This document shows positions 1 to 64,000 of a stretch of 64,000 nucleotides of DNA, piece after piece. Position numbers and translations under genes: made by a program. How positions within the stretch are numbered: position 1 is the stretch's first letter; each line of letters begins with the position of its first letter. The notes beneath the pieces were generated by a model. It was given only the letters and a program-made list of their open reading frames with translations. It was not told where the DNA came from and did no database searches. Origin of the DNA: Rhodocyclaceae bacterium. Lineage in GTDB: Bacteria > Pseudomonadota > Gammaproteobacteria > Burkholderiales > CAIKXV01. Where the stretch lies: contig JADCHX010000011.1 in the NCBI GenBank assembly GCA_020248265.1, forward strand, positions 326,670 through 390,669, written 5' to 3'.

Positions 1-644
1 TCGTCTGCACGTCGAGCAATGCGCGCAGCATCCTCGAGTGGGCGTTCGCCCGGCGCGACAAGGTACTGTTCTTCCCTGACCAGCACCTGGGCCGCTGGAC
101 CGGCTACCTGATGGATATTCCGGTGTCCGAGATGCTGGTCTGGGACCCGGACGAACCGATGGGGGGCCTCACCGCACAGCAGATCAAGATGGCCAAGGTG
201 CTGCTCTGGAAGGGCCATTGCTCCGTGCATCAGATGTTCCAGCCGCAGCATATCCTGCGCTGGCGCGAGCAGAACCCGACGGGCATGGTGATCAGCCATC
301 CAGAGTGCAAGTTCGACGTCTGCAAGCTGTCCGACTACGTCGGCTCGACCGATTTCATCCTCCGGACCATCGCGCAGAGTGCGCCCGGCACGCGCTGGCT
401 CGTCGGCACCGAGCTGAACCTCGTCAACCGGCTTGCGGACCAGTTCAAGAGCCAGGGCAAGGTGGTGCAGTTCATGGCGCCGACCGTTTGCATGTGCTCG
501 ACGATGGCACGCATCGATCCGCAGCACCTGGCTTGGTGCCTCGAGAATCTCGTCGAGGGCCGCGTGGTGAACCGAATCACGGTACCCGAGCGGGAAGCGG
601 CGCTCGCGCGTCTCGCGCTGACCCGCATGCTCGAGGTGTCGTAG
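1..644 (+). CDS. nadA: Quinolinate synthase NadA, C-terminal part (5' end outside the window)
   Basis: NadA condenses iminoaspartate with dihydroxyacetone phosphate to give quinolinate, the second step of de novo NAD synthesis, using a [4Fe-4S] cluster in the cytoplasm. The reading frame is open from base 3 and ends with TAG at 642-644, leaving 213 codons. The three cluster cysteines expected for the family are visible: one in VCTSSNA at the very start, one in SHPEC, and one in MCSTMARI near the end. FFPDQHLGRWTGY matches the family's conserved substrate region. The start codon and roughly the first 40% of the protein lie upstream of the window. Identification is secure; the missing part cannot be judged. 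Confidence 0.96.
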   Translation, partial: VCTSSNARSILEWAFARRDKVLFFPDQHLGRWTGYLMDIPVSEMLVWDPDEPMGGLTAQQIKMAKVLLWKGHCSVHQMFQPQHILRWREQNPTGMVISHPECKFDVCKLSDYVGSTDFILRTIAQSAPGTRWLVGTELNLVNRLADQFKSQGKVVQFMAPTVCMCSTMARIDPQHLAWCLENLVEGRVVNRITVPEREAALARLALTRMLEVS

Positions 645-662
645 TCCGCCCCGGGCGGGAGC

Positions 663-1520
663 GTGCGACCGGAACGCCGTGCCGGCCCCGAGCCCGCGGG
701 AGTGCGTGTGTCCTCGGTTGACGCGCGGTCGACCGTCCACGAAACGTCCGGAGCCGGTGTCGCGCGCGCCACTGGAGCGCTGCGGGTGGCGACCTACAAC
801 ATCCACAAGGGCTTCTCGCCGTTCAACCGGCGGATGATGGTGCGCGATCTGCGCGACCAGCTGCACACGCTGGCGGCAGATGTCGTGTTCCTGCAGGAGG
901 TGCATGGTCGCCACGACCGGCATGCCGCGCGCTTCGAGCACTGGCCGGCCGCACCGCAGTACGAATTCCTTGCCGATTCGGTATGGCACGATTTCGCCTA
1001 CGGCCGGAATGCGGTCTACGACCATGGCGATCACGGCAACGCGATCCTGTCCCGCTATCCGATCTCGAAGTGGGACAATATCGATGTGTCGGCCTACTTC
1101 TTCGAGAGCCGCGGCCTGCTCCACAGCGAGATCGCCGTGCCTGGCTGGGCGCACCCGCTGCATTGCGTCAACGTGCATTTCGGGTTGCTTGCACGCGGCC
1201 GGCGCTGGCAGCTGCGCGAGCTGACCGGGCATATCCGGGCGCTCGTGCCGGAGGGCGCGCCGCTCGTGATCGCCGGCGATTTCAACGACTGGCGCAAGGA
1301 AGCCAGCGACGGCATGAGCTCGGAACTGGGCATGGTCGAGGTGTTCGAGGTCACGCGCGGCCACCCGGCGCGCAGCTTCCCGACGCGCATGCCCATGTTC
1401 CGGCTCGACCGGATCTACGTGCGCGGGTTCGAAGTCCGGCACGCCCATGTGCATCACGGACAGGCCTGGGCGCGCCTGTCCGACCATGCACCGCTTTCAG
1501 CCACGCTCATCCTCGGCTGA
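663..1520 (+). CDS. ybhP: Endonuclease/exonuclease/phosphatase family protein, YbhP-like
   Basis: The 285-residue protein belongs to the EEP metal-dependent phosphoesterase superfamily. From about residue 40 it carries the family blocks YNIHKGF, LQEVHG, AGDFNDW and, at the C-terminus, LSDHAPLSA, which supply the metal ligands and catalytic His/Asp. It resembles E. coli YbhP closely, including FAYGRNAVY and FRLDRIYVR. In E. coli ybhP sits beside clsB, and here too the next gene is clsB, so a role linked to phospholipid metabolism is likely, but the substrate is unknown. Starts at GTG 663, 702 or 708 are possible; 708 has a GGGAG five bases upstream, so the first 15 residues of this call may not be translated. 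Confidence 0.9.
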   Translation: MRPERRAGPEPAGVRVSSVDARSTVHETSGAGVARATGALRVATYNIHKGFSPFNRRMMVRDLRDQLHTLAADVVFLQEVHGRHDRHAARFEHWPAAPQYEFLADSVWHDFAYGRNAVYDHGDHGNAILSRYPISKWDNIDVSAYFFESRGLLHSEIAVPGWAHPLHCVNVHFGLLARGRRWQLRELTGHIRALVPEGAPLVIAGDFNDWRKEASDGMSSELGMVEVFEVTRGHPARSFPTRMPMFRLDRIYVRGFEVRHAHVHHGQAWARLSDHAPLSATLILG

Positions 1521-1533
1521 AGGCAGGGCCACC

Positions 1534-2766
1534 GTGCAGTCGGCAGCCACCCACGCCCGTTTCCTCGAAGGGCATGCGGTCGAACTGCTGGAGGGCGGCG
1601 GCGCGTACTTCCCGGCGCTTGCGGCAGCGTTCGATGCGGCCCGGCACGAGATCCATCTGCAGGCCTACATCTTCGCGGACGATCCGGCAGGGCGGATCGT
1701 CGCCGAAGCGCTCGTGCGGGCGGCCGCGCGCGGGGTCGCGGTACATGTGCTGGTCGACGGCTTCGGCAGCCGCAACATGCCCGGTGTGCTTCGCGCGCGG
1801 CTGCGCGCAGCCGGGATCGAACTGCTGTTCTTCCGGCCCGACGTCACCGTGTTCGACTTTCAGCGCAGCCGGCTGCGCCGACTGCACCACAAGATCGTCG
1901 CGATAGACGGTGAACTCGGCTTTGCCGGTGGCATCAACGTGATCGACGACATGCATACCCCGGGACAGACGCCGCCGCGCTGGGACTATGCGGTGAAAAT
2001 TCGCGGGCCACTCACGCTCGAGATACTGCGCGTCGCACGGCAGACATGGGATGCCGTCGCCCGCACCTACCTGGGCCGCCGCTGGCCGTCATGGCGCGCG
2101 CTGCCCGAGTCGCTCGTCTCGCTGCCGGTGCAGGAAACCGACGCGTCGGCAACAGCGCCGTCGATGGCGCCGGCCGGGCCGATCCAGGCTGCTTTCGTCA
2201 TCCGCGACACGTTGCGCCACCGGCGCGACATCGAGGATGCCTACCTGCAGGCGATTGCGCGCTCGGAGCGCGAGATCCTGATCGCCAGTGCCTATTTCCT
2301 GCCGGGCATCGAGTTCCGCCACGCGCTGATCGATGCCGCCAGGCGCGGCGTGAAGGTCACAGTGCTGTTGCAGGCCCGCGTCGAATACGTGCTGATGCGC
2401 CATGCCTCGCGCGCGCTGTACCGGCAACTGCTCGACGCCGGCGTGCGCATCTTCGAATACCACCGGAGCTTCATGCATGCGAAGGTGGCGGTATTCGACA
2501 GCGAGTGGGCAACCGTGGGCTCCTCCAACATCGACCCGCTGTCGTTGCTGCTCGCGCGCGAGGCCAACGTGTTCGTGCGCGACGCCGCCTTCGCCGCCGA
2601 ACTGCTGTCCAGCCTGCGGCGGGCCATGGACGCTGGCGCTCGGCAGGTGTTCGCTTCCGGGTACCGGCGCGGGTTTGCCGCGCGCATCGCCAGCTGGGTC
2701 AGCTACGGCATCGTGCGGGTGCTGCTCGGCTGGGCGGGGTATGGAGCACGCAAGGATTATCTGTAG
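1534..2766 (+). CDS. clsB: Cardiolipin synthase B
   Basis: This phospholipase D superfamily enzyme, 410 residues, makes cardiolipin from two phospholipids at the inner membrane. It has the two HKD motifs that form the active site: HHKIVAIDGELGFAGG in the first half and HAKVAVFDSEWATVGSSN in the second, each with the HxKxxxxD pattern. The frame is open further upstream to 1447, which would overlap ybhP. GTG 1534, just after the ybhP stop and preceded by AAGGCAGGG, gives the N-terminal length seen in E. coli ClsB; ATG 1486 is the alternative. The pair ybhP-clsB is probably one transcript. Its C-terminus ends shortly after the second PLD domain. Confidence 0.93.
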   Translation: MQSAATHARFLEGHAVELLEGGGAYFPALAAAFDAARHEIHLQAYIFADDPAGRIVAEALVRAAARGVAVHVLVDGFGSRNMPGVLRARLRAAGIELLFFRPDVTVFDFQRSRLRRLHHKIVAIDGELGFAGGINVIDDMHTPGQTPPRWDYAVKIRGPLTLEILRVARQTWDAVARTYLGRRWPSWRALPESLVSLPVQETDASATAPSMAPAGPIQAAFVIRDTLRHRRDIEDAYLQAIARSEREILIASAYFLPGIEFRHALIDAARRGVKVTVLLQARVEYVLMRHASRALYRQLLDAGVRIFEYHRSFMHAKVAVFDSEWATVGSSNIDPLSLLLAREANVFVRDAAFAAELLSSLRRAMDAGARQVFASGYRRGFAARIASWVSYGIVRVLLGWAGYGARKDYL

Positions 2767-2903
2767 CGGCCTTCGCGCATTGGCGATGCCACCGCCGGGG
2801 CTGCCCCCGCGCCCCGGAGACCCGGCGCGGTCACCGCGTTTACAGACACCGCTATCCGGCAACCGTCTGGCACGCATGGCATCCTTGGCTATCTTCCAGA
2901 GAA

Positions 2904-3365
2904 ATGTCCCGAGGTCCCTTGAGCGTCCGTGCCGAGTTCCGCCTGCTGGTGCTGTTCAACGCGCTTCTGATACCGGCCGCCATGTTCGTCGCGTCGTTCG
3001 ACATGTACCTGCTTCCGCCCGAGTTGCAGGCCTGGATCAGCTCGCGCGGCGCGATGCTGTCCACGCCCCTGCAATCGATCGGCGCGACCGTGTCGTTCGG
3101 CGCGTTCGTGGCGCTGTGCGTCGGGCTGGTTGGCCTGCTGGCGTTCCAGCGCTGGGCCCGCTGGTTGACGCTGGCCTCGACGATTGCGATCTACCTGCCC
3201 ATGCCACTGTCAGGTACGGTAGTCCTGTCCGGCTTTGCCTACACGATGGACAGCGTCGCGGCGATCCTGTGGGGCGTACTGCTGGCCGCAGCCTACTGGT
3301 CTCCGGTGGCCGCCGAGTTCAGGTCGCGCACGCACGAGAGCGCACCCGGGACGGGTACGCCGTAA
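2904..3365 (+). CDS. Small four-helix membrane protein of unknown function
   Basis: I do not recognise this 153-residue protein. It reads as four hydrophobic segments: one near residues 10-25 (LLVLFNALLIPAAMFVASF), one near 55-75 with VALCVGLVGLL, one near 85-105 after RWARWLTLAS, and one near 115-135 ending in AAAYWSP. Short charged loops and a hydrophilic C-terminal tail follow. It starts at ATG 2904, with TTG 2919 as an alternative, and lies 137 bp after clsB in the same direction, so it may share that transcript. Codon choice matches the neighbouring real genes. The function is unknown; a role in the membrane is all that can be said. Confidence 0.7.
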   Translation: MSRGPLSVRAEFRLLVLFNALLIPAAMFVASFDMYLLPPELQAWISSRGAMLSTPLQSIGATVSFGAFVALCVGLVGLLAFQRWARWLTLASTIAIYLPMPLSGTVVLSGFAYTMDSVAAILWGVLLAAAYWSPVAAEFRSRTHESAPGTGTP

Positions 3366-3398
3366 CTGGCAGCGCGTCGGCCGGCGTCGTCTCCGGTG

Positions 3399-3456
3399 CT
3401 GCGCATCGATGGTGCGCGCTTCAGGCGTGTCGAATGCGTGCGGTGCATCCGGTGCG
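3399..3456 (+). promoter_or_regulatory. Possible NtrC-like enhancer sites upstream of a sigma-54 promoter
   Basis: TGCGCA-TCGAT-GGTGCG at 3400-3416 matches the NtrC pattern TGCACC-N5-GGTGCA at about 4 of 6 and 5 of 6 bases. A second GGTGCG half-site lies at 3451-3456. Relative to a start near 3536 these fall at about -125 and -85, where NtrC sites usually lie. The match is partial, and GC-rich sequence gives GGTGCG by chance fairly often. Confidence 0.3.
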
Positions 3457-3508
3457 CGATCGATGATGTGCCACGCCTCCAAGTGATTGATTCGATGACC
3501 GTCCGAAG

Positions 3509-3525
3509 TTGGCACGGTCTCTGCT
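3509..3525 (+). promoter_or_regulatory. Sigma-54 (RpoN) promoter
   Basis: The site reads TTGGCACG-GTCT-CTGCT. It matches the RpoN consensus (Y)TGGCACG-N4-TTGCW at all but one position, with the invariant GG at 3511-3512 and GC at 3523-3524 in the required spacing. Transcription should begin near 3536. No long reading frame begins just downstream; a terminator follows at 3593, so the product looks like a short RNA. RpoN promoters need an activator such as NtrC. Confidence 0.7.
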
Positions 3526-3535
3526 TGCGATTGAG

Positions 3536-3622
3536 CGTGAAGACAGAGTGCCCGCAATGGCTCACTGTTTTCATCCTCCTCCTTTGGATTTCGGGCACCC
3601 TCAAGGGTGCCCGCTTTTTTTC
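3536..3622 (+). ncRNA. Candidate sigma-54-dependent small RNA of about 85 nt
   Basis: This interval is bounded by a near-consensus sigma-54 promoter and a strong intrinsic terminator, and no convincing protein is encoded. The inferred RNA has a 5' hairpin (GTGCC pairing with GG-CAC around 3548-3566, with a small bulge), then a single-stranded stretch with CCTCCTCCTTT at 3575-3585, then the terminator stem. The C/U-rich stretch is complementary to Shine-Dalgarno sequences, a property of several regulatory RNAs that block translation. It could instead be an attenuating leader for the ABC exporter that starts at 3701. I know of no named family it belongs to. Confidence 0.5.
3593..3622 (+). terminator. 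Rho-independent terminator
   Basis: GGGCACCC (3593-3600), loop TCAA, GGGTGCCC (3605-3612), then GC and a run of eight T. This is a perfect 8-bp stem with a tetraloop and the only long T-run hairpin I found in the window. A second small hairpin, CGGGGC-ATGTG-GCCCCG, follows at 3631-3647 without a T-run. Confidence 0.85.
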
Positions 3623-3700
3623 CTATCTTCCGGGGCATGTGGCCCCGAAATGTTTCGGATCCAGGATCGAGGACGCAAGAACGATGATGGCAGGTGCAGC

Positions 3701-5533
3701 ATGAGTCCTCACGGGCATTCCGGGCCGGCAGTGCAGGCCCCGCAGCAGGCAGGGCCGGGGCAACCCCGTGCCGCTTTCTTCGACTGGTCGCGTGTGCGCA
3801 TACTGCTGCCGTTCCTGCGCGAGTATCGCTGGCGGGTAGTGGCCGCGCTGTCGCTGCTGGTGTGCGCGAAGCTCGCCAACCTGGGCGTGCCGCTGGTGCT
3901 GAAGGAGATCGTCGATTCGCTTTCTCCGGATCGCGCGATGCTGGCCGTGCCCTTCATGCTCCTGCTCGCCTATGGCCTGCTGCGGATGTCGACCACGCTG
4001 TTCGCCGAATTGCGCGACGTGGTGTTCGTGCGCGTGGCCCAGCGCGCAGTGCGCAAGGTCGCGCTGTCGGTGTTCCGCCACCTGCACAGCCTGAGCCTGC
4101 GTTTCCACCTCGATCGCCAGACCGGTGGCATGTCGCGCGACATCGAGCGCGGCACGCGCGGCATCAGTACGCTCCTGAACTACATGCTGTTCTCGATCAT
4201 CCCGGTGATCCTGGAGTTCGTGCTGGTGGCCGCGGTGCTGCTGACGAAGTTCGACTGGCGCTTCCCGGCCGTGACCTTCCTGGCCGTCGGCTTGTACGTG
4301 TATTTCACGATCTCGGTGACGGAATGGCGGACGGCGATCCGCCGCGAAGCGAACGAACTGGACTCGAAGGCGAACACGCGCGCGGTCGACAGCCTGCTCA
4401 ACTACGAAACAGTGAAGTATTTCAACAACGAGGAGTACGAGGCGCGGCGCTATGACCGCAGCCTCGAGCGCTACGAGGCCGCAGCGGTGAAGACCGAGGC
4501 GTCGCTCGGCCTGCTGAACGTGGGCCAGAGCCTGATCATCGCCGGCGGGGTCACGGTACTGATGATCTTCGCTGCGCAGGGCGTGGCGTCGAGGGAACTC
4601 ACGCTCGGAGACCTGGTGCTGGTCAATGCGCTCCTGATCCAGCTCTATATCCCGCTCAACTTCCTCGGCATGGCCTACCGCGAGATCAAGCAGTCGACCA
4701 CCGACATGGACCGGATGTTCGCGTTGCTCGGCCAGCATCGCGAGGTGCAGGATGCCCCGGGCGCGGTCGACGTGCCTCCCGGCAGCGTGGCGATCCGCTT
4801 CGATCACGTTGATTTCGGCTACGACCCGGCGCGGCAGATCCTGCACGGGGTGAGCTTCGAGGTCCCGGCAGGGGCGAAGGTGGCGGTCGTGGGCCACAGC
4901 GGTTCCGGCAAGTCCACGCTGGCACGGCTGCTCTACCGGTTCTACGACGTACAGAGCGGGAGCGTCTCGGTCGGTGGCATCGACGTGCGGCGCCTGCGCC
5001 AGCAGAGCCTGCGTGCGTCGATCGGCATCGTGCCGCAGGACACCGTGCTGTTCAACGACACGATCCGCTACAACATCCATTACGGCAGGCCCTCGGCCGC
5101 CCCGGATGAGGTGGTCGCTGCGGCACAGTCGGCGCATATCCACGAATTCATTGCGTCGCTGCCACAGGGCTATGAATCGGCGGTCGGCGAGCGCGGGTTG
5201 AAGCTGTCGGGGGGCGAGAAGCAGCGGGTCGCGATCGCCCGCGCCATCCTCAAGAACCCGCAGGTGATGATCTTCGACGAGGCCACCTCGGCCCTGGATT
5301 CCGAAACCGAGCAGGCGATCGAGGGCGAACTCGACCAGATCGCGATCGGCCGCACCACGCTGGTGATCGCACACCGTCTGTCGACGATCATCGACGCCAA
5401 CCAGATCCTGGTGATGGAGCAGGGCAGGATCATCGAGCGCGGCACCCATCGCGAACTGCTCGCAGCGGGCGGGCAGTATGCGCAGATGTGGTCACTGCAG
5501 CAGCAGGAGCGCTCGGTACAGACTGGCAGCTGA
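3701..5533 (+). CDS. ATM1-type ABC exporter (fused permease and ATPase)
   Basis: The 610-residue half-transporter has an N-terminal six-helix permease domain (about residues 35-330) and a C-terminal ATPase domain. The ATPase motifs are complete: Walker A GHSGSGKST, signature LSGGEKQRVAIARAI, Walker B VMIFDEATSALDSETE and the H-loop AHRLSTI. The permease segment LLNYETVKYFNNEEYEARRYD is typical of the ATM1/HMT1 group, which exports glutathione conjugates or heavy-metal complexes and in mitochondria serves iron-sulfur assembly outside the matrix. It would act as a homodimer in the inner membrane. ATG 3701 is chosen because it begins the sequence that aligns with the family; an upstream in-frame extension runs through the terminator and is not credible. 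It stands alone. Confidence 0.93.
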   Translation: MSPHGHSGPAVQAPQQAGPGQPRAAFFDWSRVRILLPFLREYRWRVVAALSLLVCAKLANLGVPLVLKEIVDSLSPDRAMLAVPFMLLLAYGLLRMSTTLFAELRDVVFVRVAQRAVRKVALSVFRHLHSLSLRFHLDRQTGGMSRDIERGTRGISTLLNYMLFSIIPVILEFVLVAAVLLTKFDWRFPAVTFLAVGLYVYFTISVTEWRTAIRREANELDSKANTRAVDSLLNYETVKYFNNEEYEARRYDRSLERYEAAAVKTEASLGLLNVGQSLIIAGGVTVLMIFAAQGVASRELTLGDLVLVNALLIQLYIPLNFLGMAYREIKQSTTDMDRMFALLGQHREVQDAPGAVDVPPGSVAIRFDHVDFGYDPARQILHGVSFEVPAGAKVAVVGHSGSGKSTLARLLYRFYDVQSGSVSVGGIDVRRLRQQSLRASIGIVPQDTVLFNDTIRYNIHYGRPSAAPDEVVAAAQSAHIHEFIASLPQGYESAVGERGLKLSGGEKQRVAIARAILKNPQVMIFDEATSALDSETEQAIEGELDQIAIGRTTLVIAHRLSTIIDANQILVMEQGRIIERGTHRELLAAGGQYAQMWSLQQQERSVQTGS

Positions 5534-5577
5534 CCCGCGGCGAACCCTGATCGATCGAGGAAATTCCTGAGCTGTAG

Positions 5578-5606
5578 TTGCCAAGCCACGGTTTTCGTTA
5601 TCTAAT
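5578..5606 (+). promoter_or_regulatory. Sigma-70 promoter for the PBP7-type gene
   Basis: TTGCCA (5578-5583), a 17-bp spacer and TCTAAT (5601-5606) match the -35 and -10 consensus at 5 of 6 bases each. The expected start is near 5613, about 55 bp before the first ATG of the downstream gene. Confidence 0.6.
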
Positions 5607-5666
5607 CGCGCGGCGAGCGCCCCATTCGGGACGCTAAAGCTGCCGCCCGAGGGTGCCGTTGACAGT

Positions 5667-6815
5667 ATGGCATCCATGCGCACGAGGATCCGAACCGTGA
5701 CGACCCGCTCTCTCAGGAAGTGGCTTCGATTGCTCTGCTTCGCGGCCGTTACGGTGTCGCTCCCCGCACCACAGGCCCATGCGCAGCCCGCGAACTCGCG
5801 CGAGGCCACTGCCCGCAAGGCGCAGGCGCCAAAGGCGGCGCGGCCCGCCGCGCAGGCACAGCGGCCCGCCGCGCAGGCACAGCGAACCGCCACCGGCCGC
5901 CACGGCACCGCCCGGCCGGGCGAACGGGTGCGTGCGACGATCCCGGCCAGCGGGCATGCGGCGGCGAAGGCAGCGCCGATGACTGCCGCCCGCGCGACGC
6001 CCGTGTCGATGCGGTACCGTCCCGACTCCGCGCGTTCGGCGGAGGCGCCCAGCGACCTGGTCCTGCGCTCGACCGCGGTGCTGGTCGCTTCACAGGCGAG
6101 CGGACAGGTGCTGTTCTCGCGCAATGACGACAGGGTCCGGTCGATCGCGTCCATCACCAAGCTGATGACCGCGATGGTGGTGCTCGACTACAACCAGGCG
6201 ATGGATGAACCGGTCACCATCACCGAGGAAGACATCGACGCCACGCGCCGGCTCGGCTCGCGCCTGGCCGCCGGTACCACGCTCAGCCGCGCCGAGATGC
6301 TCCGCCTGTCTCTGATGTCTTCGGAGAACCGTGCCACCGCAGCACTGGCGAGGACCTCGCCCGGCGGCTACCGCGAGTTCATCGCCCAGATGAACCTGAA
6401 GGCACAGGCGCTCGGCATGCACCAGTCGCGTTTCGAGGATTCCACCGGCCTGCACAGCGGCAACGTGGCCACGGCGCAGGACCTGGTACGGCTGGTGAAC
6501 GCCGGCATGACCTATTCGACGATCCGTGAATACACGACCACGTCGGCGCTTCGTGTCGACACCCCGGGTAACCGTGCAGCGCACCTGCAGTTCAACAACT
6601 CGAACCAGCTCGTGGCGAGCCCAGAGTGGGACATCGGCCTTTCGAAGACCGGCTTCATCCGCGAGGCGGGGCGCTGTCTGGTCATGCACACGCGCATCAA
6701 TGGTGAAGACATGGTGATCGTCCTGCTCGACTCCGACGGCCGCCACTCGCGCATCGCCGATGCCAATCGCATCCGTCGCTGGATCGAGAGCGGGTTTTCC
6801 CTGCGTCTGATCTGA
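5667..6815 (+). CDS. pbpG: D-alanyl-D-alanine endopeptidase, PBP7/PbpG type
   Basis: This is a periplasmic low-molecular-weight penicillin-binding protein (S11 family) that cuts peptide cross-links in peptidoglycan. The three active-site motifs are present: SITK (SxxK), SEN (SxN) in LMSSENRA, and KTG in LSKTGFIREAG. The N-terminus is a signal peptide ending after QAHA. Between the signal and the catalytic domain, which begins near residue 128, lies a linker rich in Ala, Arg and Gln that includes a duplicated RPAAQAQ unit. ATG 5676 and GTG 5697 are alternative starts. At 382 residues it is longer than E. coli PbpG because of this linker. It has its own sigma-70 promoter and no obvious operon partner. 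Confidence 0.92.
   Translation: MASMRTRIRTVTTRSLRKWLRLLCFAAVTVSLPAPQAHAQPANSREATARKAQAPKAARPAAQAQRPAAQAQRTATGRHGTARPGERVRATIPASGHAAAKAAPMTAARATPVSMRYRPDSARSAEAPSDLVLRSTAVLVASQASGQVLFSRNDDRVRSIASITKLMTAMVVLDYNQAMDEPVTITEEDIDATRRLGSRLAAGTTLSRAEMLRLSLMSSENRATAALARTSPGGYREFIAQMNLKAQALGMHQSRFEDSTGLHSGNVATAQDLVRLVNAGMTYSTIREYTTTSALRVDTPGNRAAHLQFNNSNQLVASPEWDIGLSKTGFIREAGRCLVMHTRINGEDMVIVLLDSDGRHSRIADANRIRRWIESGFSLRLI
5841..5882 (+). repeat. Two perfect 21-bp tandem copies inside pbpG
   Basis: The 21-base unit beginning CGGCCCGCCG at 5841 is repeated exactly at 5862. The length is a multiple of three, so it only lengthens the Ala/Gln-rich linker by seven residues. It is likely a recent slippage event in a segment under weak constraint. 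Confidence 0.9.
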
Positions 6816-6934
6816 CCGGCGCAGTCTCGCGCCGCCGTCCCTGCATCGAGCGTCTGCCGCGGTGGATGTATACGCCGCGACAGGTGGTCGCTCCGCGTCC
6901 ACCTGTCCGGGCGGCGACCGGTTACCATGCGGCG

Positions 6935-7945
6935 ATGATGGATACGCGTCCCGCCAACCTTGCATTTGCCGCGGCCGATACCTTCGGCACTTCGCTGCGT
7001 GATGACGTGCTGGCCGGGTTCGCCGCCGCTCCCCGCGCGCTTCCGGCCAAGTGGTTCTACGACGAGCAGGGCAGTGAACTGTTCGAGGCGATCTGCGCCA
7101 CCCCAGAGTACTACGTCACGCGCACCGAACTGGCCATCCTGCGCGAGCATCTCGATGCGATAGCGTCCGCGCTCCCGGCCGGCGCTGTCCTGATCGAACC
7201 GGGCAGTGGCGCCGGCACCAAGACCCGGTTGCTGATCGAGGCCTGCCTGCCATGCGCCTATGTCGCGATCGACATCTCGCGCTCGATGCTCGAGACCGGC
7301 GCCGCCGGTACTGCGCGCCTGTTCCCTTCTTTGCAGGTGCTCGCGATCCATGCGGATTACACGCGCCTCGACACCCTGCCCGACGATCGTCTTCCGCCGG
7401 GAGCGCCGCGGGTGCTGTACTTTCCCGGCTCGACGATCGGCAATTTCACGCCGGAAGAGACGCGGGCGTTCCTGTGTCGCGTCGGGCGCTGGATCGGCCC
7501 GAGCGGCAGCGTGCTGATCGGCGTGGACACACGCAAGGACGCTGCGGTACTGGAAGCCGCATACGATGACCGGCAGGGCGTCACGGCGCGCTTCAACCTG
7601 AACCTGCTCGCCCGCCTGAACGCCGAGCTGGGATGCACGTTCGACCTGTCCCGGTTCCGCCACGTTGCGCGCTACGATGCGCAGGCCGGACGCGTGGAGA
7701 TGCACCTGGAAAGCCTCGTCGATCAGCAGGTAGAGGTTGCCGGAGTCGTCCATGCGTTCCGCCGGGGCGAGACCATCCACACCGAGAATTCCTACAAGTA
7801 CACGCCGGACGGGTTTCGCGCGCTGGCTGCATCGAGCGGCTACGCGTGTGGGTTTACGTGGACGGACGCGCAGGAGGCCTTCGCGATCTATCACCTGATG
7901 CCGGATGCGGCCATGGGCAAGTCGCACGGGGACGGCAGCCTATGA
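6935..7945 (+). CDS. egtD: L-histidine N-alpha-methyltransferase, EgtD-like
   Basis: The 336-residue protein matches the EgtD family (DUF2260), SAM-dependent enzymes that trimethylate histidine to hercynine, the first step of ergothioneine synthesis. Family landmarks are KWFYDEQGSELFEAI near the start, the SAM-binding loop IEPGSGAGTKTRLLI, YFPGSTIGNF, RVEMHLES and the closing HTENSYKY. Start ATG 6935 is followed at once by ATG 6938; the upstream extension to 6866 is unlikely. No egtB, egtC or egtE lies nearby, so either those genes are elsewhere or the protein methylates another substrate. Its stop overlaps the start of the next gene in an ATGA, so the two are translationally coupled. Confidence 0.88.
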   Translation: MMDTRPANLAFAAADTFGTSLRDDVLAGFAAAPRALPAKWFYDEQGSELFEAICATPEYYVTRTELAILREHLDAIASALPAGAVLIEPGSGAGTKTRLLIEACLPCAYVAIDISRSMLETGAAGTARLFPSLQVLAIHADYTRLDTLPDDRLPPGAPRVLYFPGSTIGNFTPEETRAFLCRVGRWIGPSGSVLIGVDTRKDAAVLEAAYDDRQGVTARFNLNLLARLNAELGCTFDLSRFRHVARYDAQAGRVEMHLESLVDQQVEVAGVVHAFRRGETIHTENSYKYTPDGFRALAASSGYACGFTWTDAQEAFAIYHLMPDAAMGKSHGDGSL

Positions 7946-9077
7946 CCTCGCAGACGCTCCGGCTGGCCAAGGTCGAAGCTTTCGTATGGCGCGTGCCGCT
8001 CGACGAGCCGGTGCGCAACTCGTTCGGGATGATGCGCAGCCGCGCTGCGCTTGCGGTGCGCGTCGAGGATGCCGAGGGCGCCCATGGCTGGGGGGAGGTG
8101 TTCTCGAACTGGCCGCCCGACGGCGCCGAGCATCGCGGATGCCTGATCGAGGAGGTACTCGGTCCGCTGGCGCTCGAGCGCGAACATCCATCGCCCTCCA
8201 GGTTGTTCGAGTTCCTCACCGAGCGCACCCGGGTGCTGGTGCTGCAGACCGATGAACCCGGGCCGTTCGCGCAGGCGATCGCCGGCATCGACATCGCCGC
8301 CTGGGACCTCGTCGCGCGGCGCGCCGGGCTGCCGCTTGCGCGACTGCTGAACCCGTCCGCGGCCTCAAGCGTGCCGGCCTATGCCAGCGGCATCAACCCG
8401 ACGCGCCCGGGCCAGGTCGCGCTGGCGCACAAGGCGCTCGGCTTCGGCGCATTCAAGCTGAAGGTGGGCTTCGGCGAGGATCGCGATGCCGGCAACCTGC
8501 GTGAACTGCGCGACGCGGTCGGTGATGGCGCGACACTGATGATCGATGCCAACCAGGCCTGGGACCTCGATGGCGGTGTCGCGATGGCCGCCCGCCTGGC
8601 AGAGTTCCGGCCGATCTGGCTGGAGGAGCCGCTGCGTGCCGACGCCCGGCTGCAGACCTGGCGCGCTTTTGCCGAACGATCGCCGATCCCGCTGGCCGCC
8701 GGTGAGAACCTGCGCGGCAGGGGGAGTTCACCGCGGCGCTGGCGACCGGGGCGTTCCGCTTCCTGCAGCCCGATGTGATCAAGTGGGGCGGCATCAGCGG
8801 CTGCCACGACATCGGCGCCGGCATCGTCGCGGCCGGCCTCGCGTTCTGCCCGCACTACCTGGGCGGCGGCATCGGGTTGACCGCGTCGGCGCACCTGCTC
8901 GCCGCGGTCGGCGGCAGCGGGATGCTCGAAGTCGACTCGAACCCGAATCCGCTGCGCGAGGCGCTGGCACGGCCGTTCGCGCGCATCGCGGACGGCTGCT
9001 GGCACCTGTCCGATGCACCGGGGCTCGGCATCGAACCCGACCTTCCGGCCCTCGCGCGCTACCGCAGCCGGCGCTAG
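7942..9077 (+). pseudogene. Enolase-superfamily (mandelate racemase/muconate lactonizing) enzyme broken by a frameshift
   Basis: Residues 1 to about 260 are read in one frame (stop near 8778) and the rest in another (to 9077). Joined, they make a complete enolase-superfamily barrel: FKLKVGF supplies the KxK pair, then the metal ligands in DANQAW, WLEEPL and AAGENL; after the break come FRFLQPDVIKWGGISG and the PHYLGGGIG His. The break is at a run of five G (8720-8724): with a sixth G the text would read on as RGRGEFTAALATG. So one base has been lost, or miscalled. If real, the gene is inactive. The substrate is not evident. It is coupled to the upstream methyltransferase by a 4-bp overlap, which suggests it was once co-expressed. 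Confidence 0.85.
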
Positions 9078-9176
9078 GCCGGGCGGCGCAACCGGCGGCC
9101 TGTCAATCGCGCGATACTCCACCTCCAGCGTACCGGCCGGCCGCAGCCGGCGCGGGCTGGCCACCGGGGGAATGCC

Positions 9177-10322
9177 TTGACCGTCATCACCGACATCGAA
9201 GACCTGCGTGTACTGCATGAGAAGCGCGCCCCGCGCATGTTCTACGACTACTGCGATTCCGGCGCCTGGACCGAGCGAACCTACCGCTCCAACCAGGCCG
9301 ACCTGCAGGAACTGAAGTTCCGCCAGCGCGTCGCGGTGGACGTGGACCGGCGTTCGATCGCCACAACCATGCTCGGCCAGCCGGTGACGATGCCGGTCGC
9401 GCTCGCGCCGACCGGGCTGGCCGGCATGCAGTGGGCAGACGGCGAGATCCATGCGGCGCGCGCCGCCGAGAAGTTCGGCGTGCCGTTCACGCTGTCGACG
9501 ATGAGCATCTGCTCGATCGAAGACGTTGCCGGGCACACGACGAAGCCGTTCTGGTTCCAGCTCTACGTGCTGCGCGACCGCGCGTTCATCGAGCGGCTGA
9601 TCGAGCGCGCGAGGGCCGCGAAGTGTTCTGCGCTGGTGCTCACGCTCGACCTCACCATCCTCGGCCAGCGCCACAAGGACGTGAAGAACGGACTGTCGAC
9701 GCCGCCAAGGCCGACCCTGGCCAACCTGCTGAACCTGCTGACCAAGCCCCGGTGGTGCCGGAACATGCTGGGTACGCCGCGCCGGCAGTTCGGCAACATC
9801 GTCGGCCATGTCGACGGCGTCGGCGACACCTCCAGCCTCGCCTCCTGGACCAGCGCCCAGTTCGACCCGACGCTCGACTGGAGCGACGTCGAGTGGATCA
9901 AGCGCCGCTGGGGCGGTCCGCTGGTGCTCAAGGGCATCATGGACGCCGAGGACGCACGGCTCGCCGCCGACGCCGGCGCCGATGCGCTGGTGGTCAGCAA
10001 CCACGGGGGGCGCCAGCTCGACGGGGCGCCATCGACGATCGATGCACTGCCGGCGATCGTCGATGCGGTCGGCCCGCGGATCGAGGTCTGGTTCGACAGC
10101 GGCATCCGGTCCGGGCAGGACGTGCTGCGCGCGGTGGCGCTCGGTGCGAAGGCGACGATGATCGGGCGTGCCTACCTGCACGGCCTGGGCGCGATGGGCG
10201 AGGCGGGCGTCACGCGCTGCCTCGAGATCATCCGCAAGGAACTGGACATCACGATGGCCTTCTGCGGCAAGACCGACATCCGGCAGGTCGATCGTTCGAT
10301 CCTGCTGCCGCGGCGACCTTGA
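9177..10322 (+). CDS. FMN-dependent alpha-hydroxy-acid oxidase/dehydrogenase (LldD-like)
   Basis: The 381-residue protein belongs to the FMN-dependent family that includes L-lactate dehydrogenase LldD, glycolate oxidase and mandelate dehydrogenase. It would oxidise a 2-hydroxyacid to the 2-oxoacid and pass electrons to quinone or oxygen. Visible landmarks are MPVALAPTGLAGM near residue 75, FQLYVLRDR, the active-site segment SNHGGRQLDGAPST with catalytic His and Arg, and the FMN-phosphate region GIRSGQDVLRAVALGAKATMIGR. The start is TTG 9177 after GGGGGAAT; an ATG at 9172 is out of frame. The exact hydroxyacid cannot be read from the sequence. A Bug receptor gene follows 82 bp downstream and may bring in the substrate. 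Confidence 0.9.
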   Translation: MTVITDIEDLRVLHEKRAPRMFYDYCDSGAWTERTYRSNQADLQELKFRQRVAVDVDRRSIATTMLGQPVTMPVALAPTGLAGMQWADGEIHAARAAEKFGVPFTLSTMSICSIEDVAGHTTKPFWFQLYVLRDRAFIERLIERARAAKCSALVLTLDLTILGQRHKDVKNGLSTPPRPTLANLLNLLTKPRWCRNMLGTPRRQFGNIVGHVDGVGDTSSLASWTSAQFDPTLDWSDVEWIKRRWGGPLVLKGIMDAEDARLAADAGADALVVSNHGGRQLDGAPSTIDALPAIVDAVGPRIEVWFDSGIRSGQDVLRAVALGAKATMIGRAYLHGLGAMGEAGVTRCLEIIRKELDITMAFCGKTDIRQVDRSILLPRRP

Positions 10323-10404
10323 CGGAAAGGTCAGTTTTCAACCGGCCGATGGAGGCTGCCGTACAATCGCGCGGCCGCTGTCCCGTGCCCCAGGAGTGGA
10401 CCAC

Positions 10405-11382
10405 ATGATCGACCGCATGACCGCCGTGCGCACCACCTGCGCGACCCTGCTTCTGCTCATCGCTGCCGCGACCGTACAGGCGCAGACGTTCCCGAGCCGG
10501 CCGATCCGGCTGGTCGTGCCTTTCGCGCCAGGCGGTGGCACCGACATCATCGGCCGCCAGTTCGCGGCGCGCCTCGGCGATGCGCTCGGCCAGCCGGTCG
10601 CGGTCGACAACCGGGCCGGCGCTGGCGGCAACGTGGGTGCCGAGATCGCGGCGAAAGCGCCGGCCGACGGCCACACGATCATGATCACCACCAACTCGAT
10701 CGCGGTGAACGTCTCGTTGTACCCGAAGCTGAACTACAACCTGTTTACCGATTTCCAGCAGGTCGCCTTCCTCGCCAGCGCCCCGCTGACCCTGGTCACC
10801 CATCCGCTGGTGCCGGCAAAGTCGGTGAAGGACGTCATCGCGCTGTCGCAGAAGCGCAGCGGCGGCCTGAATTTCGGATCGAACGGCACGGGTACCACCA
10901 GCCATCTGTCCGGTGAGTTGTTCAAGCTCTCGGGCAAGGCCGTCCTCACCCACATTCCCTACAAGGGCGCGGGCGGGGTGATCGCGGCACTGATCGGCGG
11001 CGAGGTCGACATGGGCTTCGTCGCCAGCATCAGCGCGCTGCCGCACATCCGTTCCGGCAAGCTGCGCGTGCATGCGGTGACCACCGCACGCCCGGCTGCC
11101 GCGCTGCCGGGCGTGCCGCCGATGGCGAACTTCGTGCCGGGTTTCGATACCGACATCTGGTACGGCGCATGGCTGCCGGCCGGCGTGCAGAAGCCGGTGC
11201 TCGATCGCTGGGTCGAAGAAATGCGCAAGGTGCATGCGCATCCCGACATACGCGCCGCGTTCGAGCGCGATGGGGCGGAAGGTATCTTCCTGCCACCGGC
11301 CGAGTTCGCGGTCTTCCTCAGGAAGGAAGTGGCGAAGTACGCTGAACTGGTCAAGCGCTCCGGCGCGCGCGCGTCCGACTGA
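10405..11382 (+). CDS. Bug-family (TctC) periplasmic solute receptor 1
   Basis: This 325-residue secreted protein belongs to the tripartite tricarboxylate transporter receptor family, which binds carboxylates or amides in the periplasm for TctAB-type transporters. A signal peptide runs to about residue 27 (VQAQ). Family blocks follow: [42 protein letters not shown] and [21 protein letters not shown]. The start ATG 10405 has CAGGAG upstream, and a TACAAT -10-like hexamer lies at 10362. No tctA or tctB genes are near. Its last 32 bases overlap, tail to tail, the end of the Lrp regulator gene on the other strand. The upstream hydroxyacid oxidase suggests a hydroxyacid ligand, but this is only a guess. 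Confidence 0.92.
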
Positions 11383-11860
11383 CCGTCGGCGGCTGCAGCG
11401 GCAGCGCGGTCTCGTATTTCACCTGCTTGAGCGCAAAGCTCGACTTGATGTTGCCCACGCCGGGCATGCGCGACAGCACGTCGACGATGAACCGCTCGAG
11501 TGCCCGCACGTCGGGCACGACCACGCGCAGCAGGTAGTCGGCGTCCCCGGTCATCAGATAGCACTCCATCACCTCGGGACGTTCGCGCACCGCCTTCTCG
11601 AAGCGGTCGAGTACCGGCTCGACCTGCTTGTCGAGCGCGACCTGGATGAACACGGTGACATCGAGCCCGACCGCCAACGGATCGAGCAGGGTGACGTGGC
11701 GAGCGATGACTCCGGAGGCTTCCAGCGCGCGTACCCGGGCAAGGCACGGCGAGGGCGACAGGTTGACCGCCTGTGCGAGGTCCACGTTGGAGATCCTGGC
11801 ATCGCGCTGCAGTCGGTCGAGGATGCGCAGGTCTTTGGTGTCCAGCGATGTTGGCAGCAT
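11351..11860 (-). CDS. Lrp/AsnC family transcriptional regulator
   Basis: The 169-residue protein has an N-terminal helix-turn-helix ([33 protein letters not shown], split between residues 5 and 40) and a C-terminal RAM ligand domain containing [19 protein letters not shown] and [19 protein letters not shown]. Such regulators form octamers and sense amino acids. It is transcribed away from an AceE-type gene across 164 bp that hold a 15-bp palindrome, the size of an Lrp-type site. The layout recalls mdeR-mdeB of Pseudomonas putida, in which an Lrp-type regulator controls an E1 gene for 2-oxobutyrate oxidation. Start ATG 11860 is the only good one. Its 3' end overlaps the Bug receptor gene. Confidence 0.93.
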
Positions 11861-11885
11861 GAAAACTCTGTTTCGATAGTTAATG

Positions 11886-11900
11886 CGGCATGATATGCCG
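11886..11900. promoter_or_regulatory. 15-bp palindrome in the divergent regulator/E1 promoter region, likely Lrp-type operator
   Basis: CGGCAT-GAT-ATGCCG is a perfect palindrome with 6-bp arms and a 3-bp centre. It lies 26 bp upstream of the regulator's start codon and 125 bp upstream of the E1 gene's start. Lrp/AsnC proteins typically bind 15-bp palindromes, so self-control and control of the divergent gene are both plausible. Confidence 0.5.
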
Positions 11901-12024
11901 ACAGAGGCGGTCCGTGCGATTGGCTTCGGCAGCCCGTGCCGGTGGCGTCCCGATACCATCGGTGCAACCGGCGATCCACGGCCGGTACCTGACGAGGAGG
12001 GCGCGCCAGCGCGCGTTGCACACC

Positions 12025-14658
12025 ATGGACGAGAGCATCCCGAACCCCGCTGAAGACAGTCCGGGCCTTCCCGCCGCCCGGGCATTCCTCCGCGTCGCGC
12101 CACCCGACGAGGATCCGGAAGAGACCCGCGAGTGGCTGGAGGCGTTCGAACAGACGATCGCGCGCGAAGGCCCCGAGCGCGCGACCTTCCTGCTGCGCCG
12201 GCTGTTCGACCTGGCGCGATCGAAGCGCGTGCCGCTGCCGCCGGTGCTGAACACGCCTTACCGCAACTCGATCCCGCTGGAGGCGCAACCGCAGTATCCC
12301 GGCGACCTCGACATCGAGAACCGGCTGTCGGCGATCATCCGCTGGAATGCGCTGGCGATGGTCGTGCGCGCCAACCGTGCGCATCCGGAGCTCGGTGGCC
12401 ACATCGCCAGCTATGCGTCGGCCGCAGACCTGTTCGAAGTCGGCTTCAACCATTTCTTCCGTGGCGGGCAGGACGGCGACCTGGTGTACTTCCAGCCGCA
12501 CTCGTCGACGGGCGTGTATTCGCGCGCCTTCCTCGAGGGCCGCATCGACGAGGACCAGCTCGACCACTACCGGCGCGAGACCGGTGGCCGCGGCCTGCCG
12601 TCGTATCCCCATCCATGGCTGATGCCATCGTTCTGGCAGTTCGCCTGTGCATCGATGGGGCTGGGACCGATCAACGCGATCTACCAGGCGCGTTTCCTGC
12701 GCTACCTGGAGCATCGCGGGCTGCTCGAGACGCGCGGCCGTCGCGTCTGGGCGTTCGTCGGCGACGGCGAGATGGACGAGCCGGAATCGCTGGCCGGGCT
12801 GTCGCTGGCCGGGCGCGAAGGACTCGACAACCTCGTGTTCGTCGTCAACTGCAACCTGCAGCGGCTGGACGGTCCGGTGCGCGGCAACGGCTCGATCATC
12901 CAGGAACTGGAGGGTCTGTTCGCGGGTGCCGGCTGGAACGTGGTCAAGCTGCTCTGGGGATCGGACTGGGACCCGCTGTTCGCGCGCGACCATGAAGGAA
13001 TCCTGCTGCGCAGGCTGCACGAGACGGTCGATGGAGAGTTCCAGAAGTACGCGGCAACCGATGGCGCGTTCAACCGCGAGAACTTCTTCAACCGCTATCC
13101 CGAGCTTCGGCAGCTGGTTGCCCACCTGACCGATGCCGACATCGACCGGCTGCGTCGTGGTGGGCACGACCCGGTGAAGATCCACGCGGCCTACCACGCG
13201 GCGGTACGCCACCGCGGCCAGCCGACCGTGATCCTCGCGCAGACCAAGAAGGGCTACGGCATGGGCCACTGGGGGCAGGGCCGCATGGGTACCCACCAGC
13301 AGAAGAAGCTCGACGAGGAAGCGCTGCTCGCGTTCCGCGACCGCTTCGCGCTGCCGCTGTCGAAGGACGATGTCGCGCAGCTGCGTTTCCACCGGCCGGA
13401 CGCGGACAGCCCCGAGATGCGCTACCTGCACCAGCGGCGCGCCGCGCTGGGCGGTTACCTGCCCCGGCGCAGCACCGAGGTGCCGGCGCTGCCGGTGCCG
13501 CCGCTGCCCGCGTTCGCGCGGCTGCTCGAGGGCTCGGGCGCGCGCGAGCAGTCGACGACGATGGTGTTCGTGCAGATGCTCGGCCAGCTGCTCAAGGATC
13601 CGGCGCTCGGCCCGCGCATCGTGCCGATCGTCGCCGACGAGGCGCGTACCTTCGGCATGCAGGCGCTGTTCCGGCAGGTGGCGATCTACTCGGCCGTCGG
13701 CCAGCTGTACGAACCGGAGGACCGCGACGAACTCGTCTACTACAAGGAGGCGCGCGAAGGGCAGATCCTGGAGGAGGGCATCAGCGAGGCGGGGGCGATA
13801 TCGTCCTGGCTGGCGGCGGCCACCAGCTATTCGACGCACGGCCTGCCGATGCTGCCGTTCTACACCTTCTATTCGATCTTCGGTTTCCAGCGCATCGGCG
13901 ACCTGATCTGGGCGGCGGCCGACATGCGCTCGCGCGGCTTCCTGATCGGTGCCACGGCCGGCCGCACCACGCTGTCGGGCGAGGGCCTGCAGCACCAGGA
14001 CGGGACCAGCCACCTGATCGCGTCGACCTACCCGAACTGCGTGGCCTACGACCCGTGCTGGGGCTACGAGGTCGCCGTGATCGTGCACGACGGCATGCGC
14101 CGGATGCTCGAGGCGCGCGAAGACGTCTTCTACTACGTCACCGTGATGAACGAGAACTACCCGCAGCCGCCGATGCCGGCCGATGCGACGGAAGGCATCC
14201 TGCGCGGCATGCACCGGGTTCGCCCGGGCAATGCGGCGCCTGGCGCCCGGCCGGTACGGCTGCTCGGCAGCGGAACCATCCTGCGTGAAGTGCTGGCCGC
14301 AGCCGAAGTGCTCGAGGCAACCCACGGCGTCGATGCGGAAGTCTGGAGCGTGACCAGTTTCACCGAACTGCGGCGCGACGGGCTCGATTGCGATGCGTGG
14401 AACCTGCACAACCCGCACGCGCCGCGCACGCCATGGATCACCGCTGCGCTCGGCGCCGGCAGTGGTCCGGTGGTGGCCGCGACCGACTATGTGCGCGCGC
14501 TGCCGGACCTCGTGCGCGGCTGGGTACCGGCGCCGTATGTCACGCTCGGTACCGACGGATTCGGCCGCAGCGACACCCGGCAGGCGCTGCGGGCGTTTTT
14601 CGGCGTGGATGCGACGTCGATCGTGCAGGCGACCCTGGCCGCGCTGCGCACGGCATAA
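12025..14658 (+). CDS. AceE-type homodimeric 2-oxoacid dehydrogenase E1 (pyruvate or 2-oxobutyrate)
   Basis: The 877-residue protein is a thiamine-diphosphate E1 of the AceE type, which decarboxylates a 2-oxoacid and hands the acyl group to a lipoylated E2. The ThDP motif [10 protein letters not shown]...VNCN is present (about residues 252-285), with [33 protein letters not shown] and [15 protein letters not shown] also typical. Length matches AceE, about 890. ATG 12025 begins the conserved part. No E2 or E3 gene follows, so it must use components encoded elsewhere. The divergent Lrp regulator resembles the mdeR-mdeB arrangement of P. putida, so the substrate may be 2-oxobutyrate rather than pyruvate. 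A Bug receptor and a FAH hydrolase follow in the same direction. Confidence 0.92.
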
Positions 14659-14700
14659 TCGGCGCCCCGGCCGTTCGATCTTCCAGGAGGAGCGCCCATC

Positions 14701-15687
14701 GTGAGTCAGAGCTTTGTCACCGCTGCGGTCGCAGCCATCGCTGCGGCAGGTCTTGTTGCCGGTACCGCCAGTGCGCAGGCGCCGGCCGCCTGGCCCAGCC
14801 GTCCGATCACCATGGTCGTACCGTTCGCGCCCGGCGGCATCGCCGACATCACCGGGCGCCCGCTGGCGCAGGCGATGACCCGCACGCTCGGCCAGCCGAT
14901 CGTCATCGAGAACCGGCCCGGCGCGGGCGGCGGCGTCGGCATGGTGCACGTGGCGCGCCAGAAGCCCGATGGCTACACGCTGCTGATGGCGCTGTCGAGC
15001 ATCGTCACCATCCCGGAAGCCGACCGCGTCAACGGGCGCGCGCCGAGCTACCAGATGAAGGAATTCACGCCGGTGGCGCTGGTGTCGGCCGATCCGACCG
15101 TGCTGATCGTGCGCGCCGACAGCCCGTGGAAGACGGTGGCCGACCTGATGAAGGACGCGCGCAGCCGTCCGGGCAAGATCACATATTCATCGTCGGGTAT
15201 CTACGGCACGCTGCATGTCGCGGTCGAGATGCTGGCGCAGTCGGCGGGTGCGCAACTGCTGCACGTGCCGTTCGGCGGTGGCGGCCCCGCGATGAGCGCC
15301 CTGCTCGGCGGCCAGGTCGAGGTGACCGCGCAGGCGCCCGGGGTCGCCAGCCCGCATGTGAAGGCGGGCAAGGTGCGCCTGCTCGGCTCATGGGGCGGGC
15401 AGCGGCTCAAGGCCTTCCCCGACCTGCCCACGATGCGCGAGGCCGGTTACGAGGCGGAGTTCTACATCTGGTCCGGCGTGTTCGCGCCGGCCGGTCTGCC
15501 TGCCGAGGTGCTGGCGCGCGTGCGCGGCTCGGTGAAGGAGGCGGTCGCCGACGCCGGCTTCATCAAGGCGATGTCGGCGATGGAGACGCCGATCATGCAC
15601 CTGCAGGGTGCCGAGTTCGACGATTTCCTGCAACGCGATTCGAAGCGGCTGGCCGACGTGATCCGCCGCATGGGCAAGCTGGAATGA
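14701..15687 (+). CDS. Bug-family (TctC) periplasmic solute receptor 2
   Basis: This 328-residue receptor starts at GTG 14701 behind a strong AGGAGG. A signal peptide runs to about residue 27 (TASAQA). Family blocks are [42 protein letters not shown] and LHVPFGGGGPAMSALLGGQVEV, with the closing DLPTMREAGYEAEFYIWSG region. It lies 42 bp after the AceE-type gene and 28 bp before the FAH hydrolase gene, so the three probably form one transcript. That places it with uptake of a compound that ends as a 2-oxoacid. No membrane subunits are encoded nearby. The ligand is unknown. Confidence 0.92.
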   Translation: MSQSFVTAAVAAIAAAGLVAGTASAQAPAAWPSRPITMVVPFAPGGIADITGRPLAQAMTRTLGQPIVIENRPGAGGGVGMVHVARQKPDGYTLLMALSSIVTIPEADRVNGRAPSYQMKEFTPVALVSADPTVLIVRADSPWKTVADLMKDARSRPGKITYSSSGIYGTLHVAVEMLAQSAGAQLLHVPFGGGGPAMSALLGGQVEVTAQAPGVASPHVKAGKVRLLGSWGGQRLKAFPDLPTMREAGYEAEFYIWSGVFAPAGLPAEVLARVRGSVKEAVADAGFIKAMSAMETPIMHLQGAEFDDFLQRDSKRLADVIRRMGKLE

Positions 15688-15715
15688 ACCGGCCGCCGCT
15701 CGACGAGGCAACGAC

Positions 15716-16702
15716 GTGAAAGTACTGACTTACCTGGAAGACGGGCGCGAGCGCCTGGGTTTCGTCAACGGCGCCGGCATGGTCGATGCGCTGCGTGCGC
15801 TCGAGGCGCATGCGGCCGGCGGCAGGGCGGTACCGCCCGAGGGCGCAGCCTGGTTCGCCAACTGCCTGGCGTTCATCGGTGCCGGCGAGCCGGCGCGTGC
15901 GCTGGCCGCATCGCTGCTGTCGATGGCTCCGGCCGCTGCGATCCGCGCGCTGAAGACCGTGCGCCTGGCGGCGCCACTGCGACCGTCGACCATCCTGTGC
16001 AGCGGCAGCAACTACCACGACCACAACCGTGAGAAGGCGGCTGCGCCCATTTCCGGCAAGGAACCGGAGTTCTTCCTGAAGACGGCCGATTGCGTGGTCG
16101 GCCCCGAGGCGAACATCGTGTACGACGAGCGACTCACGAAGAAGCTCGACTGCGAGACCGAACTGGCGGTAGTGATCGGCAGGCCGGGACGGCACATCCC
16201 TGTGGAGCGCGCGCTCGAACACGTGTTCGGCTACACCATCGTCAACGACGTGACCGCGCGCGACCGGCAGGTGCGGCGCAAGCCCGACGGCAGCACCTGG
16301 TACGAACTGGGCCGCGGCAAGGTGTTCGACAGCGCGGCGCCGCTCGGTCCGTGGATCACCACGGCCGACGAGATTCCCGACCCGCAGGCGCTGCGCCTGC
16401 GCACCCGTATCAACGGCGAGTTGCGCCAGTCGGCGTCGACCGGCAACATGATCTGGTCGTGCGCCGAGCTGATCCATTTCTTCTCGACCAATCTCACGCT
16501 GCAGCCGGGCATGGTGATCATCACCGGCACGCCTGGCGGCACGGCGTGGTCGACCGATGCGGAACTCGGCGGCCAGTGGATCGGCGCGGCCGATGGCGAG
16601 GAGACGCTGGTCCCTGCGAAGGGCTACTGCCAGCCTGGCGATGTCGTCGAGTGCGAACTCGAGCGCATCGGTGTGCTGCGCAACACCGTCGCGCGCGCCT
16701 GA
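15716..16702 (+). CDS. Fumarylacetoacetate hydrolase family protein
   Basis: The 328-residue protein is a FAH-superfamily enzyme that cleaves C-C bonds or tautomerises or decarboxylates diketo acids using a divalent metal. The metal-binding core is visible in KLDCETELAVVIG, TIVNDVTARDRQ and the substrate-loop region FFLKTADCVVGP. GNMIWSCAELIHFFSTNLTLQPG and IITGTPGGTAW complete the barrel. The start is GTG 15716, 28 bp after the Bug receptor stop. Together with the upstream E1 and receptor it looks like a module that degrades an aromatic or dicarboxylate compound, but the reaction cannot be fixed. It ends 8 bp before the stop of the next gene on the other strand. Confidence 0.9.
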   Translation: MKVLTYLEDGRERLGFVNGAGMVDALRALEAHAAGGRAVPPEGAAWFANCLAFIGAGEPARALAASLLSMAPAAAIRALKTVRLAAPLRPSTILCSGSNYHDHNREKAAAPISGKEPEFFLKTADCVVGPEANIVYDERLTKKLDCETELAVVIGRPGRHIPVERALEHVFGYTIVNDVTARDRQVRRKPDGSTWYELGRGKVFDSAAPLGPWITTADEIPDPQALRLRTRINGELRQSASTGNMIWSCAELIHFFSTNLTLQPGMVIITGTPGGTAWSTDAELGGQWIGAADGEETLVPAKGYCQPGDVVECELERIGVLRNTVARA

Positions 16703-16710
16703 CCCCGGTT

Positions 16711-17412
16711 TCACTCCGGATATTCGATGATGGCGTTGCCGCTGCGTTCGAGCCTGTCGCGCGGACGCAGCCAGCGGCGCTGGCCCGGCGGCAGCAGCCG
16801 GGTGTGTTTCAGCCTGCCGAGGCGATCGACGATCTCCCAGCAATGGTCCGGGCTGGTGATCCACAGGGCAGGATCCACCCGTGACAGGTCGAGCGGCACC
16901 GAGACGCTGCGCAGCGTCTTGGTGCCTTCGGCATCCACGTATTCGTGGAAGTACGACATCGCCAGTTCGCGCAGGGAGCGGTAGACCGGATCGCGCCATC
17001 GGTACCAGAGGTGGTTGCTCTTCGACAACGCGCCCCAGCAGCCGTTGCGGCGGAACACGGCGACCACGTGGTCGTAGTCGTGGCCCTCGGCGTGCAGGTC
17101 GAGCAACAGCGGCGGCTCGCCGTTGAGCCACAGGCAGCAGGCCGCTACGAAGGCTGCCTCGATGCAGTGCGCATGCTTCTCGCGCAGCACCGACCGCACC
17201 GACAGCACGGTATCGCCATTCACCTCGTGGTTGCAGGACAGCCGGTCGGTGATGAAGTCCTGGATCTTCGCGGGGGTGGTGAGGGGGAGCAGGCGGGCCA
17301 GTTCGCGCGCGCTCAGCAGCGAGCGATCGAACTCGCGACCTGCCTTCGGTGCGGGACTGGAGCGGGTGCGGGTCTGGCGGGGCTGGCGGGGCTGGCTGGA
17401 AGGTGGTGGCAC
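16711..17412 (-). CDS. Transglutaminase-like domain protein of unknown function
   Basis: The 233-residue cytoplasmic-looking protein has no signal peptide. After a Pro/Arg-rich first 30 residues comes a globular domain with a Cys in KHAHCIEAAFVAAC (about residue 83) and a His in DYDHVVAVF (about residue 115), the spacing of a transglutaminase/arylamine-acetyltransferase papain-like fold. AALFKSNHLWYRWRDPVYRSLREL-type segments follow. It may be a peptidase or an inactive relative; I cannot assign a substrate. The start is uncertain: GTG 17412 is the first start codon that gives a plausible length. It is divergent from the HtrA-like gene at 17557, sharing a 144-bp promoter region. Confidence 0.72.
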   Translation of the reverse strand: MPPPSSQPRQPRQTRTRSSPAPKAGREFDRSLLSARELARLLPLTTPAKIQDFITDRLSCNHEVNGDTVLSVRSVLREKHAHCIEAAFVAACCLWLNGEPPLLLDLHAEGHDYDHVVAVFRRNGCWGALSKSNHLWYRWRDPVYRSLRELAMSYFHEYVDAEGTKTLRSVSVPLDLSRVDPALWITSPDHCWEIVDRLGRLKHTRLLPPGQRRWLRPRDRLERSGNAIIEYPE

Positions 17413-17556
17413 TCGGATTCCTGTCGGGCAAGGGCGCGGCCGGCGTGATGCAGCCCGCCAGCGGTCGGCTGCGGTGCAACGACGACGGTAGCACGCGCGG
17501 CAGCGATGACACCGGCCAGGCGCGCATGCGGACCCGCGGAGCGGTACAGTAGGGGC

Positions 17557-18654
17557 GTGTCGGATCCATCCAAATCGCCGGATCCGGGCGATCCACCAGG
17601 ATCGTACCGGCCAGCTATCCCCGCCCCGCCGCTGCCGGACAGCGTCCCGCTCGTGCTCGCGAGCCTTGCCGCGTGGCGGGCGGTGAACGACCCGGCGTCG
17701 ACCCGCGCGCTCCCCGACGCGGTGCTGGATGCGGTGGTGAAGCTGAGCGTGCGCACGATCGAGGACGCGCGCACCGGGCAGACCCTGGGCACCGAACGCG
17801 AGGGGACCGGGATCGTGATCCGCGCCGATGACGTGCCCGGGGAGGATGCCCGGGCCGGTACGCTGATCCTGACCATCGGCTATCTGGTGATCGAGGCAGG
17901 GTCGGTGCTGGTGATCACCCGCGACAACCGTGTGCTCTCGGCCAGCGTGATCGCATTCGACCATGCGACCGGTTTCGGGCTGTTGCGTGCCAGCGGCAGG
18001 GTCACCGACCATCCGCTGGTGCTGGGCGATTCCTCGTCGGTGCGCGAGATGCAGCCGCGCTACTTCGTCGCGCAGGAGGGCGCCGGGGGCGCGAGCGCCG
18101 CGGCAGTCGTGTCGCGCCGGCCATTCGTCGGCTACTGGGAGTACATGCTGGGTGAAGCGCTGTTCACCGTCCCGGGGCGTTCGGAGCACAGTGGCGCCGC
18201 GCTGGTCGATGCCGAGGGTCGGTTGCTGGGCGTCGCCTCGCTGTGGGTCGGCGATGCGCTCGACCAGGGCAGCGCCCTGCCCGGCAACATGTTCGTGCCG
18301 ACAGATCTGCTGCGGCCGCTGTTGCCCCACCTGATCGCGCATGGCCGCGGCCCCGAGCCGGCACGCCCCTGGCTTGGCGTCTACACGGCCCAGGACGACA
18401 GCAAGGTGGTCGTGGCGCACGTGATGGACCAGTCTCCGGCGCAGCGTGTGGGTATCCGCGAGGGCGACGTGATCATCGCGGTGGCTGCCGATCCGGTGGC
18501 CACGCCGCGCGAATTCTACGAAAGGCTCTGGGCCGCCGGTGCCGCCGGCACCCGGATCCGGCTGCGGGTACTGCGCGGTCGGCTGGTGCTCGATGCGCTG
18601 GTCAATTCGATCGACCGGGTCGAGTTCTTCCATCCCTGGAAGGTCCGGCCATGA
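17557..18654 (+). CDS. HtrA-like trypsin-fold protein with PDZ domain, catalytic His and Asp missing
   Basis: The 365-residue protein has the two-barrel HtrA fold (about residues 55-245) and one C-terminal PDZ domain (about 265-350, with PWLGVYTAQD and GIREGDVIIAVAADPV). The catalytic residues are mostly lost. Where HtrA has LTNxHV it has LTIGYLV, the TDLAVL Asp is Gly in TGFGLL (about residue 139), and only the Ser remains in EHSGAAL (residue 212). So it is probably a non-proteolytic relative that binds peptides or proteins. I see no signal peptide. GTG 17557 follows AGGGGC. The next gene, a cyclic-nucleotide-binding transporter, starts 52 bp downstream and may be co-transcribed. Confidence 0.85.
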   Translation: MSDPSKSPDPGDPPGSYRPAIPAPPLPDSVPLVLASLAAWRAVNDPASTRALPDAVLDAVVKLSVRTIEDARTGQTLGTEREGTGIVIRADDVPGEDARAGTLILTIGYLVIEAGSVLVITRDNRVLSASVIAFDHATGFGLLRASGRVTDHPLVLGDSSSVREMQPRYFVAQEGAGGASAAAVVSRRPFVGYWEYMLGEALFTVPGRSEHSGAALVDAEGRLLGVASLWVGDALDQGSALPGNMFVPTDLLRPLLPHLIAHGRGPEPARPWLGVYTAQDDSKVVVAHVMDQSPAQRVGIREGDVIIAVAADPVATPREFYERLWAAGAAGTRIRLRVLRGRLVLDALVNSIDRVEFFHPWKVRP

Positions 18655-18706
18655 GGCGCGGGCAGGGGCCTGATGTGCGCGGTCCGCGCTGCCGCCGGAC
18701 GCAGCG

Positions 18707-21031
18707 GTGAGCGAGGGCCAGGAGTCGCTTGCCGCGGCGCAGGCACTGGCTGCGGTGCCCATGTTCGCCGGGCTTGACCCAGTCGACCTCGCGAAGCTCG
18801 CGGGCGTGCTCGAGGAGCGCTGGTTCGATGCCGGATCGCTCGTGTTCGAGGCCGGCGGCGAAGGCGACGGTCTCTACATCATGCGCGAGGGCGTCGCGGA
18901 GCGGCGCGTGTCGGGGTCCGCGATCGACCGCATCGAACCCTACGAGAGCTTCGGGCAACTGTCCTTGCTTACCGACGAGCCGCGCTCGGCGAGCGTGGTC
19001 TCGGTGACCGCAGTACGAGTCTGGATGCTGCCCCGGGTCCGGTTCGATGCGCTGCTGCGCGGCGAACCGGACCTGATGCTGCACCTGAGCGCCGCGATCG
19101 GGCTCGACCTTGCCCGTACTCGGCGCGCGCTCGGCGAACTGCAGCGGGAAGTCGATACCTGGGTGGCCGGACGCCTGCGAGAGCTCGATGCCGGTCAGCG
19201 CGACCTCGTCGAGGCGGCAGCCCTGTTCGAACGCGCGCCGCTGGCGGTGCTGGCACGGCTGGCCGAGGTCGACGAGGACAGGGCGCGGATCAGGCTGGCG
19301 GCGCTCGCGCGCCAGTCGCCCCTGCTGCGCGACGAGCCGGACGGCTACCGCGTGCCGGTTGCGATCGCCCGCTCGCTGCAACGCGGGCTGCAGGCCGAGC
19401 ACCGCCATACCGCGCTCGCGGCGCGCATCTGCGCGATTGCAGTCGAGCTCGAGCATCTGGGCCAGCGCAACCCTGCAGCTGCCGCATATCGCGCGGCCGG
19501 CGCCGACAGCGATGCATTGCGCCTGAGCGCGCGCGGTACGCCTGCGGCGACGGCGCCGGACGGGCGGGAAGCTGCCCTGTCCGAGGTGGCATCGACAAGC
19601 GATGCCGAACCGTCCGCGGCCGCGCCGGCGCGCCGGCCTCTGCCGCTGCGCAGGCTCGCGGGACTGGCGTTGGCCCTGCTGCCGCTGTCGCTGTGGACGA
19701 TGACGCCGCCGGAGGGTCTCGGCCCGGCGGGCTGGCAGGCCCTCCTGACCGTCGTCGCAGCGGCCATCCTGTTCGCCACCGAGGCGTTGGCCGAAGAGGT
19801 GATCGCGCTGGCGCTGATCGCCTCTTGGGTAGTCACCGGCCTGGTCGCGCCACGCGTCGCGCTGGACGGTTTCGCCAGCCAACCCTGGGTGCTGGTGCTG
19901 TCTGTGCTTGCGGTCGGTGTCGCCGTGGGCAACACCGGGCTGATGTACCGGGTCGCACTGGCGGCACTCGGCCGCAAGCCGGCCGGCTTCGCCAGCCGTT
20001 GCATCACGCTCGGGCTGGTCGGCACCGCCGTGACGCCGACGCTGCCCAATGCGACCAGCCGCACGGCGCTGGCTGCGCCGATGGTGCGCGAGATCGCCGA
20101 GGCGCTCGGCTTCGAACCCGGCGGTCGTGCGGCGACCGGGCTTGCGCTGGCGGCACTGATCGGCTTCGGACAGATGGCCGGCCTGTTCCTGACCGGCTCT
20201 TCGGTCGGCCTGCTGGTGCACGGCCTGCTGCCCGACGAGGTCCGGAGCCAGTTCGGGTTCGCCGGCTGGTTCGTCGCGGCCTTGCCGTTGCACCTGCTGC
20301 TGTTCGCCGGGGGGGTGTCCGCAGTGGTGTGGCTTTACCGGCCGACGGCCGCGGCTGCGAACCCCGGGGACCGGCTCGCGCTGCAGCGTGCGGTACTGGG
20401 GCCGATGCGTGCGGACGAGAAGCTCTGCCTCGCGGTGCTCATCGGCCTGATCGCCGGCTTCCTGACCGAGCCGTGGCACGGCATCAACGGCGCATGGCTC
20501 GGCGTCGGTGCGCTGGTCGTGCTGGCGCTCGGCCGTGCGCTCGACACGACGATGGTGCGTACCGGCGTGAACTGGCCGTTCCTGCTGTTCTTCGGCGCGA
20601 TCTCCAGCCTGGCGACCGTGTTCACCACGCTCGGTATCGGTACCTGGCTGGGTGCGCGGCTTGCCGCAGTCATCCAGTCGATGGCCCTGGGCAGCCTGTC
20701 GTTCTGCCTGGTCCTGGCGCTGGTCGGCTTCGGCCTGTCGTTCATCGTGCGCTGGCAGGCCGCTGCGCCCCTGCTGACGCTGGTCGCACTGCCGGCGGCC
20801 GGCGCGGCGCAGGTACATCCGTTCCTGGTTGCACTGGTGGCGCTGGTATCGACGCAGGTGTGGTTCCTGCCTTACCAGAGTACGGTCTACCTGGCGCTCT
20901 ACCACGGCTCCGGCGAGTGCTTCTCGCACCGGCATGCGCGTGCGCTGGCCTGGCTGTGGGGCCTGCTGGTGCTGCTGTCGATCGCGCTGTCGATGCCGGT
21001 ATGGCGGCTGATGGGGCTCGTCGGCGCCTGA
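18707..21031 (+). CDS. Cyclic-nucleotide-binding domain fused to an SLC13/DASS-type permease
   Basis: The 774-residue protein has two parts. Residues about 12-125 are a Crp-type cyclic-nucleotide-binding domain (MFAGLDPVDLAKLAG, GDGLYIMREG, FGQLSLLTDEPRSASV). The cassette has Gln 84 where cAMP binders have Glu, so ligand binding is uncertain. A helical linker runs to about 300. The rest is a membrane domain of about 11 hydrophobic segments of the SLC13/ArsB-like superfamily, with PNATSRTALAAPMVREIAEALGF and GQMAGLFLTGSSVGLLVHGL. It probably moves a dicarboxylate, sulfate or related anion with sodium, gated by the N-terminal domain. It starts at GTG 18707 and ends 94 bp before the next, convergent gene. 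It shares its strand with the HtrA-like gene. Confidence 0.88.
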   Translation: MSEGQESLAAAQALAAVPMFAGLDPVDLAKLAGVLEERWFDAGSLVFEAGGEGDGLYIMREGVAERRVSGSAIDRIEPYESFGQLSLLTDEPRSASVVSVTAVRVWMLPRVRFDALLRGEPDLMLHLSAAIGLDLARTRRALGELQREVDTWVAGRLRELDAGQRDLVEAAALFERAPLAVLARLAEVDEDRARIRLAALARQSPLLRDEPDGYRVPVAIARSLQRGLQAEHRHTALAARICAIAVELEHLGQRNPAAAAYRAAGADSDALRLSARGTPAATAPDGREAALSEVASTSDAEPSAAAPARRPLPLRRLAGLALALLPLSLWTMTPPEGLGPAGWQALLTVVAAAILFATEALAEEVIALALIASWVVTGLVAPRVALDGFASQPWVLVLSVLAVGVAVGNTGLMYRVALAALGRKPAGFASRCITLGLVGTAVTPTLPNATSRTALAAPMVREIAEALGFEPGGRAATGLALAALIGFGQMAGLFLTGSSVGLLVHGLLPDEVRSQFGFAGWFVAALPLHLLLFAGGVSAVVWLYRPTAAAANPGDRLALQRAVLGPMRADEKLCLAVLIGLIAGFLTEPWHGINGAWLGVGALVVLALGRALDTTMVRTGVNWPFLLFFGAISSLATVFTTLGIGTWLGARLAAVIQSMALGSLSFCLVLALVGFGLSFIVRWQAAAPLLTLVALPAAGAAQVHPFLVALVALVSTQVWFLPYQSTVYLALYHGSGECFSHRHARALAWLWGLLVLLSIALSMPVWRLMGLVGA

Positions 21032-21087
21032 TCCGCGCGGGGCTCGAGTCCCGGCCCGCACGACCGGCGCCGCGCTGGTACCGGGAG

Positions 21088-21130
21088 CAGTCGCCGAGGT
21101 CAGTCGCCGAGGTCAGTCGCCGAGGTCAGT
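21088..21130. repeat. Three 13-bp tandem copies at the 3' end of the glycine-rich gene
   Basis: CAGTCGCCGAGGT occurs three times in a row at 21088-21100, 21101-21113 and 21114-21126, then CAGT. The repeats abut and include the stop codon of the minus-strand gene at 21126, next to that gene's own 15-bp GGGGD-coding repeats. The unit is not a multiple of three, so copy-number change here could alter where the frame ends. Confidence 0.85.
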
Positions 21131-21818
21131 CTCCGCCGCCGCCGTCGCCGCCACCGCCGTCGCCGCCACCGCCGTCGCCGAAGCCGTCGGTGCCCCCGTC
21201 CCATGCGGTATCGCGCAGATCGTCGGGCGTCCAGCTGCGCTCGCGCTCGAACGACCACTCGCCGCCGTCATCGCGGCGCAACGCGCGAAGCCTCGCCGCA
21301 TCGTCAGCGAAGTAGTAATGGCCATGCTCGATCTTCAGTTTCGCATCCAGTGCGAACAAGAGCGGGATCCGCGTCGGTGCGCTCGGATCGAGGTTTTCTT
21401 CCCGGCAGGCATTCCACCAGCAGCGGCGCAGCCCGGCATTGGCCGCGGCTTCGACAGACAATGCCACCGGCGCGGTGACCGGAAGCACCCGTCCGAGGCT
21501 CTGGCGACAGTAGGACTCGTAGGCGGCGCCGCGTTGCGCGAACGCCGTCCAGAGTGCGCCGACCACGCGCGAAGGCATGGCCACGGGCTTTCGGCCGGCC
21601 TTCAGTTGCGCGAGGAAGAACTTGCGCAGCCCGCGCGCGACCAGTTGCCGGTCCTTCAGGCTCAGCGCCGGGAAGGGGCTGGACAGCGTATCCAGGAGGC
21701 CTGGCGGGAGCAGCGTCTCGCGGATGTAGGCTTCGCGCACGCTGAGGCGCCACAGGCCAAGCATCACCAGCAGCGCGATCGTCATGATGGCAACCAGTGC
21801 CAGCACGCCGACGCTCAT
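21126..21818 (-). CDS. Membrane-anchored protein with a glycine-rich (GGGGD) tail
   Basis: The 230-residue protein has one N-terminal membrane helix (VLALVAIMTIALLVMLGLW), a central helical part with LWTAFAQRGAAYESYCRQSLGR, and a C-terminal tail of DGGGG repeats. The central pattern (LW...F......Y..YC...LGR) faintly recalls proteins annotated as glycine-rich-domain-containing, whose function is unknown. The Gly/Asp tail looks like a disordered or surface-attaching segment. Start ATG 21818 has AGGTG nearby; ATG 21833 is the alternative. The gene converges on the cyclic-nucleotide-binding transporter gene and is divergent from mmsA. I cannot assign a function. Confidence 0.75.
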   Translation of the reverse strand: MSVGVLALVAIMTIALLVMLGLWRLSVREAYIRETLLPPGLLDTLSSPFPALSLKDRQLVARGLRKFFLAQLKAGRKPVAMPSRVVGALWTAFAQRGAAYESYCRQSLGRVLPVTAPVALSVEAAANAGLRRCWWNACREENLDPSAPTRIPLLFALDAKLKIEHGHYYFADDAARLRALRRDDGGEWSFERERSWTPDDLRDTAWDGGTDGFGDGGGGDGGGGDGGGGD

Positions 21819-22078
21819 CTGCGCACCTGGCATCGCCGTGCGTCGACGTCTGTGTCTCGGTATCCCGGCCTGCGCTGGCCCCGCATCGCGTCCGTCATGG
21901 TTGACTGGCTCCTTTCCGTTGGATTGTCGCTCATCGGCGCTTCCCCGCCCGGTTCGAGGGGCTCCGCGTCTGGGCGGGACCCTGTCGAGCGCGTGCGCCC
22001 GAAGCCCGCATCCAGTCCGATCGACGCCGGCGGTTATACTTTCGCCCTTGCTCCCGTGCCTGTCGCGGGGCCCCTTCC

Positions 22079-23608
22079 ATGCACCGATCGAGCACGCCGA
22101 TGAACGAACTCGTCACCTTCTGGATCAACGGCGCACGCCACGCCGCCCGCAGCGGCCGCAGCGGCGAGGTCACCAACCCGGCAACCGGCCAGGTCATCCG
22201 CAAGGTCGCTCTGGGCGATGCTGCCGATGTCGACGCGGCGGTGCGAGCGGCCAGCGCTGCCTTCTCCGACTGGAGCACTACCCCGCCGCTGCGCCGGGCA
22301 CGGGTCATGGCGAAGTTCAAGGAACTGATCGAACTCAATCGCGATCGGCTGGCCAGGCTGATCACCGAAGAGCATGGCAAGACGCTGCCCGACGCCCAGG
22401 GCGAGGTACAGCGCGGCCTGGAGGTCGTGGAATTCGCGAGCGGCGTACCGCACCTGCAGAAGGGCGAGCATGCCGAGGACGTCGGGCGCGGCATCGATTG
22501 CCATTCGCGCATGCAGGCCATCGGCGTGTGCGCCGGCATCACGCCGTTCAATTTTCCCGTGATGGTGCCCTGCTGGATGTTCCCGGTGGCCATCGCCTGC
22601 GGCAATACCTTCGTCCTGAAGCCGTCCGAGAAGGACCCTTCGGCGAGCATGCTGCTGGCGGAACTGCTCAAGGAGGCCGGCCTGCCGGACGGCGTCTTCA
22701 ACGTCGTGCACGGCGACAAGGTGGCCGTCGATGCATTGCTGCAGCACCCGTCGGTGCGTGCGGTTTCGTTCGTCGGCTCGACCCCGATCGCGAAGTACGT
22801 CTACGAGACGGCGGCGCGTGGCGGCAAGCGTGTGCAGGCGCTGGGTGGCGCGAAGAACCACGCTGTCGTGATGCCTGACGCCGACATCGACTTCGCCGCC
22901 GATGCGATCGCCGGCGCGGGTTACGGTTCGGCCGGCGAGCGCTGCATGGCGATCTCGGCGGTGGTGGCGGTAGGCGGCATCGGCGACGAACTGGTCGCGA
23001 AGATCGCCAGGATCGGCGCCGGCTACAAGGTTGCGCCCGGCGATGTCGCGGGCGCCGACATGGGGCCGCTGGTGTCGAAGGCGCACCGCGACAAGGTGAA
23101 GGGCTATGTCGACAGCGGCGAGTCCGAGGGCGCGGCGCTGGTGCTCGACGGCCGCAGGCTTTCGGTGGACGGCCATGAGCAGGGTTATTTCCTAGGACCC
23201 ACGCTGTTCGACCACGTCAGCCCCGAGATGTCGATCTATCGCGACGAGATCTTCGGGCCAGTGCTTTCGGTGGTGCGCGTCGATACGCTCGACGAAGCCA
23301 TCGCACTGGTCAACCGCAACGAATTCGGCAACGGCACCGCGATCTTCACCGCATCCGGTGGCGCTGCGCGCAAGTTCCAGAACGAGATCGAAGTCGGCAT
23401 GGTCGGCGTCAACGTGCCGATCCCGGTGCCGATGGCATTCTTCTCGTTCGGTGGCTGGAAGCAGTCCCTGTTCGGCGACCTGCATGTGCATGGCATGGAA
23501 GGCATCTGCTTCTATACCCGTACCAAGGTGATCACCGAACGCTGGCCGTCGGCGGCGGTAGCGGCCCCGGTGGCGGGCCGCTCGACCGTGATGCCGACGC
23601 ATGGCTGA
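22079..23608 (+). CDS. mmsA: Methylmalonate-semialdehyde dehydrogenase (acylating), MmsA
   Basis: The 509-residue CoA-dependent aldehyde dehydrogenase converts methylmalonate semialdehyde to propionyl-CoA, and malonate semialdehyde to acetyl-CoA, in valine and beta-alanine breakdown. Visible features are the N-terminal VTNPATGQVI, the NAD-binding ITPFNFPVMVPCWMFPVAIACGN, the catalytic Cys in SAGERCMAISAVV and the closing FFSFGGWKQSLFGD. The CoA-acylating subgroup is indicated by GERCMAIS and the MPVPxxF-type end. ATG 22100 is an equally good start. A TATACT -10-like hexamer lies at 22035. No other valine-pathway gene (mmsB, for example) lies beside it. Confidence 0.93.
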   Translation: MHRSSTPMNELVTFWINGARHAARSGRSGEVTNPATGQVIRKVALGDAADVDAAVRAASAAFSDWSTTPPLRRARVMAKFKELIELNRDRLARLITEEHGKTLPDAQGEVQRGLEVVEFASGVPHLQKGEHAEDVGRGIDCHSRMQAIGVCAGITPFNFPVMVPCWMFPVAIACGNTFVLKPSEKDPSASMLLAELLKEAGLPDGVFNVVHGDKVAVDALLQHPSVRAVSFVGSTPIAKYVYETAARGGKRVQALGGAKNHAVVMPDADIDFAADAIAGAGYGSAGERCMAISAVVAVGGIGDELVAKIARIGAGYKVAPGDVAGADMGPLVSKAHRDKVKGYVDSGESEGAALVLDGRRLSVDGHEQGYFLGPTLFDHVSPEMSIYRDEIFGPVLSVVRVDTLDEAIALVNRNEFGNGTAIFTASGGAARKFQNEIEVGMVGVNVPIPVPMAFFSFGGWKQSLFGDLHVHGMEGICFYTRTKVITERWPSAAVAAPVAGRSTVMPTHG

Positions 23609-23636
23609 CCGCGCGACACCGGAATCTGCATCGATC

Positions 23637-23679
23637 TTGATCGTCGTCAATATTCCGTAAGGAAAGGCGGCAGTACAGT
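23637..23679 (+). promoter_or_regulatory. FNR/ANR-type box and -10 element upstream of the universal stress genes
   Basis: TTGAT-CGTC-GTCAA (23637-23650) matches the FNR consensus TTGAT-N4-ATCAA at 9 of 10 arm bases. A TACAGT -10-like hexamer lies at 23674-23679, giving a start near 23685. The box is then centred about 41.5 bp upstream, the usual position for FNR acting as a class II activator. The first USP gene starts at 23752. Confidence 0.6.
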
Positions 23680-23751
23680 CAGGCATCTGAACCGTGGCCG
23701 ACGCCCGGTCGCAAGGGTGCGACCGGGGAACGCCACACGAAGGAGGATGCG

Positions 23752-24153
23752 ATGTCGATCAAGGTGCTTCTGGCAGTCGATGGTTCCGAAACGTCCGATC
23801 GGGCGACCGACCGGGTGATCGCCCTGCATCGGGCCGGGGCGCCGTTCGAGGTGACGGTGATCCAGGTGCAGCCCTTCATGAGCATCGAGGCGCAGGCGAT
23901 GCACCTGCAGTCCTACGGCGAAGCATCCATGAAATCCGCTCGCGCTCGCCTCGACGCAGCTGGCATTCCCTGCCAGACCCATATCGCGATGGGCCCTGCG
24001 GGCGTTAGAATCAGCGAGTTCGCCGATGCCGGAGGCTTCGAACTGGTGGTGCTGGGTACCAAGGGCCTTGGCTGGGTGAACACCGTGCTCATGGGTTCGG
24101 TCGCGAAGGCCGTGATCGAGTTGTGCAGCGTGCCCGTCGTGCTGGTTCGCTGA
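23752..24153 (+). CDS. Universal stress protein (UspA family) 1
   Basis: The 133-residue single-domain protein has the Usp fold: N-terminal KVLLAVDGSETSDRATDR and a C-terminal ATP-binding pattern GTKGLGWVNTVLMGSVA (G-x2-G-x9-G-S), so it should bind ATP and dimerise. ATG 23752 follows a perfect AAGGAGG. It lies under an FNR-type promoter, so it is probably induced at low oxygen. A second Usp gene follows 106 bp later. The precise molecular function of such proteins is not known. Confidence 0.93.
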   Translation: MSIKVLLAVDGSETSDRATDRVIALHRAGAPFEVTVIQVQPFMSIEAQAMHLQSYGEASMKSARARLDAAGIPCQTHIAMGPAGVRISEFADAGGFELVVLGTKGLGWVNTVLMGSVAKAVIELCSVPVVLVR

Positions 24154-24259
24154 CTGGTGCCGGAAGATCCGGCCAGTAGCGGGGTCTCGTATCGGCAGGT
24201 GCCTGCCGGTCCGCAGTGTTCTGGTGCCGCCGGGTCTCGCCCGGCAACAGGAGATGGAA

Positions 24260-24688
24260 ATGAACAAGGTACTGTTGGCTGTCGACGGATCCGAATGCTC
24301 GGACCGCGCCGTAAGCTGGGTGATCGGTGTCGTCCAGGCAATGAACAAACCGGCCGAGGTGCATGTGGTGACCGTCCAGCCGGCGATTCGCGACGGGTTG
24401 ATCCGCAGCTTCGTCTCCAGCGATGCCATCGAGACCTACCAGCGCGAGGAGGGCGACAAGAGGCTCGCTTCCGCGCGCAAGCTCCTCGATGCAGCCGGTA
24501 CCGCCTATGTGTCGCATATCCTGCTGGGTCCGATCGGGCCTGCCATCGGCGACTTCGCGGCCCAGAATGCCTGCGACGGTATCGTGATGGGTACCCGCGG
24601 CCTCGGCGGTGTCAGCGGGCTCGTACTCGGCTCGGTCGCCACCCAGGTGCTGCAGGTCGCCACCGTTCCGGTGACGCTGATCAAGTAA
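24260..24688 (+). CDS. Universal stress protein (UspA family) 2
   Basis: This 142-residue paralogue has NKVLLAVDGSECSDRAVSWV at the start and the ATP-binding pattern GTRGLGGVSGLVLGSVA near the end. AGGAG at 24249-24253 sits 6 bp before ATG 24260, so this start is preferred to ATG 24254 and 24224. It follows the first Usp gene in the same direction and may be read from the same FNR-type promoter. It differs from its neighbour enough that the pair is not a recent duplication. Confidence 0.93.
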   Translation: MNKVLLAVDGSECSDRAVSWVIGVVQAMNKPAEVHVVTVQPAIRDGLIRSFVSSDAIETYQREEGDKRLASARKLLDAAGTAYVSHILLGPIGPAIGDFAAQNACDGIVMGTRGLGGVSGLVLGSVATQVLQVATVPVTLIK

Positions 24689-24709
24689 CGACCGCTCCGT
24701 ACCGAGCCG

Positions 24710-25450
24710 ATGGCTGCCCGAAGGCCCCGCGTCGACCCGCTCACCGAGAGCGAACTCGACGAACTCGACCGCTTCCTGCTGTCCAGCGCCACGCCGGAAG
24801 ATTCGATGGACCTCGAGGAACTCGACGGGTTCATCGCCGGGCTGGTCTGCAGTCCCATCGCGGCGGGGGCAAGCGAGTGGCTTTCGCTGATCTGGGGCGA
24901 CACCGAGGACGGCCGGCGGCCGGTACGCTTCGGCTCCGCTGCACAGTGCCGGCGCATTCTCGAACTCCTCGACCGGCACTGGGCGACCATCGCCTGGACG
25001 CTGCATTCGGGCATGCCGACGATGCCCATCCTGTTCGAGTACAAGCCTGGCGCCGCATCCACGCCTGGCGAGCGTGCCCAGGAACTCGTTCCCGGCAGCA
25101 CCTGGGCGATCGGTTTCATGCGTGCCGTCGGGTTGCATGCCGACGACTGGCAGGAAGCCTTCGACGATGATGACGCATCCGAGTCGCTGACGCCGATCGT
25201 CACCCTTGCTCATGCCGACGACCGCGAGATCGTCGAACAGCCGCTGTCGCCGCAGCAGATCGAGGCACTGATCGAGCAACTGCCCGACAGCACGCTCGAA
25301 CTGCACCAGTTCTGGCACCAGCGCGGCACCGGTCCGGACGCCCGTGCGGCGGTGCGCAAGCCACCACGCCTGAAGCCTGCGGACCCCTGTCCCTGTTGCA
25401 GCGGGCGACGGTTCTCGCAGTGTTGCGGCGCCAGCGCTTCCCTCAACTAG
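24710..25450 (+). CDS. UPF0149 (YecA/YgfB-type) protein with C-terminal SEC-C zinc motif
   Basis: The 246-residue protein has an UPF0149 domain (LDELDRFLLSSATPEDSMDLEELDGFIAGLVCSP region, about residues 14-180) and, at the extreme C-terminus, a SEC-C zinc-binding motif DPCPCCSGRRFSQCCG. SEC-C motifs bind zinc and dock onto SecB or ribosomes. The biological role of UPF0149/SEC-C proteins is not settled. It starts at ATG 24710, 21 bp after the second Usp gene, so it is probably in the same transcript. Confidence 0.88.
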   Translation: MAARRPRVDPLTESELDELDRFLLSSATPEDSMDLEELDGFIAGLVCSPIAAGASEWLSLIWGDTEDGRRPVRFGSAAQCRRILELLDRHWATIAWTLHSGMPTMPILFEYKPGAASTPGERAQELVPGSTWAIGFMRAVGLHADDWQEAFDDDDASESLTPIVTLAHADDREIVEQPLSPQQIEALIEQLPDSTLELHQFWHQRGTGPDARAAVRKPPRLKPADPCPCCSGRRFSQCCGASASLN

Positions 25451-25531
25451 CCTGGCGGGTGCCATGTGCCGTTTGTGGCCGTTTCCGGCCGGTGCCCGCT
25501 GCCGGCGTAATCGCCCTGATCGAGTGACACA

Positions 25532-26827
25532 GTGACCCAGACCTTGACCCTGCTCGGCATTCCGGTCGAGTTCCTCCTGTTTGCCTGCACGCTGCTGGGC
25601 GTCGCGCTGTTCCATGCCCACACGCTGAAGGTGGCATTGATCGGGCTTGCTGTGATCACCAGCTACAAGCTCGCGTATGTGGGTTTCCACCATGGCGCGG
25701 GACTGGCCGGGCTGGCGTCCCACCTCGGGCATGAATGGGTGCTCCTTGCGAACCTGATGATGCTGCTGGTCGGCTTTGCGGTGCTCGCACGCTTCTTCGA
25801 TGCCAGCAGGGTCCCGGAAATGTTGCCGCGCTTCCTGCCGGACGACTGGAGGGGCGCATTCATGCTGCTGGTGCTGATCTTCGTGCTGTCCAGTTTCCTC
25901 GACAACATCGCGGCTGCGATCATTGGTGGCACCGTCGCGGCCAGCGTGTTCAAGGGGCGGGTACACATCGGCTACCTCGCTGCGATCGTCGCCGCGTCGA
26001 ATGCCGGGGGTTCTGGCAGCGTGGTGGGCGACACCACGACGACCATGATGTGGATCGGCGGCGTGGATCCGCTCGATGTCGTGCATGCCTATGTCGCGGC
26101 GGTCGTCGCGTTGGTGGTGTGCGGCATTCCGGCCGCGCTGCAGCAGCATCGCCACCAGCCGATCACCGCCGACGTCGCACCGGGCGTGCGCATCGACTGG
26201 GTGCGGGTCGGTATCGTTGCTTTCATCCTGGCATCGGCCATCGCCGCCAATGTCTACGTGAACCTGAGGCATGCGGCGCTCGCCGACAGCTTCCCGTTCA
26301 TCGGCGTCGCGGTGTTCGGCGCCATCCTGCTCAGTTCGCTGCTGCGTCGGCCCGACTGGGCTGTGGTGCCGGAGGCCGCGAAGGGTGCGCTGTTCCTGCT
26401 GTCGCTGGTGCTCTGTGCCTCGATGATGCCCGTCGAGCACCTGCCGGTGGCGAGCTGGCAGACGGCGCTCGGCCTGGGGTTCGTGTCCTCGGTGTTCGAC
26501 AACATTCCGTTGACCAAGCTCGCGCTCGAGCAGGGTGGCTACGACTGGGGTTTCCTTGCGTTCGCGGTCGGCTACGGCGGCTCGATGCTCTGGTTCGGGT
26601 CGTCGGCCGGTATCGCGCTGTCCAACCAGTTCCCGCAGGCACGATCGGTCGGTGCGTGGCTGCGGCACGGTTGGCATGTGGCGCTGGGCTATGTCGTTGG
26701 GTTCTCCGTGATGCTGCTGGTGCTCGGCTGGCATCCGCACGAACCGCAGCGGCGCGGCGATGCGGCTGCTCCGGCGGTCGTGGCTGCGCCGTCCATCGAT
26801 GCTGCGAGGATGCCGGCTGGCGCCTGA
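25532..26827 (+). CDS. Ion-transporter-superfamily permease (citrate/NhaD-like)
   Basis: The 431-residue integral membrane protein has about ten to twelve hydrophobic segments. Hairpin-type motifs typical of the ion transporter superfamily are SSFLDNIAAAIIGGTVAASVF and, later, SSVFDNIPLTKLALEQ, each placing a polar DN(I) inside the membrane. NAGGSGSVVGDTTTTMMWIGG is another family-like segment. Such proteins include NhaD-type sodium/proton antiporters and citrate carriers; which one this is cannot be decided. The start is GTG 25532. The hydrophilic C-terminus is Pro/Ala-rich. It ends 15 bp from the stop of the convergent flagellin gene. Confidence 0.85.
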   Translation: MTQTLTLLGIPVEFLLFACTLLGVALFHAHTLKVALIGLAVITSYKLAYVGFHHGAGLAGLASHLGHEWVLLANLMMLLVGFAVLARFFDASRVPEMLPRFLPDDWRGAFMLLVLIFVLSSFLDNIAAAIIGGTVAASVFKGRVHIGYLAAIVAASNAGGSGSVVGDTTTTMMWIGGVDPLDVVHAYVAAVVALVVCGIPAALQQHRHQPITADVAPGVRIDWVRVGIVAFILASAIAANVYVNLRHAALADSFPFIGVAVFGAILLSSLLRRPDWAVVPEAAKGALFLLSLVLCASMMPVEHLPVASWQTALGLGFVSSVFDNIPLTKLALEQGGYDWGFLAFAVGYGGSMLWFGSSAGIALSNQFPQARSVGAWLRHGWHVALGYVVGFSVMLLVLGWHPHEPQRRGDAAAPAVVAAPSIDAARMPAGA

Positions 26828-26842
26828 GCGGCGCCCCGGCCT

Positions 26843-28564
26843 TCAGCGCAGCAGCGACAGCGCGAGCTGCGGCACCGCATTCGCCTGCGCGAGCATCGAT
26901 ACCGCCGCCTGCTGCAGGATCTGCGCGCGGACCTGCTTCGCGGTTTCCTCGGCGAAGTCGGCGTCCATGATGCGCGACCGGCTCGCCGCGATATTCACCG
27001 CCCCCGACTTCAGGTTGGCGATCACGCTGTCCATCCGTGACAGCTGCGCGCCGATCTGGCCGCGCTGGCTGTTCAGGAAACCGAGCGCTTCATCGATGTG
27101 CACGATCGCCCGCCGCGCATCCTTCGCAAGGTCGACCTCGCCCAGGCCGAGTGCCTGCACGTTGACGGCGCCGATCCGCGCGTCGATGGTCTGGCCGCCT
27201 TCCTGCAGCGAAGACTGGGTGCCGACATGGAACGACAGGTCGCGCGTCGAGGTGCCGGTCGGGTTCGATTCGTCGTACTTGAGCCGGAACCCCTTCAGCG
27301 TGCTGTCGCCGTAGGACGTGCCGCTGATGTTGTCGATGATGCTGGCCGCGGTGAAGACTTTGCCATTGTCCGCATCCAGCCCGCCGATCGCGCCGGTATC
27401 GGCGTTGGTGAGGTTGATGTGGCTGTTGAAGAAGGCCGCGCCGTTGCCGGCGAACGCGGTCTCGAAGGCGGTACGCGTCGTGGGGCCGCCCGAGGCCGCG
27501 AAGAACTGGCTGAACGCGGCATCCATGGTCGCCCCGGGTCGCGACAGGAACTGCATGAAATCCTTGAGGCCGCCGCTCGCGCCGGCATCCTTCAGTGCCT
27601 GGTGCAGGTAACGCGTCGCGAGGTAGCCGGTCGAATAGCTCGCGGAGTTGCCGCCCCAGCTGGTGATCGGTGCCGCGGCGAGCAGCGCGCCGATGCCGCC
27701 GGCGGCCTGCACGTCGGCGGCCAGCCGCTCGTCCGCACCGTGGATGAACTCCGCTGCACCTTCGGTGAACCAGGTCGGGAGCGCCTGGAAATCATCCATC
27801 GACCGGTACATCACTGCATGCACCATCTCGTGCGCGATGATCCGGTCGTTGTAGAACGGCGCGTTGCCACCATCGGGCAGGTTGGGCGGCGTGAAATCGG
27901 CCATATCCACCTGCAGCTTCAGGCTGCTGCCCTTGACGCCCGGGCCGGGGGCCGCGAACGAACCGGCCACGCGGGCGGCGGTGCCGCTCGCGCCGTCGGT
28001 GAAGGTGGTCAGCTGTACCTGCAGTTCGGCGCCGTCGCCCTGGATGCCGAAGAATCTGCTGATCCGGCTCTCCGCCTCCTCGAGCCAGCCGAGCTTCAGC
28101 CCGTCCAGTACGGCGCGTATGCTGGCGTCGCCGCCGATGCCCTGCGTATCCTGCGAGAACACCTGGCTGCCATTGAAGGTGGTGGCGCGTGCGACGCGAT
28201 CGATCTCCGCCATCAGCTGCGACACCTCGGCCTGCAGTGCGGCCCGGTCGCTGGTGTTGTTCGTGCCGTTCGCTGCCTGCACTGCGAGTTCCCTCGCGCG
28301 CTGCAGCGCGTCGACCACCGTGCCCATCGCTCCTTCCGCGGTCTGCAGCAGCGACACGCTGTCGTTCGCATTGCGTTCGGCGCGGTTCATCCCGCGCAGC
28401 TGAGCGGTCATGCGTGACCCCACCGCCAGCCCCGCTGCGTCATCGGCTGCGGTATTGATCCGCACCCCGGAGGACAGGCGCGACAGTGAACGCGACAGGT
28501 CGCTCGACGTACGGTCGAGCGATCGCTGGGCGTTCAGGGCCGCGGTGTTGGTGTAGATCTGCAT
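26843..28564 (-). CDS. fliC: Flagellin with an inserted zinc metallopeptidase domain (flagellinolysin)
   Basis: The 573-residue protein has complete flagellin ends: the N-terminal D0/D1 coiled region (IYTNTAALNAQRSLDRTSSDL, residues 3-135) and the C-terminal D1/D0 region (about 460-573, ending VPQLALSLLR). The variable region carries a peptidase domain with HEMVH at residues 245-249 and WFTEGAAEF, where Glu 268 is the likely third zinc ligand. This is the architecture of flagellinolysins, flagellins that assemble into proteolytic filaments, known from Clostridium and some betaproteobacteria such as Hylemonella. Export is by the flagellar type III system. The first residue is ATG 28564. A sigma-28 promoter lies 52 bp upstream. 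No other flagellar gene is in the window, so it may be a second flagellin. Confidence 0.95.
   Translation of the reverse strand: MQIYTNTAALNAQRSLDRTSSDLSRSLSRLSSGVRINTAADDAAGLAVGSRMTAQLRGMNRAERNANDSVSLLQTAEGAMGTVVDALQRARELAVQAANGTNNTSDRAALQAEVSQLMAEIDRVARATTFNGSQVFSQDTQGIGGDASIRAVLDGLKLGWLEEAESRISRFFGIQGDGAELQVQLTTFTDGASGTAARVAGSFAAPGPGVKGSSLKLQVDMADFTPPNLPDGGNAPFYNDRIIAHEMVHAVMYRSMDDFQALPTWFTEGAAEFIHGADERLAADVQAAGGIGALLAAAPITSWGGNSASYSTGYLATRYLHQALKDAGASGGLKDFMQFLSRPGATMDAAFSQFFAASGGPTTRTAFETAFAGNGAAFFNSHINLTNADTGAIGGLDADNGKVFTAASIIDNISGTSYGDSTLKGFRLKYDESNPTGTSTRDLSFHVGTQSSLQEGGQTIDARIGAVNVQALGLGEVDLAKDARRAIVHIDEALGFLNSQRGQIGAQLSRMDSVIANLKSGAVNIAASRSRIMDADFAEETAKQVRAQILQQAAVSMLAQANAVPQLALSLLR
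27816..27832 (-). other. HExxH zinc-binding motif of the flagellinolysin
   Basis: Codons for His 245, Glu 246, Met, Val and His 249 read HEMVH on the minus strand, followed by Ala. His 245 and His 249 should hold zinc and Glu 246 should act as general base. The third ligand, Glu 268, lies at about 27763-27761. All the catalytic residues expected for a gluzincin-type peptidase are present. Confidence 0.9.
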
Positions 28565-28615
28565 GGTGCGTGCGGACGCGTACTCCGGCAGGGGAAGACG
28601 AGGCTCGTCAGCCAG

Positions 28616-28642
28616 TTAACGGCGTGGACCCCGGAAAATTGA
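28616..28642 (-). promoter_or_regulatory. Sigma-28 (FliA) promoter of the flagellin gene
   Basis: On the minus strand the site reads TCAATTTT, an 11-bp spacer, then GCCGTTAA. This matches the FliA consensus TAAAGTTT-N11-GCCGATAA at 6 of 8 and 7 of 8 bases with the exact spacing. The expected start is near 28608, giving a leader of about 45 nt before ATG 28564. Confidence 0.75.
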
Positions 28643-28777
28643 GGGGGCAGCACGGGCGGTCTCGTATCGCCCCGCCCGGTACTGGGGGGGCACCCCCTGC
28701 AGCTGCCTGCCCTTGCCTGCAACACCGGCGTCCCGCTGCGATATAGTTCCGGCGGCCGCAACAGGGGGGATGGCGTG

Positions 28778-29755
28778 ATGGCGTACAAGGTGGTGGTGAC
28801 GCGCGAGGTGTTCGACGATGTACTCGAACGGCTTCGCGCCGGAGCGACGGTGGTCGACAACCCGTCCGACAGGCCGTTGTCCCCGGAAGAGCTGGCGGCG
28901 CGTGCGGCGGATGCCGATGCGCTCGTCTGTGCGCTGACCGACCGCATCGACGATGCACTGCTCGCCCGTTGCCCGAAGCTGAAGGTCGTGGCCAACATCG
29001 CGGTCGGCCACAACAACATCGACCTGGCGGCCTGTACTGCGCGCGGCGTGATGGCCACGAATACCCCCGGGGTTCTCGACGAGACCACTGCCGATTTCGC
29101 ATGGGCGCTGATGCTCGGTGCGGCGCGCCGTGTCACCGAGGCCGAGCGGTACCTGCGCGAAGGCCGGTGGACGGGATGGCAGCTGAAGCAGTTGCTCGGA
29201 GTGGATGTGCACCATGCGACGCTCGGAATTATCGGCATGGGCCGAATCGGGCAGGCGATCGCACGGCGTGCGCAGGGCTTTTCGATGTCGGTCCTTTACT
29301 GCAACCGCAGTCGCCTCGACGCCGAGACCGAGCGCAGCCTGAACGCCCGCTGGGTGGCCCGCGACGAACTGCTGACCGCAGCGGATTTCGTCGTGCTGAT
29401 GGTGCCGTATTCGCCAGCGACCCACCACCTGATCGGCGCGGCCGAGCTCGCTCGGATGAAGCCGACGGCGGTCCTGGTCAATACCGCCCGCGGCGGGGTG
29501 GTCGATGACCGCGCCCTGGTCGAGGCATTGCGCCGGCGGACGATCGCCGCGGCCGGCATCGACGTGTTCGAAGGCGAACCGGCTTTCGACCGTGACTTCC
29601 TCGCGCTCGACAACGTTGTGCTCGCACCGCACATCGCCAGTTCGTCCGCTGCCACGCGCCGCGGGATGGCGATGCTGGCTGCCCGCAATGCGCTGTGCGT
29701 TCTCTCCGGGGAGCGCCCGCCGAACCTGCTCAACCCCGATGCCTGGAAGTCCTGA
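28778..29755 (+). CDS. D-2-hydroxyacid dehydrogenase (glyoxylate/hydroxypyruvate reductase-like)
   Basis: The 325-residue NAD(P)-dependent enzyme belongs to the D-isomer-specific 2-hydroxyacid dehydrogenase family. It has the dinucleotide motif GIIGMGRIGQAIA and the catalytic trio: Arg in VNTARGGVVDD, Glu in DVFEGEP and His in APHIASSS. The N-terminal domain contains VVANIAVGHNNIDL. It reduces a 2-oxoacid such as glyoxylate or hydroxypyruvate, or oxidises the hydroxyacid; which one is not decided by the sequence. ATG 28778 is preferred to GTG 28775. The gene is divergent from the flagellin and is followed 21 bp later by the Kelch gene. Confidence 0.92.
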   Translation: MAYKVVVTREVFDDVLERLRAGATVVDNPSDRPLSPEELAARAADADALVCALTDRIDDALLARCPKLKVVANIAVGHNNIDLAACTARGVMATNTPGVLDETTADFAWALMLGAARRVTEAERYLREGRWTGWQLKQLLGVDVHHATLGIIGMGRIGQAIARRAQGFSMSVLYCNRSRLDAETERSLNARWVARDELLTAADFVVLMVPYSPATHHLIGAAELARMKPTAVLVNTARGGVVDDRALVEALRRRTIAAAGIDVFEGEPAFDRDFLALDNVVLAPHIASSSAATRRGMAMLAARNALCVLSGERPPNLLNPDAWKS

Positions 29756-29776
29756 CAAGTCCACCTGGAGCCCACG

Positions 29777-30877
29777 ATGAACACGACGCGCCGCAACTTC
29801 CTTGGCGTGCTGGCTGCCGGCGTCGCCGCCGTGGCACCGGCCCGCGCCCAGCATGCAGGCCACCACGGCGCTGCCGGGATGGACCCGATCCCGCATCACG
29901 ACAGCCCGTACTCGCACCTGTTCGACCCGAAGATCCGCGACCTGCCAGCAGCGGCGGCCGAGGTGCGGTTCACCGCCAGTTCCGCACCGGCCTCCGCGCG
30001 GCAGGGCCGCTGGATCGCACGGGCCAGCCTGCCTATCCCTCGCAGCGAGATGGCATGGGCAACGGTCTGCCGCGGCCGGATGCACATCGTCGGCGGGTAC
30101 GGGCTGCAGCGCGTCGACCGCAACTACCATCATGTGTACGACCCGAAGGCCGACCGCTGGGAGCAGGCGGCCGCGATTCCGTTCGGCGCGAACCATATCG
30201 GCGTGGCGACCATGGACGACCGCTACATCTTCGCGATCGGCGGATTCATCGAGCAGAACCGCGCGCCGCATTCGCAGTGCCATGTCTGGGATGCCAATAC
30301 CAACGAATGGCGGACGATCCGTCCGCTGAATCGTCCTCGAGGGGCGATCGCTGTCGAAGTGCATGGCGGGCGGGTACATGCGATCGGTGGTCGCGATTCG
30401 CGATCGGTCGATTGGCACGACGTCTACGATCCAAAGGCCGATCGCTGGGACGGTGCATCGCCACTGCCGGCCCAGCGCGACCACATCGGACATATCGCCC
30501 ACGAGGGCCGTATCCACTGCATTGGCGGTCGGATGGACACCTTCCACTTCAACACCGGCCTGCACCATGTGTACGACCCGAAGGCCGACCGCTGGAGTGA
30601 ACGCGCGCCGCTGCCGACGCCACGCAGTGGCCACGGGGTCGGGCTGATCGGTGGTCGCCTGCACGTGGTCGGCGGCGAGGGTACGCGCCGGGTGTTCGGC
30701 CAGAACGAGAGCTACGACTTCCGTGGCGATCGCTGGGAGGCGCATGCGCCCATGCCGACGCCCCGGCATGGCCTGGGTGCAGTGGCCATCGGCGACACGC
30801 TGTACGTCGCCGGTGGCGGTCCGATCGTCGGCGGATCGATCCAGTCGTCGATCCACGAAGCGTTCATCCTCGGCTAG
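29777..30877 (+). CDS. Tat-exported Kelch-repeat protein
   Basis: The 366-residue protein starts with a twin-arginine signal (TTRRNFLGVLAAG ... ARAQ) and is followed by a His-rich segment and about five or six Kelch units, each with a GG pair and a later W (for example MHIVGGYG ... DRWEQAA). It should fold as a beta-propeller in the periplasm after Tat export, perhaps because it binds a cofactor or must fold first. Two units share an identical 30-bp DNA segment. ATG 29777 lies 21 bp after the hydroxyacid dehydrogenase stop, so they may be one transcript. The ligand or partner is unknown. Confidence 0.88.
   Translation: MNTTRRNFLGVLAAGVAAVAPARAQHAGHHGAAGMDPIPHHDSPYSHLFDPKIRDLPAAAAEVRFTASSAPASARQGRWIARASLPIPRSEMAWATVCRGRMHIVGGYGLQRVDRNYHHVYDPKADRWEQAAAIPFGANHIGVATMDDRYIFAIGGFIEQNRAPHSQCHVWDANTNEWRTIRPLNRPRGAIAVEVHGGRVHAIGGRDSRSVDWHDVYDPKADRWDGASPLPAQRDHIGHIAHEGRIHCIGGRMDTFHFNTGLHHVYDPKADRWSERAPLPTPRSGHGVGLIGGRLHVVGGEGTRRVFGQNESYDFRGDRWEAHAPMPTPRHGLGAVAIGDTLYVAGGGPIVGGSIQSSIHEAFILG
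30131..30595 (+). repeat. Identical 30-bp copies in two Kelch units
   Basis: The 30 bases at 30131-30160 recur exactly at 30566-30595, and a diverged copy lies near 30420. They encode HVYDPKADRW in each unit. Such exact identity between units suggests gene conversion or recent unit duplication within the propeller. Confidence 0.85.
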
Positions 30878-30884
30878 CCGTTGT

Positions 30885-32147
30885 TCAGCGTGCGTCGAGC
30901 AACCGGGCTACGACCTCAAGTGCGGTTGCCTCGGCCGCCCTGATCCGGTCGAGCAGCGCAGCCGGGTCGTCGGCCATGGATTCCGCCGCTGCTGTCTCGA
31001 CCGGCGCACGCTCAGCGGACGCGCCTGTGATGGCCGCACGACTGCCTGGCGCTGGCGGGCGCGTGGCGGGCTTCTGGGGCGGGCGGGCCTTCGCGTCGAC
31101 CGGGTTGCGTCCGGCCGGTGCCGCACGCGGCAGGGGCGATGGCCGCTGTCGCGGGCCGGAATTCGTCGCCGGCTCGACGCGTGCCGGCCCGGCATCGATG
31201 GCGGTCTCGGCGGCCAGTGCGGACGCTGCCACGATGCGTGCATCGACCTGCTGGAACAGCGCGACCAGCCGTCCCAGGTCGGAGCCGACGCGCTCGAACG
31301 CCCGCTCGATGGCCGGGTAATGGCGAGCGTAGGTCATGCGGTTCGCCAGCACGATGTTGTTGAGGCTGCCGGCCGGTGAGTCTGTCGCCGCTTCCGCCCT
31401 GGACAGCAGCACCGCGCGTGCGCGCAGCAGGCCGGCCTGGTCGATTTCACCGCGGGCATGCCGTTCATGGAGCGCTGCGACCTGCTGGTAGTGATACAGG
31501 TTGAGCGGGATCCGGCCTGCATTGCGCAGCGCGTAGTCGCGGATGGCACGCCGCTCCGCGGCGCTCCAGGGCCCTGGCTGTGCCGCTATCTCCGTCATGG
31601 CCCGGTAGCTGATGAGTTCGCACAACGGTTCCTCGATACCGTAGGGTAGCGTGAACTGGTCGTGGCAGTCCTCGTGAACGACCAGGTAGATCATTCGCGG
31701 CACGCCGCTGGCGATCATCGACGGCGTCACCGGCGACGCGACTTCGCCGACCGCTTCCGACATGCCATGGTAGGACTCCATGGATGGGGGGATGTCGCGA
31801 CATTGCGCCGGCGTGGCCACGTCCAGCCATTCGATCGCCGGGTCTTCGTACGAGTAGGGCAGCACCAGCTTCGAGGCGCGACCGCAGTACGGGAAACCGG
31901 GCAGGTCCGCGCTCGCATGCGTGAAGTTGGCGGTCGGGACGAAGCCGATGCGGTAGGTGAAGGCCTTTGCCTGTGCGATCGTCTCCTGCCAGGACGTCTC
32001 CTGTTCGATCCGCCGACTGTCGTCTGCGCTGTCGCGTTGCGCGCAACCGACCACCGCCAGCAGGACCATCGTCAGCAGCGTGCGCAGCGCCCGCCAGGCG
32101 GGTACTCCGGCGCTGCCGTTTCCACTGCCTCGCGATCGGAATGTCAT
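30885..32147 (-). CDS. Lipoprotein with an HExxH motif, putative metallopeptidase
   Basis: The 420-residue protein has a lipoprotein signal with the lipobox AVVGC (Cys 35). In the middle is VVHEDCHDQF (His 158, Glu 159, His 162), followed by IEEPLCELISY, which could give the third zinc ligand (Glu 172 or 173). That is the pattern of a zinc metallopeptidase, but I do not recognise the family. The last 130 residues are Pro/Ala/Arg-rich and probably disordered. ATG 32147 gives the classical lipoprotein N-terminus. It converges on the Kelch gene, 7 bp away, and lies 17 bp downstream of the Bug gene on the same strand, so it may be last in that operon. Confidence 0.72.
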   Translation of the reverse strand: MTFRSRGSGNGSAGVPAWRALRTLLTMVLLAVVGCAQRDSADDSRRIEQETSWQETIAQAKAFTYRIGFVPTANFTHASADLPGFPYCGRASKLVLPYSYEDPAIEWLDVATPAQCRDIPPSMESYHGMSEAVGEVASPVTPSMIASGVPRMIYLVVHEDCHDQFTLPYGIEEPLCELISYRAMTEIAAQPGPWSAAERRAIRDYALRNAGRIPLNLYHYQQVAALHERHARGEIDQAGLLRARAVLLSRAEAATDSPAGSLNNIVLANRMTYARHYPAIERAFERVGSDLGRLVALFQQVDARIVAASALAAETAIDAGPARVEPATNSGPRQRPSPLPRAAPAGRNPVDAKARPPQKPATRPPAPGSRAAITGASAERAPVETAAAESMADDPAALLDRIRAAEATALEVVARLLDAR

Positions 32148-32164
32148 GGGTGCCCGCGCTGCGC

Positions 32165-33184
32165 TCAGAGCGGCTCGACCGAAATGCCGGCCTTTCGCAC
32201 TACGCTCGACCAGGTGGCGCGGTCGCGCGCGATCCGGGCCTGCAGGTCTGCAGGCGATCCAGCCTCGAGTTCGATGCCCTGGGTGGCGAACTGGGCTCGT
32301 GCCTCGGCGGTGTCGACGAAGCGCCGTATCTCGGCGTTCACCCGGTCGACGATCTCTTTCGGCGTGCCGCGCCGCGTGACCAGCGAAAACCACGTCGCTG
32401 CCTCGTAGCCACGATAGCCCGCTTCCGCGACGGTCGGCAGTTCGGGTGCAATCGACAGGCGCCTGGGCGAGGTGACAGCCAGCGCGCGCAGCTTGCCGGC
32501 CTTCACGTGCGGCAGAGCCGACAGCGGTACGTCGAATTTCAACGGCACCGCGCCCGACAGCAGGTCGGGCAGCCCGGCCGAGCCGCCCTTGTACGGGATA
32601 TGCTGCATCTTCACGCCGGCCATCGTCATGAACAGTTCGACCGACACATGGGTGATGTTGCCGTTGCCCGAGGACTGGAAGTCGAGCTTGCCCGGGTTGG
32701 CGCGGGCGTATTCGGCAAGGTCGCGCATCGAGCGGATCGGCAGCGACGGATGCACGACGACCATCAGCGGCGATGCACCGACCATGCCGATCGGCGCGAG
32801 GTCGCGCTCGACGTCGTAGGGCAGCTTCGGATAGAAGATCGGGTTCATCACCATGCCGTTGAAGCCACCCATCAGCAAGGTGTAGCCGTCGGGTGCCGCC
32901 TTTGCCTGAAGTTCGAACGCGATGATGGTGTTGGCGCCCGGCCGGTTGTCGAACACCACTGGCTGGCCGATACCCTCCGAGATGCGCGCGCCGACCGCGC
33001 GTGCCAGGAGGTCGGTGGATCCGCCAGGGGTGAACGGAATGATCATGCGCACCGGCCGGGCCGGCCAGGCCTGGGCGTGCACCTGCGCGGCCGGCAGCAG
33101 TCCGGCGAGTGTTCCGATGAATGCGCCCATGAATGCGCCGAGGCGAACCCTGGCAGCGGACATCGGGAGACGGACGATCATCAT
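32165..33184 (-). CDS. Bug-family (TctC) periplasmic solute receptor 3
   Basis: The 339-residue receptor has a signal peptide ending near AQVHAQ and the family blocks AWPARPVRMIIPFTPGGSTDLLAR, GQPVVFDNRPGANT and HIPYKGGSAGLPDLLSGAVPLK. The start ATG 33184 overlaps the amidase stop as ATGA, so translation is coupled to the amidase. This ties the receptor to uptake of an amide or a related compound. No membrane subunits are near. ATG 33163 is a possible downstream start. Confidence 0.92.
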   Translation of the reverse strand: MMIVRLPMSAARVRLGAFMGAFIGTLAGLLPAAQVHAQAWPARPVRMIIPFTPGGSTDLLARAVGARISEGIGQPVVFDNRPGANTIIAFELQAKAAPDGYTLLMGGFNGMVMNPIFYPKLPYDVERDLAPIGMVGASPLMVVVHPSLPIRSMRDLAEYARANPGKLDFQSSGNGNITHVSVELFMTMAGVKMQHIPYKGGSAGLPDLLSGAVPLKFDVPLSALPHVKAGKLRALAVTSPRRLSIAPELPTVAEAGYRGYEAATWFSLVTRRGTPKEIVDRVNAEIRRFVDTAEARAQFATQGIELEAGSPADLQARIARDRATWSSVVRKAGISVEPL

Positions 33185-34638
33185 GCGAGTGTGGGAGGCG
33201 GTACGAAGGCGTGGTAGTGGCGCTCGATCAGCGCGGCGAGGCGGATGGTCGACAGGTCGGCAAATTGCGGCCCGATGATCTGCACGCCGGTGGGCAATCC
33301 GTCGGCGGTGATCGCGATCGGCGCCATGGTCGCTGGCAGGCAGCCGAGGCTGGCGAAACCCATCCAGAATATCTGTTGCACATCGGCCATCGGTTCGCCG
33401 TCGATGTCGATCATGCGTTCCCAGCGCCGCCCCGATGGATTCTGCGGATAGGCCACGGTCGCGGCACCCGGACACAGCAGGAAGTCGTGGTCGCGGAAGA
33501 AGTCGTCCCAGACCTGGCGCAACCGCTGGCGCTCGTTCTCGAGCAGCATCCATTCGCGGTGCGCGAGCGTGTTGCCGCGCAGCTGGTCGGCGGCGTAGCT
33601 GCGATCGTCCGGAGACAGCTTGTCCCGTTCGGCCACCGCCCGCAGGAATCCCGCGTCATCGAACGCGCGCATCGAAGTCGCGGCCCGCCGCAGCAGCACG
33701 TAAAGCCGGTCGTGCGCTGCGACGTCGAAGGGCAGATCGACCGGCATCTTCACCCTCGCACCCTGCCGTGCGAGGAACCGGCCGAGTTTCACGACCTCGT
33801 CGGCGACGACACGCGACACGCGGGTCGCCGGGTGCGACGGCAGCACCGCGACGCGCAATCCCTTGAACCCGTCGAAGCACGGTGCCGGCAGCGAGAGCCG
33901 GTAGGCCCGGGCATCGTTGCCGGCCGGGCCGGCGGTCGCCTTCAGCGCGATCGCGAGGTCACCCGCCGACCGTGCGAGCGGACCGACCACCGAGATCTCC
34001 GGTGGCGACCAGAAGCCGGGCAACGCGTGACCGCGGCCCGGTACGATCGCGTAGCTGGACTTGTGCCCGTAGATGCCACACAGGTGCGACGGACCGCGAA
34101 TCGAGCCGCCGATGTCGGACCCGTATTCGAGCGCGCTGATGCCGGCGGACAGCGCGCAGGCCGCGCCGCCGGAGGAGCCACCGGGCGTGAGTCCTGCGCC
34201 CCAGGGGCTGTTGGTGGTGCCGTAGACCGGGTTGAACGTCTGCCAGTCGGCGAGCATCACCGGTACGTTGCTCTTGCCCCAGATTACTGCACCGGCCGCA
34301 CGCAACCGCTCCACGACGAGCGAATCGCGTGCGGCGACGTTGCCTCGGTGTGCCTCCAGGCCCCAGGTGGTCGGCAGCCCCGCGACATCGAACGATTCCT
34401 TCACCGTCATCGGTACGCCGGCCAGCGGCCCGGGCCGCTCGCCGCGCGCGATCGCACGGTCGATCGCGCCGGCCTGCCGCCGCGCCTTCGCGAGGTCGGT
34501 CACGACGACTGCATTCAGCGACGGATGCAGCCGGCGCTGGCGATCGACGAAGTAATCGAGCGCATCGCGCGCGGAGAACTCGCCGCGCGCGATGCGGCGC
34601 GCGATCGAGGCCGCGGAATCGAAGGCGATCTCCCTCAC
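33181..34638 (-). CDS. Amidase-signature family amidase
   Basis: The 485-residue enzyme has the Ser-cisSer-Lys catalytic triad of the amidase-signature family: Lys in MTVKESFDV, Ser in TPGGSSGGAACALSAG, and the second Ser in GSDIGGSIRGPSHLCG. It hydrolyses an amide to the acid and ammonia; the substrate is not evident. The start is GTG 34638, 10 bp after the SDR stop. SDR, amidase and Bug receptor are transcribed together, 34649 to 32165. An upstream extension would run into the SDR gene. Confidence 0.92.
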   Translation of the reverse strand: MREIAFDSAASIARRIARGEFSARDALDYFVDRQRRLHPSLNAVVVTDLAKARRQAGAIDRAIARGERPGPLAGVPMTVKESFDVAGLPTTWGLEAHRGNVAARDSLVVERLRAAGAVIWGKSNVPVMLADWQTFNPVYGTTNSPWGAGLTPGGSSGGAACALSAGISALEYGSDIGGSIRGPSHLCGIYGHKSSYAIVPGRGHALPGFWSPPEISVVGPLARSAGDLAIALKATAGPAGNDARAYRLSLPAPCFDGFKGLRVAVLPSHPATRVSRVVADEVVKLGRFLARQGARVKMPVDLPFDVAAHDRLYVLLRRAATSMRAFDDAGFLRAVAERDKLSPDDRSYAADQLRGNTLAHREWMLLENERQRLRQVWDDFFRDHDFLLCPGAATVAYPQNPSGRRWERMIDIDGEPMADVQQIFWMGFASLGCLPATMAPIAITADGLPTGVQIIGPQFADLSTIRLAALIERHYHAFVPPPTLA

Positions 34639-34648
34639 CGGAAGCGCC

Positions 34649-35560
34649 CTAGACCGGATCCCAGCTGAACACGTCCTGCGAGCGGTCCAGCGGGAAGAAC
34701 GATTTCGCCAGAGAAGGCATTGCATGCTCGGCGATCGATTCCGGCGTCCACCCTTCCGACCGGTGCACGCTGCGCACCGGCCGAGGCTGGCTGAACAGGA
34801 ACACCTCGTTGTTGCGTACGCCGAACACCTGGGCGTTGACGTCCTGCGCCGCGTCGGACAGCAGGTAGACCGCGAGCGGCGCGATCTTCGCCGGCGTCAT
34901 CTGCTGCAGCTTGGCCACGCGCGCGACCTGGTCGGGCGTGTCGGTCGGGATCGACGCGATCATCCGGCTCCAGGCGAACGGCGCGATGCAGTTCGAGCGC
35001 ACGTTGAACTTCTGCATGTCTAGCGCGATCGACTTCGACAGCGCGGTCAGCGCCAGCTTGGCGGCCGAGTAGTTGGCCTGGCCGAAGTTGCCGACCAGCC
35101 CGGAGGTAGACGTCATGAACACGTAGGCACCGCTGCCCTGTTCCTTGAAGTGGTTGGCGGCGGCGCGCGCGACGTGGTACGACCCGTACAGGTGGACCTT
35201 GACGACCGCATCGAACTCGACTTCGCTCATCTTGTGGAAGAAGCGGTCGCGCAGGATGCCGGCGTTGTTGATCACACCGTCGATGCGGTCGAACGCGGCC
35301 AGCGCGCTGCCCACTATGCCTTCGCCGCCCTTCGGATCGGCGACGTTGTCGGTGTTCGCCACGGCGCGGCCACCGGCGGCCAGGATCTCGTCGACGACCT
35401 GCTGCGCCGGACCGGCGTCCAGGCCTTCACCGGTGAGCGATGCCCCGATGTCGTTGACCACCACCGAGGCCCCCGCCGCGGCGCACGCCAGCGCCAGGTC
35501 GCGGCCGATCCCGCCTCCTGCACCTGTGACCGCCACCACCTTGCCGTCGAGCATTCCCAT
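34649..35560 (-). CDS. Short-chain dehydrogenase/reductase (MFE-2-like)
   Basis: The 303-residue NAD(P)-dependent oxidoreductase has the Rossmann motif TGAGGGIGRD, the NNAG motif (GVINNAGI) and the catalytic YSAAK. The long form and segments such as VVVNDIGASLTGEG and DRFFHKMSEVEFD resemble the dehydrogenase part of peroxisomal multifunctional enzyme type 2, which acts on 3-hydroxyacyl-CoA. It is the first gene of the SDR-amidase-Bug set. A palindromic repeat lies upstream at 35603-35659. Confidence 0.9.
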   Translation of the reverse strand: MGMLDGKVVAVTGAGGGIGRDLALACAAAGASVVVNDIGASLTGEGLDAGPAQQVVDEILAAGGRAVANTDNVADPKGGEGIVGSALAAFDRIDGVINNAGILRDRFFHKMSEVEFDAVVKVHLYGSYHVARAAANHFKEQGSGAYVFMTSTSGLVGNFGQANYSAAKLALTALSKSIALDMQKFNVRSNCIAPFAWSRMIASIPTDTPDQVARVAKLQQMTPAKIAPLAVYLLSDAAQDVNAQVFGVRNNEVFLFSQPRPVRSVHRSEGWTPESIAEHAMPSLAKSFFPLDRSQDVFSWDPV

Positions 35561-35602
35561 CTGTGCCTCCTCCTGCGTTGGCTGCCGCCGCGTCCGGGCG
35601 CT

Positions 35603-35659
35603 GACCCTGGGGTCTGACCCCGGGGTCAGACCCCAGGGTCAACCCCAGGGTCAGACCCC
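35603..35659. repeat. 38-bp perfect palindrome with a third partial copy, REP-like
   Basis: GACCCTGGGGTCTGACCCC at 35603-35621 is followed directly by its exact reverse complement at 35622-35640, a 38-bp palindrome without a loop. A third, shorter copy of the same arm (ACCCCAGGGTCAGACCCC) follows at 35642-35659. The GGGGTCTGACCCC core is common in intergenic repeats of many environmental proteobacteria, some of them linked to REP-associated tyrosine transposases. No such transposase is in the window. It lies between the SDR start and the stop of the puuD gene. Confidence 0.85.
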
Positions 35660-35685
35660 GGCACCTCCGGCATCTGCCTTTCCGG

Positions 35686-36870
35686 TCAGCGCCCGGGAGC
35701 GGCGTCGCGATACCAGGCGGCGATGATCGCACGCTCGTCGTCGGTGATGCCGGTCAGGTTGCCGGGCGGCATCACCTTCGCCAGTACGGTCTGCTGGTGG
35801 ATCTTCTGCGCAAGCTGTGCGATCCGCTCGGGTGTATCGAGCATGATGCCCCCCGGCGGCTGTGCGAATCCCGGCTGCGTCGGCGTGGCCGCGTGGCACG
35901 ACTGGCAGCGCAGCGCGATTACCTGCTGCACGTCGGCGATCGTCGCCGTGCGACCGGCGCTGCCTTCGGGTGCTCGCGGCACGATCAGTGCCGCGAGCAC
36001 GACCACCATTGCCGCAGCCGCCGCCGGCAGCCAGGCGATGGTCTGGCCGGCATTGCGCCGGTTGAAGTAGTGACGGACGACGCCGCCGATCAGGAACACC
36101 GCGACCAGTACTGCCCATGCCTGCGGATGGCCATAGGTCATCGGATAGTGTCCGGACAGCATGATGAACACGACCGGCAGCGTCACGTAGTTGTTGTGTA
36201 CCGAGCGCTGCTTGCCCCAGCGGCCGTACTTCGGATCCGGCACCTCGCCGGCGGACATGGCCGCGACCATCTTCTTCTGGCCCGGAATGATCACCATCGC
36301 CACGTTGGCCACCATGATGGTCCCCACCATCACGCCCACCTGCAGGTAGGCGCCGCGCCCGCCGAACACCTGCGCGCAGCCCCAGGCGGCCAGGGCGATC
36401 AGCACGAAGCCCACCAGTGCGAGCCACCCGTCATGCCTGCCCAGCGGCGATCGGCACAGCCCGTCATAGACCAGCCAGCCGGCGACGATCAGGCCGAGGC
36501 TCGCCAGCACCGCGGTCGACGGCGCGATGTCGAGTACCGCGCGGTCGATCAGCATGGTCTCGGCATGGAGGTAGTAGGTGACCACGAACAGCGCGAAGCC
36601 GCTGATCCAGGTCCAGTAGGCTTCCCACTTGAACCAGTGCAGCCGCTCCGGCAGCCGGTCGGGCGCGACCACGTACTTCTGCTTGTGGTAGAAGCCGCCG
36701 CCGTGGATGGACCAGTTCTCGCCGAGCACACCCTTCTTCGGTGGGTTCGGCGGATCGAGCGAGTTGTCGAGCGCGACGAAATAGAAGGAGGCGCCGATCC
36801 AGACGATGCCGGCGATCACGTGCAGCCAGCGCAGCAGCAGGCTGGCCCAGTCGAGGAGGTAAGCTTCCAT
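35686..36870 (-). CDS. puuD: Urate hydroxylase PuuD (membrane domain plus cytochrome c)
   Basis: The 394-residue protein has about eight membrane helices (residues 12-300), with family-like WLHVIAGIVWIGASFYFV and the hydrophilic loop SIHGGGFYHKQKY, then a C-terminal cytochrome c domain with the haem motif CQSCH and the later Met ligand. PuuD oxidises urate to 5-hydroxyisourate, passing electrons to the haem. Start ATG 36870. No other purine-catabolism gene (allantoinase, uraD, uraH, xdh) is in the window. Confidence 0.88.
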   Translation of the reverse strand: MEAYLLDWASLLLRWLHVIAGIVWIGASFYFVALDNSLDPPNPPKKGVLGENWSIHGGGFYHKQKYVVAPDRLPERLHWFKWEAYWTWISGFALFVVTYYLHAETMLIDRAVLDIAPSTAVLASLGLIVAGWLVYDGLCRSPLGRHDGWLALVGFVLIALAAWGCAQVFGGRGAYLQVGVMVGTIMVANVAMVIIPGQKKMVAAMSAGEVPDPKYGRWGKQRSVHNNYVTLPVVFIMLSGHYPMTYGHPQAWAVLVAVFLIGGVVRHYFNRRNAGQTIAWLPAAAAAMVVVLAALIVPRAPEGSAGRTATIADVQQVIALRCQSCHAATPTQPGFAQPPGGIMLDTPERIAQLAQKIHQQTVLAKVMPPGNLTGITDDERAIIAAWYRDAAPGR

Positions 36871-37006
36871 GGAGTCGCGTCCGCGTTGCAGTGCATCGAT
36901 GTTACTACGCGTCCCGTGTGCGCTTTGCGGTACGCTGTGCGGGCAGAGAAAATAAACGAGTGTCCGCACGCAACCGTCGGGCGGCCGAACCGGAGGAGCA
37001 AGACCG

Positions 37007-38008
37007 ATGAAGCGCACCGTCGCCGCTTTCGCGGCCCATGCTGCATGCCTGCTGTCGATCCCGTTGTGCCTGGCCCTGCCGCCGACATCGTCGCAGGCAC
37101 AGGGAACCGCCTGGCCGAATCGGCCGCTCAGGATGCTCGTGCCGTTTGTCGCTGGCGGCTCCTCGGACATTGTCGGACGCAGCGTCGCCCTGCGCATGCA
37201 GGAGGCGCTCGGCCAGACTGTCATCGTCGATAACCGGCCCGGCGCCAACGGTGCGATCGCCGGCCAGATGCTGGCCAAGGCCAGCCCCGACGGATACACG
37301 CTGATGGTCGGCTCGATCGGAGTGTTCGCGATCAACGTTGCGCTGTTCAAGGACCTTTCCTACGACCCGCTGCGCGACTACGACCTGCTTACCGTCGCGG
37401 TACGGAACCCGAATGTGCTGATCACCAGCCAGAAGGTCGCCGCGGCGAGCGTGAAGGACCTGATCGGCCTGCTGCAGAAGACCCCCGGCAAGCTGACCTT
37501 CGTGTCGTCGGGCACAGGGTCTTCTGACCATCTTTCTGCCGAGCTGTTCTGGCAACGGACGAAGACCACCGGCATCCATGTGCCATACAAGGGCGGTGCC
37601 GCCGCGATGGCCGACATGGTCGGCGGCCAGGTCGATGCGTCGTTCCAGAACCTCGGCGCGGCGACGGGCCACATCAAGGCCGGCCGGCTGCGTGCGCTCG
37701 CAGTCACCGGCGATCGCCGGTCTCCGCAGTTGCCTGAAGTACCGACGATGCTAGAGCTCGGCTTCCCGGGCTTCGAGGTCTATTCCTGGCAGGCGTTCGC
37801 TGCTCCGCGAGGCCTGCCGAAGGACATCCGCAGCCGGATGGAAGGCGCGGTGGTCTCGGCGCTCAGGCTCCCGCAGGTACGCCAGTCGATGGACGAGATC
37901 GGCTTCGAGGTGGTCGCCAACACCAGCGCCGAGTTCGAGGCCTTCCTCCGGGGCGAGATAGCGCGCTGGAAGCAGGTCGTGCAGACTGCAAACATCCAGC
38001 CGAACTGA
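37007..38008 (+). CDS. Bug-family (TctC) periplasmic solute receptor 4
   Basis: The 333-residue receptor starts at ATG 37007 behind GGAGGAG. A signal peptide runs to about residue 30 (SSQAQ). Family blocks are WPNRPLRMLVPFVAGGSSDIVGR, GQTVIVDNRPGANGAIAGQ and HVPYKGGAAAMADMVGGQVDAS. The quinone oxidoreductase gene follows 10 bp later, so the two are likely one transcript. No membrane components are nearby; the ligand is unknown. Its upstream region is divergent with puuD (136 bp). Confidence 0.92.
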   Translation: MKRTVAAFAAHAACLLSIPLCLALPPTSSQAQGTAWPNRPLRMLVPFVAGGSSDIVGRSVALRMQEALGQTVIVDNRPGANGAIAGQMLAKASPDGYTLMVGSIGVFAINVALFKDLSYDPLRDYDLLTVAVRNPNVLITSQKVAAASVKDLIGLLQKTPGKLTFVSSGTGSSDHLSAELFWQRTKTTGIHVPYKGGAAAMADMVGGQVDASFQNLGAATGHIKAGRLRALAVTGDRRSPQLPEVPTMLELGFPGFEVYSWQAFAAPRGLPKDIRSRMEGAVVSALRLPQVRQSMDEIGFEVVANTSAEFEAFLRGEIARWKQVVQTANIQPN

Positions 38009-38018
38009 CGGAGTCGCG

Positions 38019-39005
38019 ATGCTTGCCGCATGGTACGAAACGAACGGGCCTGCAGGCGAGGTGTTGCAGGTCGGCGAAAGGCCCGACCCGGAGCCCGGTC
38101 CGCACGAGGTTCGCGTCCGGCTGCATGCCGCAGCGGTGAATCCCTCTGACGTGAAGGCGCGCGCCGGTTCGCGCAAGCCGATACCACCTTACGTGATCCC
38201 GGGCAGCGACGGTGCCGGCCGCATCGACCGCGTCGGACCCTACGTCGACCCCGGACGAATCGGCGAGCGCGTCTGGATCTACAACGCGCAGTGGGGCCGG
38301 CCGTTCGGGGCGAGCGCGCAGTTCGTCTGCCTGCCCGAGACGCTGGCCGTTCCCTTGCCGGAATCGCTCGATTTCGCGCAGGGCGCATGCCTCGGCATCC
38401 CCTGCATGACCGCCCACCGGTGCCTGTTCGCCGACGGGCCGGTCGCTGGCCTGAACGTGCTGGTCACCGGCGGCGCGGGCGTCGTCGGCCACTACGCGAT
38501 CCAGTTGGCGAAATGGGCCGGGGCTCGCGTGGCCGCGACGGTCAGTTCGCCCGAGAAGGCCGCGCATGCGCACGCGGCAGGCGCAGACGTCGTGGTCGAC
38601 TACCGGCGTTCGGACGTGGTGCGGGAAGTGCGGGCGGCGCTGGGCGGCATCGATCGGGTGGTGGAGGTCGACCTCGGCGTGAACCTGCCGGTGTCTGCTG
38701 AACTGCTGCGGCCCAACGGTGCGATCGCCGCCTACGCGACTACCGGCAAGCCGGTGCCCGAGCTTCCCTATGCGTCGATGCTCTGGAAGAACCCGGTGGT
38801 GCGGCAGGTGTTCGTCTACACCATGCCCGATGCCGCGAAGCGCCACGCGATCGCCGACATCGGCCGCTGGTTGCGGGAAGAAAAGTCAGTCGGCGGACCT
38901 TCATTTGCGATCTCCGGGCGTTTTCCGCTGGAGCATGCGGTGGACGCGCACCGCGCGGTGGAATCGGGCACGAAGATCGGGCAGGTTGTGCTCGATATTC
39001 CCTAG
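38019..39005 (+). CDS. Quinone oxidoreductase-like zinc-independent alcohol dehydrogenase (MDR family)
   Basis: The 328-residue NADPH-dependent enzyme has the MDR N-terminal domain (HEVRVRLHAAAVNPSDVKARAG) and the nucleotide-binding domain with VTGGAGVVGHYAIQLAKWAG. The usual catalytic and structural zinc cysteines of alcohol dehydrogenases are not present, so it belongs with the zeta-crystallin/QOR group that reduces quinones or enones. The substrate is not known. It starts at ATG 38019 and is probably co-transcribed with the upstream Bug receptor. Confidence 0.9.
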   Translation: MLAAWYETNGPAGEVLQVGERPDPEPGPHEVRVRLHAAAVNPSDVKARAGSRKPIPPYVIPGSDGAGRIDRVGPYVDPGRIGERVWIYNAQWGRPFGASAQFVCLPETLAVPLPESLDFAQGACLGIPCMTAHRCLFADGPVAGLNVLVTGGAGVVGHYAIQLAKWAGARVAATVSSPEKAAHAHAAGADVVVDYRRSDVVREVRAALGGIDRVVEVDLGVNLPVSAELLRPNGAIAAYATTGKPVPELPYASMLWKNPVVRQVFVYTMPDAAKRHAIADIGRWLREEKSVGGPSFAISGRFPLEHAVDAHRAVESGTKIGQVVLDIP

Positions 39006-39021
39006 CGTGCACGAGGCTGCG

Positions 39022-39462
39022 ATGGACGAGCAAGCGCGCGAACTGCTGGCCGCACTGGTCAACCGAGTGCTGCGGCACCCTGAAGAAGCGAAGGACATCG
39101 ACGCACAGCGAGCAGTGCAGCGGCTGGTGGCGGCGCGCGCCGATGCTCCCTACCTGCTGCTGCAGCGGGCTCTGGTACTGGAGGTCGCGCTGGCGCAGGT
39201 GCACGCGGAGATCGCGCGCCTGCGCGGCGGCGCAGCGATCGCTGCTAACGATCCGGGAATGCCGGCGAGTACGCCGGCCGACAGCGCCGACAGCGCGGCG
39301 CGTGCCGCCGCTGCGCTTCCGTCGCGTGGTTTCCTGCGTGATGCGGCGGCGATCAGTGCCGGGGTACTCGGCGGCAACCTGCTGGTGGCCGCCGCCACTG
39401 CGCTGTTCGACGACGATGCGCACGATACCGGGGCCGATTTCGACCCCGGCGACCTGATCTAG
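39022..39462 (+). CDS. DUF2076-like protein
   Basis: The 146-residue acidic protein has an N-terminal helical segment (EQARELLAALVNRVLRHPEEAKDID), a central low-complexity stretch rich in Ala, Ser and Asp, and a hydrophobic segment near residues 112-130 (ISAGVLGGNLLVAAATALF) before an acidic C-terminus. This pattern fits the DUF2076 family of periplasmic or membrane-associated ligand-binding-like proteins of unknown role. ATG 39022 is chosen; GTG 39007 is possible. It starts 16 bp after the oxidoreductase stop and ends 42 bp from the dnaJ stop (convergent). Confidence 0.78.
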   Translation: MDEQARELLAALVNRVLRHPEEAKDIDAQRAVQRLVAARADAPYLLLQRALVLEVALAQVHAEIARLRGGAAIAANDPGMPASTPADSADSAARAAAALPSRGFLRDAAAISAGVLGGNLLVAAATALFDDDAHDTGADFDPGDLI

Positions 39463-39504
39463 CTGGCCACGCCACCCGGTGCCGGTCGACCGGGCCTGCC
39501 CGGG

Positions 39505-40620
39505 CTAGCCGCCGAAGAAGTCGCGCACCTTGTCGAACCAGCCCTTTGCCTGAGGATTGTGCCGCGAAGGATCTTCCTTCGCGATGGCTTCGAATTCCTC
39601 CAGCAGTTCGCGCTGCCGATGGGTCAGGTTCACCGGCGTCTCGACGTACACATGGCACAGCAGGTCGCCGAAGCCTGAACCACGCACCTGCTTGATACCC
39701 TTGCCGCGCAGCCGGAACACCTTGCCCGTCTGTGTCTCGGCAGGTATGCGGATCTGTGCATGGCCGTCGAGCGTGGGGATCTCGATCTCGCCGCCCAGGG
39801 CGGCCGTTGCGATGCTCACCGGCATGTCGCAATGCAGGTCGTTCCCGTCGCGCTTGAAGATCGCGTGCGGCTTCAGGTGCATCACGACGTACAGATCGCC
39901 GGGCGGACCGCCGTTCGCGCCAGCCTCGCCTTCGCCCGAAAGCCGGATGCGGTCGCCGTCGTCGACACCGGCCGGGATTTTCACCGACAGCGTCTTCTGC
40001 TGCTTCACGAAGCCGGCGCCGTTGCAGTTCGTGCAGGGGGTCGGCACGATCTTGCCTGTGCCGTGGCAGCGCGGGCAGGTCTGCTGGATCGAGAAGAAGC
40101 CCTGCTGCATGCGCACCTGGCCATGGCCGTCGCAGGTGGGGCAGCCCACCGGCCTGGTACCGGGCTTTGCGCCGCTGCCTTCGCAGACCTCGCACTTCGC
40201 CTGGTTCGGGATGCGGATCTGCGTGTCGGTGCCGCGTGCCGCCTCCTCGAGCGAGATCTCGAGGTTGTAGCGCAGGTCGGCCCCGCGGTAGACGCCGTTG
40301 CGTCCGCGTCCGCCGCCACCGAAGATCTCGCCGAAGATGTCGCCGAACGCATCGGCGAAGCCGCCCATGCCGGCGCCGCCGCCGCCCATCGAGGAATCGA
40401 CGCCCGCATGGCCGTACTGGTCGTAGGCTGCGCGCTTGCTGGGGTCGGACAGCATCTCGTAGGCTTCCTTCGCCTCCTTGAATGCCTCTTCCGATTTCGG
40501 GTTGTCCGGGTTCCGGTCGGGATGGTGCTTCATCGCCAGCCGGCGGTACGCTTTCTTCAGCGTGTCCTCGTCGGCATCCCGGTTGACGCCGAGCACTTCG
40601 TAGTAGTCACGCTTGGCCAT
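39505..40620 (-). CDS. dnaJ: Co-chaperone DnaJ
   Basis: The 371-residue Hsp40 stimulates DnaK's ATPase and delivers unfolded proteins. The J-domain has [10 protein letters not shown] and HHPDRNP (the HPD triad), then a Gly/Phe-rich linker and four zinc-finger repeats: [24 protein letters not shown] and CTNCNGAG. Start ATG 40620. It lies downstream of dnaK, 119 bp away, with a terminator-like hairpin between them. It is the last gene of grpE-dnaK-dnaJ. Confidence 0.98.
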
Positions 40621-40695
40621 CGGTCTTTCTCTTCGACTGCTGCAGGGCAGGGTTCGGGTTGGACGGTCGTTTCGCAGTGCGTCCACCACAAGCGA

Positions 40696-40721
40696 AAGGC
40701 GGCTGATCGCTCAGCCGCCTT
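40696..40721 (-). terminator. Terminator-like hairpin between dnaK and dnaJ
   Basis: On the minus strand AAGGCGGCTGA, loop GCGA, TCAGCCGCCTT, an 11-bp perfect stem, is followed by a short T-rich stretch (TCGCTTG). It could end some transcripts after dnaK or protect the mRNA 3' end, so that dnaJ is made at a lower level. The T-run is too short for certain termination. Confidence 0.5.
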
Positions 40722-40739
40722 CGCCCGGGGTGCTGCCCG

Positions 40740-42668
<1,929 letters not shown>

Positions 42669-42787
42669 TTGCTGTTCCTCTCGGGGAGTTCGTTGATTCT
42701 GCAGGGTAGATGGCGCTTGCAGGAAAGCCTGGCGTCCGCCTCAGGATCCTGCGCATGCGTCAAAGCTTGGGATCGGAGGCGCGCTTT

Positions 42788-43363
42788 TCAAGCAGGGGCC
42801 GTGCCGGAATCGTCCGTACCGGGCCTGGGCTTGGCGACCGCGACCATCGCAGGCCGGATCACCCGATCGTGCAGCTTGAAGCCCTTCTGGAACACCTGCA
42901 GCACCGAGTGCGCCGGGGCGTCGGACTCGATGGCAGTCATCGCCTGATGGTGGTGAGGGTCGAATTTCTCGCCGGTCGGGTCGAGCACCGTGACTCCGAA
43001 CTTCTCGAACGCCGCCTTGAGCTGCTTGCGCGTCAGTTCAACCCCATCGCGCAGTGACTCTGCCGTCGCGTTTCCGGTGGCCAGCGCGGCATCGAGCGCG
43101 TCGTAAACCGGAAGCAGTTCGCCAGCGAAGTTGTCGATCGCGTACTTGTGGGCACTCGATACGTCTGCCTGCGCACGCTTGCGGATATTGTCAGCTTCGG
43201 CCTTTGCCCGCAGCCAGTTTTCCTGGTGCTCCTGCGCAAGGGTTTCGGCCCTGGCCAGCGCCTCGGCGAGCCCTGCCGCATCGGCCGGCGCGCCGTGGGT
43301 GGCTGTTGCCGGATCCTGCGGCGATTCCGGCTGACCGGCCTGGGATGTATCATGTTGCGACAT
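42788..43363 (-). CDS. grpE: Nucleotide exchange factor GrpE
   Basis: GrpE opens DnaK to release ADP. The 191-residue protein has a long N-terminal helix (EALARAETLAQEHQENWLRAKAEADNIRKRA region), a hydrophobic dimer segment and the C-terminal beta domain with FDPHHHQAMTAIE and QKGFKLHDRVIRPAMVAVA. Start ATG 43363. Its gene leads grpE-dnaK-dnaJ, read from a sigma-32 promoter about 143 nt upstream. Confidence 0.96.
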   Translation of the reverse strand: MSQHDTSQAGQPESPQDPATATHGAPADAAGLAEALARAETLAQEHQENWLRAKAEADNIRKRAQADVSSAHKYAIDNFAGELLPVYDALDAALATGNATAESLRDGVELTRKQLKAAFEKFGVTVLDPTGEKFDPHHHQAMTAIESDAPAHSVLQVFQKGFKLHDRVIRPAMVAVAKPRPGTDDSGTAPA

Positions 43364-43417
43364 TGGTGTGCCTTTCCTTGGCGTATTCGGAACGCGGGAT
43401 CGAACGCCCCCGGGTTC

Positions 43418-43443
43418 CGTTCCTGTTTCACGTTCCTGTTTCA
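43418..43443. repeat. Two 13-bp tandem copies in the grpE leader
   Basis: CGTTCCTGTTTCA occurs at 43418-43430 and again at 43431-43443, exactly repeated, within the region transcribed into the grpE 5' untranslated leader. It may be a slippage product or a control element. Confidence 0.7.
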
Positions 43444-43494
43444 ATCCAGCCCGGGCCTGGTGCGTGCGTCGATTCGCTTCCGCTTCGGTGCTTG

Positions 43495-43517
43495 CATCAA
43501 CCCACGATGGGTTGATG
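43495..43517. promoter_or_regulatory. Inverted repeat overlapping the grpE sigma-32 promoter
   Basis: CATCAACCC-ACGAT-GGGTTGATG is a perfect 9-bp inverted repeat with a 5-bp centre. Its right arm covers the -10 element and its centre lies near the transcription start. It is not the CIRCE element of HrcA (TTAGCACTC-N9-GAGTGCTAA), although an hrcA gene lies 3 kb away. It could be an operator for another repressor. Confidence 0.55.
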
Positions 43518-43540
43518 GGGACACTCCGGCAGGATTCAAG
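43513..43540 (-). promoter_or_regulatory. Sigma-32 heat-shock promoter for grpE-dnaK-dnaJ
   Basis: On the minus strand CTTGAAT, a 13-bp spacer and CCCCATCA match the sigma-32 consensus CTTGAAA-N11-16-CCCCATNT at nearly all positions. The start would be near 43506, which gives the grpE leader about 143 nt. The promoter faces away from the divergent kinase gene. Confidence 0.75.
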
Positions 43541-43624
43541 GGCTGAAAACGTGCAAAGTTGGCTTCCGGCTGGCGCAAAGCAGGCGCATAATGTTGGAAT
43601 GTCGAAAAATAGCGCGAGCCGATA

Positions 43625-45223
43625 GTGTCCGAAGCTGATTCCAAGCCGGCGCGGATTGGTCGTTTCCAGATCGTCCGTCAGCTCGGTCGCGGTGCGACCG
43701 CGACTGTCTATCTCGCCCACGATCCGCACCACGATCGTCAGGTCGCGCTGAAGGTCATCAAGTTCGGCGGCGAGCTGGAGCCGGGCGAGGCGCGGATCAA
43801 GCAGCACCGGCGGCTGCGCAAGCTGTTCCAGACCGAGGGCGCGGTGGCCGCGCGCCTCGACCATCCGAACATCGTCAAGGTTTACGACACGGTGGTCGAC
43901 CAGAACACCGCCCTGATGGCCATGGAGTATGTCGAGGGAGCGACCCTCGCCGAGTTCTGTACGTTCGACCGGTTGCTGCCGTTGCCCCGGGTCGTCGGCA
44001 TCATCTTCAAGTGCTGCCTTGCAATCGACTATGCGTACCGGCAGGGGGTCGTGCACCGGGACATCAAGCCCGCCAATATCATGGTCGGTCCCGACGACAA
44101 CCCGAAGATCATGGATTTCGGGCTGGCCCTGAACATGCAGAAGCAGTCCGAGCACGACTCCACCTTCGTGATGGGGGTCGGGTCTCCGGCCTACATGTCG
44201 CCGGAGCAGGTCAAGGGCTATGCCCTGAACCAGCAGACCGACCTGTACTCGCTCGGTGTCGTGCTTTTCATGATGCTCACCGGCCGGGTGCCTTTCCGCG
44301 CCAAGCACTACCCCGAACTGATCTACAAGATCATCAATTCCGACGCGCCGTCGGTAAGCGCGCTGAATCCGGTGATCCCGCCTGAACTCGACCCGATCGT
44401 GAAGCGGGCGCTCGAGAAGGACCTTTATTCCCGCTACAAGACCGGTGCCGATTTCGGCAAGGACCTCGCGGGCGCGCGCTACCAGCTGAAGGACGAAGAG
44501 ACGGAAAAGCTGAGCGACCGGTTCGAACTGCTGCGCTCGCTGCCGGTGTTCGCGCAGTTCGAACGCGTCGAGCTGTGGGAGGTGCTTCGTATCGCCACCT
44601 GGCATCACTTCGATGACGGCGCTGCCCTGATGGAGGAGGGTGACGAAACCCACACCTTCGGCGTGCTGATCGCCGGCGAGGTCGAGGTATCTCGCGACCG
44701 CCGCGTGCTCGCCCGCCTCGGGCCGGGCGAAGTGCTAGGCGAGATGGCCTTCCTGAATCAGACGCATCCGGTGCGTACGGCAACCGTCGTTGCCATGGGC
44801 GATGTCACGTTTCTCGAGGTCAATCTGGCCGCCTATGAAATCGCGTCCGAAGAGTGCAAGGAACACTTCCAGAGCGTGCTGATCGACGCGCTGATCCGCC
44901 GCCTGCACAGCGCTAACGCAGTGGTGAGCGAGCACTCGGCGCCGGCGCGTGCTCCGGTGCCCAGCATGATGAACCTCGAACTCGTGCCAGCCGATGGAAC
45001 AGGGGGCGATCTGGAGGCCATCGCCTGGCCTGGTCGCTCCTCCACTTCGGGTTATGGTTCAGCATCGGCATCCGCATCGAACAAGCCAGACCCGACCGGA
45101 AGTTTCGCCTCCGCTGCCAATTCCACGTTCGCCGGTGTGTCGCGCACGATGTTTTCGCATCAGACCTTCGAGCCGTCGGCCGCCGACTCTTCGTCCCGCA
45201 ACCGGACCGGCGGCGGTTCCTGA
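43625..45223 (+). CDS. Serine/threonine protein kinase with cyclic-nucleotide-binding domain
   Basis: The 532-residue protein has a Hanks-type kinase domain (about residues 13-290) with the Gly loop QLGRGATATVYLA, Lys 43 in VALKVIK, HRDIKPANIM (catalytic Asp 146) and DFGLA (Asp 164), followed by a cyclic-nucleotide-binding domain (about 305-430). The latter has GEVLGEMAFLNQTHPVRTATV, which keeps the Glu and Arg of a cAMP- or cGMP-binding cassette. So kinase activity may be set by a cyclic nucleotide. The last 100 residues are Ser/Ala-rich. It starts at GTG 43625, divergent from grpE, with a CATAAT -10-like hexamer at 43587. No membrane segment is evident. Confidence 0.92.
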   Translation: MSEADSKPARIGRFQIVRQLGRGATATVYLAHDPHHDRQVALKVIKFGGELEPGEARIKQHRRLRKLFQTEGAVAARLDHPNIVKVYDTVVDQNTALMAMEYVEGATLAEFCTFDRLLPLPRVVGIIFKCCLAIDYAYRQGVVHRDIKPANIMVGPDDNPKIMDFGLALNMQKQSEHDSTFVMGVGSPAYMSPEQVKGYALNQQTDLYSLGVVLFMMLTGRVPFRAKHYPELIYKIINSDAPSVSALNPVIPPELDPIVKRALEKDLYSRYKTGADFGKDLAGARYQLKDEETEKLSDRFELLRSLPVFAQFERVELWEVLRIATWHHFDDGAALMEEGDETHTFGVLIAGEVEVSRDRRVLARLGPGEVLGEMAFLNQTHPVRTATVVAMGDVTFLEVNLAAYEIASEECKEHFQSVLIDALIRRLHSANAVVSEHSAPARAPVPSMMNLELVPADGTGGDLEAIAWPGRSSTSGYGSASASASNKPDPTGSFASAANSTFAGVSRTMFSHQTFEPSAADSSSRNRTGGGS

Positions 45224-45276
45224 GCTACGCCGCGCGCAGACGCTCCAGCACTCGGCCGTAGCGACCGGGCCGTAGG

Positions 45277-46371
45277 TCAGTCGCGCGCGCCCAGCGCCAG
45301 CGCACGCTCGCGGGTCGCGTCGCTGGCCGCGGCTGCCGCTTTCGGATCGAGGCCGGTGTCGATCCAGCCCGCGAGGTGCGTTGTGACCAGGCCGGTCAGC
45401 GCATGTATCCAGTCGGGCCGATCGTTCAGGCACGGGATGCTGTGGTACTCCTTGCCGCCGGCATACAGGAAGCTGCTCTTGCCTTCGATGCCGATTTCTT
45501 CGAGCGTCTCGAGGCAGTCGGCGACGAAGCCGGGACACACGACATCCACCCGCCGGGTACCGGCGCGTCCGAGTTCTTCCAGCGTCTCTGACGTGTACGG
45601 CTTCAGCCATTCAGCCTGCCCGAAGCGGGACTGGAAGGTGACCCGGTACTTCTCGGGCGGTAGCCCGAGCGCCTCTGCCAGCAACCGGCCGGTCTTGTGG
45701 CATTCGCAGTGATACGGGTCGCCGCGGTCGAGCGCGAAACGCGGGATGCCGTGGAAGCTGATCACGAGCAGATCCGGCCGACCGTTCTCTGACCAGTAGC
45801 GCTGCACGTTGGTCTTGAGCGCCTGGATGTAGGCCGGGTCGTCATGGAAATGCTTGACGGTACGAAGTGCCGGCGGATTGCGCATCTTCTTCAGCACGTC
45901 GAACGTGGCATCGAACACCGTCGCGGTCGCGCTGGCCGAGTACTGCGGATACAAGGGCAGGACCAGGATGCGGTCGCATCCTTCGGCTGCCATTTCGAGT
46001 ATGCGCTGCTCGATCGAGGGCTTGCCGTAGCGCATCGCGAAGTCGACCGTCAGCGGTGTCTTGACCTGCTCGCCGAGGTAGCCCGCCAGCAGTTTCGCCT
46101 GCCGTTCGGTATACACGCGCAGCGGCGAACCCTCTGGTGTCCAGATCATCGCGTACTTCGCGGCGGACTTCTTCGGGCGCGTATTCAGGATGATCAGGTT
46201 GAGGATGGGCCACCAGATCAGCTTCGGTATCTCGATCACCCGGGGATCCGACAGGAACTGCTTGACGTACGGCCGGAACGCGCGCGCTGTCGGCGCGGCA
46301 GGAGTGCCGAGGTTCACGAGCAACACGCCGATGCGCGGTTGCGTGCCGTGGCGGTAGGCGACGGTACTCAC
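45277..46371 (-). CDS. hemH: Ferrochelatase HemH
   Basis: The 364-residue enzyme inserts ferrous iron into protoporphyrin IX, the last step of haem synthesis. Family landmarks are [42 protein letters not shown], the active-site His in ISFHGIP and the late [15 protein letters not shown]. The start is GTG 46371; the leader has little SD. The gene lies 53 bp from the convergent kinase gene and 81 bp downstream of hrcA, same strand, so hrcA-hemH may be one transcript. Confidence 0.97.
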
Positions 46372-46452
46372 GCTGCGTCCAGTGCCGTAAAGGAGGGGTG
46401 CCGACGCTCCGCGGCGCCGGCCACGCTCCCCGGACGCGCGCCGGGGCGGCGG

Positions 46453-47469
46453 TCAGCGATGACTGAGCGCACTGCCGATCAGCTTTGCAGTGATGTCGAC
46501 GATCGGGATCACCCGCTCGTACGCCATCCGGGTCGGCCCGATCACGCCGAGCGTGCCGACGACCTGGCCGTCCACTTCATAGGGTGCGGTGACGATGCTG
46601 CACTCGTCCAGCGGGGAGATGCCCGATTCGCCGCCGATGAATATCTGCACGCCTTGCGCATGCAGGCTGGTGTCGAGCAGGTGCAGCAGGGCGGTCTTGC
46701 GCTCGAACACGTTGAACAGTTCACGCAGGCGCCCCATGTCGGTGGACAGGTCGGGGATGCCCAGCAGGTTTCGCTCTCCCGAGACCACCAGGTCTTCCGG
46801 GCTGGTCATGGCTGCGCTGCCGACTTCGATCGCGGCGTTCATCAGCGCCGACACATCCTGTTTCAGCGCCACGAGTTCACCCTGCAGGCGAAGGCGGATC
46901 TGGTCGAACCCCGTACCGGCATAGTGCTGATTGACGAAATTCGATGCCTCGATCAGCTCGGTCGCGGAGTAGTCGCGCGCCGTGGTGAGGATGCGGTTGT
47001 GCACCTCGCCATCTGGCGCGACGACGATCAGCAGCACGCGCTTTTCGGACAGGCGCAGGAATTCGAGGTGACGGAAGGCCTGGTCCTGGCGACGCGGCGT
47101 CATCACCACGCCCGCGAACGCAGTGAGTTCGGACAGCATGTGCGAGGCCGAGGCGACCAGCCGACGCCGGCTGTCATTCTCCAGCTGGCCCTCGAGCTGG
47201 GTGATCTCGACCTGTTCGAGCGGCTTTACCCGCAGCAGCGTGTCGACGAAGAAGCGGTAGCCGCGGGCGGTCGGCACGCGTCCGGCCGAAGTGTGCGGGC
47301 TGGCGATGAAGCCCATCTCTTCGAGGTCGGCCATCACGTTGCGAATGCTCGCCGGCGACAGTTCGAGCCCGGAGTACTTGGAGAGCGTGCGCGAGCCCAC
47401 CGGGTCGCCGTCGGCGATGTATCGCTCGATAAGCGTCTTCAGCAGCAGTTGTGCACGATCGTTGAGCAT
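46453..47469 (-). CDS. hrcA: Heat-inducible transcription repressor HrcA
   Basis: The 338-residue repressor controls groE and dnaK-type genes through the CIRCE element. It has an N-terminal winged-helix domain ([37 protein letters not shown]) and the HrcA C-terminal domain with [20 protein letters not shown] and the GxExG-type segment IGGESGI. Start ATG 47469. I found no CIRCE element in the window, so its target here may be elsewhere (groESL). It is divergent from nadK. Confidence 0.96.
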
Positions 47470-47673
47470 GGCCTCATTCTACCCATCGGACACCGCTGCG
47501 GGGCAACCCTGCGGTTGCCCGGGCTGGCGGCGCCGTCCCCGATGGCCGGTGGCGTACGCCGGCTGCCGCACTTTCCAGCGTCGTTGTCGCCCTCTGCAGC
47601 CCTCTGCCGCCGGCCTTCCCGGTTCATCCGCCGATCCTGTTTCGGCACCGAACGTGTGTGTTCTAATCCGTCC

Positions 47674-48693
47674 ATGAACGAACCAGCCTACCGACCCGCG
47701 CCTCTCGGGGCAGACCAGCCGTCCGGCGCTGCGCCGCACGGCGGGGCCAGCGCCCGCGTCCTGCCCGGCGGCCGAGCCGCACTGCGTACGCCGTCGCGCA
47801 CCTTCGGTACCGTGGCCCTGATCGGCAAATACAAGAGCCCGCTCATCGCCGAGCCGCTCGCCGATCTGGCGAGGCACCTGGCCGCGCGCGGGGTCGAGGT
47901 TCTTATCGACCGGCTGACCGCGGCCCATGTCGGCGGCGACATGGCCGGCGCGCTCTCGCTGGAGGAAATCGGCCAGCGTGCCGGGCTGGCCGTGGTGCTC
48001 GGCGGCGACGGTACGATGCTGAACATCGCGCGCACGCTGGCGCCGTTTGGCGTGCCGCTGGTCGGCGTGAACCAGGGGCGCCTGGGTTTCCTCACCGACC
48101 TGTCGGTAGACCGCATGGCGGTTGCGCTCGATGCGATCCTCGATGGGCACTATCTTGCCGAGTCCCGCATGCTGCTCGAGGCGACGGTCGGCCCCGGCAG
48201 CGACGCGCTCGCCGCCGATGCCGGGGCCGTCGAAGCCCCCGCGACCGTGCTGGCGTTCAACGACGTCGTCATCAGCAAGGGCGAGCGCGGCGGCATGATC
48301 GAATTCGATGTTTCGGTCGATGGGCAGTACGTGACCAGCCTGCGCGCAGACGGCCTGATCATCGCCTCTCCGACCGGGTCTACCGCCTATGCACTGTCCT
48401 CGGGCGGCCCGATCGTGCATCCGTCGCTGTCGGTGATGAGCCTGGTGCCGATCTGTCCGCATACCCTGTCGAACCGGCCGATCATCGTGTCTGCCGGCTC
48501 GTCGATCGAGGTCAGGATGCACGCGGGCAGCGAAGCGGTGGTGCGTTTCGATAGCCATTCCGACGCGGCGATCTGCAGCGCCGACCGCCTGCAGGTGCGC
48601 CGTTCCGACCACGACGTCATGCTGCTGCATCCGAACGACTACGACTACTTCCACATGCTGCGCGAGAAGCTCAAGTGGAGCGAAACCCTGTAG
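47674..48693 (+). CDS. nadK: NAD kinase
   Basis: The 339-residue enzyme phosphorylates NAD to NADP. It has the GGDGT motif (LGGDGTMLNIARTLAP), NQGRLGFLTD, and NDVVISKGERGGMIEF, then PTGSTAYALSSGGPIV. Compared with E. coli NadK (292 residues) it has an N-terminal extension of about 45 residues, Pro/Gly-rich and probably disordered. Start ATG 47674 is the first in the frame after a long region without a good start; a start nearer the kinase core is possible. It ends 3 bp before the recN start. Confidence 0.95.
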   Translation: MNEPAYRPAPLGADQPSGAAPHGGASARVLPGGRAALRTPSRTFGTVALIGKYKSPLIAEPLADLARHLAARGVEVLIDRLTAAHVGGDMAGALSLEEIGQRAGLAVVLGGDGTMLNIARTLAPFGVPLVGVNQGRLGFLTDLSVDRMAVALDAILDGHYLAESRMLLEATVGPGSDALAADAGAVEAPATVLAFNDVVISKGERGGMIEFDVSVDGQYVTSLRADGLIIASPTGSTAYALSSGGPIVHPSLSVMSLVPICPHTLSNRPIIVSAGSSIEVRMHAGSEAVVRFDSHSDAAICSADRLQVRRSDHDVMLLHPNDYDYFHMLREKLKWSETL

Positions 48694-48695
48694 CG

Positions 48696-50552
48696 ATGGC
48701 GTCCCGTCCGGACAGCAGCCGGGCCGCCGCGCTGCGTGCGCTGGCGATCCGCGATTTCGTGATCGTCGATCGACTCGAGATCGAGTTCGACGCGGGCTTT
48801 TCCGCGTTGACAGGCGAGACCGGCGCGGGCAAGTCGATCCTGATCGATGCGCTCGGACTGCTGCTTGGCGGCCGGGCGGATCCGGGCGTGGTGCGTCCCG
48901 GTCGTGAGCGGGCCGAGCTGTCGGCCGAATTCGACATCGCGGGCGAACCGGGCGTTGCGGAATGGCTCGCGGCGCGTGAACTGTCGGATCCCGACGGGGA
49001 GGGCTGCCTGCTGCGGCGGGTGGTCGATGCCGGCGGCCGTTCGCGTGCGTACATCAACGGCCGCAGCGTCACGCTCGGACAGTTGCGCGAACTGGGCGAG
49101 CAGCTGGTCGACATCCACGGGCAGCATTCGCATCAGTCGCTGGCGCGGCCGGCCGAGCAGCGGGCGATCCTCGACGGCTTCGGTGGCCACCCCGACCTGC
49201 TGGCGCGGGCGGGCACCGCCTGGCAGGCGTGGCAGGCTGCCAGGCGCGCCCGCCAGGAGGCCGAGCGAGGGCAGGCCGAGCTGGCGCAGCGGCGCGAAGA
49301 ACTCGAATGGCAGACCGCACAGCTCGCGACGCTCGCGTTCGATGCCGGCGAATGGGAAGCGGTCAACCAGGAGCATGCGCGGCTGGGCAACGCGGCGGCG
49401 CTGATCGAGTCGGCGGAATACGCGCTCGCCGCGCTCGGCGATGGCGAGGGGTCCGCGCTTGTTCAGGTGTCGGCCGTGCTCGCGCGGCTGCGCGACAGTG
49501 CCAGCGTCGACCGCGAGGCCGAGGCTTCTCTCGAGCTGATGGCCGGGGCCGATGCGCAGCTCAAGGAAGCGGTGCGCGAACTGCGCCATTACCGCGACCG
49601 GCTCGACATCGATCCGGCGCGGCTGCGGGAACTCGACGCCCGCATCGAAGCCGTGCACGACGCCGCGCGCAAGTTCCGTGTCGCGCCGGCCGAACTGGGC
49701 CTGCTCCGCGTACGACTGGACGCTGAACTGCGCCAGCTCGACCGGGCCGCCGATCCGCGTGCGCTCGCCGCCGCGGAGGCTTCGGCCCGCACCGCCTACA
49801 AGGAGGCCGCCGCGCTGCTGACCCGGGCGCGGCAGCGCGTGGCGGCGCGTCTCGCCTCGGCCGTCACCGAGGCGATGCAGACGCTGGCGATGGCTGGCGG
49901 CCGGTTCGAGGTGGTGCTGCAGCCGGTCGGCGCTGCCGCGGGCCAGGGCCTGCCCGCCCAACCGGCAGCGCCGTCCGCTTCGCTGCAGCCGGCGTCCCGG
50001 GTTCGCGGCACCTCCGCCCCGGCGAAGGCCAAGAGCACGGTGTCCGCGACCGCGTCCGTGCCGGTCGATTCTCCGGGCAGCCCGCATGGCGACGAGACCG
50101 TCGAGTTCCGCGTATCCGCCAATCCGGGAATGCCGCCGGCGGCACTCGCCGCGGTGGCCTCCGGTGGTGAGCTGTCGCGGATCAGCCTTGCCCTGCGAAA
50201 GGTCACCAGCGCAGCCACGCACGTACCGCTGCTCGTGTTCGACGAGGTGGATGCCGGTATCGGCGGCGGGGTCGCCGAGATCGTCGGGCGCCTGCTGCGG
50301 GAACTGGGCCGTACGCACCAGGTGATGTGCGTGACCCACCTGCCGCAGGTCGCGGCCAGCGCGGCGCACCAGTACCAGGTGGCGAAGCGGGTGGTGGACG
50401 GGCAGACGGTCAGTCGCGTCGAGCCGCTGGACGCCGCCGCACGCGTCGACGAGATCGCCCGGATGCTCGGTGGCGTACGCATCACTGCCACCACGCGCCA
50501 GCACGCAGACGAACTCCTGCGCCAGGCGCGCGAGGACGCGGCCGCGGGTTGA
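48696..50552 (+). CDS. recN: DNA repair protein RecN
   Basis: RecN is an SMC-like ATPase that holds broken DNA ends. The 618-residue protein has the Walker A LTGETGAGKSILIDALGLLLGG, long coiled coils (about residues 160-390), and the C-terminal signature GGELSRISLALR with Walker B LLVFDEVDAGIGGGVAE and THLPQVAA. It is about 65 residues longer than E. coli RecN, because of a Pro/Ala/Ser-rich insertion at about residues 415-465. ATG 48696 is preferred; GTG 48675, within nadK, would add 7 residues. It is probably co-transcribed with nadK. Confidence 0.96.
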   Translation: MASRPDSSRAAALRALAIRDFVIVDRLEIEFDAGFSALTGETGAGKSILIDALGLLLGGRADPGVVRPGRERAELSAEFDIAGEPGVAEWLAARELSDPDGEGCLLRRVVDAGGRSRAYINGRSVTLGQLRELGEQLVDIHGQHSHQSLARPAEQRAILDGFGGHPDLLARAGTAWQAWQAARRARQEAERGQAELAQRREELEWQTAQLATLAFDAGEWEAVNQEHARLGNAAALIESAEYALAALGDGEGSALVQVSAVLARLRDSASVDREAEASLELMAGADAQLKEAVRELRHYRDRLDIDPARLRELDARIEAVHDAARKFRVAPAELGLLRVRLDAELRQLDRAADPRALAAAEASARTAYKEAAALLTRARQRVAARLASAVTEAMQTLAMAGGRFEVVLQPVGAAAGQGLPAQPAAPSASLQPASRVRGTSAPAKAKSTVSATASVPVDSPGSPHGDETVEFRVSANPGMPPAALAAVASGGELSRISLALRKVTSAATHVPLLVFDEVDAGIGGGVAEIVGRLLRELGRTHQVMCVTHLPQVAASAAHQYQVAKRVVDGQTVSRVEPLDAAARVDEIARMLGGVRITATTRQHADELLRQAREDAAAG

Positions 50553-50587
50553 TGCTGCCGTACTGCCGGGCCGTGCGTCCCGACGGC

Positions 50588-51022
50588 TTACGCCGGCTGG
50601 CTGCGGTGCGGGCAGTCCGGGGTGCGGCACTCCGCGTAGAGGTAGAGGGAGTGATCGACGATCGCGAAGCCGCGTTCCGCCGCGACCTTCTCCTGGCGCC
50701 GCTCGATCTGCGGGTCGTAGAACTCCTCGACCCGGCCGCACTGCAGGCAGACCAGGTGGTCGTGGTGGCCGTCCTGCTTGAGTTCGAACACGGCCCGCCC
50801 GCCTTCGAAGTGATGCCGTTCGAGCAGGCCCGCCTGTTCGAACTGGGTGAGGACGCGGTAGATCGTCGCCAGCCCGATATCGATGCCGTCTTTCGAGAGT
50901 TGCCGGTAGACCTCTTCGGCGGTCATATGCCGGACCTGGCTCGTCTCGAACAGGTTCAGGATGCGCAACCGCGGGGTCGTTACCTTGAGGCCGATCGTCT
51001 TCAGTTCCTGCGATTTGCCCAT
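50588..51022 (-). CDS. fur: Ferric uptake regulator Fur
   Basis: The 144-residue iron-dependent repressor has the winged-helix domain (LKVTTPRLRILNLFE, IGLATIYRVLTQFEQAGLL) and metal-binding segments HHDHLVCLQCGRVEEF and CRTPDC. In betaproteobacteria fur is commonly divergent from bamE (smpA), as here, with 94 bp between. A single Fur box is not clear there. Start ATG 51022. It converges on recN with a 35-bp gap. Confidence 0.97.
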   Translation of the reverse strand: MGKSQELKTIGLKVTTPRLRILNLFETSQVRHMTAEEVYRQLSKDGIDIGLATIYRVLTQFEQAGLLERHHFEGGRAVFELKQDGHHDHLVCLQCGRVEEFYDPQIERRQEKVAAERGFAIVDHSLYLYAECRTPDCPHRSQPA

Positions 51023-51116
51023 TAGACCATCTTCCGTGCGGTCGCATTACCAGGATAGGTATCATATACGACCTCGAATCCAGCGCCGGCGCGTCCCGCT
51101 TCGGCCAGCCCGCCCC

Positions 51117-51539
51117 ATGCCGTCCAGCCTCGTCATCGAATCGGTTTCGTCGCACCACCGCGGCGGCGGCAGTTCCTTTCGCCTGCTCGTGGCGGCGGGC
51201 GCCATCGCCCTCGGGCTCGCCGGCTGCAGCGTGCGCATGCCCACGCCGTACTCGCCGCCGCTGCAGCAGGGCAACGTCATCGAACAGGAATCGCTGTCGA
51301 AGCTCAAGCTGGGTATGACCCGTTCCCAGGTGAGGTTCCTGCTCGGCACGCCGCTGGTGGTCGACGTTTTTCGCAACGACCGCTGGGACTACGTCTATTT
51401 CCTCCGGCGCCAGGGACAGGCACCGCAGCAGCGGCGGGTCACGGTGATCTTCGATGGCGATCAGCTGGCGCGCATCGACGGTGACGTGGTTGCCGGTTCC
51501 GGTACGGTACCGCCGGCCCCGGCCGCACCCAACAGATGA
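51117..51539 (+). CDS. bamE: Outer membrane assembly factor BamE
   Basis: The 140-residue lipoprotein is part of the BAM complex that inserts beta-barrel proteins. It has a lipobox LGLAGC and the BamE fold with QESLSKLKLGMTRSQVRFLLGTP, then DRWDYVYFLRRQ. The start is ATG 51117, giving a long, partly hydrophilic signal region; a later start near the hydrophobic segment is possible. Its stop overlaps an upstream ATG of dapB (ATGA). Confidence 0.95.
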   Translation: MPSSLVIESVSSHHRGGGSSFRLLVAAGAIALGLAGCSVRMPTPYSPPLQQGNVIEQESLSKLKLGMTRSQVRFLLGTPLVVDVFRNDRWDYVYFLRRQGQAPQQRRVTVIFDGDQLARIDGDVVAGSGTVPPAPAAPNR

Positions 51540-51547
51540 GGCAGCAG

Positions 51548-52363
51548 ATGGACCGTACACTGAACGTGGTGATCGCCGGTGCATCCGGCAGGATGGGTCG
51601 TACCCTGATCGAGGCGGTCGCGCGCGCACCCCACCTGCGACTGCATGCCGCACTCGACCGTGCCGACAGTCCTTCGATCGGCCGCGACGCCGGCGACGGT
51701 GCCGGTGTGCACACTGGCGTGGTGATCGGCAGCGATGTCGCGCACGCCCTCGACGGTGCGCATGCCCTGGTCGACTTCACGCTGCCGGTTGCGACCCTTG
51801 CGCATCTCGATGCCTGCCGCGCTGCTGGCGTATCGATGGTGATTGGTACCACTGGGTTCGATGCGGCGGGGCGCGGCCGCCTCGCGCAGGCGGCTGGCGA
51901 AATCCCCCTGGTGTTCGCACCCAACATGAGCGTCGGCGTGAACGTGGCGTTCAAGCTGGTCGAGACCGCGGCGCGCATCCTGGGCGATGCCTACGACGTC
52001 GAGGTCTTCGAGATCCATCACCGGCACAAGATCGATGCCCCCTCGGGCACTGCGATGCGCCTGGGCGAGGTCGCGGCGGCTGCGCTCGGCCGCGACCTTG
52101 CGACCGACGCGGTACATGGCCGCGAGGGGGTGACCGGCGAGCGTACCGTGCGCGAGATCGGGTTCCACTCGGCGCGGGGCGGAGACATCGTCGGAGACCA
52201 TACCGTGTTCTTCGCCGGGGCCGGCGAGCGCCTCGAGATCACGCATCGTTCTTCCAGCCGCGCCAACTATGCGCTGGGCGCGCTGCGCGCCGTACGCTGG
52301 CTCGATGGGCGCGCGCCGGGGCTCTATGACATGCAGGACGTGCTCGGACTGCGCGGGCACTGA
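51548..52363 (+). CDS. dapB: 4-hydroxy-tetrahydrodipicolinate reductase DapB
   Basis: The 271-residue enzyme reduces the dihydrodipicolinate precursor in lysine and diaminopimelate synthesis. It has the nucleotide motif VVIAGASGRMGR, the catalytic EIHHRHKIDAPSGTA and the end YALGALRAVRWL. ATG 51548 has GAGG 6 bp upstream; ATG 51536 would overlap the bamE stop. It probably follows bamE in one transcript. Confidence 0.97.
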   Translation: MDRTLNVVIAGASGRMGRTLIEAVARAPHLRLHAALDRADSPSIGRDAGDGAGVHTGVVIGSDVAHALDGAHALVDFTLPVATLAHLDACRAAGVSMVIGTTGFDAAGRGRLAQAAGEIPLVFAPNMSVGVNVAFKLVETAARILGDAYDVEVFEIHHRHKIDAPSGTAMRLGEVAAAALGRDLATDAVHGREGVTGERTVREIGFHSARGGDIVGDHTVFFAGAGERLEITHRSSSRANYALGALRAVRWLDGRAPGLYDMQDVLGLRGH

Positions 52364-52403
52364 GGCGGTTCCCCCGGCGGTAGGCGAAGGGCGGCCGTTC
52401 GCG

Positions 52404-52612
52404 TATAATTCGCGAAATATTCTGCGGGACGGCGTGAGAATGTCCGGGTGTTTCCCGCCGGACGTGCACGTGCCAGTCCCGCTTGCCATGTATACGGCCC
52501 AGAGGGCCACGTCAGCGGGCTGTTCGCACCCATCCGCATGCTGCCCCCGGGCCGCAAGCAGCGGTGCGCGCTCCGGAGCGTGCCCGCCGTCCAAGTCTGG
52601 AGAGGTTCTGTC
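52404..52612 (+). promoter_or_regulatory. carAB promoter and long leader
   Basis: A perfect TATAAT (52404-52409) without a good -35 lies 204 bp before carA, so the leader would be about 195 nt. It contains hairpins, for example GTCCGG (52442-52447) with CCGGAC (52458-52463), and GGCCC-AGA-GGGCC (52496-52508). No reading frame in it looks convincing. Control by arginine or pyrimidine through this leader is likely, but not shown. Confidence 0.45.
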
Positions 52613-53761
52613 GTGTCAACCCGTCCGCCCGCCATGCTCGCGCTTGCCGACGGAACGATTTTCCACGGTGTGTCGATCGGTGCACCGGTCGAATCGATCG
52701 GGGAAGTCGTGTTCAACACGTCGATGTCAGGCTATCAGGAAATCCTGACCGACCCGTCGTACGCTGGTCAGATCGTCACCCTGACCTGCCCCCACATCGG
52801 CAACGTCGGCATCAACCCGGAAGACATGGAGTCCGCGAGCGTCTTTGCTGCCGGACTGATCGTCCGTGACCTGTCGATGGTCGCGAGCAACTTTCGCTCG
52901 ACGCAATCGCTGACGGCCTGTCTCGAGGCAGCCGGCGTGCCCGGCATCGCCGAGATCGACACCCGGAAGCTCACCCGCATCCTGCGCGAGAAGGGAGCAC
53001 AGGGCGGCTGCCTGGTCGCCGCAGCGGCCCCGGCTGCCACGCTCGACGCCGGCCGCGCGGTCGCGGCGGCACGCGGGTTCAGTGGCCTCGCCGGGATGGA
53101 TCTCGCGAAGGATGTCACCTGCGCCGCCCCGTATGCCTGGACCGAGGGTGTATGGGCACTCGGCAGCGGCCATTCGACACCGCCCGATCCACGATTCCAC
53201 GTGGTGGCCTACGATTTCGGGGTCAAGCGCAACATTCTGCGCATGCTGGCTTCGCGCGCCTGCCGCCTTACCGTCGTGCCTGCGCAGACGCCGGCAGCCG
53301 ACGTGCTGGCCATGAAGCCCGATGGGGTGTTCCTGTCCAATGGCCCCGGAGATCCGGAACCCTGCGGCTACGCGATCGCCGCGATCCGCACGCTGCTCGA
53401 CCATGAAGTGCCGCTGTTCGGCATCTGCCTCGGTCACCAGCTGCTCGGCCTCGCCAGTGGCGCGAAGACTCGCAAGATGAAGTTCGGCCACCACGGGGCG
53501 AACCATCCGGTACAGGACCTCGACACGAAACGCGTGATGATCACCAGCCAGAATCACGGCTTTCAGGTCGATGCCGATACCTTGCCGTCCACCGCGCGCG
53601 TCACGCACGTGTCGTTGTTCGACGGCAGCCTGCAGGGTTTCGAGCGTACCGACCGTCCGGCGTTCTGCTTCCAGGGGCACCCGGAAGCGAGCCCCGGGCC
53701 GCATGACGTCGACTACCTGTTCGACCGGTTCATCCGCCTGATGGAGGTGCGCGGTGCCTAA
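52613..53761 (+). CDS. carA: Carbamoyl-phosphate synthase small subunit
   Basis: The 382-residue subunit hydrolyses glutamine and sends ammonia to CarB for carbamoyl phosphate, needed for arginine and pyrimidines. It has the N-terminal domain with [13 protein letters not shown], and the glutamine amidotransferase domain with the catalytic Cys in [15 protein letters not shown] and the His/Glu in [11 protein letters not shown]. The start is GTG 52613 behind GGAGAGG. It overlaps carB by 8 bp. Confidence 0.98.
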
Positions 53762-56700
53762 GCGTACGGACATCAAGAGCGTCCTGATCATCGGGGCTGG
53801 TCCCATCGTCATCGGCCAGGCGTGCGAGTTCGACTATTCCGGCGCGCAGGCGTGCAAGGCGCTGCGCGACGAGGGGTACCGGGTGATCCTGGTCAACTCC
53901 AATCCGGCGACCATCATGACCGACCCGGGGCTGGCCGATGCGACCTACATCGAGCCGATCACCTGGCAGATGGTCGAACGCGTGATCGAGATCGAGAAGC
54001 CCGACGCACTGCTGCCGACGATGGGCGGCCAGACGGCGCTCAACTGCGCGCTCGACCTCGCGAAGCATGGCGTGCTCGAGAAGCATGGTGTCGAGATGAT
54101 CGGCGCCTCGCGCGAGGCGATCGACAAGGCGGAAGACCGCGAGAAGTTCAAGCGGGCGATGGCGAAGATCGGCCTGGCGAGCCCCCGTTCCGCACTCGCC
54201 CACAGCATGGAAGAGGCGCTGCAGGTTCAGGCGGTCGTCGGTTACCCGACGATCATCCGACCCTCGTTCACCCTCGGCGGCACTGGCGGGGGCATCGCCT
54301 ACAACCGCGAAGAATTCGTCGCGATCATCGAGCGCGGCCTGGAGGCTTCGCCGACCAAGGAGGTGCTGGTCGAGGAGTCGGTGATCGGCTGGAAAGAATT
54401 CGAGATGGAGGTCGTGCGCGACCGCAACGACAACTGCATCATCGTCTGCTCGATCGAGAACCTCGACCCGATGGGCGTCCATACCGGCGACTCGATCACC
54501 GTCGCGCCGGCGCAGACGCTCACCGACAAGGAATACCAGATCCTGCGCAACGCCTCGATCGCCTGCCTGCGCGAGATCGGCGTCGAGACCGGTGGCTCGA
54601 ACGTGCAGTTCGCGATCAATCCGGCCGACGGCCGGATGGTGATCATCGAGATGAATCCGCGGGTGTCGCGCTCGTCGGCGCTGGCTTCCAAGGCCACCGG
54701 TTTCCCGATCGCCAAGGTTGCCGCCAAGCTGGCAGTCGGCTACACGCTCGATGAGTTGCGCAACGAGATCACCGGTGGCGCTACGCCAGCCTCGTTCGAG
54801 CCGTCGATCGACTACGTGGTCACCAAGGTACCCCGGTTCGCATTCGAGAAATTCCCGCAGGCCAATTCGCGGCTGACCACGCAGATGAAGTCTGTCGGCG
54901 AGGTGATGGCCATGGGCCGCACCTTCCAGGAGTCGCTGCAGAAGGCGCTGCGCGGGCTCGAGACCGGCGTCGACGGCTTCAACCTGAAGACGGTCGATGC
55001 CGAGACGATCGCGGATGAACTGACCTATCCCGGGCCGGAGCGGCTGTGGTTCCTGGCCGATGCGTTCGGCGTCGGCATGTCGCTCGACGAGGTGCATCGA
55101 CTGACCCGCATCGACCCCTGGTTCCTGGTGCAGATCAAGGAACTGGTCGACCTCGAGTTGTCGATCGAGAAGCGTGCGCTCGAGGACCTCGATCCGGTGG
55201 AACTCCGGATGCTCAAGCGCAAGGGGTTCTCCGACCGTCGGCTTGCCTACCTGACGAAGGCCACCGAGGATGCGGTGCGCGAACGGCGCCACGGCTTCGG
55301 CATCCGCCCGGTCTACAAGCGGGTCGATACCTGCGCGGCCGAGTTCGCCACGTCCACCGCCTACATGTATTCCACCTACGACGAGGAATGCGAGTCGCAT
55401 CCGACGTCGAACCGGAAGATCATGGTGCTCGGCGGCGGGCCGAACCGCATCGGGCAGGGCATCGAGTTCGATTACTGCTGCGTGCACGCCGCGCTCGCGC
55501 TGCGCGAGGACGGCTTCGAGACCATCATGGTCAACTGTAACCCGGAGACCGTGTCGACCGACTACGACACCTCCGACCGGTTGTACTTCGAGCCACTGAC
55601 GCTGGAAGACGTGCTCGAGATCGTCGCCATCGAGAAGCCGTTCGGGGTGATCGTGCAGTTCGGCGGCCAGACGCCGCTGAAGCTCGCGCGCGACCTCGAG
55701 CGCTGCGGCGTGCCGATCATCGGCACCTCGCCCGACTCGATCGACGTCGCGGAAGACCGCGAGCGGTTCCAGAAGCTGATCCACAAGCTGAAGCTCAAGC
55801 AACCGCCCAACCGGACCGCGCGCAGCGCGCCGAAGGCGATCGCGCTGGCCGAAGAGATCGGCTATCCGCTGGTAGTGCGTCCTAGCTACGTGCTCGGCGG
55901 GCGGGCGATGGAGATCGTGCACCGGCAGGCGGACCTCGAGCGCTACATGCGCGAGGCAGTGAAGGTGTCCAACGATTCGCCGGTGCTGCTCGACCGATTC
56001 CTGAACGACGCGATCGAAGTCGACGTCGACGCGGTGAGCGACGGCAAGGTGGTGCTGATCGGTGGCGTGATGGAGCACATCGAGCAGGCCGGCGTGCATT
56101 CGGGCGATTCGGCCTGTTCGCTGCCGCCGTACAGCCTGTCCCCGGCGCTGCAGGACGAACTGCGCGCGCAGACGGTGGCGATGGCGAAGGCGCTGAAGGT
56201 GGTCGGTCTGATGAACGTGCAGTTCGCGATCCAGTCGACGCCCGAAGGCGACCAGATCTACGTGCTCGAGGTGAATCCGCGTGCGTCGCGTACGGTGCCG
56301 TTCGTGTCGAAGGCAACCGGGTTGCCGCTCGCGAAGATCGCCGCGCGCTGCATGGCCGGTATCTCGCTCGCGACGCAGGGCGTGACGAAGGAAGTCGTAC
56401 CGCACTTCTTCTCGGTGAAGGAGGCGGTCTTCCCGTTCGCCAAGTTCCTCGGCGCCGACTCGATCCTTGGCCCCGAGATGAAATCGACCGGCGAGGTGAT
56501 GGGCGTCGGCGAAAGCTTTGCCGAAGCCTTCGTGAAGGCGCAGATGGCTGCCGGCGAGCGCCTGCCGCGCAGCGGCAAGGTATTCATCAGCGTGCGCGAC
56601 GCCGACAAGCCGAAGATCATCGATGTCGCGCGCGTGCTGCATGAACTCGGCTTCTCGCTGATCGCGACCCGTGGTACCGCTGCGGCGCTCGAGGCGGCAG

Positions 56701-56975
56701 GGCTGCCGGTCGCAGCGGTGAACAAGGTGACCGAGGGCAGGCCGCACTGCGTCGACATGATCAAGAACGGCGAGATCGCGATGATCATCAATACGGTCGA
56801 GGAGAAGCGTGCCGCGATCCAGGATTCGTACTCGATCCGTGCGGCTGGGCTGCAGAGCCGCATCGCCAACTTCACCACTGTCGCCGGTGCCCGAGCGGCA
56901 GCCTATGGCATGCGCGATATCCGCGGCATGAAGGTTTACGACCTGCAGGGCCTGCACCGTTCGCTGGCTGCCTGA
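53754..56975 (+). CDS. carB: Carbamoyl-phosphate synthase large subunit
   Basis: The 1073-residue synthetase has two homologous ATP-grasp halves (start [22 protein letters not shown]; second half from [21 protein letters not shown]) and a C-terminal allosteric domain. Length is typical. Start GTG 53754 overlaps carA, so translation is coupled. Confidence 0.99.
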
Positions 56976-57016
56976 CAGGCGCCGCCTTTCCAACCAACCA
57001 TATCGAGGCTGTCCCG

Positions 57017-57493
57017 ATGGCGACTGTTCCGGTGACCGTTATCGGCGCGGAGAAGATGCGCGCCGAACTTCACCACCTGAAGACCGTGGCACGGCATGAA
57101 GTGATCGCAGCGATCAGCGAGGCGCGTGCGCATGGCGACCTGTCCGAGAACGCCGAGTACGATGCGGCAAAGGAACGTCAGGGTTTCATCGAAGGCCGCA
57201 TCGCGGAACTCGAGGGCAAGCTGTCCAACGCGCAGGTGATCGACCCCCGGCTGCTCGACGCAGAAGGGCGGGTCGTGTTCGGCGCCACGGTGGAACTGGA
57301 GGACCTCGCCTCCGGTGACGTGGTGACCTACCAGATCGTCGGAGACGACGAGGCCGACATCAAGCAGAGCAAGATCAGCATTTCGTCGCCGATCTCGCGT
57401 GCACTGATCGGCAAGTATGCCGGCGACATCGCCGAGGTCCAGGCCCCTGGTGGCGCACGCGAGTACGAAGTGCTCGACGTCAAGTACATCTGA
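57017..57493 (+). CDS. greA: Transcription elongation factor GreA
   Basis: GreA rescues RNA polymerase stalled by backtracking by promoting transcript cleavage. The 158-residue protein has the coiled coil with the acidic tip [14 protein letters not shown] and the C-terminal FKBP-like domain with [17 protein letters not shown]. Start ATG 57017, 41 bp after carB, as in many betaproteobacteria. Confidence 0.98.
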
Positions 57494-57503
57494 GGCGGTC
57501 CGA

Positions 57504-57965
57504 TTGAAACGGCTTGGTGAAGCACTGCACTGGCTTGCGGTCGCGGGCTGGGCAGGGGCCCTCTGGGCCGTCGGCCTGCTGGTCGCGCCGACGTTGTTCT
57601 CGGTGCTGGACGACCGCGCTCTCGCCGGACGCCTCGCCGGGGTGCTGTTCGACAGCGTGGCGTGGATCGGCATCGGCTGCGCATCCTGGTTGTTGCTGTT
57701 CCGTATCGTACGCTTCGGTGGCTCGGCGTTCCGTCAGGGCTTCACCTGGGTGGTGCTGCTGATGCTGGCCCTGGTGCTGGTCGGAAAGTTCGGCGTACAG
57801 CCGATCCTGGCCGGGCTGCGTGAGCAGCAATTGGCCAAGGAAATCGTCGAGAGCGTGTTCCGGGAGCGCTTCGGCACCTGGCACGGCGTGTCCAGCGTGC
57901 TCTACCTGGTGCAGTGCATGCTGGCGGTCGCCATGGTGCTGCTGCAGCGTACCGGCCTGCGCTGA
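57504..57965 (+). CDS. DUF4149 membrane protein
   Basis: The 153-residue protein has four membrane helices (GEALHWLAVAGWAGALWAVGLLVAP first; then around residues 45-66, 78-98 and 130-148). It matches the DUF4149 pattern often found beside greA and yhbY in betaproteobacteria. The start is TTG 57504, 10 bp after the greA stop, behind TGAGGCGG. Function unknown. Confidence 0.85.
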   Translation: MKRLGEALHWLAVAGWAGALWAVGLLVAPTLFSVLDDRALAGRLAGVLFDSVAWIGIGCASWLLLFRIVRFGGSAFRQGFTWVVLLMLALVLVGKFGVQPILAGLREQQLAKEIVESVFRERFGTWHGVSSVLYLVQCMLAVAMVLLQRTGLR

Positions 57966-58038
57966 TCCGGGGCACCTCTGCCGGGCTCCGGCTGGCAGCC
58001 TGGGCGGGCAGTGCCGCAGCGTGCCGCGCTACCGGGGC

Positions 58039-58401
58039 TCAGTGTGACTGGTAGGCGCGCTTGGTGCGCTTGCGCGCCGGACCCGCCGGCTTGCGTGAAC
58101 GCGACGGCGCTGCTGCCGGTTCGTCCGGCTTCGGACGCCACAGCACGAGCACGCGGCCGATCGACTGCACCGGTGCGCAGTCGAGTTGCTCTGAAAGAGC
58201 GTGCAGCCAGCCGGCCCGCTCTTCTCGTTCGTCGGAGCCGGCGCGCACCTTGATCAACGCATGGCTGCGCAGGCAGAGGTCGATTTCCTTCAGGACGGCC
58301 GGCGTGATGCCGGCCTTGCCGATCGCGGCGACTGGCGACAGAGCATGGGCGTCGGCCTTCAGCGCCTTGCGCTCGGCGGGGGTGAGTTCGATTGCAGGCA
58401 T
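58039..58401 (-). CDS. yhbY: YhbY-family RNA-binding protein (CRM domain)
   Basis: The 120-residue protein is a single CRM RNA-binding domain (LTPAERKALKADAHALSPVAAIGKAGITPAVLKEIDLCLRSHALIKV region) with a basic C-terminal tail (SRKPAGPARKRTKRAYQ). YhbY associates with the large ribosomal subunit and assembly. It is divergent from rlmE, 89 bp away, as in E. coli. Start ATG 58401. Confidence 0.96.
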   Translation of the reverse strand: MPAIELTPAERKALKADAHALSPVAAIGKAGITPAVLKEIDLCLRSHALIKVRAGSDEREERAGWLHALSEQLDCAPVQSIGRVLVLWRPKPDEPAAAPSRSRKPAGPARKRTKRAYQSH

Positions 58402-58490
58402 CGGTGCTCCGGCACGGCAGGGTCGCGAAGTGTAATCTGCACGGCCGGCCAGCGCATCCCGCGTGGGGCCGTTGACGGACCGGCACGGCG

Positions 58491-59123
58491 ATGAAACGCT
58501 CGAACAGCAGCAACACCTGGCTCAGGGAACACGAGAACGACGCCTACGTCCTGTTGTCGCGCAAGGAAGGGTTCCGGTCCCGGGCGGTCTACAAGCTGAC
58601 CGAGATCGACGGCAAGGACCGCCTCCTGCGGCCGGGCGCGACGGTGATCGACCTCGGCGCAGCGCCGGGCAGTTGGGCCCAGTACGCCGTGAAGCGCATC
58701 CAGCCGGCTGGCCGGCTGATCGCGGTCGACCTGCTGGAGATCGAACCGCTGCCCGGCGTGGAGATCATTCAGGGCGATTTCACCGACGATGCAGTTCTGG
58801 CGCAGATCGATGCCCGGCTTGCCGGCCGGCCGGTCGACCTTGTGCTTTCCGACATGGCCCCCAATATCTCGGGTATCGCGTCGATGGACCAGGCGCGCGC
58901 GGTGAACCTGGCAGAACTGGCGCTGGAGTTCGCCCGCGGACGGCTGGCCCCGGGCGGCGCCTTTCTGGTAAAGACATTCCAGGGTGCGGGTTACCCGGAT
59001 TTCCGGGCACAGATGATGGAAACCTTCAGGACGGTCGCCAGCCGCAAGCCGGCGGCCTCGCGCGACCGCAGCAGCGAGCAGTTCCTGCTGGGCCGTCAGC
59101 TGAAACGGCCGGCAGGCGGCTAA
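58491..59123 (+). CDS. rlmE: 23S rRNA (uridine-2552-2'-O)-methyltransferase RlmE
   Basis: The 210-residue SAM-dependent enzyme methylates U2552 of 23S rRNA. It has the SAM motif VIDLGAAPGSWAQYA and the K-D-K-E tetrad: Lys in FRSRAVYKL, Asp in LVLSDMAPNISG, Lys in FLVKTFQG and Glu in DRSSEQFLL. Start ATG 58491. ftsH follows in the same direction. Confidence 0.98.
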   Translation: MKRSNSSNTWLREHENDAYVLLSRKEGFRSRAVYKLTEIDGKDRLLRPGATVIDLGAAPGSWAQYAVKRIQPAGRLIAVDLLEIEPLPGVEIIQGDFTDDAVLAQIDARLAGRPVDLVLSDMAPNISGIASMDQARAVNLAELALEFARGRLAPGGAFLVKTFQGAGYPDFRAQMMETFRTVASRKPAASRDRSSEQFLLGRQLKRPAGG

Positions 59124-59292
59124 AGCGCTGCAGGCACGCCGGTTTTGGTCGATATGGATGCATCAGGCAGCACAGTCAGGGCTGGCCGCGTTGGTCGGGG
59201 CAGGGCCGGGGCCGTACCCGGCAGGTTTCAGGTTTAGAATGTTCGCTTTCGCGCGGGTCATCGCCCGCACGTGACCCCAGCAGGAGCAGCGC

Positions 59293-61191
59293 TTGAACAA
59301 CCTCGTGAAGAACGTCGCGATCTGGCTGGTCATAGCCCTTGTGCTCATGACCGTTTTCCAGCAGTTCAACACGCGCCAGGTCCAGAGCAACACGCTGGAG
59401 TACTCCCAGTTCATCGAAGAGGTGAAGGCGGGCCGTGTTGCCAAGGTCACCATCGAGGGCCGGGTCATCAAGGGCCTGCGCAGCGACGGCAAGCGCTTCG
59501 TCACCTACTCCCCTTCCGATCCATGGCTGGTCAGCGACCTGCTGAAGAGCGGCGTGATCATCGAGGCGAAGCCGGAGGAAGAGCCGTCGCTGCTGATGAA
59601 TATCTTCGTCTCCTGGTTCCCGATGCTGCTGCTGATCGCGGTCTGGGTGTTCTTCATGCGCCAGATGCAGGGCGGCGGGCGGGGCGGGGCGTTCTCGTTC
59701 GGCAAGAGCCGGGCCAAGCTGCACGACGAGAACAGCAATCAGATCACCTTCGTCGACGTGGCCGGCTGCGAAGAGGCGAAGGAAGAAGTGTCCGAGCTGG
59801 TCGATTTCCTGCGCGACCCGTCCAAGTTCCAGAAGCTGGGTGGCCGCATCCCGCGCGGCGTGTTGATGGTCGGCAGCCCGGGTACCGGCAAGACGCTGCT
59901 CGCCAAGGCGATCGCCGGCGAAGCCAAGGTGCCATTCTTCTCGATCTCGGGTTCGGACTTCGTCGAGATGTTCGTCGGCGTCGGTGCGGCGAGGGTGCGC
60001 GACATGTTCGAGCAGGCGAAGAAGCATGCACCGTGCATCCTGTTCATCGACGAGATCGATGCCGTCGGCCGCCAGCGCGGTGCCGGGCTGGGTGGTGGCA
60101 ACGACGAGCGCGAGCAGACCCTCAACCAGCTGCTGGTCGAGATGGATGGTTTCGAGGGCGCGGTCGGCGTGATCGTCATCGCCGCGACCAATCGTCCGGA
60201 TGTGCTCGATCCGGCGCTGCTGCGCCCGGGCCGCTTCGACCGCCAGGTGGTGGTGCCGCTGCCCGACATCCGGGGCCGCGAGCAGATCCTCCAGGTGCAC
60301 ATGCGCAAGGTTCCGATTTCGCCGGACGTGCGGGCGGACATCCTGGCACGCGGCTGCCCCGGCTTCTCCGGTGCCGACCTCGCCAACCTGGTGAACGAGG
60401 CCGCGCTGTTTGCCGCGCGCAAGAACAAACGCCTGGTCGACATGGACGACTTCGAGAAGGCCAAGGACAAGATCATGATGGGCGCTGAGCGCCGGTCGAT
60501 GGTCATGCCCGAACACGAGCGCAAGAATACCGCGTACCACGAGTCCGGCCATGCACTGGTCGCGCGCATGCTCGACAAGACCGACCCGGTACACAAGGTC
60601 ACCATCATCCCGCGCGGCCGCGCCCTCGGCGTCACCATGCAGCTGCCGGTCGAAGACCGCTACAGCATGGACCGCGAGCAGATCCTGCAGAACATCGCCG
60701 TGTTGTTCGGCGGTCGTATCGCCGAAGAAGTGTTCATGGGCCAGATGACCACCGGCGCCTCGAACGACTTCGAGCGGGCCACCGACCTTGCACGCAAGAT
60801 GGTTACCCAGTGGGGCATGAGCAAGGAGCTTGGCACCATGGTGTATGGCGAGAACGAGGGCGAAGTGTTCCTCGGCCGCTCGATCACCACGCACAAGAAC
60901 GTGTCCGAGGCAACCATGCAGCAGGTGGACGCCGAGATCCGACGCATCATCGACCAGCAGTACACGCTGGCGCGCCGGCTGATCGAAGAGAACTCCGACA
61001 AGATGCATGCGATGGCCAATGCCCTGCTCGAGTTCGAGACGATCGATGCCGAGCAGATACAGGACATCATGGAAGGTCGCCCGCCGCGTCCGCCGAAGCC
61101 GTCCCAGCCGCCGGCCTCGTCGCCGGGTGGTGGCAACGCCTCCACGCCGAGTGCGCCCGCGCCGTCCACGACGCCCGCGACCGAGGCCTGA
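59293..61191 (+). CDS. ftsH: ATP-dependent zinc metalloprotease FtsH
   Basis: The 632-residue AAA+ membrane protease degrades misfolded and regulatory proteins, such as sigma-32 in E. coli. It has two N-terminal membrane helices (around residues 5-24 and 100-118), Walker A GSPGTGKT (Lys 200), Walker [13 protein letters not shown] and the zinc motif HESGH (416-420). The start is TTG 59293 behind CAGGAGCAG. A TAGAAT -10-like hexamer lies at 59235. The C-terminal tail is Pro/Ala/Ser-rich. Confidence 0.98.
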
Positions 61192-61213
61192 GCACGCACG
61201 CAGGGACGGTTCC

Positions 61214-62071
61214 GTGCGCCGATACTGGAGCTGCGGGCGGTATCGCCTGTCGCTCGACGTGCCCCGCCTGATGGGCGTGATCAACGTCACGCCCGATTCG
61301 TTCTCCGACGGCGGCAAGTTCCTCGATGCCGCAGCGGCGCTGGCGCACGGCGGGACGCTGGTCGACGAGGGTGCGGACATCCTCGACGTCGGCGGTGAGT
61401 CGACCCGCCCCGGTGCGGCCGAGGTCAGCGTGTCGGACGAGATGCAGAGGGTGTTGCCGGTGATCGAAGGGCTGGTCGACGCCGGCGTGCCGATCTCGGT
61501 CGATACAGTGAAGCCGGCGGTGATGAGTGCCGCGATCGCCGCCGGCGCGTCGATCATCAACGACATCCAGGGCCTGCGTACGCCGGGTGCCCTGGAGACG
61601 CTGGCCGAGAGCGAGGCGGGCGTCTGCGTGATGCACATGCAGGGCACGCCGGCGACGATGCAGCGCGAGCCGCGTTACGACGACGTCGTGGCCGAGGTCT
61701 ACGCTTTCCTGTCCGGCCGGGTGGATGCGCTGGTCCACGCGGGCGTCGTGCGCGAGCGGATCGCGGTGGACCCCGGCATCGGTTTCGGCAAGACGCTCGA
61801 GCACAACGTGGCGCTGCTGCATGCCCTGCCGCGTTTTCGCCAGCTCGGCTGCGCTGTGCTGGTCGGCCTGTCGCGCAAGTCGATGCTCGGTGCGCTCACC
61901 GGGCGGGCGACCGGCGAACGGCTGGCGGCCAGCGTCGGCGGCGCTCTGTGGTGCGCGCTGCACGGCGCTGACATAATCAGGGTCCACGACGTGCGCGAGA
62001 CGCGGGATGCCCTTTCTGTCTGGCGCGCGCTCGACGCGTCCAACCCCACAGGCACAAGACCTCACCCTTGA
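61214..62071 (+). CDS. folP: Dihydropteroate synthase
   Basis: The 285-residue TIM-barrel enzyme joins p-aminobenzoate to dihydropterin pyrophosphate in folate synthesis, the sulfonamide target. It has [41 protein letters not shown] and [10 protein letters not shown]. The start is GTG 61214 behind AGGGA. Its stop overlaps the start of glmM (TTGA). Confidence 0.97.
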
Positions 62072-63450
62072 CCCGCAAGTACTTCGGCACCGACGGCGTG
62101 CGCGGCCGCGTAGGCCAGCCCCCGATCACCCCTGATTTCGTGATGCGCCTGGGCAATGCCGCCGGCCGCGTGCTGGCGGGCTTCGCCGAGCAGCCCGGCG
62201 AGGGCTCCACGCCCGGGCCGGGCCGCGCGCCGGCGCAGCCGGCGGTGGTCATCGGCAAGGACACGCGTGTGTCCGGTTACATGCTCGAATCCGCTCTGCA
62301 GGCCGGGCTGTCTGCCGCCGGGGTCGATGTATACCTGTGTGGTCCGATGCCGACGCCCGCGGTCGCCTACCTCGCGCGCGCGCTGCGTCTGTCGGCAGGT
62401 ATCGTGATCAGTGCCTCGCACAATCCGTACGAGGACAACGGCATCAAGTTTTTCTCCGGCGATGGCAACAAGCTGCCGGACGCGGTCGAGCTCGAGATAG
62501 AGCGGGTGGTAGATGAACCGATGATCACGCGCGAATCCGCCAGTCTTGGCCGCGCGCGGCGGATCACCGATGCCGGCGGGCGCTACATCGAGTTCTGCAA
62601 GGGCACCTTCCCGGCCGAGCGCGACCTGCGCGGGCTTCGCATCGTGGTCGATTCTGCCCATGGCGCGACCTACCATGTCGCCGGGCCGGTGTTCCACGAA
62701 CTGGGCGCCGATGTGATCCCGATCGGCAACCAGCCCGACGGCTTCAATATCAACCGCAGCTTCGGGGCGACCCATCCGGCCGCGCTGCGCGACGCGGTGA
62801 AGGCCAATCGCGCCCACCTCGGCATCGCGCTGGACGGCGACGGCGACCGTCTGCTGATGTGCGACCAGGACGGCACCGTCTACGACGGCGACCAGCTGCT
62901 GCATGCGATCGTGGTCGATCGCCACGAGCACGGCGAGCTGGTCGGTGGCGTGGTCGGTACGCTGATGACGAACCTCGCGCTTGAGCGCGCGCTGGCGGCG
63001 CGCGGCATTCCGTTCGCGCGCGCGGCGGTCGGCGACCGCTACGTGCTCGAGCAGTTGCGCGCGCGCGGCTGGCAGGTCGGTGGCGAAAATTCCGGGCATA
63101 TCCTCTGTCTCGACCGCCATACCACCGGCGACGGCATCGTCTCGGCGCTGCAGGTGCTTGCTGCAATGCAGCGAGGGCAGCGGACCCTGGCCGAGATCGC
63201 GGGTTCGCTGGTGTTGTTCCCGCAGGTACTCATCAACGTCCGCACCGACAAGCCGGCGGCCTACCGCGACGATCCTGACGTTGTGAAGGCAGTGGCCGAT
63301 GCCGGCGAGGCGCTGGGATCGCGCGGACGCGTGCTGTTGCGGCCATCGGGGACCGAGCCGGTGGTGCGGGTGATGGTCGAGTCGGACAGGGAATCGTTGT
63401 CGCGCGGCTGCGCCGAATCGATCGCGGCGGCGATCGGCAAGGCTGGCTGA
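62068..63450 (+). CDS. glmM: Phosphoglucosamine mutase
   Basis: The 460-residue enzyme isomerises glucosamine-6-phosphate to glucosamine-1-phosphate for UDP-GlcNAc. It has [11 protein letters not shown], the phosphorylated Ser 117 in [12 protein letters not shown], the metal loop ALDGDGDR and [11 protein letters not shown]. Start TTG 62068 overlaps folP. Residues about 40-55 ([12 protein letters not shown]) form a small insertion relative to E. coli. Confidence 0.98.
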
Positions 63451-63472
63451 AGCCTTCGGCGTGGGGATTTGA

Positions 63473-63506
63473 CAGTAACAGTCCTGTCATGTGGTGGCGC
63501 TAGACT
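63473..63506 (+). promoter_or_regulatory. Pho box and -10 of pstS
   Basis: CAGTAAC-AGTC-CTGTCAT at 63473-63490 has the 11-bp repeat period of PhoB sites (CTGTCAY units), with one good and one moderate half. A TAGACT -10-like hexamer follows at 63501-63506, which places the box where a -35 would be. This is the usual layout for PhoB-activated genes. Confidence 0.65.
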
Positions 63507-63540
63507 CGGCCGCAAACCAGACGAAGAGGAAATCGACGAC

Positions 63541-64000
63541 ATGAAACTGAGCCGCCTGCTTGCCGCCGCAACCGCCACGTTGACTTTCGTGGCAGCCTCG
63601 GCTGCGATCGCCCAGGTTACCGAGATCACCGGCGCCGGCGCGACCTTCCCTGCGCCGCTGTACGCGCGCTGGGCCGCTGATTACAACAAGGCCACCGGCG
63701 TGCGCATGAACTACCAGTCGATCGGATCCGGTGGCGGTCTGCGCCAGATCCGTGGCAAGACGGTGTTTTTCGGCGCGTCGGACGTGCCGCTCACCGATGA
63801 GGAACTGGCCAAGGACGGACTGTTCCAGTTCCCCACGGTCATCGGCGGCGTAGTGCCGATCATCAACATTGCCGGCCTGCAGGCGCGCCAGCTTCGGCTG
63901 ACCGGCGAGATCCTGGCCGACATCTATCTGGGCAAGATCACCCGCTGGAACGACCCGGTGATCGTCAAGCTCAATCCGGGTGTCAAGCTGCCGGACGCGC
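63541..64000 (+). CDS. pstS: Phosphate ABC transporter substrate-binding protein PstS (3' end outside the window)
   Basis: PstS binds phosphate in the periplasm for the PstCAB transporter. The visible 153 residues begin with a signal peptide (MKLSRLLAAATATLTFVAA), then VTEITGAGATFPAPLYARW and YQSIGSGGGLRQI, the phosphate-binding loops, and GASDVPLTDEELAKDGLFQFP. It starts at ATG 63541 behind GAGG and is preceded by a Pho box. The gene runs past the end of the window. Confidence 0.97.
   Translation, partial: MKLSRLLAAATATLTFVAASAAIAQVTEITGAGATFPAPLYARWAADYNKATGVRMNYQSIGSGGGLRQIRGKTVFFGASDVPLTDEELAKDGLFQFPTVIGGVVPIINIAGLQARQLRLTGEILADIYLGKITRWNDPVIVKLNPGVKLPDA

Follow-up and report, generated by a model that had tools for sequence, protein, structure and literature searches.

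Introduction

Flagellinolysins, flagellins with a built-in protease, were described in 2017. The family, its filament-borne activity and the orphan location of one of its genes, in Hylemonella gracilis, have already been published (PMC5595980, PMC7643111), and flagellinolysins are reported from 'hundreds of bacterial species' (PMC7643111). In FliA(H) of Clostridium haemolyticum, flagellin ends surround an outward-facing peptidase domain (PMC5595980), the protein accompanies a structural flagellin as a second one, and its gene lies in a flagellar gene cluster (PMC7643111). A calcium site is placed near the active site, at Asp206 of FliA(H), and absence of the collagenase double-glycine motif is named for flagellinolysin (PMC5595980). 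HgrFlaMP, from the Gram-negative H. gracilis (Comamonadaceae), is encoded by an orphan gene away from flagellar clusters, and its domain has Zn- and Ca-dependent peptidase activity, also towards another species' flagellins (PMC7643111). For the origin of such genes, both descent as a whole and insertion of the domain have been proposed (PMC5595980).

Here we analyse the window, a stretch of 64,000 nucleotides from a Rhodocyclaceae draft genome (33 contigs, 4.55 Mb, 98.28% complete). It encodes a protein, FlaMP, that shares with FliA(H) the flagellin ends round a peptidase domain, the HExxH motif, the more distal Glu with an Ala three residues on, and the presence of a structural flagellin beside it. 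The distance from the first His to the Glu is 29 residues in FliA(H) (233 to 262), but 23 in FlaMP, and the gene stands alone, as that of HgrFlaMP does. Compared to the latter, the HExxH is found at 245-249 instead of 249-253, the neighbours are an NhaD-like transporter and a 2-hydroxyacid dehydrogenase instead of a NUDIX hydrolase and a MarR regulator, and activity is predicted from sequence, whereas that of HgrFlaMP was measured (PMC7643111). The window gene is a further flagellinolysin; its novelty is low, and its pattern of presence and loss is informative.

Results

A flagellin with a conserved peptidase domain

The original prediction described a flagellin with intact ends and a zinc peptidase domain in its variable region. 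The reading frame (Table 1) contains no internal stop. Both ends scored above the Pfam cut-offs, with 138.1 bits for Flagellin_N (PF00669, residues 3-138, cut-off 26.6) and 73.3 bits for Flagellin_C (PF00700, cut-off 23), and the flagellin fold seen at both ends of the predicted model agrees with these matches. The two motifs, with Glu 268, were found at the residues announced, and the assignment to the flagellinolysins is borne out by NCBIfam NF033876, which gave 402.6 bits (cut-off 205) over residues 110-504 and over the complete profile (1-384 of 384). Pfam Peptidase_M9 (PF01752) reached 22.1 bits, under the gathering score of 26 that marks M9 membership.

Table 1. Features of the flagellinolysin locus (window coordinates; residues are those of FlaMP)
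Feature	Position	Strand	Remarks
Flagellinolysin gene	26843..28564	-	573 aa, stop included in coordinates; NF033876 match
N-terminal flagellin D0/D1 region, residues 1-140	28145..28564	-	
Gluzincin-type zinc peptidase domain (predicted), residues 141-400	27365..28144	-	
HEMVH, residues 245-249	27818..27832	-	two His predicted to bind zinc; Glu246 as predicted general base
WFTEGAAEF, residues 265-273	27746..27772	-	Glu268 as the predicted third ligand of zinc; Ala271
Residues 401-487, from peptidase to C-terminal flagellin helices	27104..27364	-	modelled with three beta strands
C-terminal flagellin D1/D0 region, residues 488-573 and stop	26843..27103	-	Pfam PF00700 at 489-572
Sigma-28-like promoter TCAATTTT-N11-GCCGTTAA	28616..28642	-	ends 51 bases before the ATG
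NhaD-like transporter gene, one flank	25532..26827	+	matches below NCBIfam cut-offs; synteny
D-2-hydroxyacid dehydrogenase gene, other flank	28775..29755	+	Pfam PF02826/PF00389; synteny

In the GTDB species collection, a pattern scan turned up 161 stretches encoding a relative, and the best 80 were kept. Carriers that can be cultured include Methyloversatilis sp. XJ19-49 (L008) and Acidovorax radicis N35 (L035). Together with 2 viral loci and 5 loci from the genus search, 87 proteins were parsed, a few of them being the same gene twice (e.g. L005 and L092). HEMVH was found in 86 of the 87, the exception being L062, where 9 aa were parsed (stop near the start). The main alignment comprises FlaMP and 74 relatives, after removal of incomplete or interrupted sequences (L058, L062, L063, L070, L071, L075, L093), of the viral L084 and L085, and of L086, L087, L088 and L092. 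In these 75 proteins, H245, E246, H249, W265, E268, G269, A271 and E272 are invariant, which, added to the 86 occurrences of HEMVH, means that the motif is not there by chance. The first His and the Glu are 21 to 30 residues apart in the 85 of 87 proteins where the motif was found. Possible counterparts of the calcium ligand Asp206 of FliA(H) are D220 and D223, at least 90% conserved in the alignment of 75 proteins, and D240, which is invariant there. The flagellinolysin frame is interrupted in L093 (G014), L075 and L062, where sequencing error is possible.

Compared pairwise with L004, L005 and L006, the window gene gave omega values (NG86) of 0.107, 0.172 and 0.191 for residues 141-400, and of 0.100, 0.144 and 0.164 over its whole length. 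Modelling the fold, as the original prediction had proposed, gave a confident, gluzincin-like peptidase domain related to that of collagenases, with HEMVH inside helix 239-255 and WFTEGAAEF inside helix 264-275. The latter motif aligns with WLNEG of an M1 peptidase and with WFEEGSAEF of collagenase T, both weak matches, and Foldseek returned no match for the peptidase domain at E 0.001 or better. The window domain is 13% identical to the peptidase domain of clostridial collagenases (M9; ColH, ColG, ColT), and 13% identical to lugdulysin, an M30 peptidase of Staphylococcus lugdunensis (7bb8). Lugdulysin is a secreted enzyme that is not known to have a flagellin part.

Could the peptidase be catalytically dead here, and serve as an adhesive or structural outer domain? 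The loss of the entire gene in a related genome (see below) would suit such a protein, but the catalytic residues are all invariant among the 75 sequences, domain omega is 0.11-0.19, the predicted fold is confidently gluzincin-like, and the loss seen in the genus is a gene deletion and not a decay of the motif. We regard a dead peptidase as very improbable, and the earlier view that the domain has no obvious inactivating change stands. From its sequence, the peptidase domain appears intact and conserved, and FlaMP is probably a working second flagellin.

Two other window regions were noted. Separated from the flagellinolysin gene by two genes, an ORF at 30885-32393 (-) without Pfam or NCBIfam match has HEDCH followed by GIEEPLCE, and possibly encodes an HExxH peptidase. 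At 41010-42947 (+), PF10712 ('NAD-specific glutamate dehydrogenase') matched with 726.9 bits, opposite a 642-aa ORF (40740-42668); this family is suspected of being an antisense reading of a genuine gene, for example dnaK.

Flagellar genes elsewhere in the genome

Three proteins of the assembly match Flagellin_N: the flagellinolysin, a conventional flagellin on contig C15, and a protein on C19 read as FlgL because FlgK adjoins it. On C15 the order is flagellin, FlaG, FliD, FliS, FliT; C19 carries FlgK, the FlgL-like protein, FlgI and FlhA, as well as FliA, a sigma factor (281.6 bits, cut-off 189.6). None of the 30 other window ORFs scanned with Pfam is a flagellar gene, 5 of them being without any match. 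These results agree with the original prediction, which had seen no flagellar genes nearby, had suggested that a second flagellin may join a filament built by others, and had proposed this search of the genome: prerequisites for co-assembly, i.e. a conventional flagellin and export and cap genes, are present.

The orphan location is common for flagellinolysin genes, but not universal. We checked 40 genomes, from the best 80 of the 161 loci, whose titles do not denote metagenome assemblies, L032 and L075, the latter interrupted, being set aside. Every one of the 40 had exactly one flagellinolysin over cut-off, together with one or more further Flagellin_N matches of at least 100 bits, as tallied by eye among the matches listed. 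Such a flagellin lay less than 20 kb away, on the contig of the flagellinolysin, in 2 of the 40, G093 and G098 (both Bacillota), a count limited by contig ends. The location is not universal, since L019, L062 and L075, outside these 40, also have a flagellin-like match close by.

FlaMP might be exported by the flagellum and act mainly as a released monomer or clipped peptidase, its flagellin ends being an export signal. The authors of PMC7643111 raise a secreted-protease reading themselves, and their recombinant Hylemonella domain sheds 1-2 kDa or digests itself; moreover, the D0/D1 core of FlaMP is just 53% identical to the genome's fliC. Against this, the C-terminal D1/D0 region is complete and under purifying selection (omega 0.045, 0.166 and 0.118 versus L004, L005 and L006), which would be needless for a mere export signal, and in C. 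haemolyticum the protein is present at full length in the filaments (PMC5595980). We hold release to be unlikely, if the most serious rival to assembly in the filament.

A sigma-28-like site upstream of the gene

Against a sigma-28 consensus, the site TCAATTTT-N11-GCCGTTAA scored 14 of 16, and was the sole one above 12 in the whole window, on both strands with N11 spacing. The genome's own fliC has TCAAGTTT-N11-GCCGTTAC, which likewise scores 14. Corresponding sites in L004, L005 and L006 scored 12, 13 and 13, and by eye the DNA around them is different in L005 and L006. In a survey of 81 loci (the best 80 of 161 and the window; 100 random sequences per locus), a sigma-28-like site was found at p 0.05 or better in 45, and a score of at least 13 in 34, while 36 had no such site at p 0.05 or better. 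Since none of the 15 loci with Nitrosomonas in their title (e.g. L007, L010, L011, L064) had one at p 0.05, control of the Nitrosomonas genes may differ.

Presence and loss in the genus

The gene is present in 4 of 11 genomes of the genus. The other 7, some of them incomplete, gave no match over cut-off, and it is therefore dispensable. In G000 and G007 it is flanked by the NhaD-like gene on one side and by the dehydrogenase gene on the other; G009 has both flanks as in G000, with an additional 4.2 kb towards the dehydrogenase gene, and in G006 only the NhaD-like side is visible. The order NhaD-like, FlaMP, dehydrogenase is found on another species' contig as well (L004/L138), and the NhaD-like side recurs on L005 and L006. 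These recurrences make it hardly credible that another organism's gene was joined into the contig by faulty assembly, as a 33-contig draft and a gene away from flagellar genes might have suggested. Upstream of the flagellinolysin, L005 (1776-6000) and L006 (1-3443) hold extra genes, TRAP-type tripartite transporter-like by eye, which in L005 stand between flagellinolysin and dehydrogenase genes.

Loss at the site was judged in G003, G010 and G004, where 153, 138 and 149 bases separate the two flanking genes; the search for a close dehydrogenase came up empty in G002, G005 and G008, and the G001 contig stops short of the NhaD-like gene. Within the G003 gap (L141:2453-2605) there is a degraded remnant of the 3' end of the gene, comprising roughly its final 26 codons plus 18 bases past the stop. 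It scored 148 with the window and 94-138 with L004-L006, compared to null maxima of 43-45 (300 shuffles each). The gap also matches the window's upstream DNA on the dehydrogenase side (57 versus a null of 45), as the flank predicts. One loss, in a close relative, is thus well supported. Scores of 46-65 in the G010 gap, against null maxima of 40-43, are suggestive of a deletion scar; in G004, with scores of 43-55 against null maxima of 38-50, a scar is unproven.

The flanking-gene tree, (G004-,(G003-,(G000+,G007+)),(G010-,(G009+,G006+))), is unrooted and built from linked genes, with part of one gene for G006, and is not a species tree. No single split in it parts the carriers (G000, G007; G009, G006) from the non-carriers, meaning that carriers do not form one group. 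A recent gain by the window species and L004 alone is unlikely, given carriers in two groups, at the same site, and the G003 remnant. Two independent gains at one site are, strictly, still conceivable. We read the pattern as repeated loss of a gene long resident at this site, and infer the losses beyond that of G003.

A D0/D1 core tree (FastTree, 89 rows with 13 conventional flagellins; L113 and L119, too short, left out) placed the window gene among other proteobacterial flagellinolysins and not with the fliC of the genus, while the Bacillota flagellinolysins L068 and L082 group with Bacillota flagellins. The row L118_flagellin, which is the L006 flagellinolysin picked up twice, was not counted as a flagellin. 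D0/D1 identities to the window gene are 55.8-61.6% for the 11 nearest flagellinolysins outside the genus, 53.3-54.1% for the eight fliC of the genus, and 55.0% for the L062 flagellin. Because of this grouping, we think that the gene probably descends as a whole; insertion of a peptidase into the genus's native flagellin is unlikely by the tree, the differences in identity being small.

Phage-like tail proteins with a similar peptidase

Two IMG/VR contigs (L084:77-2188, L085:3831-5948) encode a tail protein of about 700 aa (phrog_1887; DUF5048) with a flagellinolysin-like peptidase, including HEMVH, at its end. Profile scores were 195.8 and 186.9 bits, and NF033876 gave 197.3 and 184.7 bits, both under the cut-off of 205. 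A tail fibre gene adjoins in both, and L085 also has an endolysin gene. INPHARED gave no match to a nearly verbatim window domain and 7 records with L085, matching the tail part only; a second viral-contig scan with the L085 domain returned only the L085 contig. A search of 299 genomes of G093's order with that domain gave 3 matches in open frames of 541-609 aa, suggesting flagellinolysins, confirmed for G093 only. The word phage is absent from the main texts of PMC5595980 and PMC7643111, and promoter from that of PMC5595980.

Discussion

We propose, with a probability of roughly 0.8, that FlaMP is a sigma-28-transcribed, exported minority subunit of the filament. A gluzincin-type zinc peptidase would be held in the surface-exposed variable region of a flagellin, and the gene's own sigma-28-type promoter would have it transcribed along with late flagellar genes. 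The flagellar type III system would export FlaMP, which would co-polymerise, in the minority, with the conventional flagellin from the other locus of the genome, the main component of the filament. Facing outward along the filament, the peptidase would cleave proteins or peptides near the cell, and the probable gain would be peptide supply, or a loosening of matrix and of other cells' surface proteins. By analogy, the mechanism of the published flagellinolysins is most likely at work here. If FlaMP is assembled, a filament might carry thousands of peptidase copies.

More tentatively, and at odds that we put well below even, the peptidase could be a modular, outward-facing domain that bacteria and phages mount on extracellular tube-like machines: flagella, as a sigma-28-controlled, cleanly deletable minority flagellin, and the tail proteins of L084 and L085. 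If this were true, filament proteolysis would be a conditional trait under changing selection.

The locus adds one well-supported species group to the known flagellinolysin family. Close relatives that differ in whether this site holds the gene, one of the non-carriers retaining a recognisable remnant, provide a natural comparison, by which the benefit of flagellar proteolysis becomes testable, for example by comparing lifestyles.

Follow-up and report, generated by a model that had tools for sequence, protein, structure and literature searches.

A flagellinolysin-type flagellin encoded away from flagellar genes in a Rhodocyclaceae bacterium and preceded by a putative sigma-28 promoter

Flagellinolysins are flagellins with a metallopeptidase domain and constitute MEROPS family M101 (PMC7643111). 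The family was reported in 2017 from the proteolytic filaments of Clostridium haemolyticum (PMC5595980), and the flagellinolysin of Hylemonella gracilis followed in 2020, including the location of its gene outside flagellar clusters (PMC7643111); both publications measured protease activity. In C. haemolyticum the enzyme makes up as much as 10% of the filament, with 1000–2000 active sites, and sits in the filament, with which its activity sediments (PMC5595980). A first-pass annotation of the gene described here had envisaged thousands of peptidase copies per filament, which is best taken as an upper reading of this published case.

The gene lies in a 64,000-nucleotide stretch of Rhodocyclaceae DNA (hereafter the window; Table 1). 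The curated NCBIfam equivalog model for flagellinolysin, NF033876, matches residues 110–504 at 402.6 bits (cut-off 205; E = 2.3e-120), which bears out the family identity proposed in the first-pass annotation. The D0/D1 ends that it had called intact are matched by Pfam on both sides of the peptidase, and the structure model resembles solved filaments. Pfam Peptidase_M9 (PF01752) reaches only 22.1 bits on residues 245–354, below its curated cut-off of 26, and the M9 collagenases were rejected as a class on this score. The reported absence of flagellar genes nearby agrees with the subset of the window's open reading frames that was scanned, and Rfam has no match at gathering thresholds anywhere in the window. 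Elsewhere in the window, a 949-residue open frame at 45844–48693 (+ strand) matches NAD kinase in its last 300 residues only, the first 650 having no Pfam match; probably the frame stays open through GC-rich DNA upstream of an internal true start.

Table 1. Features of the flagellinolysin locus, in window coordinates.
Feature	Position	Strand	Details
Flagellinolysin gene (flagellin with metallopeptidase domain)	26843..28564	-	573 aa, ATG start, no internal stop; NF033876
Flagellin D0/D1, N-terminal part	28151..28564	-	residues 1–138; PF00669 Flagellin_N at 3–138, 138.1 bits
Flagellin D0/D1, C-terminal part	26849..27100	-	residues 489–572; PF00700 Flagellin_C, 73.3 bits
Variable region with predicted gluzincin peptidase domain	27140..28144	-	residues 141–475, as modelled alone
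HEMVH zinc-binding/catalytic motif	27818..27832	-	residues 245–249
Glu268, predicted third zinc ligand	27761..27763	-	within WFTEGAAEF (265–273); conservation and weak alignment to collagenase WxEG
Sigma-28 (FliA)-type promoter	28616..28642	-	TCAATTTT-N11-GCCGTTAA; ends 51 nt upstream of the start codon
Flanking NhaD-like antiporter, convergent	25532..26827	+	weak: under NCBIfam cut-offs, without Pfam match
Flanking D-2-hydroxyacid dehydrogenase, divergent	28775..29755	+	PF02826, 207.1 bits

The two characterized members can be compared by their published descriptions. C. haemolyticum FliA(H) likewise has flagellin ends around a gluzincin domain with HExxH, and is a second flagellin beside a structural one; its third-ligand glutamate and the following alanine are given as Glu262 and Ala265, the counterparts of E268 and A271 here. 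The FliA(H) gene belongs to a flagellar cluster (PMC7643111), whereas ours stands among unrelated genes. In this respect our gene resembles that of HgrFlaMP from H. gracilis, also a Gram-negative member of the Burkholderiales, which is situated away from flagellar genes and whose HExxH is placed at residues 249–253, compared with 245–249 here. The neighbors differ, being a NUDIX hydrolase and a MarR regulator in H. gracilis (PMC7643111) but an NhaD-like antiporter and a 2-hydroxyacid dehydrogenase at our locus. Judged from its sequence, nothing found in the query protein departs from the flagellinolysin family. The family itself is already known, and the regulatory and loss observations reported below are modest additions.

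Of 7991 candidates scored in a search with residues 140–480, 1125 were homologs at E ≤ 1e-3. H245, E246, H249, and E268 are kept throughout an alignment of 121 proteins (120 of these homologs plus the query), and A271, the basement alanine three residues after the third-ligand glutamate, is kept in 120 of them. All five residues are also present in every one of 58 proteins from a second, contig-derived set, which was drawn from 80 loci (one with a stop was dropped), partly overlaps the first, and includes two Bacillota. HEMVH and Glu268 therefore occupy the positions given in the first-pass annotation, and, because there are 1125 homologs and the catalytic residues are invariant in 121 of 121 aligned proteins, a chance origin of the motif is excluded at the sequence level. 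Two candidate calcium-binding aspartates precede HExxH: D220 (120/121 and 53/58 in the two sets) and D223 (98/121 and 53/58). Comparison of a core profile of 22 sequences with solved structures gave weak matches to the Grimontia and Vibrio collagenases (E = 0.023 and 0.041), which align HExxH with HEYVH of the Grimontia enzyme and E268 with the glutamate of WWSEG in both. Glu268, earlier put forward as the third zinc ligand, is hence invariant and falls on the collagenase WxEG glutamate, though in a weak match. Y310 and Y314, which do not vary across alignment A1 (116 of the 121 proteins), coincide with the YxxGY of the two collagenases in the same weak profile alignment, from which we infer a catalytic role for one or the other.

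In the structure model, HExxH resides on a helix spanning residues 239–255 and E268 on the next helix, 264–275 (block-mean pLDDT 97). The earlier reading hinged on these two motifs coming together; the model predicts them on consecutive helices and, as far as it shows, gives no sign that they fail to do so. The best 50 of 139 Foldseek matches to the whole model are flagellin structures only, and the variable region was therefore modelled alone, where Foldseek returned no match at E ≤ 0.001. A second look at this region with VIA-align ranked collagenases and other gluzincins at the top, consistent with a predicted gluzincin fold near that of the M9 collagenases. Structure alignments to the latter (ColG, ColT, ColH, and the Vibrio and Grimontia enzymes) show 10–15% identity, and the domain further differs from them in its sub-threshold Pfam score and in being inserted in a flagellin.

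The genome (4.55 Mb, 33 contigs) contains two further Flagellin_N matches. One is a conventional FliC of 492 residues on contig C15, followed by FlaG, FliD, FliS, FliT, and a FliK-like gene. The other, a 433-residue protein on contig C19, is judged FlgL-like on the strength of its sequence and of an adjoining FlgK-like open reading frame. Contig C19 also encodes FlhA (919.1 bits) and FliA (281.6 bits against a cut-off of 189.6). A conventional flagellin and flagellar genes, which the first-pass annotation had proposed seeking in the rest of the genome, are thus present, so that the flagellinolysin is the second flagellin of a genome equipped with flagellar genes. The organism's own FliC shares the D0/D1 ends and upstream sigma-28-type boxes with the query, but is only 55% identical in the D0/D1 core, has no peptidase family match, and is accompanied by FlaG, FliD, FliS, and FliT.

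The flagellinolysin ends in LSLLR, as do 9 of 11 FliC-type proteins from its own and related genomes, and its nearest named relatives come from metagenome-assembled Betaproteobacteria/Burkholderiales. In a D0/D1 tree of 35 rows it groups among other flagellinolysins (93/85, not starred), apart from a group of ten FliC proteins (100/99). The flagellinolysin trait requires two changes on this tree because a 643-residue flagellin of genome G004 pairs with a long-branched flagellinolysin. G004 is a member of the genus without a flagellinolysin gene; on its contig C148 (locus L151) this 643-residue flagellin, present in addition to FliC, has a further Flagellin_N match nearby, which may point to a second flagellar system.

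Promoters recognized by FliA (sigma-28) have the consensus TAAAGTTT-N11-GCCGATAA. The box upstream of the flagellinolysin gene agrees with it at 13 of 16 positions and is the sole match in the window at up to three mismatches (shuffles average 0.01), a count that rests on the plain consensus rather than on our first pattern, which was written after the site had been seen. Across the whole genome the same consensus yields 17 sites, two of which precede fliC, compared to 2 for the reversed pattern; the exact consensus, at spacings of 10–12, has no match in the genome. Boxes align at the same place in the other three genus carriers (12, 11, and 12 of 16); outside the box, the upstream sequence shows little conservation in two of these but is similar in the closest. 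Three more distant flagellinolysin genes score 12, 16, and 10 of 16 at best, the last of them lacking a box. We extended the count to 71 of 80 fetched flagellinolysin loci; nine were left aside, only some of them for being partial or split. A box scoring 12/16 or better lies within 200 nt upstream in 35 of the 71, which are non-independent, many being close relatives, and about half of which have no recognizable box. The corresponding controls are 1 of 71 for stretches inside the flagellinolysin gene, 2.8% for shuffled upstreams, and 8 of 364 for upstreams of other long open reading frames in the same loci (mechanical ATG frames of at least 900 bases, not confirmed genes). All ten fliC upstreams, searched over 300 nt, contain a box. 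The consensus-type box and the FliA gene in the genome point to FliA regulon membership, and the flagellinolysin gene is most likely transcribed by FliA.

No report of a sigma-28 promoter at flagellinolysin genes was found in the openly searchable main texts. In the available text of PMC5595980 the words 'promoter' and 'regulon' are absent and 'sigma' occurs once, that of PMC7643111 contains 'sigma' three times, always as a supplier's name, and the passages seen of a Pseudoalteromonas tunicata study (PMC12153261) hold nothing bearing on the promoter.

Four of the 11 genus genomes carry the gene above the family cut-off. Across their six pairwise comparisons, dN/dS is 0.10–0.16 for the whole gene, 0.09–0.21 for residues 141–475, and 0.04–0.10 for residues 236–285, the last being lower than the whole gene in five of six pairs (the exception, G006–G009, gives 0.101 against 0.097). 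These ratios indicate that the peptidase region is under purifying selection. Another FliC-type match occurs in 10 of the 11 genomes, that of G001 being cut by a contig end; G006, which is 84% complete, has the flagellinolysin and a FlgL-like gene only. In G000 and G007 the gene is flanked by the NhaD-like antiporter on one side and the 2-hydroxyacid dehydrogenase on the other; G009 shows the same arrangement with ~4 kb of additional sequence toward the dehydrogenase, and in G006 a short contig carries the gene next to the antiporter.

In three genomes without the gene (G003, G010, and G004) the antiporter–dehydrogenase gap is ~140–155 bp. In G003, ~81 bp of the flagellinolysin 3′ end remains, scoring 101, 96, 71, and 65 against the 3′ ends of the four carriers (maxima of 24–29 in 200 mononucleotide shuffles) and 39–54 against seven fliC 3′ ends. 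G010 retains ~33 bp, with scores of 40–56 (shuffle maxima 23–28; fliC 18–21), so that both remnants are nearer flagellinolysin than fliC. No significant 3′ remnant exists in G004 (22–26 versus shuffle maxima of 23–26), and G001, G002, G005, and G008 either reach a contig end here or have neither the gene nor the dehydrogenase within ~1.5 kb of the antiporter. The remnants show from the DNA that the gene was lost in G003 and G010, and recent gain within the genus is rejected for these two. Since it has been lost in at least two genus genomes, the gene is not essential. The tree of the genus, built from 10 rows with G006 left out, is too weakly resolved to give a number of losses, one of its seven inner branches being starred.

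Taken together, the architecture, active site, predicted fold, presence of FliC and FliA in the genome, promoter box, and purifying selection suggest a working second flagellin switched on with the ordinary flagellum. Very probably, it is a FliA-transcribed accessory flagellin that co-polymerizes with FliC and displays a surface-exposed zinc gluzincin endopeptidase. Transcription by FliA would make the enzyme appear when the filament is built, and the D0/D1 ends would direct export and co-polymerization into a filament made mainly by FliC. The exposed variable region would act as a zinc-dependent, and probably also calcium-dependent, endopeptidase, with Zn held by H245, H249, and E268 and with E246 as the general base. 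By analogy with the two published members, from which export, co-assembly, and proteolytic activity are likewise extrapolated, cleavage may occur before large hydrophobic residues. Candidate uses include peptide foraging and attack on biofilm matrix or competitor flagella.

The protein could instead leave through the flagellar apparatus and act mainly as a free secreted protease. A core that diverges from FliC and a gene distant from flagellar genes would fit such a role, and possible action after secretion has been discussed, C. jejuni FlaC being the example given (PMC7643111). However, both flagellin ends are complete and match polymerized flagellins, the LSLLR ending is that of most FliC-type proteins, and the C. 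haemolyticum enzyme is found in the filament (PMC5595980), which together leave free secretion improbable. That the peptidase domain no longer works and is kept by a structural flagellin as a surface domain is very unlikely; the dispensability of the gene in the genus would accord with it, but all catalytic residues are invariant and the residues around the active site evolve under stronger constraint than the whole gene in nearly all pairs. As for HExxH arising by chance in an ordinary hypervariable flagellin, the motif is short and the Pfam M9 match falls under its cut-off, yet an NF033876 score almost twice the cut-off and the unbroken conservation refute this idea, with the gluzincin-like predicted fold also against it, and its probability is negligible.

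Whether the accessory, FliA-controlled flagellin proposed here typifies many proteobacterial flagellinolysins encoded outside clusters, as an optional coat repeatedly deleted within a genus, is an evenly balanced question. If it does, a sigma-28 promoter kept outside flagellar clusters would restrict loading of the protease to the time of filament construction, and deletions within a genus, perhaps dependent on habitat, would leave scars. Flagella with enzymatic activity are a striking idea, but one already published. What this locus adds is the prediction that FliA controls a gene outside flagellar clusters, together with a genus of Betaproteobacteria in which carriers and natural deletions at a single site can be compared to ask what the protease does for the cell.

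Two variants were seen among other flagellinolysins. Five relatives of 694–713 residues (P0034, P0080, P0087, P0092, and P0097) carry roughly 130 additional residues within the peptidase domain, beyond the point corresponding to residue 285, and keep the HExxH and EG motifs; in the three that were scanned (P0034, P0080, and P0097) the extra part has no Pfam match. A more distant flagellinolysin gene in genome G014 (locus L050, 9460–11201) is in two pieces, split near residue 450 by a frameshift, natural or from assembly, and its upstream box matches the sigma-28 consensus at 16 of 16 positions with a 12-nt spacing.
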